DNA of 34,267 nt from SAR86 cluster bacterium (GTDB lineage: Bacteria; Pseudomonadota; Gammaproteobacteria; Magnimaribacterales; D2472), in the NCBI GenBank assembly GCA_003331565.1, contig QOPE01000005.1:1-34267 (forward strand). Reading direction: 5' to 3'. The notes beneath the pieces were generated by a model. That model was not told the DNA's origin and made no database searches. It saw nothing but the letters and a program-made list of their open reading frames with translations. Position 1 is the stretch's first letter, and the number at the start of each line of letters is the position of its first letter. Shown here piece after piece: positions 1 through 34,267 of this stretch. Position numbers and translations under genes: made by a program.

Positions 1-1080
<1,080 letters not shown>

Positions 1081-1099
1081 CACTCCACCCTAAAGTTTA

Positions 1100-1127
1100 T
1101 ATATGGACTAGGGTAAGGAGTTCAAGG
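1100..1127 (-). promoter_or_regulatory. Putative sigma32 (RpoH) heat-shock promoter for grpE-dnaK
   Basis: Reverse strand CCTTGAA (1127-1121), 13-nt spacer, TCCATATA (1107-1100); resembles the CTTGAAA-N13-17-CCCCATNT consensus and lies just upstream of grpE. Confidence 0.65.
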
Positions 1128-1139
1128 AATTTAAGTTAT

Positions 1140-1547
1140 CTATTTTTTTGGTTTAACGTAAAGAACCATCGAGTGATCAACGATTTCATAACCCATTTCA
1201 GAGGCAATTTTTTCTTGTTGCTTCTCAATGATTTCATCATGAAACTCAATAACATCTCCAGTTTCAAGACAAACCATGTGATCATGGTGATCATCCGGCG
1301 TAATTTCATAAACTGAATGGCCGCTCTCAAAGTTATGACGCGTTACAATACCAGCAGATTCGAATTGTGTTAACACTCTGTATACAGTGGCGAGCCCTAC
1401 ATCATCTCCATTAGTAATTAAGTTTTTATAGATATCCTCTGCGGATAAGTGGTTTTCAGCACTCCCTTCTAAAATCTCAAGAATTCTTATTCTAGGAAGG
1501 GTTGCTTTTAATCCAGCCTTTTTTAGTTCATTGTTTTCTTTGGTCAT
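1140..1547 (-). CDS. fur: Ferric uptake regulator Fur
   Basis: MTKENNELKKAGLKATLPRIRILEILE...GLATVYRVLTQFESAGIV...DDHHDHMVC: Fur winged helix and metal-site motif. ATG at 1547 preferred over in-frame TTG at 1556. Confidence 0.95.
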   Translation of the reverse strand: MTKENNELKKAGLKATLPRIRILEILEGSAENHLSAEDIYKNLITNGDDVGLATVYRVLTQFESAGIVTRHNFESGHSVYEITPDDHHDHMVCLETGDVIEFHDEIIEKQQEKIASEMGYEIVDHSMVLYVKPKK

Positions 1548-1593
1548 CAAACTCAAGTAAAATGATTCAACTCAAGTATAAACAAACAAAAAA

Positions 1594-1917
1594 ATGAAGC
1601 AATTTTCAAAGGTAATCTTAAGTTTGTATTTTGCTATTTTCATAGTTAACTGCTCCAATTTGAGTCCTTATAAAGTTCCAATATTGCAAGGCAATATTGT
1701 TGAGGCAGATGATATTGAAAGGCTAAAGCCTGGGCTCACAAAAGATCAAGTTAGATATTTACTAGGCACACCACTGGCAAACTCTCCACTAAACGCTAAG
1801 AGATGGGATTATTATTACTCGATAAAAATTGGAGATAGAAATTTTGGTGAAAAAAAACTCACTTTAATCTTTAATGAAAAAGGTGATCTCGATAGCTGGA
1901 ATCTTTCAGATTCATAG
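1594..1917 (+). CDS. bamE: Outer membrane protein assembly factor BamE (SmpA/OmlA lipoprotein)
   Basis: Lipobox-like IVNC, GNIVEADDIERLKPGLTKDQVRYLLGTPL...WDYYYSI motif; divergent from fur, a classic gammaproteobacterial arrangement. Confidence 0.93.
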   Translation: MKQFSKVILSLYFAIFIVNCSNLSPYKVPILQGNIVEADDIERLKPGLTKDQVRYLLGTPLANSPLNAKRWDYYYSIKIGDRNFGEKKLTLIFNEKGDLDSWNLSDS

Positions 1918-1925
1918 TAAGGTAT

Positions 1926-2210
1926 TTAGGAAGATCTTTTTTTTCTATTTTCTTTTGGATCTACTTTCAAAGGCCCATAGAATTCAACCCTTTCTCCCTC
2001 ATTCAATCGGTATTTATCCGGTTTCGGGAAGAACTTTCCATCCAATATCTCTCCATTTACACCTATCTTATAATCATGATTTTGTTGTTTTTTTATAAGA
2101 TGCCTAACTTCATTATGTTCTAACAAATCCTTAACAGTAGATCCCTCTGCAACTTCAAATTCCTTAAGGTGTGTTTTTGAATTATTTATGTAAGATAGAA
2201 AAATTTTCAT
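1926..2210 (-). CDS. RnfH/RatB family ubiquitin-like-fold protein
   Basis: 94 aa; GSTVKDLL...IGVNGEILDGKFFPKPDKYRLNEGERVEFYGPLKVDPKENRKKR matches the RnfH (UPF0125) family; adjacent to ratA. Confidence 0.88.
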   Translation of the reverse strand: MKIFLSYINNSKTHLKEFEVAEGSTVKDLLEHNEVRHLIKKQQNHDYKIGVNGEILDGKFFPKPDKYRLNEGERVEFYGPLKVDPKENRKKRSS

Positions 2211-2623
2211 GAAAGCCTTGCCAAAAATGCTGCAATAATCTTATCAGCTACGGAATTAATTCTTTTATCTGTTGCAATTAATCCTAAAACATAGTTTGTA
2301 TCGAACTCAGCTGTAAAATTGATTAAAGTTTTGTTGTTAGCTGATGTAACCCTCCAAAACGATCTAAAAGATTTAAACGGTCCAGAAACTTGGTCCATCT
2401 TTAAACCATCCTCAATTTCTTGATTCAACGATTCAAAGATATAATTTTTATTCAGAAAACTAAAAACTAACTTTCCTTGAGTTTTTGATTTAGAGATTTC
2501 CTTTTTTGTAGACGAAATACACCCTGGTATAAAAAGTGAGTAATTTTCATATGCAAAGATAAGATTTAAAACTTCACTACGAGAATGATTAACCACAACC
2601 TCTTTCACAATTTTTTTTGTCAA
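2207..2623 (-). CDS. ratA: RatA-family SRPBCC/COQ10-START domain protein
   Basis: KIVKEVVVNHSRSEVLNLIFAYENYSLFIPGC...GPFKSFRSFWRV...F..EF; TTG start at 2623 inferred (MTKKIVKEV...), since the longer ORF-track start reads through the upstream transporter gene in another frame. Confidence 0.85.
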   Translation of the reverse strand: MTKKIVKEVVVNHSRSEVLNLIFAYENYSLFIPGCISSTKKEISKSKTQGKLVFSFLNKNYIFESLNQEIEDGLKMDQVSGPFKSFRSFWRVTSANNKTLINFTAEFDTNYVLGLIATDKRINSVADKIIAAFLARLS

Positions 2624-3978
2624 CTTAAAAGATTCTGAAAAAAAGGAATTAATTGATTGATAAAAACAGCGGCCACCAGAACAGGTGAAACAAACTTTAT
2701 AAAAAACTTCCAAATATTAAATATTTTCTCTTGTCCTATTGAAAGTTCTTCAACAACAATTTTTGAACTGAGAAACCAGCCAGCAAAGATTGCTACAAAC
2801 ATACCCCCTAATGGCATTAAAAGCTGATTCGTAATAAAGTCCATCGAGCCTAAAAAATCAAATCCAGCTATGAAAGTTTTTTCAGACCAGAGGTTAAAGC
2901 TTAATAGACTTCCAATACCTAAAAACCATGCAATAAAACCAAGTGAAATCGCAGCTACTGGTCTTGAAACAATTTTTTCCTCATCAAAATAAGCAACACT
3001 CGGCTCCAACAAAGAAATTGAACTACTCAATGCAGCAATTGAAAGTAATATAAAAAATATGGGGCCTAATAAATTGCCAAATGGCATATCTGAAAAAGCT
3101 GACAACATACTTACAAATACAAGATTTGGTCCTGATGCCGCATCTAGTCCGTAAGCAAATATAATTGGAAATATTGCCAAACCTGCCATAACTGCAATTA
3201 GAGTATCTAATCCTGCTACGGTCATTGAAGTCTTAAATATATTTTCATCATCTGGCATATAAGATCCATAACACATGATTGATCCCATTCCCAAACTCAG
3301 ACTAAAAAAGGCTTGGCCCATTGCACTGAGAAAAGTAGCTGGTGTTACCTGAGAAAAGTCAGGTGCAAACATGAAACTCAAGCCTCGCATAAAGTCACCA
3401 TTAATCATGGCATTTAGAACCATAATAATAATTAGAATGAATAATACTGGCATCATGAAGTTAATTACTCTCTCAATACCTGAAATGACACCGTAAGCGA
3501 TAATGAAAATATTAAGACTAATAAAGACTGTGTGCCAAAAAAGTAAGTTGGCAGCAGATGCAGTAGCTTGAGAAAACTCTTCCACTGATGACATGGCTGA
3601 ATTAGCACCTGCTGAAATACCAATATAATTTAGGCAAATTCCTGCCAAAACACTATAAAAAGAGAGAATAAGAATGCCAGAGAGCAATCCTCCCCACCCA
3701 ACAATCTGCCACTTAGGGCTTACCCCTGATTCTATAGCTCCATTTTTCATAGCATTAACTGGACTTTTTCTGGCACGTCTTCCTATGATTATTTCTGCCA
3801 TCATGATGGGCAAACCAATCATGAGAATACAGCCAAGATAAATAAGAACAAATGCACCGCCTCCATTAGTACCTGCTTTATAAGGGAAGCCCCATATATT
3901 TCCAAGGCCAACTGCAGAGCCAGCAGCTGCTAAGATAAATGTCCATTTGCCGATCCAGGTAATTGTATTTTTATTCAT
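2620..3978 (-). CDS. Sodium-dependent transporter of the neurotransmitter:sodium symporter (NSS/SNF) family
   Basis: WIGKWTFILAAAGSAVGLGNIWGFPYKAGTNGGGAFVLIYL signature; ~11-12 hydrophobic segments. Confidence 0.95.
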   Translation of the reverse strand: MNKNTITWIGKWTFILAAAGSAVGLGNIWGFPYKAGTNGGGAFVLIYLGCILMIGLPIMMAEIIIGRRARKSPVNAMKNGAIESGVSPKWQIVGWGGLLSGILILSFYSVLAGICLNYIGISAGANSAMSSVEEFSQATASAANLLFWHTVFISLNIFIIAYGVISGIERVINFMMPVLFILIIIMVLNAMINGDFMRGLSFMFAPDFSQVTPATFLSAMGQAFFSLSLGMGSIMCYGSYMPDDENIFKTSMTVAGLDTLIAVMAGLAIFPIIFAYGLDAASGPNLVFVSMLSAFSDMPFGNLLGPIFFILLSIAALSSSISLLEPSVAYFDEEKIVSRPVAAISLGFIAWFLGIGSLLSFNLWSEKTFIAGFDFLGSMDFITNQLLMPLGGMFVAIFAGWFLSSKIVVEELSIGQEKIFNIWKFFIKFVSPVLVAAVFINQLIPFFQNLLS

Positions 3979-3980
3979 GT

Positions 3981-4421
3981 TTAATTTACGTAAGGATTAA
4001 ATAAGTAGGCGAGCTGAATTACACATAGTATTGTAATTATATAAGTTGCTAGTTTTCTAGTCTCAATATAGCTCAGTATGTTTTCATCTTCACCAATGAC
4101 TTTCAGCTCAAATCTTAATAAAAAATTTATCAAGATAATTTGAAAAATAATTGCCATGCCTTGATTGAATTCAAAAATCAAAATTCCTAGGAAGGCAAGC
4201 ATGGATATAACAATAGCTTCTAGATGAATATCTTTTTTGAGATTTTCTCTCCACCACAAACTTCCAGCAATAAAGCTTATTACTATTGATAGATATGCAT
4301 TAAATGATCTTAATAAAAATGAAGACAGTTCATGCTTCAAAATCCATGGAGCAATAGCCAAGAAAATAAAAAGTGACAAACCTAGATAAATATAAAAGTT
4401 TTTTTTCTTTATGTTTTCCAT
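3981..4421 (-). CDS. Small integral membrane protein, DUF3429-like
   Basis: 146 aa, 4-5 hydrophobic segments, SFIAGSLWW and FELKV patterns compatible with DUF3429. Confidence 0.65.
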   Translation of the reverse strand: MENIKKKNFYIYLGLSLFIFLAIAPWILKHELSSFLLRSFNAYLSIVISFIAGSLWWRENLKKDIHLEAIVISMLAFLGILIFEFNQGMAIIFQIILINFLLRFELKVIGEDENILSYIETRKLATYIITILCVIQLAYLFNPYVN

Positions 4422-4459
4422 TTATAAATTAACGAAGATAGGTAGTATTATTAACGGAT

Positions 4460-4921
4460 ATGACTAAACCTGATCATACAATTGTATTAAATAAAAATGC
4501 TCGAAGGAACTTTTCCTTGAATGAGACATTTCAAGCAGGTATTGCGCTTGAGGGTTGGGAAGTTAAAAGCCTGAGAATGGGAAAGGTTGATGCAAAAGAT
4601 ACTTATGTGACGCTGAAAGATGATGAGGCTTGGTTAATTGGCCTAAAAATTGATGCACCTGGATCTATTCAAGATCAAGTTGACATTACTCGATCAAGAA
4701 AACTGCTTCTGCATAAAAAAGAAATCTTTTCAATTGGTGATGCGGTGAGTAAGAAAGGGGAAACATGCGTGCTAACTAAGCTTTATTGGAAAAATAATAA
4801 AGTAAAGTGCGACATTGCTATTGGTAAGGGAAAGAAAAAGTTTGATCAAAGAGAAGACATCAAAAAAAGAGATTGGGAAAGGCAAAAAAGTAGAATCCTT
4901 AAAAATTCAAATAAATCATAA
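4460..4921 (+). CDS. smpB: SsrA-binding protein SmpB
   Basis: NKNARRNFSLNETFQAGIALEGWEVKSLR...RSRKLLLHKKEI...KKRDWERQKSRI. Confidence 0.98.
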   Translation: MTKPDHTIVLNKNARRNFSLNETFQAGIALEGWEVKSLRMGKVDAKDTYVTLKDDEAWLIGLKIDAPGSIQDQVDITRSRKLLLHKKEIFSIGDAVSKKGETCVLTKLYWKNNKVKCDIAIGKGKKKFDQREDIKKRDWERQKSRILKNSNKS

Positions 4922-4935
4922 AATTCATATATAAT
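4906..4935 (+). promoter_or_regulatory. Putative sigma70 promoter for ssrA, overlapping the smpB 3' end
   Basis: TTCAAA (4906-4911), 18-nt spacer, TATAAT (4930-4935), 12 nt before the mature tmRNA 5' end. Confidence 0.6.
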
Positions 4936-4947
4936 CTTGCACCCCAC

Positions 4948-5298
4948 GGGGGCGAATTGGGTTCGACGTTTTTATTGGATTCCAAAGCGCATGCCAAGAT
5001 CGTGATAACTCTTGTAAAACATATCACAAAAAATTTAGTTGCAGAAAACGACAACTACGCATTAGCCGCTTAATTGGCTAACCAGTACAATAATTGACTA
5101 TGGTTTGAAGTACTGGAAAATTACATAGTCTAGGGTTTTTTCGGTGCCTTAACGATTAAAATCTTAAATTCTATTTAGGCTAGTATTAAGCATCCTGCTT
5201 TTCGGATCATTAATATGAAATAAAAAGAAAAAGCTAAGCATGTAGAAGTTAGGTTGAAGGACTAACGGACGCGGGTTCAATTCCCGCCGCCTCCACCA
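4948..5298 (+). ncRNA. ssrA: tmRNA (SsrA), one-piece, with encoded CCA
   Basis: 5' GGGGGCGAATTGGGTTCGACG and 3' GGTTCAATTCCCGCCGCCTCCACCA form a 7-bp acceptor stem; tag frame GCA GAA AAC GAC AAC TAC GCA TTA GCC GCT TAA (5041-5073) = AENDNYALAA. Confidence 0.97.
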
Positions 5299-5352
5299 GC
5301 GTAAAATTACAAAGCATGTTAAAAAGCTAACGCAAATAACTACTTTAATTTC

Positions 5353-5381
5353 TAGACATAGTCACTTAAGATCATTAAAAT
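5353..5381 (+). promoter_or_regulatory. Putative sigma70 promoter for rpsT
   Basis: TAGACA (5353-5358), 17-nt spacer, TAAAAT (5376-5381). Confidence 0.5.
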
Positions 5382-5394
5382 ACCGTTTCATTTT

Positions 5395-5655
5395 ATGGCT
5401 AATACAAAACAATCATTAAAAAGAGCTCGTCAAAATGATGCTCGTTATAAGCTAAAGCATGCTCAAAGAGCACGCGCTAGAACTGCAGTAAAAGCTGTAA
5501 CGAACGCGATTAGTCAGAATGATAAAGAGCTTGCTACTAGCCTTCTTAAAGAAGCTGAAAAAGTGCTTGACGCAACTGCATCAAAGAAAGTCATTCATAA
5601 AAATGCTGCTGCAAGAACCAAGAGTAGGTTGGTTACAGCAGTTCAATCAATATAA
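5395..5655 (+). CDS. rpsT: 30S ribosomal protein S20
   Basis: MANTKQSLKRARQNDARYKLKHAQRARARTAVKAV...VIHKNAAARTKSRL. Confidence 0.98.
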   Translation: MANTKQSLKRARQNDARYKLKHAQRARARTAVKAVTNAISQNDKELATSLLKEAEKVLDATASKKVIHKNAAARTKSRLVTAVQSI

Positions 5656-5656
5656 A

Positions 5657-6661
5657 CTAATTTTTTTCGTTAAATAAAGAGTTGAACAACTCTTCGACGT
5701 TATTTTTGGTATATCCTGAAATAGTTAGTAAATCCTGATACTTAATATCAAGATTACTTAATTGAACCTTTAATGATTCAACTTCAGCACTTCCGTTTTC
5801 ATCTAATAGATCATTTTTATTAACTACAATCCATATTTTCTTTTCAATAAGCGCTTTATCAAACTCTAAAAGCTCCTTAGTAAGAATTTTAAATTGATCA
5901 AGCAATTCAATTTCAGGATTTTCGGGATCTAAAAAAATAATCAGATTTTTAGTTCTTGAGATATGCTTTAAAAATTTTATACCGAGACCTAAGCCAGTTG
6001 AGGCGCCTTCAATTAGACCAGGAATATCAGCAATCACATATGATTTATCAAAATACTTTATCGTCCCAAGATTTGGTTTAAGGGTAGTAAATGGGTAATC
6101 CCCTATTTTAGGTTTAGCTGCGGAAACAGAATTTAAGAAAGTAGATTTTCCTGCATTTGGAAATCCAACCAACCCTACATCTGCAAAAGATCGTAATTCT
6201 AATCTAATCGTAATTGAATCTCCCTCATATCCGGGAGTTATTTTTCTTGGTGCTTGATTGGTTGAACTTTTAAAACGAGCATTACCTAGACCGCCGTCAC
6301 CACCCTTTGCTATTAAATAATCTTTACTAGGTTCTGAGCAATCGTAAATAATTGTATTTGAGGATTCATCAATGATAACAGTGCCAAGAGGCACTAAAAG
6401 AACAAGGTCTTTACCATCTTGACCCGACCTATTTCTACCCGAACCAGATGTACCGTTATTTGCTGCAAAAACTTTTTTGTTTTGGTAGTCAATCAAGGTA
6501 TTCATGCCTTGATCTACTTTTATTATTACGCTGCCCCCTTTCCCGCCATCACCGCCATCAGGCCCACCTCGTGGAATATATTTTTCACGGCGAAAGCTGA
6601 GACAACCTGAACCTCCATTGCCGGCCCTGACTTCCAGCAGAGCCTCATCAATGAAGTTCAT
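5657..6661 (-). CDS. obgE: GTPase Obg/CgtA
   Basis: Glycine-rich OBG fold (GNGGSGCLSFRREKYIPRGGPDGGDGGKGGSV) plus GFPNAGKST and NKNDLL GTPase motifs. Confidence 0.98.
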   Translation of the reverse strand: MNFIDEALLEVRAGNGGSGCLSFRREKYIPRGGPDGGDGGKGGSVIIKVDQGMNTLIDYQNKKVFAANNGTSGSGRNRSGQDGKDLVLLVPLGTVIIDESSNTIIYDCSEPSKDYLIAKGGDGGLGNARFKSSTNQAPRKITPGYEGDSITIRLELRSFADVGLVGFPNAGKSTFLNSVSAAKPKIGDYPFTTLKPNLGTIKYFDKSYVIADIPGLIEGASTGLGLGIKFLKHISRTKNLIIFLDPENPEIELLDQFKILTKELLEFDKALIEKKIWIVVNKNDLLDENGSAEVESLKVQLSNLDIKYQDLLTISGYTKNNVEELFNSLFNEKN

Positions 6662-6663
6662 TT

Positions 6664-6921
6664 CTAATGAGGATTGACGTTAACAGTCTTTCTTTGTTTG
6701 GGACCTTTATAGGTAAAAGAAACTATGCCTTCAGAAGTAGCAAACAAAGTATGATCTTTACCAATACCAACATTTTCCCCTGGATGAGTGTTTGTACCTC
6801 TTTGCCTAATCAGGATCTCACCTGATTTTACAAATTGACCTCCAAAACGCTTTACTCCTAACCGCTTTGATTGAGAATCGCGACCATTTTTACTGGAACC
6901 ACCTGCTTTCTTATGTGCCAT
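6664..6921 (-). CDS. rpmA: 50S ribosomal protein L27
   Basis: [29 protein letters not shown]. Confidence 0.98.
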
Positions 6922-6923
6922 AG

Positions 6924-7238
6924 TTAACCTGCCTTAATCTCTTTGATTTGGATCTTAGTAAATTTGTGCCTGTAACCAATCTTTCTCATGCTGTGCTTTC
7001 TTCTTCTAAATCTTAGTATAGAAAGTTTTTCACCCTTAACGATATCCATGACCTCAGCAGTTACTGAGGCATTTTCTAGATAAGGTTGACCAATTTGAAC
7101 ATTGTCACCATCGGCAAGCAGCAAAACATTGTCAAAGGTTATCTTTGAACCTTTTTCTGCTTTTTGAAGGTCAATATCTAGAGTTTGATCAACTTCAACC
7201 TTATGCTGTTTTCCACTGAGTTCTACTACTGCATACAT
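6924..7238 (-). CDS. rplU: 50S ribosomal protein L21
   Basis: [18 protein letters not shown]...[21 protein letters not shown]. Confidence 0.98.
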
Positions 7239-7268
7239 TTTTTAAATACCTATAAGAGGTGGTCGCAA

Positions 7269-7297
7269 AATATACGCTTTTATGCTGAATTTATCAA
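7269..7297 (-). promoter_or_regulatory. Putative sigma70 promoter for rplU-rpmA-obgE
   Basis: Reverse strand TTGATA (7297-7292), 17-nt spacer, TATATT (7274-7269). Confidence 0.65.
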
Positions 7298-7327
7298 TAG
7301 TTATGTATAATTTGATGCCACCATTCT

Positions 7328-8299
7328 ATGAAACTTCTTCTGTCTAAAACTAGAGAAAAAGAGCTTAATAAAGTTAAGCAGATACTTGTTAAATCTGTTG
7401 CTGATGAGAAAAGCGTAGATAGCTTATATGATTATATTTTTAGTTCGGAGGGTAAAAAACTTAGAGCTCTGATTGCGCTTAGTAGTTCAAGCAATAAAAA
7501 CAAAAAAATCTCCACTAATAAGAGAGTTAAACTTGCATCGATCATTGAACTTCTTCATACAGCAACTCTAGTCCATGATGATGTTGTTGATGATGCTAAA
7601 TTAAGGAGAGGAATTAGAACTGTTAACAAGAAATGGTCAAACTCCCACAGTGTACTTATAGGAGATTATATCTATTCAAAAGCCTTTATGTTGATGGTCT
7701 CTCTCGATAATAATCTTGTATTAAAGGAACTGTCTTCTGCAACAAATGATATTTCAATGGGTGAGATATTACAGCTTGATTCATTCACAAAAAAAATCAT
7801 GCCTAGTCAAAAGTCTTTGTTAAGAATTGCTTATCTTAAGACAGGCAGGCTCTTCGAAGCCGCATCAGTCACAGGAGGTATTATTGGGGGTTATTCAAAA
7901 AAAAGTATTAGTTTACTTTCAGAGTATGGGCGTATTTTAGGAATAGTATTTCAGCTAAGGGATGATTTATTGGATTATCAGCTAGATAAAAATATTGGAA
8001 AGGAGCATTTAAAAGACTATCTTGAAGGAAAGTTTACTCTTCCTTATTTAGAGATTTTAGAAGATGCATCCATGGAAGATAAAAAAATACTTGAAAAGTA
8101 TTTTGGCAAGAAAAAAGTATCGAAAAAAACTTTTGAGCAACTGCATCACATTATTCAAAAAAATCCTTTAAAAAGAACATTAAGACTAATTGACAGGGAA
8201 ACAAAAAAAGCCATTGCTGCAGTAGAGGATTTAAGTTCTCATTCTTCAAAAAATGAATTGATGTTATTATTAAAATTTGCGAACGGACGTTCAAAATGA
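7328..8299 (+). CDS. ispB: Polyprenyl (octaprenyl-type) diphosphate synthase
   Basis: First Asp-rich motif LVHDDVVDDAKLRRG, second FQLRDDLLDY; divergent from rplU as is typical. Confidence 0.93.
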   Translation: MKLLLSKTREKELNKVKQILVKSVADEKSVDSLYDYIFSSEGKKLRALIALSSSSNKNKKISTNKRVKLASIIELLHTATLVHDDVVDDAKLRRGIRTVNKKWSNSHSVLIGDYIYSKAFMLMVSLDNNLVLKELSSATNDISMGEILQLDSFTKKIMPSQKSLLRIAYLKTGRLFEAASVTGGIIGGYSKKSISLLSEYGRILGIVFQLRDDLLDYQLDKNIGKEHLKDYLEGKFTLPYLEILEDASMEDKKILEKYFGKKKVSKKTFEQLHHIIQKNPLKRTLRLIDRETKKAIAAVEDLSSHSSKNELMLLLKFANGRSK

Positions 8300-8817
8300 C
8301 ATTTACTCCCCAAAATCAGTATTCCAAGAAAGATCTCATCGCATGTGGTGATGGTGAATTGTTTGGAATTGGAAAAGGAAGGCTTCCCACAGATCAAATG
8401 CTTATGTTTGATGAAATCGAAAGTATATTTGATAGTGGCGGTGTTTATGAAAATGGTTACATAAAGGCAAACTTGAATATAAATCCTGAATTATGGTTTT
8501 TTGACTGCCACTTTAAAGAAGATCCGGTTATGCCTGGATGTCTTGGCTTAGATGCCATGTGGCAATTGGTGGGTTTTTATTTATGCTGGCTAAAGTTACC
8601 TGGCTATGGAAGGGCTTTAGGTGTTGATAAAGTTAAATTTTTTGGTCAAGTAACTCCGAAGGCAAAGTTGGTTGAGTACAAAATTGACATGAAAAGAGTT
8701 GTCAATCGAGGAGCGGTTGTTGGTTTTGGTGATGGCGATATGTTTGTCGATGGGAAGCATGTTTACAGCGCAAAAGGTTTAAGAGTTGGTTTATTTAAAG
8801 ATACAAGTGAATTTTAG
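8296..8817 (+). CDS. fabA: 3-hydroxydecanoyl-ACP dehydratase/isomerase FabA
   Basis: LPTDQMLMFDEIESI...WFFDCHFKEDPVMPGCLGLDAMWQLVGFYL; ATGA overlap with ispB. Confidence 0.97.
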   Translation: MTFTPQNQYSKKDLIACGDGELFGIGKGRLPTDQMLMFDEIESIFDSGGVYENGYIKANLNINPELWFFDCHFKEDPVMPGCLGLDAMWQLVGFYLCWLKLPGYGRALGVDKVKFFGQVTPKAKLVEYKIDMKRVVNRGAVVGFGDGDMFVDGKHVYSAKGLRVGLFKDTSEF

Positions 8818-8820
8818 AAC

Positions 8821-10029
8821 ATGAAGAAAGTTGTCGTTACTGGTATGGGTATTCTTTCAGCCATTGGTAATGGCATAGATAAGGTAAAAGATAGTCTCTT
8901 AAATGGAGTTTCGGGTATCAAGTTCAATCAGGAATATTCTGATTTAGGAATGAGAAGTCATGTGTCTGGATCTGTAAATATTGATCTTGCCGAACTAATT
9001 GATAGAAAACTGATGAGATTTATGTCTAAAGCTGCAGCTTTTGGTTATCTTTCTGCAAAAGAAGCCCTAACTCATTCTGGCATAAATCTGGAAGAACTTA
9101 ATCCTACTAGGGTTGGAATTGTGGCTGGATCTGGGGGTGCATCACCAGAAGCTCAAATTATTGCTTCGGATGTTGCAAGAGATAAGAGTCCAAAAAGAAT
9201 TGGTCCATATGCAGTTACGAAAACCATGGGAAGTACTGTCTCCGCGTGCATGGGAACTGCATTAAAAACTCAAGGAGTTAATTATTCAATTTCATCGGCA
9301 TGCTCTACAAGTGCGCATTGTATTGGACATGCTGCAGAGCTTATAAGTATGGATAAACAGGATGTAATTATCGCTGGTGGAGCTGAAGATGATCATTGGA
9401 CCTCCTCTTCATTATTTGATGCAATGGGAGCGCTTTCGTCAAAATATAATGATTCTCCTGAAATTGCATCTAGGCCCTTTGATAAAAATAGAGATGGATT
9501 TGTAATCGCTGGAGGATCCGGCATGCTGATTCTAGAAAGCGAAGATCATGCTAAGCAAAGAGGAGCTAATATAATCGCAGAGCTATCAGGCTACTCTGCA
9601 AATTCCGATGGTTTTGATATGGTGGCTCCCTCAGGTGAAGGTGCCGAAAGGTGTATGTCAGATGCAATTAAAACTCTTTCTAGTGCTCCTGATTATATTA
9701 ATGCTCATGGAACCAGTACGCCTGTTGGCGATATTGCTGAGTTGGATGCCATTAAATCTGTATTTGGAAGCGAGCAAATAAAGATTTCATCAACCAAATC
9801 TATGACCGGTCACTCATTAGGTGCTACTGGCGCACAAGAGGCGATTTACTCACTAATTATGATGAATGACAATTTTATTGCACCTTCAATTAATATTAAT
9901 GAATTGGTAGATGAAGCATCTGGATTAAATGTTGTGACTGAAACAACAAATCAAACTCTGAATACTGTAATGACTAATTCATTTGGTTTTGGAGGAACGA
10001 ATGCTTGCTTGGTGTTCAGTAAGTATTAA
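8821..10029 (+). CDS. fabB: 3-oxoacyl-ACP synthase I FabB
   Basis: Cys-His-His sites: SSACSTSAHCIGHA, NAHGTSTPVGD, STKSMTGHSLGATGAQE. Confidence 0.96.
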   Translation: MKKVVVTGMGILSAIGNGIDKVKDSLLNGVSGIKFNQEYSDLGMRSHVSGSVNIDLAELIDRKLMRFMSKAAAFGYLSAKEALTHSGINLEELNPTRVGIVAGSGGASPEAQIIASDVARDKSPKRIGPYAVTKTMGSTVSACMGTALKTQGVNYSISSACSTSAHCIGHAAELISMDKQDVIIAGGAEDDHWTSSSLFDAMGALSSKYNDSPEIASRPFDKNRDGFVIAGGSGMLILESEDHAKQRGANIIAELSGYSANSDGFDMVAPSGEGAERCMSDAIKTLSSAPDYINAHGTSTPVGDIAELDAIKSVFGSEQIKISSTKSMTGHSLGATGAQEAIYSLIMMNDNFIAPSININELVDEASGLNVVTETTNQTLNTVMTNSFGFGGTNACLVFSKY

Positions 10030-10030
10030 T

Positions 10031-10885
10031 CTAATTTTCTATCTGTTTTTCAAAATCATTTGGCAAGTCTTTTGAGACTTTATTTGGAAACTCTGCATCT
10101 CTTTTTTCAAGAAATGACTTCACTCCTTCCTTGGCATCACCGGACTTCCCTCTTGAGCTTATGAACTGACTTTCGAGCTCATGTGATCTTTCTGGCCCAT
10201 CATCCCCCAACGAACTCCAGAAAAGCCTTCTCGCTAAAGCTACAGAAACAGGAGCAGAACCCTGTGTAAGATTCTTACAAAACTCTATTGATTGATCTAG
10301 CATTTCTTCATGCTCAAAAATATGACTAACAAGACCAATGTCACTAGCTTCTTGAGCATCGATGATTCTGCCGGAGTAGCACAACTCAAGTGCCTTGGAA
10401 ATTCCTACAATTTTAGGAAGAAACCATGAACTGCTTGCATCGTTCACTATGCCCCTGTTTAAAAAGACAAATCCAAACCTTGCCTTTGTCGATGCAAGTC
10501 GAATATCTGCGGCCAGCTGCATTGTTGCTCCAACACCCACTGATGCTCCATTGCATGCAGTAACTATTGGTTTTAAAGATCTAAACATTCGCAAGGTAAG
10601 TATGCCGCCAGCATCCTTGTTGTAGTCTTCTGGATGAGAATCTTGAGTATCAAATTTATCTACAAAAGTATCTTCGCCACTTGAAAGGTCTGCCCCAGCG
10701 CAAAAGGCTCTGCCAGCTCCTGTTATTAATGCTGCCTTTACTTGATCATCAGCATCAACCTGATCGAACGCACTGCAAAGCTCATGCATCATTCTTAAAG
10801 TAAATGCATTAAGCTTTTCTGACCGGTTAAGGGTAATGAGGGCAATATTTTCTACCCTCTCATATGAAATATGTTTAAAATCCAA
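10031..10885 (-). CDS. Crotonase (enoyl-CoA hydratase/isomerase) superfamily protein
   Basis: ITLNRSEKLNAFTLRM, GAGRAFCAGADLSS, ACNGASVGVGATMQLAADIRLAST. Confidence 0.92.
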   Translation of the reverse strand: MDFKHISYERVENIALITLNRSEKLNAFTLRMMHELCSAFDQVDADDQVKAALITGAGRAFCAGADLSSGEDTFVDKFDTQDSHPEDYNKDAGGILTLRMFRSLKPIVTACNGASVGVGATMQLAADIRLASTKARFGFVFLNRGIVNDASSSWFLPKIVGISKALELCYSGRIIDAQEASDIGLVSHIFEHEEMLDQSIEFCKNLTQGSAPVSVALARRLFWSSLGDDGPERSHELESQFISSRGKSGDAKEGVKSFLEKRDAEFPNKVSKDLPNDFEKQIEN

Positions 10886-10888
10886 AAT

Positions 10889-11326
10889 TTAGAATGGTAT
10901 GTCTTCTTCTGAGAATGAGCCTTCTTGTGAAGCAGGAGCTTCATTTTGGACTAGAGAGCTCTCATCGAATGAACTCGAGTTATTCGACCCTCTAGAATCC
11001 AACATTTGCATATTGTTTCCAATTATTTTTGTTGCTGAGCGTTTATTTCCGTTCTCATCTTCCCATTTATCAGTCTGAAGCTTGCCCTCAACAAATACCT
11101 TGGAGCCTTTATCTAAATATTGTTCTGCTACCTCAGCAATGCGTCCAAAAAAAGTTACGTTATGCCACTCTGTCTTTTCTACCATATCTCCTGTAGTTTT
11201 ATCTTTCCATGATTCAGAAGTAGCAATTGAAAATGATGCGATTGGTTTTGAATCTTTGGTATATCTAATTTCAGGTTTTTGACCTAAATTTCCAACTAAA
11301 ATAACTTTATTTACTCCTCTACTCAT
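10889..11326 (-). CDS. ssb: Single-stranded DNA-binding protein
   Basis: [23 protein letters not shown]...[31 protein letters not shown]-terminal EEDIPF tip. Confidence 0.98.
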
Positions 11327-11392
11327 AATTACCTCGTATAATTTAACAGTTTAACTCGAAATAAAATTCTCTGAGTAAGAATCTTTAATTAA

Positions 11393-14206
11393 ATGACAAA
11401 AATTTCTGTAAAAGGTGCACGAACACATAACCTAAAAAATATTTCGGTTGATATTCCTAGAGAAAAGTTGGTGGTCATCACTGGCCTGTCTGGTTCAGGT
11501 AAATCTTCTTTAGCATTTGATACAATCTATGCTGAAGGTCAAAGACGTTATGTAGAATCGCTGTCTGCTTATGCAAGACAGTTTCTATCAATGATGGAAA
11601 AGCCTGATGTTGATCAGATTGATGGTCTATCGCCCGCTATATCAATAGAACAAAAGTCTACCTCACATAACCCCAGGTCAACTGTTGGCACCGTTACTGA
11701 AATCTATGATTATCTTCGTTTACTTTTCGCAAGGATTGGTACTCCTATTTGTCCAGACCACAATGAAATACTGGCATCTAAATCAATTACTGAGATGTGT
11801 AACGAAATATTGACCAATAATATTAGTAAAAAAGTCATGGTCCTTGCCCCGGTAATCAGAGGCAAAAAAGGTGAGCACTTAGGCGTTTATGAAGATCTTA
11901 AAAAAGAGGGATTTGTAAGAGCAAAAATAAATGATTTAGTTTTACCACTAGAAGAATTTCCGAGCCTCAACAAAAATCAAAAACATAACATAAGTGCTGT
12001 TGTTGATAGATTGATACTTAAAGATGAAGAGGATCTTAGATTGAGACTAGCTGAATCTCTAGAGACAGCATTAAATCTCTCAGAAGGAATTGTTGAGATA
12101 GAATTTATTGATGAGAATAAAATTGTTTCATTCTCGTCTAATTTTGCATGCTCAAAATGCGGGTATTCGGTTCCGGAATTAGAACCTAGAATGTTTTCAT
12201 TTAACAATCCTTTTGGGGCTTGTGAAAAATGTGATGGATTGGGAGTTATTCAATACTTTGATGAAAAGAAAATAATTAATGATGAGGAGCTATCAATTAA
12301 TGGTGGAGCCATAAAAGGATGGAATAAAAGGAATAGGTTCTACTATCATCAGCTTAAGTGTTTAAGTCAGTTTTATGGATTTAGTTTGAATGATCCTTGG
12401 TGTGAGCTAAGCGAGGAAATTAAAGATATTATTCTTCACGGATCAAAGGAGAAAATAGATTTCTCAAAGCGCTTTAGAAGCGGTAGCAAAATAGTTAGAA
12501 AGCATAGATTTGAAGGAGTGCTTCCAAATACTGAAAGAAGATTTAGAGAAACTGACTCAGACTACCAAAAGAATGAGCTTGCAAAGTTACTTAGTGACAG
12601 TCATTGCAATTCTTGTAATGGATCAAGACTAAAGAAAGAGTCTCGTAATGTATTTGTAAATAAAAAATCAATTAGTGAAATTACAACTTATAAAATTTCG
12701 GATGCCTTAGACTTTATTAGCAAAACCAAACTTTCTGGTGCCCAACTTAAAATTGCTGAAAAAATCCTGAAAGAAATTAATGATCGACTTTCTTTTCTAT
12801 TGGATGTTGGTTTAAATTACTTAACACTTGATAGGAGTGCCGAATCATTATCTGGAGGAGAATCACAGAGAATAAGACTTGCCAGCCAAATAGGTTCGGG
12901 TCTTGTGGGTGTTACATATGTGCTTGATGAGCCTTCAATTGGGCTTCATCAGAGAGATAACGCTCGATTGATTAAAACGCTACAAAACTTAAAGTATCTT
13001 GGTAATACAGTGCTTGTTGTTGAGCATGATGAGGAGGCTATCAGAGCTGCTGATCATGTAATTGATATTGGTCCAGGTGCTGGCATTCATGGTGGAACAG
13101 TTTGTGCTGAAGGCTCAGTAGATGAGATTGAAAAGAATAAAAAGTCTCTTACTGGTCAATTTCTCAGTGGGAAAAGAAAGATTTCTTTTACGGCTTCAAA
13201 TAAAAAGCCCTCTTCCTTTATTACTATAAAAAATGCGCATGAAAATAATTTGAAAAATATTGATGTAGATATTCCAATAGGTATTTTTACTTGTATTACT
13301 GGAGTTTCAGGATCGGGTAAATCATCTTTAATAAATCAAACTCTGATGCCGATGTCGAGCTTCATTTTAAATAAATCAAAGCTAAGAAAAGAAATTAAAT
13401 GTGATGGGATAGAAGGGCTAGAGCATTTAGATAAAGTAATAGCAATTGATCAGGCTCCAATTGGAAGAACTCCCAGATCAAACCCTGCAACCTATACGGG
13501 CTTATTTTCTTACATACGAGATTTGTTCTCACAATCTGAAGAGGCGAGATCAAGGGGCTATAAACCAGGTAGATTTAGCTTCAATGTGAAAGGTGGAAGG
13601 TGCGAGACTTGTCAGGGAGATGGAATGATCAAAGTTGAAATGCATTTCCTAGCTGATGTATACGTTACATGCGATACCTGCAATAACCAAAGATATAATG
13701 ATCAGACGCTTGAGGTTAAATATAAAGGCAAAAATATAGCTGAAGTACTCAATATGACCGTTGAGGAAGCACTAAAATTCTTTGATGCAATTCCACCCAT
13801 AAAGAAGAAACTTCAGACCCTCGCTGATGTTGGACTCACTTACATTACACTGGGTCAATCAGCAACCACGCTTTCTGGAGGCGAGGCACAAAGGATAAAA
13901 CTTGCAAAAGAATTATCAAAAAGAAGTACTGGAAAAACTCTTTTCATACTTGATGAACCAACTACTGGGCTCCATTTCCAAGATATTGATCTTTTGCTTC
14001 AAGTGCTTAAAAGATTATCTGATCAAGGGAACACAGTTTTAGTTATTGAACATAACCTTGATGTTGTTAAAAACTGTGACTGGATAATTGATATGGGGCC
14101 TGAAGGTGGAAGCGAGGGTGGAGAAGTTATTGCACAGGGTACACCTAAGAAGATAACCAGTGTAAAAAAATCCTATACTGGAAGTTTTTTAAAGAAAATG
14201 ATTTAA
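11393..14206 (+). CDS. uvrA: Excinuclease ABC subunit A
   Basis: [35 protein letters not shown], two ABC domains, Zn-finger CxxC motifs; divergent from ssb. Confidence 0.98.
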
Positions 14207-14616
14207 GCAGCAGAGTCTTCTTTTAGCTCAGGAGTATCATCTATTGGATCTTCAGTTCCTGCTCTATCGACCCATTCTACATAGGCCATATCAGCCTTAT
14301 CACCCGGTCTAAAGCCTGCCTTGATAATGCGCAAGTAACCACCAGGCCTATCTTTTGATTTAACAGATATTTCTGTAAAAAGCTTTGCTACAGCCTCATC
14401 ATCACGAAGTTTTGAAAAAACATGTCTACGGTTGGCAACAGTGTCTTCTTTAGCCATGGTAATTAATGGCTCAAGATGTCGCCGAAGCTCTTTTGCTTTT
14501 GGTAGCGTGGTTTTTATAAGCTCTTGTTTTATAAAAGCTATAGAAAGGTTCTTGAAGAGAGCCTTTCTATGTGATGAGTTTCTGTTTAACTTTCTACCTG
14601 ATTTTCTATGTCTCAT
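14203..14616 (-). CDS. rplQ: 50S ribosomal protein L17
   Basis: [24 protein letters not shown]; start moved to ATG at 14616 from the ORF-track 14640. Confidence 0.97.
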
Positions 14617-14621
14617 TTGAG

Positions 14622-15587
14622 TTACCCCATAGGTGGCCAATTATCAATTGTTGTGCCAAGTGCAAATCCTTTTGATGCAAGAACATCTTTAATTTCATTA
14701 AGAGATTTTTTTCCAAGGTTAGGAGTCTTAAGTAAGTCGAATTCACTTCTTTGTATTAAGTCTCCAATCAAGAAAATACTCTCAGCTTTTAAACAGTTTG
14801 TTGATCTAACGGTTAATTCAAGCTCTTCGATTGATCTCATAAGCAGTGGATCAAAGTCATTTTGCTCTTTTTTAGCCTCTTGTTCTGCAATTGCATCAAG
14901 ATTCACAAAAGCAGCCAATTGTTGCTGCATGATTGTAGCTGAGTGTTCAATTGCTTCTTTAGGATTTAAAGTGCCATCGGTTTCAAGCTCAACAATCAAC
15001 TTATCTAAGTCAGTTCTCTTCTCAAAACGAGCATTTTCTACTGAATAAGCAACTCTTTTTACAGGACTAAAGGAGGCATCAACTTTAAGTGCTCCAACCT
15101 GAGTCTCTTCCTCTCCTCGCAGATCAGCTGGCTCATACCCTCTGCCAGTTTTAACTGTCGCTGTAAGTGTAAGGTTAACCTTATCCACTAAAGATGCCAC
15201 ATGATGATCTGGGTTAACCAGTTCAACATTACCCGGCACCTCAAAGGATGATGCTGTTACCTCAGAGGGACCAGCCATATCAAGCTTAATTTCAGCAGAA
15301 GTTCCTTCTAGTAAATTAACTGGCATATCTTTTAGATTTAAAAGAATATCAATAACATCCTCTCTGATACCTTCAATTGTTGAGTATTCATGTGAGATAC
15401 CTTCAATCTTTACATCTGTGATGGCTGCGCCAGGCATAGAAGACAGCAATATTCTTCTTAAGGCATTCCCAAGTGTATGACCAAAACCTCTTTCTAGAGG
15501 CTCAAGTGTTATCTTTGAAGTAGTTTCATTGATGTCCTCAACCTGAATTTCGGTTGGCACTAATAAATCAATAACTGATGTTTGCAT
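14622..15587 (-). CDS. rpoA: RNA polymerase alpha subunit
   Basis: [15 protein letters not shown]...[28 protein letters not shown]...[16 protein letters not shown]; start ATG at 15587. Confidence 0.98.
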
Positions 15588-15600
15588 AATTTTTTTCCTC

Positions 15601-16221
15601 TTATTTTGAGTAAAGCTCAACGATGAGATTTTCGTTAATTTCAGCACTTAAATCTGTTCTATCTGGTACAGATTTAAATACCCCCTTAAAAGCATTGTTA
15701 TCTACATCAAGCCATTCGCACACTTCTCTTTGGGCGCTTAACTCTAATGAAGACTTAATTCGAGTTTGAGATCTTGATTTTTCCCTTACCTCAATTGTGT
15801 CATCTGGCTGAACTTGATATGAAGGTATGTTGACTGTCCTACCATTTACATGAAAAGCTTTATGGCTAACCAATTGTCTTGCTTCAGCACGAGTAGACGC
15901 GAAGCCCATTCTATAAACAACATTATCAAGCCGTTGTTCTAAATAAGATAATAAGTTCTCACCAGTGTTGCCCTTGGCTTTAGCAGCCTTTTTATAATAA
16001 TTCCTAAATTGTTTTTCAAGAACTCCATACATTCTTCTAACTTTCTGTTTTTCTCTAAGCTGTAACCCGTAGTCAGATAACCTTCCTCTTCTGAGACCAT
16101 GAACTCCAGGTGCAGTTTCCATGTTGCACTTAGATTCAATAGCTCTGACGCCACTTTTAAGCATTAAATCAGTCCCTTCCCTCCTGGAAAGTCTGAGTGA
16201 TGGACCTCGATATCTAGCCAT
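15601..16221 (-). CDS. rpsD: 30S ribosomal protein S4
   Basis: [19 protein letters not shown]...[26 protein letters not shown]. Confidence 0.98.
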
Positions 16222-16230
16222 AATTACTCC

Positions 16231-16608
16231 TTAAACTCTTCTCTTCTTGGGTGGTCTGCATCCATTATGAGGCAGTGGAGTTACATCTGTAATACTCCTT
16301 ATTTTTAATCCGCAGGCATTTAGAGACCTAATTGCAGACTCTCTGCCCGACCCAGGACCACGCACTTTAACATCTAAACTCATCATTCCAAACTCTTTTG
16401 CAGCATTTCCAGCCTTCTCAGCAGCAATCTGAGCTGCGAATGGGGTACTTTTTCTTGAACCCCTGAAACCCGATCCACCTGAAGTAGCCCAACAAACAGC
16501 GTTGCCTTGCTTATCAGTTATGGTAATAATCGTGTTGTTAAATGAAGAGTGGATATGAGCTATCCCCTCAGATATAACTTTCTTTGCTTTTTTCCCTTTT
16601 ACAGCCAT
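16231..16608 (-). CDS. rpsK: 30S ribosomal protein S11
   Basis: [45 protein letters not shown]. Confidence 0.98.
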
Positions 16609-16611
16609 TAA

Positions 16612-16968
16612 TTAAGCCCTCATTGGTTTTTTTGGCCCTTTTCGGGTCCTTGCATTAGTTTTGGTTCTTTGACCTCTTGTTGGCAATTTTCTTCTATGGC
16701 GAATGCCTCTGTACGTTCCGAGGTCCATTAACCTCTTAATGTTGGTACTAACTTCTCTTCTTAAATCGCCTTCAACCGTATAGTTGGCGACCTCGGTTCG
16801 AATTTTTTCAACATCCTCTTCAGTGATGTCTGATATTTTTTTTGTATACTCAATTCCAGCTTTACCACAAATATCTTGAGCTGTTTTTCTACCAACACCA
16901 TAGATATGAGTTAAGGCTATCTCTAAATGCTTATTTTCTGGAACATTTACACCTGCTATCCTTGCCAT
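16612..16968 (-). CDS. rpsM: 30S ribosomal protein S13
   Basis: [26 protein letters not shown]...[29 protein letters not shown]. Confidence 0.98.
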
Positions 16969-16971
16969 AAA

Positions 16972-17088
16972 TTATCCTTGTTTTTGTTTGTGCTTAGGTT
17001 CTGTTTTGCAAATAACATACAGAACTCCTTTTCTTCTAACTAATTTGCAGTCCCTGCAAATCTTTTTAACCGATGCTCTTACTTTCAT
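16972..17088 (-). CDS. rpmJ: 50S ribosomal protein L36
   Basis: Absent from the ORF track (too short); reverse-strand translation [38 protein letters not shown], a Zn-binding (CxxC...C...H) L36, between secY and rpsM. Confidence 0.96.
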
Positions 17089-17090
17089 AA

Positions 17091-18383
17091 TTATCTTCTA
17101 TAGTTTTTAAGGTTTGCCTTCTTAAGTAAGGATGAATATTGAGAGGACATCATATGAGATTGAACTTGTGACATGAAATCCATTAGCACAACCACAATAA
17201 TTAGAACCGATGTTCCTCCAAGATAAAAAGATACTCCTGCAAAGTTGATAAGTGCTAAAGGCAATAAACATATTAATGTTAAATAAATGCTTCCAAATAC
17301 AGTTAGTCTTGCTAATACATTATCTATGTATCCAGCAGTTTGTTCGCCTGGCCTAATACCTGGAATATATGCACCTGATCTTTTTAAATTGTCAGATACC
17401 TCCCTAGTATTGAAAGTTAATGCGAGCCAAATAAAACAAAATGAAATTATCAATGCAGCGAAAGTAAGAACATATAGAGGCTGCCCAGGATTTAATGCCA
17501 ATGAAATTGATTGTAAGAATCCAAAGTTTTCACCTTGACCAAACCAAGTTGATAATGAGGCTGGGAATAGCAGAAAAGTACTAGCAAAGATTGCAGGTAT
17601 TCCCCCCGCCATGTTTACCTTGAAAGGAAGGTGACTGGCTTGAGCTTGCATCAGCTTTCTGCCCTGCTGTCTTTGAGCATAATTTACAGTAATTCGTCTT
17701 TGACCTCTTTCAATAAAGACGACAACAGCAATAACAACCATAGCTAAAACACCAATGCTTAAAAGCATGAGTATATTCAAATCACCTTGACGGGCTTGCT
17801 CAAGAGCTTGACCTATTGCGCTAGGTATTCCTGTAAGAATACTTGTAGCAATGATAATTGAGATTCCATTACCAATTCCCCTTTCCGATATTTGCTCGCC
17901 TAACCACATTAAGAAAATCGTTCCAGCAACTACACTAAAAACAGCTGATACAAAAAAAGCTGTACCAGGATTGTAAGCTAGCCCACCAGAGCTAAGTGTT
18001 ACTGCTAAGGCTGAAGCTTGAATAAATGCTAACAGCACTGTTCCATATCGTGTGTATTGAGTGATTGCATTTCTACCAGCCTGACCATCTTTTTTGAGCT
18101 CAATTAAATAAGGAATAGAGTTTGAAAAAAGCTGCATGATAATTGCAGCTGAAATGTAGGGAACAACGTTTAAGGCAAAGATGCTCATCCTTTCAAGAGC
18201 ACCTCCTGAAAATAAATTAAACAACTCTAAAATGGTTCCCTGATTTTGATCAAATAAAGATGAAAGCCTTTGAGGGTCGATGCCTGGTATAGGAATGTGA
18301 GTACCAATTCGATAGACAATTATACCGATCAGGACGAATCTAAGCCTTTTCCATAAATCGCTCATGTTATTTGAATCAGCCAC
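17091..18383 (-). CDS. secY: Preprotein translocase subunit SecY
   Basis: [26 protein letters not shown]...SISIIIATS-like TM regions...[20 protein letters not shown]. Confidence 0.98.
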
Positions 18384-18385
18384 GT

Positions 18386-18811
18386 CTAACTTACCTTACC
18401 TCCAGCTTTTTCAACAGATTCAAGTGCTCCTTTAGTCAATGAAACGCCCGAAAAGTTTATTGCTTTGTCTAAATCATGCTTCCCAAAAACTTTTACTTTC
18501 GTCACGGACTTTGAAATAAGCTTATTTTCTTTTAATGTCTCCAAAGAAACTTCTGATAAATCCTTCAGATCTCTAAGATTCAATTGTTTTAAGCTATTAT
18601 TTACCCGTGAGGAGAAACCAAACTTAGGTACTCTTTGTTGAAGTGGCATTTGGCCACCCTCAAAGCCACGAGCAATCGAACCACCTGATCTTGATTTTTG
18701 GCCCTTGTGACCTCTACCAGCAGTTTTCCCTTGGCCAGATCCAATACCTCTGCCAACTCTTTTTCTGTTCTGCGTAGTGCCTTTTGAGCTTAAAGTATTT
18801 AATTTAACCAT
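18386..18811 (-). CDS. rplO: 50S ribosomal protein L15
   Basis: [44 protein letters not shown]; start ATG 18811 overlaps the rpmD end. Confidence 0.97.
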
Positions 18812-19004
18812 TTTTAACCTCAGGTGAAATTTCCACAACCATATCTCTAATTTTATTTATCATGCCCCTTACGCTTGGAGTATCCTCTACCTCTATTACC
18901 TGATTGAGTTTTCTAAATCCCAAACCTTTGATGCATTGCTTGTGAGATTTAATTCTCCCAATTCCACTCTTAATGAGCTTGATAGTTATCTTCTTCTCAG
19001 CCAC
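18804..19004 (-). CDS. rpmD: 50S ribosomal protein L30
   Basis: ITIKLIKSGIGRIKSHKQCIKGLGFRKLNQVIEVEDTPSVRGMINKI. Confidence 0.97.
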   Translation of the reverse strand: MAEKKITIKLIKSGIGRIKSHKQCIKGLGFRKLNQVIEVEDTPSVRGMINKIRDMVVEISPEVKNG

Positions 19005-19504
19005 TAGATTTCCTCCACGGTCTTGCCTCTCCTGGAGGCTACTGATTCAGGGGATTCCATTGACTTAAGTGCATTTACTGTTGCCCTAACCACATTAACC
19101 GGATTAGTCGATCCATAACATTTTGCAAGAACATTTTGAACTCCAACTAATTCTAGAACGGCCCTCATCGCGCCACCAGCAATAATACCTGTACCTTCTG
19201 AGGCAGGCTGCATATAAACTTTTGCTGAACCATGCTTGGCTTTAATCGGATACCATAAAGTAGTTCCATTTAGGCTTACATCCACCATATTTCTTCTTGC
19301 GTTCTCCATGGCTTTTTGAATTGCTATAGGCACTTCTTTAGCTTTACCTCTTCCAAAGCCAACTTTTCCTTTTCCATCGCCAACTACCGTTAATGCAGTA
19401 AAACCAAATATTCTTCCACCTTTTACAACTTTTGCGACTCTATTTACTTGTACGAGCTTTTCTTCAAGTACGTCTTGTTGTTGGACAGCTAAGTTTTGAT
19501 CCAT
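19004..19504 (-). CDS. rpsE: 30S ribosomal protein S5
   Basis: [47 protein letters not shown]; start ATG 19504. Confidence 0.97.
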
Positions 19505-19505
19505 A

Positions 19506-19850
19506 TTAAAACTCCAAGCCAGCTTCTCTGGCTGATTCTGCAATTGCTTTGATTTTGCCGTGATATAAATATCCCGACCTATCAAAAACAACACTTTTGA
19601 TGCCAGCCTCAAGTGCACGCTCGGCAACTAATTTGCCTACAACTTTTGCTGTTTCAACATTTGATTTATCTAATTTATTATCTTTTTCATTAGTTGAAGC
19701 CGTTACAAGAACTTTACTTCCTCTTGGCTCAACAATTTGTGCGTAAAGATTACTATTGGATTTGTAAACAGATAGCCTGGGCTTTTCCTGACCTGCTACT
19801 TTAATCCTTGTTTTAGCTGCTCTTCTAAGTCTTGATACTACTTTTGACAT
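19506..19850 (-). CDS. rplR: 50S ribosomal protein L18
   Basis: [34 protein letters not shown]...[26 protein letters not shown]. Confidence 0.97.
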
Positions 19851-19852
19851 GT

Positions 19853-20395
19853 TTATGCTCCTGCAGCCTTTTTAGCTTCTTTGCGTTTTATTCTTTCATC
19901 TGCATATTTAACTCCTTTACCCTTGTAAGGCTCAGGTGGTCTAAATGCTCTAATTTCTGAAGCAACTTGTCCTAAGATTTGCTTGTTATGACTGCTTAGG
20001 ACAATCTCTGTGTTAGATGGTGTCTCCGCACTTACTGCGTCAGGAAGATCGTATTTAACTGGATGTGAAAATCCTAAGGTAAGATCAATGGATTTACCAC
20101 TTACCTTAGCCCTGTAACCAACACCAACAAGCTCTAGCTTCTTTTGAAAACCCTTAGTAACCCCAATAATCATGTTGTTTACTATTGAGCGAGTTGTGCC
20201 AGCAAGCGCAGTGGAGCTAGTCGATTCTTCATCATATTTAACCAAGAGCTTTGAATCACTTTGTTCAATAGATACAGTTTCTGGAAAAGAAAATTTATCT
20301 TTACCTTTAGGACCTGAGACTTCAATTTTAGAATCCAGCAAAGATACTTCTGCACCTTGAAGGATTGAAATTGGACTTTTTGCAACTCTAGACAT
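19853..20395 (-). CDS. rplF: 50S ribosomal protein L6
   Basis: [11 protein letters not shown]...[27 protein letters not shown]-type C-terminus; start ATG 20395. Confidence 0.97.
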   Translation of the reverse strand: [180 protein letters not shown]

Positions 20396-20397
20396 GA

Positions 20398-20793
20398 TTA
20401 AAATACTTCGCAAATTACTTCGCCACCCACATTGGATGCTTTGGCTTGTTTATCAGTTAGCAATCCTTTATTAGTAGTTAGGATATACACCCCAAGACCA
20501 TTTTTCACTGCACCCAGATTATTAGGTCCAGAATAACGTCTAAGACTTGGCTTACTTATTCTCTTAAGCTCTTTTATGGCAGGCTCTTCATTAATATATT
20601 TGAGCTTTACATCAATAAAATCTTTACCGTCCACTGATTTTTTTTCACTCCCAACTAAAAAGCCTTCATTAACTAAAACATTGACTAATTCAGATTTGAA
20701 TTTTGAAAAAGGTACGTCCACAGATTTTTTGCCTCTCATTAAGCCGTTTCTAATTCTTGTTAAACAATCGGATATAGGATCTTGAAAACTCAT
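20398..20793 (-). CDS. rpsH: 30S ribosomal protein S8
   Basis: MSFQDPISDCLTRIRNGLM...GLGVYILTTNKGLLTDKQAKASNVGGEVICEVF. Confidence 0.97.
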   Translation of the reverse strand: MSFQDPISDCLTRIRNGLMRGKKSVDVPFSKFKSELVNVLVNEGFLVGSEKKSVDGKDFIDVKLKYINEEPAIKELKRISKPSLRRYSGPNNLGAVKNGLGVYILTTNKGLLTDKQAKASNVGGEVICEVF

Positions 20794-20797
20794 ATTA

Positions 20798-21103
20798 TTA
20801 CCAACTTGACTTAACTAAACCCGGAACATCACCACGCATAGCAGCTTCCCGAAGTTTTATTCTGCTTAACCCAAACTTCCTGTAGACCGCATGTGGTCTA
20901 CCAGTGATTGAGCATCTTCTAACTCCCCTTGATGGACTTGCGTCCCGGGGTAATTTTTGTAATTTTGCAAAAGCAGCCATTCTATCTTCGTAAGAATTAT
21001 TTTGGTCTAAGAAAGCTTTCTTTAACGTAGCCCTTTTTGCAGCATATTTCTTAACTGTCTTAAGCCTTTTATTTTCTCTTGCTATTATTGATTTTCTTGT
21101 CAT
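20798..21103 (-). CDS. rpsN: 30S ribosomal protein S14
   Basis: [52 protein letters not shown]. Confidence 0.97.
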
Positions 21104-21111
21104 AAAAATTC

Positions 21112-21648
21112 CTATTTCTTAAATGGAAATTGAAGGGCTTCCAATAGAGCTTTTGCTTCATCTTTATTTTTTGCAGAAGTGTTAATGCAAATATCCATAC
21201 CCCTTATTTTGTCAATGTGATCATAATTAATTTCGGGAAAAATAATTTGCTCTTTGATCCCCATGCTGAAGTTCCCTTGCCCATCAAATGATTTTGGATT
21301 TAATCCTCTGAAATCCCTTTCTCTTGGAATAGCAATATGTATAAGTCTTTCTAAAAAATCATACATACGTTTGCCGCGCAAGGTTACTTTGCACCCTATA
21401 GGCCAGCCGTCTCTAATTTTAAAGCTAGCAACAGATTTTCTTGCCTTGGTAACAACTGGCTTCTGTCCAGTTATTGCCTGCAAATCATTCTGGGCAGACT
21501 CAAGATGCTTCTTATCAATTGCGGCCTCACCAACGCCCATATTAACAACAATTTTTGTTACCCTTGGAACAGCCATAACATTATCTAAGCCAAGAGTTTC
21601 TTTAAGTTGAGGTACTATCTCTTTGTTAAAGGTTTCTTTTAAGTTCAT
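21112..21648 (-). CDS. rplE: 50S ribosomal protein L5
   Basis: [20 protein letters not shown]...[37 protein letters not shown]. Confidence 0.97.
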
Positions 21649-21650
21649 GT

Positions 21651-21977
21651 TTATATTTTCGAGTTGTCTGATTTAAAAATTCTTGTTTTAACATCGTCTT
21701 TAATTTCATATCCAATACGATCAGCTTTTTTCTTTTTTGGATTCCAAATAGCTAAATTTGAAATAGCAATAGCTGCTTCTTGTTCGACAATGCCTCCGGT
21801 AATACCCATTTGAGGGTTAGGTTTGGTATGTTTTTTTACTAAGTTTAAACCGGTTACAATAGCTTTATTGCCTTTAAGGATTTTTTGCAAAGTGCCTCTT
21901 TTACCCAAATCTTTCCCAGCAATTACTACTACCTCATCACCGCTTATAAACTTAGTTTTTGTATGTAGTGAAGACAT
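21651..21977 (-). CDS. rplX: 50S ribosomal protein L24
   Basis: [45 protein letters not shown]. Confidence 0.97.
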
Positions 21978-21979
21978 GT

Positions 21980-22348
21980 CTATAAAACCTCAGGTGCTAA
22001 AGATAATATTTTCATAAAATTCCCTGAACGTAGCTCTCTAGTCACAGGACCAAAGACCCTAGTGCCTATAGGTGCTTGTTGCTGATTAAGTAAAACAGCA
22101 GCATTTTCATCAAATTTAATCAATGAACCATCTCTTCGTCTAACGCCTTTTTTTGTTCGAACAATCAGGGCATTTACGACTTGGCCTTTTTTTACTTTAC
22201 CTTGAGGAATTGCTTCCTTAACAGCAACTTTAACTATATCCCCAATTCTTGCATATCTTCGCTTTGAGCCTCCAAGTACCTTGATGCACATAACGCTTCT
22301 GGCTCCGCTGTTGTCAGCGATGTTAAGGATTGATTGCATCTGAATCAT
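21980..22348 (-). CDS. rplN: 50S ribosomal protein L14
   Basis: [33 protein letters not shown]...[28 protein letters not shown]. Confidence 0.98.
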
Positions 22349-22647
22349 GATGAAGGCTCCTCATTTGATTGAGTTTCTTCAACTTTAACAGCTTTATCAT
22401 TACCGGCAATCGCAGAATCAATTAGTAACCAAGTTTTATTTTTTGAATAGGGCTTACATTCTTGGACTGTGACAACATCGCCCATCTTTGCTGAATTGCT
22501 TTCATCATGAGCATGAATTTTAGTAGATCGTTTAATAATCTTTCCGTACTTAGGATGTTTAACTTTTCTTTCTACCTTAACTGTAATTGTTTTATCTGCT
22601 TTATCACTAACAACAACACCAGATAAGAGTCTTGCATTCGAGCTCAT
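22345..22647 (-). CDS. rpsQ: 30S ribosomal protein S17
   Basis: [42 protein letters not shown]. Confidence 0.96.
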
Positions 22648-22865
22648 GATTTTGTTTCCTCATTATTTTTTTCATTAATAACAGTTTTTATTTGAGCAAT
22701 TTTTGTCTTAGACTCTCTCAATAAATGACTCTCATTCAACTGGCCTGTCTTGTGCTTAATCCTATTAGAAAACTGCGCTTCTCTCTCATCAAGAAGCATT
22801 TTTTCAAGCTGATCAACTTTTTGTGATCTTAAGGTTTCAATGTATTTTTCTTTAGCTTTAGCCAT
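22644..22865 (-). CDS. rpmC: 50S ribosomal protein L29
   Basis: Position between rplP and rps[45 protein letters not shown]. Confidence 0.93.
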
Positions 22866-22868
22866 AAT

Positions 22869-23273
22869 TTATTTCTGTACAAAAGTAGTTTTTACGGGGA
22901 GCTTTGCAGCAGCCAATCTAAATGCTTCTCTGGCTGTTTCTTCTTCAACCCCTGACATTTCATATAACATCTTTCCTGGCTGAACTAGAGCGACCCAGTA
23001 CTCAACGTTACCCTTACCTTTACCCATTCGAGTTTCAAGAGGCTTTTTAGTTATTGGTTTGTCAGGGAAAATCCTAATCCAAATATTTCCTCCACGTTTG
23101 ATATAACGTGTCATGGCTCGCCTTGCAGCTTCAATTTGTCTGGCAGTAATCCTGCCACGAGTAGAAGCCTTTAAGCCATATTTACCGAAAGCAACGGTGT
23201 TGCCACTTTGAGCAAGGCCTCTATTACGACCTTTATGCATTTTTCTGAATTTTGTTTGCTTTGGTTGTAACAT
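22869..23273 (-). CDS. rplP: 50S ribosomal protein L16
   Basis: [19 protein letters not shown]...[44 protein letters not shown]. Confidence 0.98.
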
Positions 23274-23283
23274 TTTCTAATAC

Positions 23284-23934
23284 CTATAATTCCGCTTTAA
23301 ATGGGTCTTCCATGATTTCCCCACGATAAACCCAAACTTTGACACCTATAATTCCATATGTAGTTGCAGCTTCTGCAGTTCCATAGTCCACATCCGCTCT
23401 AAGAGTATGCAAAGGCACCCTGCCTTCTCGATACCATTCCGTTCTTGCGATCTCAGCTCCACCTAATCGACCAGAGACCTCAGTTCTCACCCCTTTAGCT
23501 CCCTGTCTAAGCGCACTCTGGACTGCCCTCTTCATAGCTCTTCTGAACTGCACCCTTCTTTCGAGTTGTTGTGCGATACCTTCAGCAAGAATAGTTGCGT
23601 CAAGATCAGGTTTTCTTACTTCTTTTATTTGAACTTGCGCAGGACGATTTACAATTTTTTCTATAGATTTTTTGATGTTTTCAATCTCTTCTCCCTTTTT
23701 CCCAATAATGATTCCGGGCCTAGATGTATGAATTGAAACAGTAAAATTTTGAGCTGATCTGTCAATCTCAACTTTGCTTACTGACGAAAACCTAAGCTTA
23801 TTCTTTAAAAAATCTCTTACTTTCAAGTCTTCAATTAGATTTTCTTTAAAGGTCTTTCCTTTGGCGTACCAATTGGCATTATGTTTTTTTACAACACCAA
23901 GACGAAAACCTGTTGGATGAACTTTTTGACCCAT
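23284..23934 (-). CDS. rpsC: 30S ribosomal protein S3
   Basis: [16 protein letters not shown]...[16 protein letters not shown]...[25 protein letters not shown]. Confidence 0.98.
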
Positions 23935-24272
23935 TATTTCTCCTGATCCGATAAGATAATTTCAATGTGACAGGTTGGCTTTATGATCCTATCAGCCCTG
24001 CCTCTTGCTCTGGGCCTCATTCTTTTAAGCCTCATTCCTTGATTGACCAAAATGGATTTGACTTCCAATGTATCAATATCAAGCTTGTTATTGTTTTCGG
24101 CATTTGCAATTGCTGACTCAAGTAACTTTTTAATAACAGATGCAGCTTTTTGTTTGCTGAATGTTAAAAAGTCCATTGCATCTTGGACAGATTTACCTCT
24201 AATTTCATTAGCGACTAATCCTGCTTTCTGAGGAGAAAGTCTTGATCCTTTTAAATATGCTCTTGTATCCAT
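23934..24272 (-). CDS. rplV: 50S ribosomal protein L22
   Basis: [22 protein letters not shown]...[26 protein letters not shown]-type C-terminus. Confidence 0.97.
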
Positions 24273-24544
24273 TATTGAGCTTTCCTATCACCTGAATGAA
24301 GTTTAAATGTTCTTGTTATTGCAAACTCTCCTAGTTTATGGCCAACCATATCTTCATTTATAAAGACTGGAACGTGCTGTCTTCCGTTATGAACAGAAAT
24401 TGTTAACCCAACCATTGACGGAGAAATCATTGACCTTCTTGACCAAGTTTTAATTGGTTTCTTGCTGTTTTCAGCAATTGCTTGATCCACTTTCTTTTGA
24501 AGCGAGATATCAATAAAGGGTCCTTTTTTTAGCGATCGTGGCAT
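24272..24544 (-). CDS. rpsS: 30S ribosomal protein S19
   Basis: [12 protein letters not shown]...[50 protein letters not shown]. Confidence 0.98.
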
Positions 24545-24546
24545 GA

Positions 24547-25374
24547 CTATTTCCTCTTAGCTCTTCTTCGTACAATTAAATTATCAGACCTAGTATTTTT
24601 TCTAGTTTTATAACCTTTAGTAGGAACACCCCATGGAGTTGAAGGATGTCTACCCCCAGATGTTCTCCCTTCACCACCGCCATGAGGGTGATCAATTGGG
24701 TTCATAGCAACACCTCTAACAGTTGGTCGAACTCCTCTCCATCTCTTGGCACCAGCTTTTCCCAAAGATCTTAAGTTGTTTTCTTGATTTGAGACAACCC
24801 CGATTGTTGCACGGCACTCAGAAAGAATCTTTCTCATTTCACCTGACTGCAGCCTCAAGGTTGCATAGATACCTTCTTTTGCTACAACTCTTGCAGAGGT
24901 TCCAGCTGATCTTGCAATTTGAGCTCCTTTTCCTGGCTTCATCTCAACACAATGAACATTTGTACCAAGAGGTATGTTGCTTAAAGGCATGCTATTACCT
25001 GGAGCGATTTCAGTTTTTTCAGATGATGAAATTGAAGCACCAACCTTTAATTTAGATGGCGCAATAATGTAAGATTTTTCACCATCAATATATTGTATTA
25101 ATGCAATATGTGCTGATCGATTAGGATCGTATTCAATTCTCAGAACTGTCGCAGGGACATCAACCTTTACTCTCTTAAAATCTACAATTCTATAATGTTG
25201 TTTATGTCCACCGCCCTGATGACGAACGGTAATCCTGCCATTATTATTTCGGCCACCATTTTTTGATTTCTTATCAAGTAATGGCTTATGAGGCTTACCT
25301 TTATAAAGATCTGACTTAACAGAAACAACAAACCTTCTACCAGCACTTGTTGGTTTTGCTTTAATAATTGCCAT
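24547..25374 (-). CDS. rplB: 50S ribosomal protein L2
   Basis: [28 protein letters not shown]...[31 protein letters not shown]. Confidence 0.98.
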
Positions 25375-25670
25375 TAGTTAACACCCTCAAACTGAATTTC
25401 TGAACCTTCTTTTAATGAGACAAAAGCTTTTTTAAAGTTAGATTTTTTATAGGTGCCAAACCTATTTCTTTTATTTTTGCCTTTTACTATTGAAGTGGTA
25501 ACTGATTTGACTTCTACATTAAATAGTTTCTCGACAGCTTTCTTAATTTCTAATTTATTAGCATTAATATTTACTTTAAATACAACCTGATTTTTTTCAG
25601 ATGCAAGCTTTGAAGCCTTCTCAGTGATGTAAGGAGAATCAATTAATGTAAGGATTTTTTCTTGATTCAT
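25374..25670 (-). CDS. rplW: 50S ribosomal protein L23
   Basis: [36 protein letters not shown] 25670 gives an ATGA overlap with the rplD stop. Confidence 0.95.
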
Positions 25671-26278
25671 TTTACCCAAGCCTCTATTAATGAAAGTGCT
25701 TCGGGTGTGATTGCAACCTTGTCAGATCTTAGAAGCACAACGGGATTAATTTCTTTAACAGTTACTACCTCTACATGAGGTATATTCCTTGCTGATAGAT
25801 ATATATTTGTATCCATTTCATCAAGGATGATCAGTACGCTATCAAGACCGGCATCTTTTATAATTTTTGCCATTACCTTTGTTTTAGGAGCCTCTAATGC
25901 AGGCTTAGCCAAACCAATTATTCTTTCTTGCCGATAAAGCTCTGAGAGTATTGAGCGAATAGCAGCTCTATACATTTTCTTATTAATCTTCTTAGAGTAA
26001 TCTCTAGGTACTGCAGCAAAAGGAACACCACCTCCACGCCATATTGGACTTCTAATAGTACCTGCTCTTGCTCTTCCTGTTCCTTTTTGTCTATAAGGTT
26101 TCTTGCCACCACCGCGAACTTCAGATCTAGTTTTTTGCTTGTGAGATCCCTGTCTTGCGCCTGCCAAGAAAGTAACTACTGCCTGATGAACTAAATCTTC
26201 ATTAAAATCCTTTCCAAAAACTGACTCCGGAAGACTAATATCAGTTTTTGATTCACTGTTAACTAAATTAAGCTTCAT
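25667..26278 (-). CDS. rplD: 50S ribosomal protein L4
   Basis: ARQGSHKQKTRSEVRGGGKKPYRQKGTGRARAGTIRSPIWRGGGVPFA. Confidence 0.98.
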   Translation of the reverse strand: MKLNLVNSESKTDISLPESVFGKDFNEDLVHQAVVTFLAGARQGSHKQKTRSEVRGGGKKPYRQKGTGRARAGTIRSPIWRGGGVPFAAVPRDYSKKINKKMYRAAIRSILSELYRQERIIGLAKPALEAPKTKVMAKIIKDAGLDSVLIILDEMDTNIYLSARNIPHVEVVTVKEINPVVLLRSDKVAITPEALSLIEAWVK

Positions 26279-26907
26279 GATGTTTTAACCGAATGAGAAA
26301 GCTTTAATGTCGACCCAGTTGAACCAGGAACAGCTCCCTTGATATAAATTAAGTTATTTTCAATATCAGTTTGAACAACTTCTAAGTTCTGAACAGTTTT
26401 TTGTACGTTACCCATTTGTCCTGACATTTTCTTACCCTTCCAAACCCTCCCAGGTGTTTGACATTGACCAGTGGATCCGTGGGCTCTATGTGATAATGAA
26501 TTACCATGTGTGGCATCTTGCATCCTAAAGTTATGCCGTTTTATAACACCTGCATAACCTTTACCCTTAGATGTACCAGTAACATCAACTTTTTGGCCAG
26601 CTTCAAATACAGAGGCATCAACATGTAAACCTACTTTAAGATCATTAACATCAGATGTACGGAACTCATGAAGGTTTCCTGGGTTAACATTATGTTTTTT
26701 GAAATATTCAGCTTGCGATTTTTTGAGTTTCTTTTTCTTAAAAAACTGCTTAGAAATCACTACAGAACTGTACCCATCTCTATCAGATGTCTTAATATCA
26801 GTAACGAAATTACCCGCAACAGAAACAACCGTTACAGGAATTGAAGTGCCGTCTTCTTGAAAAAGACGTGACATTCCAGCTTTTTTTCCAATTAAGCCTA
26901 TGCTCAA
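26275..26907 (-). CDS. rplC: 50S ribosomal protein L3, TTG start
   Basis: SIGLIGKKAGMSRLFQEDGTSIPVTVV...GKGYAGVIKRHNFRMQDATHGNSLSHRAHGSTGQCQTPGRVWKGKKMSGQMG; TTG at 26907 preceded by AAAGGAG. Confidence 0.97.
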   Translation of the reverse strand: MSIGLIGKKAGMSRLFQEDGTSIPVTVVSVAGNFVTDIKTSDRDGYSSVVISKQFFKKKKLKKSQAEYFKKHNVNPGNLHEFRTSDVNDLKVGLHVDASVFEAGQKVDVTGTSKGKGYAGVIKRHNFRMQDATHGNSLSHRAHGSTGQCQTPGRVWKGKKMSGQMGNVQKTVQNLEVVQTDIENNLIYIKGAVPGSTGSTLKLSHSVKTS

Positions 26908-26913
26908 TTTAAT

Positions 26914-26947
26914 CTCCTTTCTACGGGGCTTTACCCTCTATGGCCGC
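26914..26947 (-). promoter_or_regulatory. Candidate 23S rRNA domain I mimic / r-protein operator over the rplC ribosome-binding site
   Basis: Reverse strand GCGGCCATAGAGGGTAAAGCCCCGTAGAAAGGAG; GGG-UAAAG-CCC hairpin core; resembles the conserved 23S domain I segment, E. coli GCGATACAGGGTGACAGCCCCGTAC (recalled). Confidence 0.6.
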
Positions 26948-26968
26948 TATTGCGTTAAAAAATTCAAA

Positions 26969-27280
26969 TTAGCCTAAGCTAATTTGAACATCTACTCCTG
27001 ATGAAAGGTCAAGCTTCATTAAAGCATCAACCGTTTTATCAGTAGGTTGAACAATATCCATCAACCTTTTATATGTTCTAATCTCATACTGATCTCTTGC
27101 ATCTTTATCTTTGTGAGGTGAAATCAGTACTGTAGTTCTCTCTTTTTTAACTGGCAAAGGAATTGGTCCTTTGACTACAGCTCCAGTCTTCTTTGCAGTT
27201 TCTGAAATAAGTTTTGCAGATGCATCAATCAGCCTATAATCAAAAGCTTTTAAGCGTATTCTTATATTCTGATCTTCCAT
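26969..27280 (-). CDS. rpsJ: 30S ribosomal protein S10
   Basis: [71 protein letters not shown]. Confidence 0.98.
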
Positions 27281-27312
27281 ACAATCTCTTTCTAATATCG
27301 CAAAGGTTGCGT

Positions 27313-27342
27313 ATTCTAGGCCTCCTAAGGGCTATATGTCAA
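27313..27342 (-). promoter_or_regulatory. Putative sigma70 promoter for the S10 operon in the fusA-rpsJ gap
   Basis: Reverse strand TTGACA (27342-27337), 18-nt spacer, TAGAAT (27318-27313); perfect -35. Confidence 0.7.
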
Positions 27343-27360
27343 CTTTAAATTGTTGTTTAT

Positions 27361-29454
27361 TTATGCAGTTTTCAGTTGTTCTGCAATGTTGTTTGGAACC
27401 TCAGCATACTTTAGAAATTCCATTGAAAAACTAGCTCTTCCTTGGGTTTGTGAGCGAACATCCGTTGCATAACCAAACATCTCTGAAAGAGGCACTTCTG
27501 ACCTGACAACTTTTCCTGCAGGAATCTCGTCCATACCCTGAATAATTCCTCGCCTTCTGTTCAAGTCACCAACCACATCACCCATATGTTCTTCTGGGGT
27601 AACCACCTCGACCTTCATCACAGGCTCTAACAGAACAGGCTTTGCCTTTAAAGCACCTTCTTTTAAAGCCATTGATCCAGCAATCTTGAAAGCCATCTCA
27701 CTTGAATCTACATCATGGAAAGAACCATCATATAAGGTTGCTTTTAAAGCAAGCAATGGATATCCAGCAACAACACCATTCTGCATTTGCTCCTGAATGC
27801 CTTTATTAACCGATGGTATATATTCTTTAGGTATAACACCACCAACAATCTCATCAACAAATTCGTACTCATCATCGAGCCCGAGAGGCTCTAATTTCAA
27901 CCAAACATGGCCGTACTGTCCTCGACCTCCACTTTGTCTAACAAATTTACCTTCGATCTCTACGGCTTCTCTAATTGTTTCTCTGTATGCTACCTGAGGC
28001 TTACCAATGTTTGCTTCAACTGAAAACTCCCTTTTCATTCTATCTACCAATACATCAAGATGAAGCTCACCCATTCCTGAAATAATTGTTTGCCCAGATT
28101 CCTCATCAGTGTTAACTCTAAATGATGGATCCTCTTGGGCTAGCTTTCCAAGTGCAATAGACATTTTTTCTTGGTCAGCTTTAGATTTTGGTTCAACAGC
28201 TACGGAAATAACTGGTTCAGGGAAGTCCATTCTCTCTAATACAATCTCATTTGACCCGTCGCACAGCGTATCACCTGTTGTAATATCTTTGAGACCAATA
28301 CATGCTGCAATATCACCAGCTCTGATCTCTTTTAACTCATTTCTATTATTAGAATGCATCTGGACCATTCTTCCAATACGTTCTTTTTTGCCTTTTGTTG
28401 AGTTAATTACCGAATCTCCAACTGATACAACACCTGAATAAACTCTAATAAAAGTTAATGTTCCAACAAATGGATCGGTTGCAATTTTAAATGCAAGTGC
28501 TGAAAAGGGCTCTTCATCTGATGATTGTCTAGAAGCTTCAATCTCCTCTTCACCAGGAAGAGTACCTTTAATTGCTTCAACTTCATCTGGAGCAGGCAAA
28601 AAGTCAATTACTGCATCTAATACAGCTTGCACACCCTTATTCTTAAATGCGCTTCCGCAAAGAGCAGGTACAATCTCATTACCAATTGTTCTAATTCTAA
28701 GGCCTTCTTTAATCTGCTCAATTGTCAATTCACCAGACTCTAAATAAGCTTCCATAAGCTCTTCATTTGCTTCTGCAGCATTTTCTACCATTTCCTCACG
28801 CAGTTCATTGCACCTAGCAGCTAACTCTTCAGGTATTTCCTTTGAATCAAATGTAAGCCCCTGATCAGATTCATTCCAATAAATAGCTCTCATATTGATT
28901 AAATCAACAACACCTTTAAATTCTTCCTCACTACCGATATTCAGTTGAAGGGGAACCACAGTAGCTTTTAATCTGTCACGAATTTGATCAACAACTCTTT
29001 CAAAGTCTGCACCAGCTCTATCCATTTTGTTTACAAAAACAATTCTTGGAACTTTATATCGATTAGCTTGCCTCCAAACTGTTTCAGATTGAGGCTCGAC
29101 TCCTGATGTTCCACAGAATACTACAACAGCTCCATCAAGAACCCTTAAAGATCTCTCAACTTCAATAGTAAAGTCAACGTGTCCGGGTGTATCAATGATG
29201 TTAACCCTATGTTCTGGATATTGCTGCTCCATCCCTGACCAAAAGCAAGTTGTTGCGGCAGAGGTAATGGTTATACCTCTTTCTTGTTCTTGCTCCATCC
29301 AGTCCATGGTAGCCGCACCGTCATGAACCTCACCAATCTTATGAGAAAGACCTGTATAAAATAGTACCCTCTCAGTAGTTGTTGTTTTACCTGCATCCAC
29401 GTGGGCACATATACCAATATTTCTATACTTATTTAACTCAGTGGTTCTAGCCAT
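27361..29454 (-). CDS. fusA: Elongation factor G
   Basis: [58 protein letters not shown]. Confidence 0.98.
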
Positions 29455-29468
29455 AACTTGGTCTCGTT

Positions 29469-30313
<845 letters not shown>

Positions 30314-30331
30314 AATTATTTACTGTGCGCG

Positions 30332-30360
30332 ATTGTATATATGAGTGAGTACATGGTCAA
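30332..30360 (-). promoter_or_regulatory. Putative sigma70 promoter for the rpsL (str) operon
   Basis: Reverse strand TTGACC (30360-30355), 17-nt spacer, TACAAT (30337-30332), beginning 2 nt after the rpoC stop codon. Confidence 0.65.
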
Positions 30361-30362
30361 TA

Positions 30363-33300
30363 TTATTCCTCAGTTTCTTGAAGTTCTTGTCTTAATGCTG
30401 CTTCGATTTCATCAGCAGTAAGCATTGACTCTTCTTCTGTTGAGGTTTTTTTATTTTGCATCTTGTCGTGGTACTCCATACCAGTACCTGCAGGAATTAA
30501 CCTACCAACAACAACATTTTCCTTTAATCCTCTTAATACATCTTTCTTACCAGTAACCGAAGCTTCTGTAAGAACACGTGTTGTTTCTTGGAAAGAAGCA
30601 GCTGAGATGAATGAATTGGTTGTTAGAGACGCTTTTGTAATTCCTAGAAGAACTCTTTCGAAAGCAGCCTCTTGCTTGCCAGCATCTTTAGCTTTTTCAT
30701 TTTCTTCGACTAGGTCAGAGTATTCAACTTGATCTCCTTGGATGAATTTTGTTTCACCGCCATCAAGTATTAAAGCCTTTCTGAGCATCTGCCTCAAAAT
30801 AGTCTCAATGTGTTTGTCATTTATAGAAACTCCTTGAAGTCTATAAACATCTTGAATCTCATTGACTATGAAATTAGTGAGCTCAGGAATTCCTCGCAAT
30901 CTAAGTATGTCATGTGGACTTAAAGGTCCATCAGAAATAATATCTCCCTTCTCAACCTGCTCTCCCTCAAAAACGGTAAGAATCCTATGTTTTGGTATAA
31001 GCATTTCTACGTTATGAGCTTTTTTAGTTGCACCATCTGGAGTAATTACGAGCCTTACTTTACCTTTGGTCTCCTTACCAAAAGAAACAAGACCTGATTC
31101 TTCTGCAAGAACCGCTGCATCTTTAGGTTTTCTGGCCTCAAATAAATCTGCAACTCTTGGTAAACCACCTGTAATATCTTTTGTCTTCGAGCCCTCCAAG
31201 GGGATCCTAGCTAGAACCTCACCAGCAGAAATAGAGCCTCCATCCTTAAGGTTAATTAATGCTTTGGCAGGCATCGTGTAATTAGCAGGAGCCTTATGAT
31301 CACCAATAGTTAAAACTTTACCTCGACCATCAACTACTGATATTGAAGGGGCTAGTTCTTTTCCTGCAGATGGTCTTTCAGAAGTTTCAATTACTTCTAC
31401 GCTGCTCATTCCAGTAAGTTCATCTGTTTTAGCTCTAACAGTTACTCCATCAACTATGTCTGTGAATTTAATCTTTCCTTTAACTTCAGAAATAATTGGG
31501 CGTGTATATGGATCCCATCCAGCAACCTTTGTTCCAGGCTCAATGGTTGCACCATCTTTTACAAATAAGGTAGATCCATAAGGGATTTTATGTTTTTCAA
31601 CAAGCTTCCCCTGATCATCGCTTAAAGTAACTAGAGTATTTCTCGAGATAACAACTTCATTTTTATCTTTATTTGTAACTGTTTTAATATCATCAGAAAA
31701 ATTAATTACGCCGTTATTTTCTATAACTACAGCATTATCTTCTGAAGAGCTTGATGCAGCACCACCGATATGGAAAGTTCTCATTGTCAATTGAGTTCCA
31801 GGCTCACCAATCGATTGGGCAGCAACAACCCCAACTGCTTCTCCTCTATGAACTAAATGACCTCTTGCAAGATCACGCCCATAACATTTAGAGCAGACTC
31901 CATATTTTGATTCACAGGTCATTGGAGATCTTACTTTTAAAGAACTCAAATTGAGATCATCAATAACCGGAATAGAATCTTCATCGATCATGTGTCCAGC
32001 TGGGAAAATTTCTTTTCCATCTTTATCGGTAAGTTTTTCAGCAATGACCCTACCGAGAATTCTTTCAGTTAGAGGCTGAATAATCTCACCTCCATCTATT
32101 ATTGATGAAATTACTATTGATTGATCAGTTCCACAATCTTCTTCGATTACAACAGAGTCCATAGCAACATCACAAAGCCTTCTAGTAAGGTATCCAGAGT
32201 TTGCAGTTTTCAATGCAGTATCAGCTAGGCCCTTACGAGCTCCATGAGTTGAAATGAAGTATTGAAGAACTGATAAACCCTCTCTAAAGTTTGCAGTAAT
32301 TGGAGTTTCTATAATTGATCCATCAGGCTTTGACATAAGACCTCTCATACCTGATAACTGCCTAATCTGTGCAGGCGAGCCTCTAGCTCCAGAATCAGCA
32401 TAAATAAATACAGAGTTAAATGATGGCTGCTCGGCTTCTTTTCCATCCTCATCCACAGCAACGTCAGTACTAATCTTAGCCATCATTGCCTTAGCAACCT
32501 TTTCATTTGCGCGCGACCAAATATCGATCACTTTATTGTATCGCTCACCCTGGGTTACAAGGCCTGAAGAAAACTGACTCTCAATTTCTTTTACTTCTTT
32601 CTCAGCTGAATCAATAATTGAAGGCTTTTCTTCTGGGATAACAAAATCATCTACACCAATAGATGAACCGGATCGGGTTGAATAATCGAATCCAAGATAC
32701 ATTAACTGATCAGCAAAAATTACTGTCGATTTCAGTCCCGCCTTTCTGTAAGAGATATCAATTAATTTTGAAATGAGTTTTTTATCTAATATCTTGTTAA
32801 CATTATCGAAGCCAACTTCAATAGGTGTAATCCTCCAGATCAAAGCCCTTCCAACTGTTGTCTCTTCAAGAAACTTTCCTTTGTCAGCATTTGTAATTCT
32901 TACTTTAATTTTTGCATGCAGATCTATAGTTTCAGATTCATAAGCTCTAAGAACTTCATCTGGATTACTAAATACCCTTCCAGACCCTATAGCACCAATT
33001 TTTTCTCTAGTCATATAGTAAAGACCTAATACAACATCTTGAGATGGGTTGATAATTGGCTCTCCGTTGGCAGGAGATAAAATATTATTTGTTGACATCA
33101 TTAAAGCCCTAGCTTCAAGTTGGGCTTCAATTGTTAATGGAACATGAACCGCCATTTGGTCACCATCAAAATCAGCATTAAAAGCAACACATACTAATGG
33201 ATGAAGTTGTATAGCTTTGCCCTCAACCAACAATGGTTCAAATGCTTGGATGCCTAGCCTATGGAGAGTTGGAGCCCTGTTAAGAAGAACAGGATGTTCT

Positions 33301-34267
33301 CTAATGACTTCTTCGAGTATCTCCCAAACTTCTGGAGTTTCTCTTTCAACCAACTTTTTAGCAGCTTTAATAGTTGTAGCTAGCTCTCTGTGTTCAAGCT
33401 TGCCGTAGACATATGGCTTAAATAGTTCAAGGGCCATTTTCTTTGGTAAACCGCATTGATGAAGTTTCAAATTAGGACCAGCAACGATTACAGATCTACC
33501 AGAATAGTCAACTCGCTTACCTAGGAGGTTTTGTCTAAATCTTCCACCCTTACCTTTGATCATATCAGCCAATGATTTGAGTGGTCTTTTGTTGGTGCCG
33601 GTAATGACTCTGCCTCTTCTTCCATTATCTAGAAGTGCATCTACACTTTCTTGAAGCATTCTTTTCTCATTCCTTACAATAATGTCAGGAGCGCCAAGCT
33701 CAAGGAGTCTTCTTAACCTATTGTTTCTATTAATTACCCTGCGGTATAAATCATTTAGATCAGAAGTTGCAAATCGCCCGCCTTCTAAAGGAACAAGTGG
33801 CCTTAAATCAGGTGGAAGAACTGGCAATGCATTCATGATCATCCATTCAGGCTTATTACCAGAATCTTTAAAGGCCTCAAGCAGCTTTAAACGCTTTGAA
33901 AGCTTCTTTAGCTTAGTTTCAGAGTTTGTTTGAGGTACTTCTTCTCTTATTATCTTAATTTCTTCATCTAAATCTATTTCTTGAAGCAGTTGTTGAACAG
34001 CCTCAGCACCCATACCAGCTGTGAATTCATCACCATGCTCATCAAATGCTTCAATATATTCTTCTTCTGTTAGGATTTGGCATTTTTCTAGTTCTGTTAG
34101 GCCTGGATCAGTAATGATGTAGCTTTCAAAATAAAGAACTCTTTCAATCTCTCTTAACGTTAAATCTAATAGCAAGCCTATTCTTGATGGTAATGATTTA
34201 AGGAACCAGATATGAGCAACAGGAGCTGCTAATTCGATATGCCCCATTCTGTCCCGTCTTACTTTTG
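30363..34267 (-). CDS. rpoC: RNA polymerase beta' subunit, N-terminus beyond the window
   Basis: [47 protein letters not shown], catalytic NADFDGDQM; the frame is open to the window end. Confidence 0.98.

Follow-up and report, generated by a model that had tools for sequence, protein, structure and literature searches.

The spacer between rpsJ and rplC in the 34,267-nucleotide stretch of DNA from a marine SAR86 bacterium (Gammaproteobacteria) analysed here (the window) is an rRNA mimic: it repeats, within an mRNA, the three-way junction formed by helices 18 to 20 (H18-H20) of 23S rRNA, and of this we are virtually certain. The element adjoins the rplC Shine-Dalgarno sequence and very probably acts as a cis-regulator of rplC and the genes downstream. 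The spacer is likely to be an operator for L4, which would repress rplC-rplD and the genes that follow by making the adjoining ribosome-binding site inaccessible. It comprises 61 nt (positions 26908-26968, minus strand), and the letters, coordinates, and gap length given for it in an initial annotation of this single sequence all agree with the window. The same annotation described the operon as otherwise tightly spaced, which is true downstream of rpsJ-rplC but misses the fusA-rpsJ gap of 80 nt, in which a promoter-like site is found. If used, this site would leave only a short leader, and an E. coli-like leader could not fit. Pfam matches support S10, L3, L4, L23, L2, L14, L24, S14, S8, and EF-G in the window. 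The features of the locus are as follows.

27313..27342, minus strand: promoter-like site directly 5' of rpsJ (TTGACA-18-TAGAAT, 11 of 12 matches; a consensus match only)
26969..27280, minus strand: rpsJ (S10), the gene preceding the element (Pfam PF00338)
26962..26989, minus strand: 12-bp hairpin with a U-tract (U6) covering the end of rpsJ, abutting the mimic, terminator-like, and strong in some genera of the family only
26913..26962, minus strand: mimic of 23S rRNA H18-H20, equivalent to E. coli 23S nt 295-343 (match of model R2 at 26960-26913; 33 genomes of the family)
26957..26962, minus strand: U-rich 5' strand of the closing, H18-like helix, pairing with the purine-rich 3' strand
26945..26954, minus strand: H19-like hairpin CGC-AAUA-GCG, covarying among families by C-G and U-A changes
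26938..26944, minus strand: junction GCCAUAG, conserved in the spacers
26925..26936, minus strand: hairpin GGGU-n-GCCCC, with GGG/CCC in every aligned spacer and a variable loop
26918..26924, minus strand: GUA and the 3' strand of the closing helix (GAAA), from alignment A1
26914..26918, minus strand: rplC Shine-Dalgarno sequence AGGAG, abutting or inside the closing helix (sequence and fold)
26905..26907, minus strand: rplC start codon TTG, read from the sequence and kept across most of the SAR86 family
26275..26907, minus strand: rplC (L3), the first gene past the element (Pfam PF00297)
25667..26278, minus strand: rplD (L4), the proposed regulator (Pfam PF00573, E 6.8e-70)
21651..21977, minus strand: rplX (L24), the rival regulator, downstream within the same cluster (Pfam PF17136)

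The E. coli 23S domain I stretch that the initial annotation had quoted is correct, and the rrlB gene places the element at the nucleotides listed above. Two covariance models were built from separate material: model R2 from alignment A2, which holds only 31 23S H18-H20 segments, and model R1 from alignment A1, which holds only 16 rpsJ-rplC spacers. The best match of R2 in the 34-kb window is the rpsJ-rplC spacer (27.7 bits, E 1.3e-5), and the next one reaches 12.7 bits (E 0.38). Built from spacers only, R1 matches 78 of 369 genomes of the class, and the 30 loci taken consist of 25 23S genes and five rpsJ-rplC spacers. The reciprocal searches thus agree, the 23S-only model leading to the spacers and the spacer-only model to the 23S genes of other genomes. 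The Rfam LSU model (RF02541), which was built independently, matches the spacers of Halomonadaceae at model positions 329-385 with 42-44 bits (E ~1e-11) and the spacer of Oceanospirillum linum with 36.7 bits, although the Halomonadaceae spacers stay under the cut-off of this model. For the window spacer, the Rfam scan gave chance-level matches only, and no family of Rfam 15 matches the element at or above the gathering score. The sole gathering-level Rfam match in the window is a tmRNA gene at 4948-5298 (plus strand).

The native SAR86 23S rRNA was read from close relatives because the 23S gene of the window's own genome is not assembled. In these relatives the 23S reads GGCCAUAG-UAGGUGAUAGCCCUGUA and the spacer reads GGCCAUAG-AGGGUAAAGCCCCGUA; the stretch UAGGUGAUAGCCCU of the native SAR86 23S compared to AGGGUnnnAGCCCC in the spacer is a compensated difference from an A-U to a G-C pair. 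The last hairpin of the 23S site has an A-U pair in this SAR86 family (L052-L062), and the spacer keeps the G-C pair of other bacteria. In Halomonas, the arms of the first hairpin are unlike between 23S and spacer while the pairing is maintained. Most spacers lack the rRNA loops UGGAAA and GAUA, and the GAAA found 3' of H18 in 23S is replaced in the spacers by the Shine-Dalgarno region. Because the rRNA loops have not been kept, selection appears to act on the junction and not on the loops. The element is also not a genuine 23S gene or a fragment of one: it is flanked by rpsJ and rplC, and its letters differ from native 23S with the pairing maintained.

In alignment A1, 92% of the cells pair, compared to 33-61% if the partners are slid against each other, and seven pairs have changed on both sides. 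For the first hairpin, the arms were anchored by sequence alone and pairing was never used; its first three pairs are formed in 163 of 186 cases in the right register, compared to 72, 38, and 98 in wrong registers. The loop of this hairpin is short in SAR86 and about 55 nt long in some families, in which the base still pairs. The loops of the spacers vary and the junction is maintained. The closing helix consists of U-A pairs in SAR86, with its U-rich strand, whereas it is rich in G-C pairs in Halomonas and Pseudomonas; in some SAR86 genera it is weak. The consensus of the spacers can be written as GUG-UAA-(hairpin)-GGCCAUAG-n-(GGGU..GCCC)-C-GUA-CAC-(Shine-Dalgarno)-start, in which the apparent invariance of the CC-AUAG core is inflated because the search patterns partly fixed it. 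The U of the spacer motif CAUAG (GAUAC in E. coli), located at position 26940, is equivalent to nt 321 of the annotated rrlB, from which the E. coli numbering was computed. In the Pseudomonadales spacers (e.g. L241, L245, L248, and L267-L270), a separate hairpin of variable sequence often lies directly against the 5' side of the mimic and possibly belongs to the element as well. In the window, the hairpin with U6 at the end of rpsJ might set the output of S10 apart from that of the remaining operon.

Within the SAR86 family of the window, the element is present in all 33 genomes in which rplC was found, comprising ten genera, and its location between rpsJ and rplC never changes. Hardly any gap separates rpsJ from rplC in the three remaining SAR86 families (f2-f4, L034-L050), and their genomes yielded no mimic; whole-genome searches in 24 genomes of these families gave at most one match each, and those checked were 23S. 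Control of the operon in these lineages must therefore be different or absent. The E. coli rpsJ-rplC gap is 32 nt long and the element is absent from it. Outside SAR86, spacers of this type precede rplC in Halomonas, Vreelandella, Chromohalobacter, Salinicola, Kushneria, Billgrantia, Litchfieldella, and Oceanospirillum. With a strict pattern anchored at the rplC start, the element is detected in 174 of 392 Pseudomonadales genomes and in 25 families, and the covariance model adds family f208 as well as pattern-negative members of several families, so that at least 26 Pseudomonadales families carry it. Pseudomonas is among the positive families; it was recognised from its L3 protein, for which the P. 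aeruginosa entries 7unr and 6spb are the best matches in the PDB. In the tested members of three Pseudomonadales families (f11, f220, and f224), only 23S was matched. A draw of 299 Pseudomonadota genomes gave 19 matches, all in Gammaproteobacteria, and this is a lower bound because the pattern is strict. Matches to a looser pattern in Prochlorococcus, archaea, Ferriphaselus, and others were rejected as 23S genes with an AGGAG nearby. Among the class-level model matches, the loci retrieved from outside SAR86 and Pseudomonadales are 23S, or show neither rplC nor a match to 23S. In two loci (L265 and L266, from genomes G550 and G684), the rplC frame seems to start further upstream, which would give L3 a short N-terminal extension. 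The element is far more common than the initial annotation, made from one sequence, could know. Its suggestion of a 23S domain I mimic is borne out by the reciprocal covariance-model searches, the wide conservation, and the covariation; the comparisons that it had proposed gave a better-than-chance likeness to native 23S, for which close relatives were used, and both conservation and covariation across the rpsJ-rplC spacers of relatives.

The element is a conserved RNA structure upstream of ribosomal protein genes, as is generally expected of r-protein leaders, and it resembles 23S rRNA at a site whose assignment to L4 and L24 comes from the literature and from common background knowledge. Both proteins are reported to bind one short 23S fragment in the H18-H20 region. 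The mimic core retains the equivalent of U321, at which L4 is reported to cross-link to E. coli 23S. L3 is unlikely as ligand because its main site on 23S lies elsewhere, outside this region. In E. coli, L4 is the repressor of the S10 operon, and a 23S fragment with the L4 binding site competes with the mRNA leader for L4 (PMC10931766). There is thus good reason to expect L4 to be the main ligand of the spacer, and the action is probably translational rather than transcriptional. In the proposed mechanism, L4 in excess of free 23S rRNA would bind the three-way junction on the mRNA. The closing helix, which touches or contains the rplC Shine-Dalgarno sequence, would thereby be stabilised, and translation of rplC would stop. 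The tightly spaced rplD, rplW, rplB, and later genes would drop along with rplC by translational coupling, while rpsJ, upstream and with its own promoter-like site, would escape direct repression. The U-tract of the SAR86 spacers pairs with the purine-rich region of the Shine-Dalgarno sequence, and the clamp may therefore close directly on this sequence. In Pseudomonas, the Shine-Dalgarno sequence is found a few nucleotides past the helix and the blockage would be steric.

Several observations count against the L4 operator. The native loops that are contacted in the ribosome have been lost from the spacers, the closing helix is weak in some SAR86 genera, the element is missing from three other families of SAR86 and from several of Pseudomonadales, and folding energy gives no support in SAR86, the stability of the window spacer being unremarkable (z -0.1 to -0.9). 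In addition, L24 is reported on the same short 23S fragment. The same operator could have L24 as ligand, alone or together with L4, in which case expression would respond to L24 or to both of these proteins of early assembly. The shared fragment and the position of rplX downstream in the same cluster speak for this possibility, which we nevertheless consider rather unlikely: the element adjoins rplC-rplD, ten genes ahead of rplX, the literature searched contains no case of L24 autoregulation, and the established regulator of the S10 operon is L4 and not L24 (PMC10931766). A joint sensing of L4 and L24 by the operator is rather unlikely as well; the S10-spc cluster of SAR86 and Pseudomonadales would then be governed by a decoy assembly intermediate and not by a single protein. 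The idea stems from reports that L4 and L24 occupy the copied 23S fragment jointly.

An effect on transcription or mRNA processing, in which the element would be a terminator or RNase site that sets S10 apart from the other proteins and the rRNA likeness would serve a termination-modulating protein, is improbable. A terminator-like hairpin with U6 does adjoin the mimic in the window, hairpins adjoin it in many Pseudomonadales, and E. coli L4 causes attenuation, too (PMC10931766). However, the U-tract is located 5' of the mimic and termination there would therefore precede transcription of the mimic, the Pseudomonas and Halomonas spacers have no U-tract, and it is the Shine-Dalgarno sequence that the mimic adjoins instead. 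As to a chance resemblance or a stray, functionless 23S fragment, rRNA-like pattern matches elsewhere did turn out to be plain 23S genes. Yet the spacer element occupies the same position in hundreds of genomes from at least 26 Pseudomonadales families, the native 23S was not simply copied, given that the stems are rewritten and the pairing maintained, and the E-values of the covariance models oppose chance. This explanation is already contradicted by conservation and covariation and is hardly credible.

The L4 operator proposed here shares with the E. coli S10 leader the operon, the proposed regulator L4, and a target for which a likeness to the L4 site on 23S has been stated (PMC10931766). 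However, the E. coli leader is long, precedes rpsJ, acts on both transcription and translation, and has a subtle likeness to rRNA, whereas the spacer element is found between rpsJ and rplC, has about 50 nt, and copies rRNA almost literally next to the Shine-Dalgarno sequence of rplC. The difference in position and architecture that the initial annotation had pointed out is thus real: the element is not upstream of rpsJ. With H18-H20 of 23S domain I (part of RF02541) it has in common the three-way junction, the junction bases, the GGG/CCC hairpin, and the GUA, but it is located in an mRNA, its loops are variable, and its H19-like hairpin can have any length. A candidate L4 r-leader in Archaeoglobi (Eckert and Weinberg 2020) also has L4 as proposed ligand and precedes rplC-rplD genes but belongs to another, archaeal lineage (PMC7247131). 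The section on rRNA imitation in that study names L20, eL15, S15, and S4 and not L4, and none of its 20 r-leaders is listed in this group at the rpsJ-rplC position (PMC7247131). The S8 control site within the E. coli spc operon is similar in that the repressor targets an internal cistron and not the start of the operon, and differs in the protein, the gene, and the rRNA site, which is in 16S. No spacer operator before rplC is described in the literature searched, which contained few subscription papers, so that an earlier description may exist. R-protein operators with rRNA mimicry are known; what would be new here is the position, the RNA family itself, which Rfam does not contain, and the unusual closeness of the copy to rRNA.

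The E. coli-type site of the S10 leader is not conserved in Pseudomonas, and how the S10 operon of Pseudomonas and relatives is controlled instead has not been settled (PMC10931766). The mimic is a concrete candidate for the operator in these species, in an order to which much-used laboratory organisms belong. The natural series of mimics, from near full length in Halomonas to reduced in SAR86, reveals the parts of the L4/L24 site that are needed. The mimic is probably a feedback switch of ribosome production in a group that does not have the switch of E. coli.
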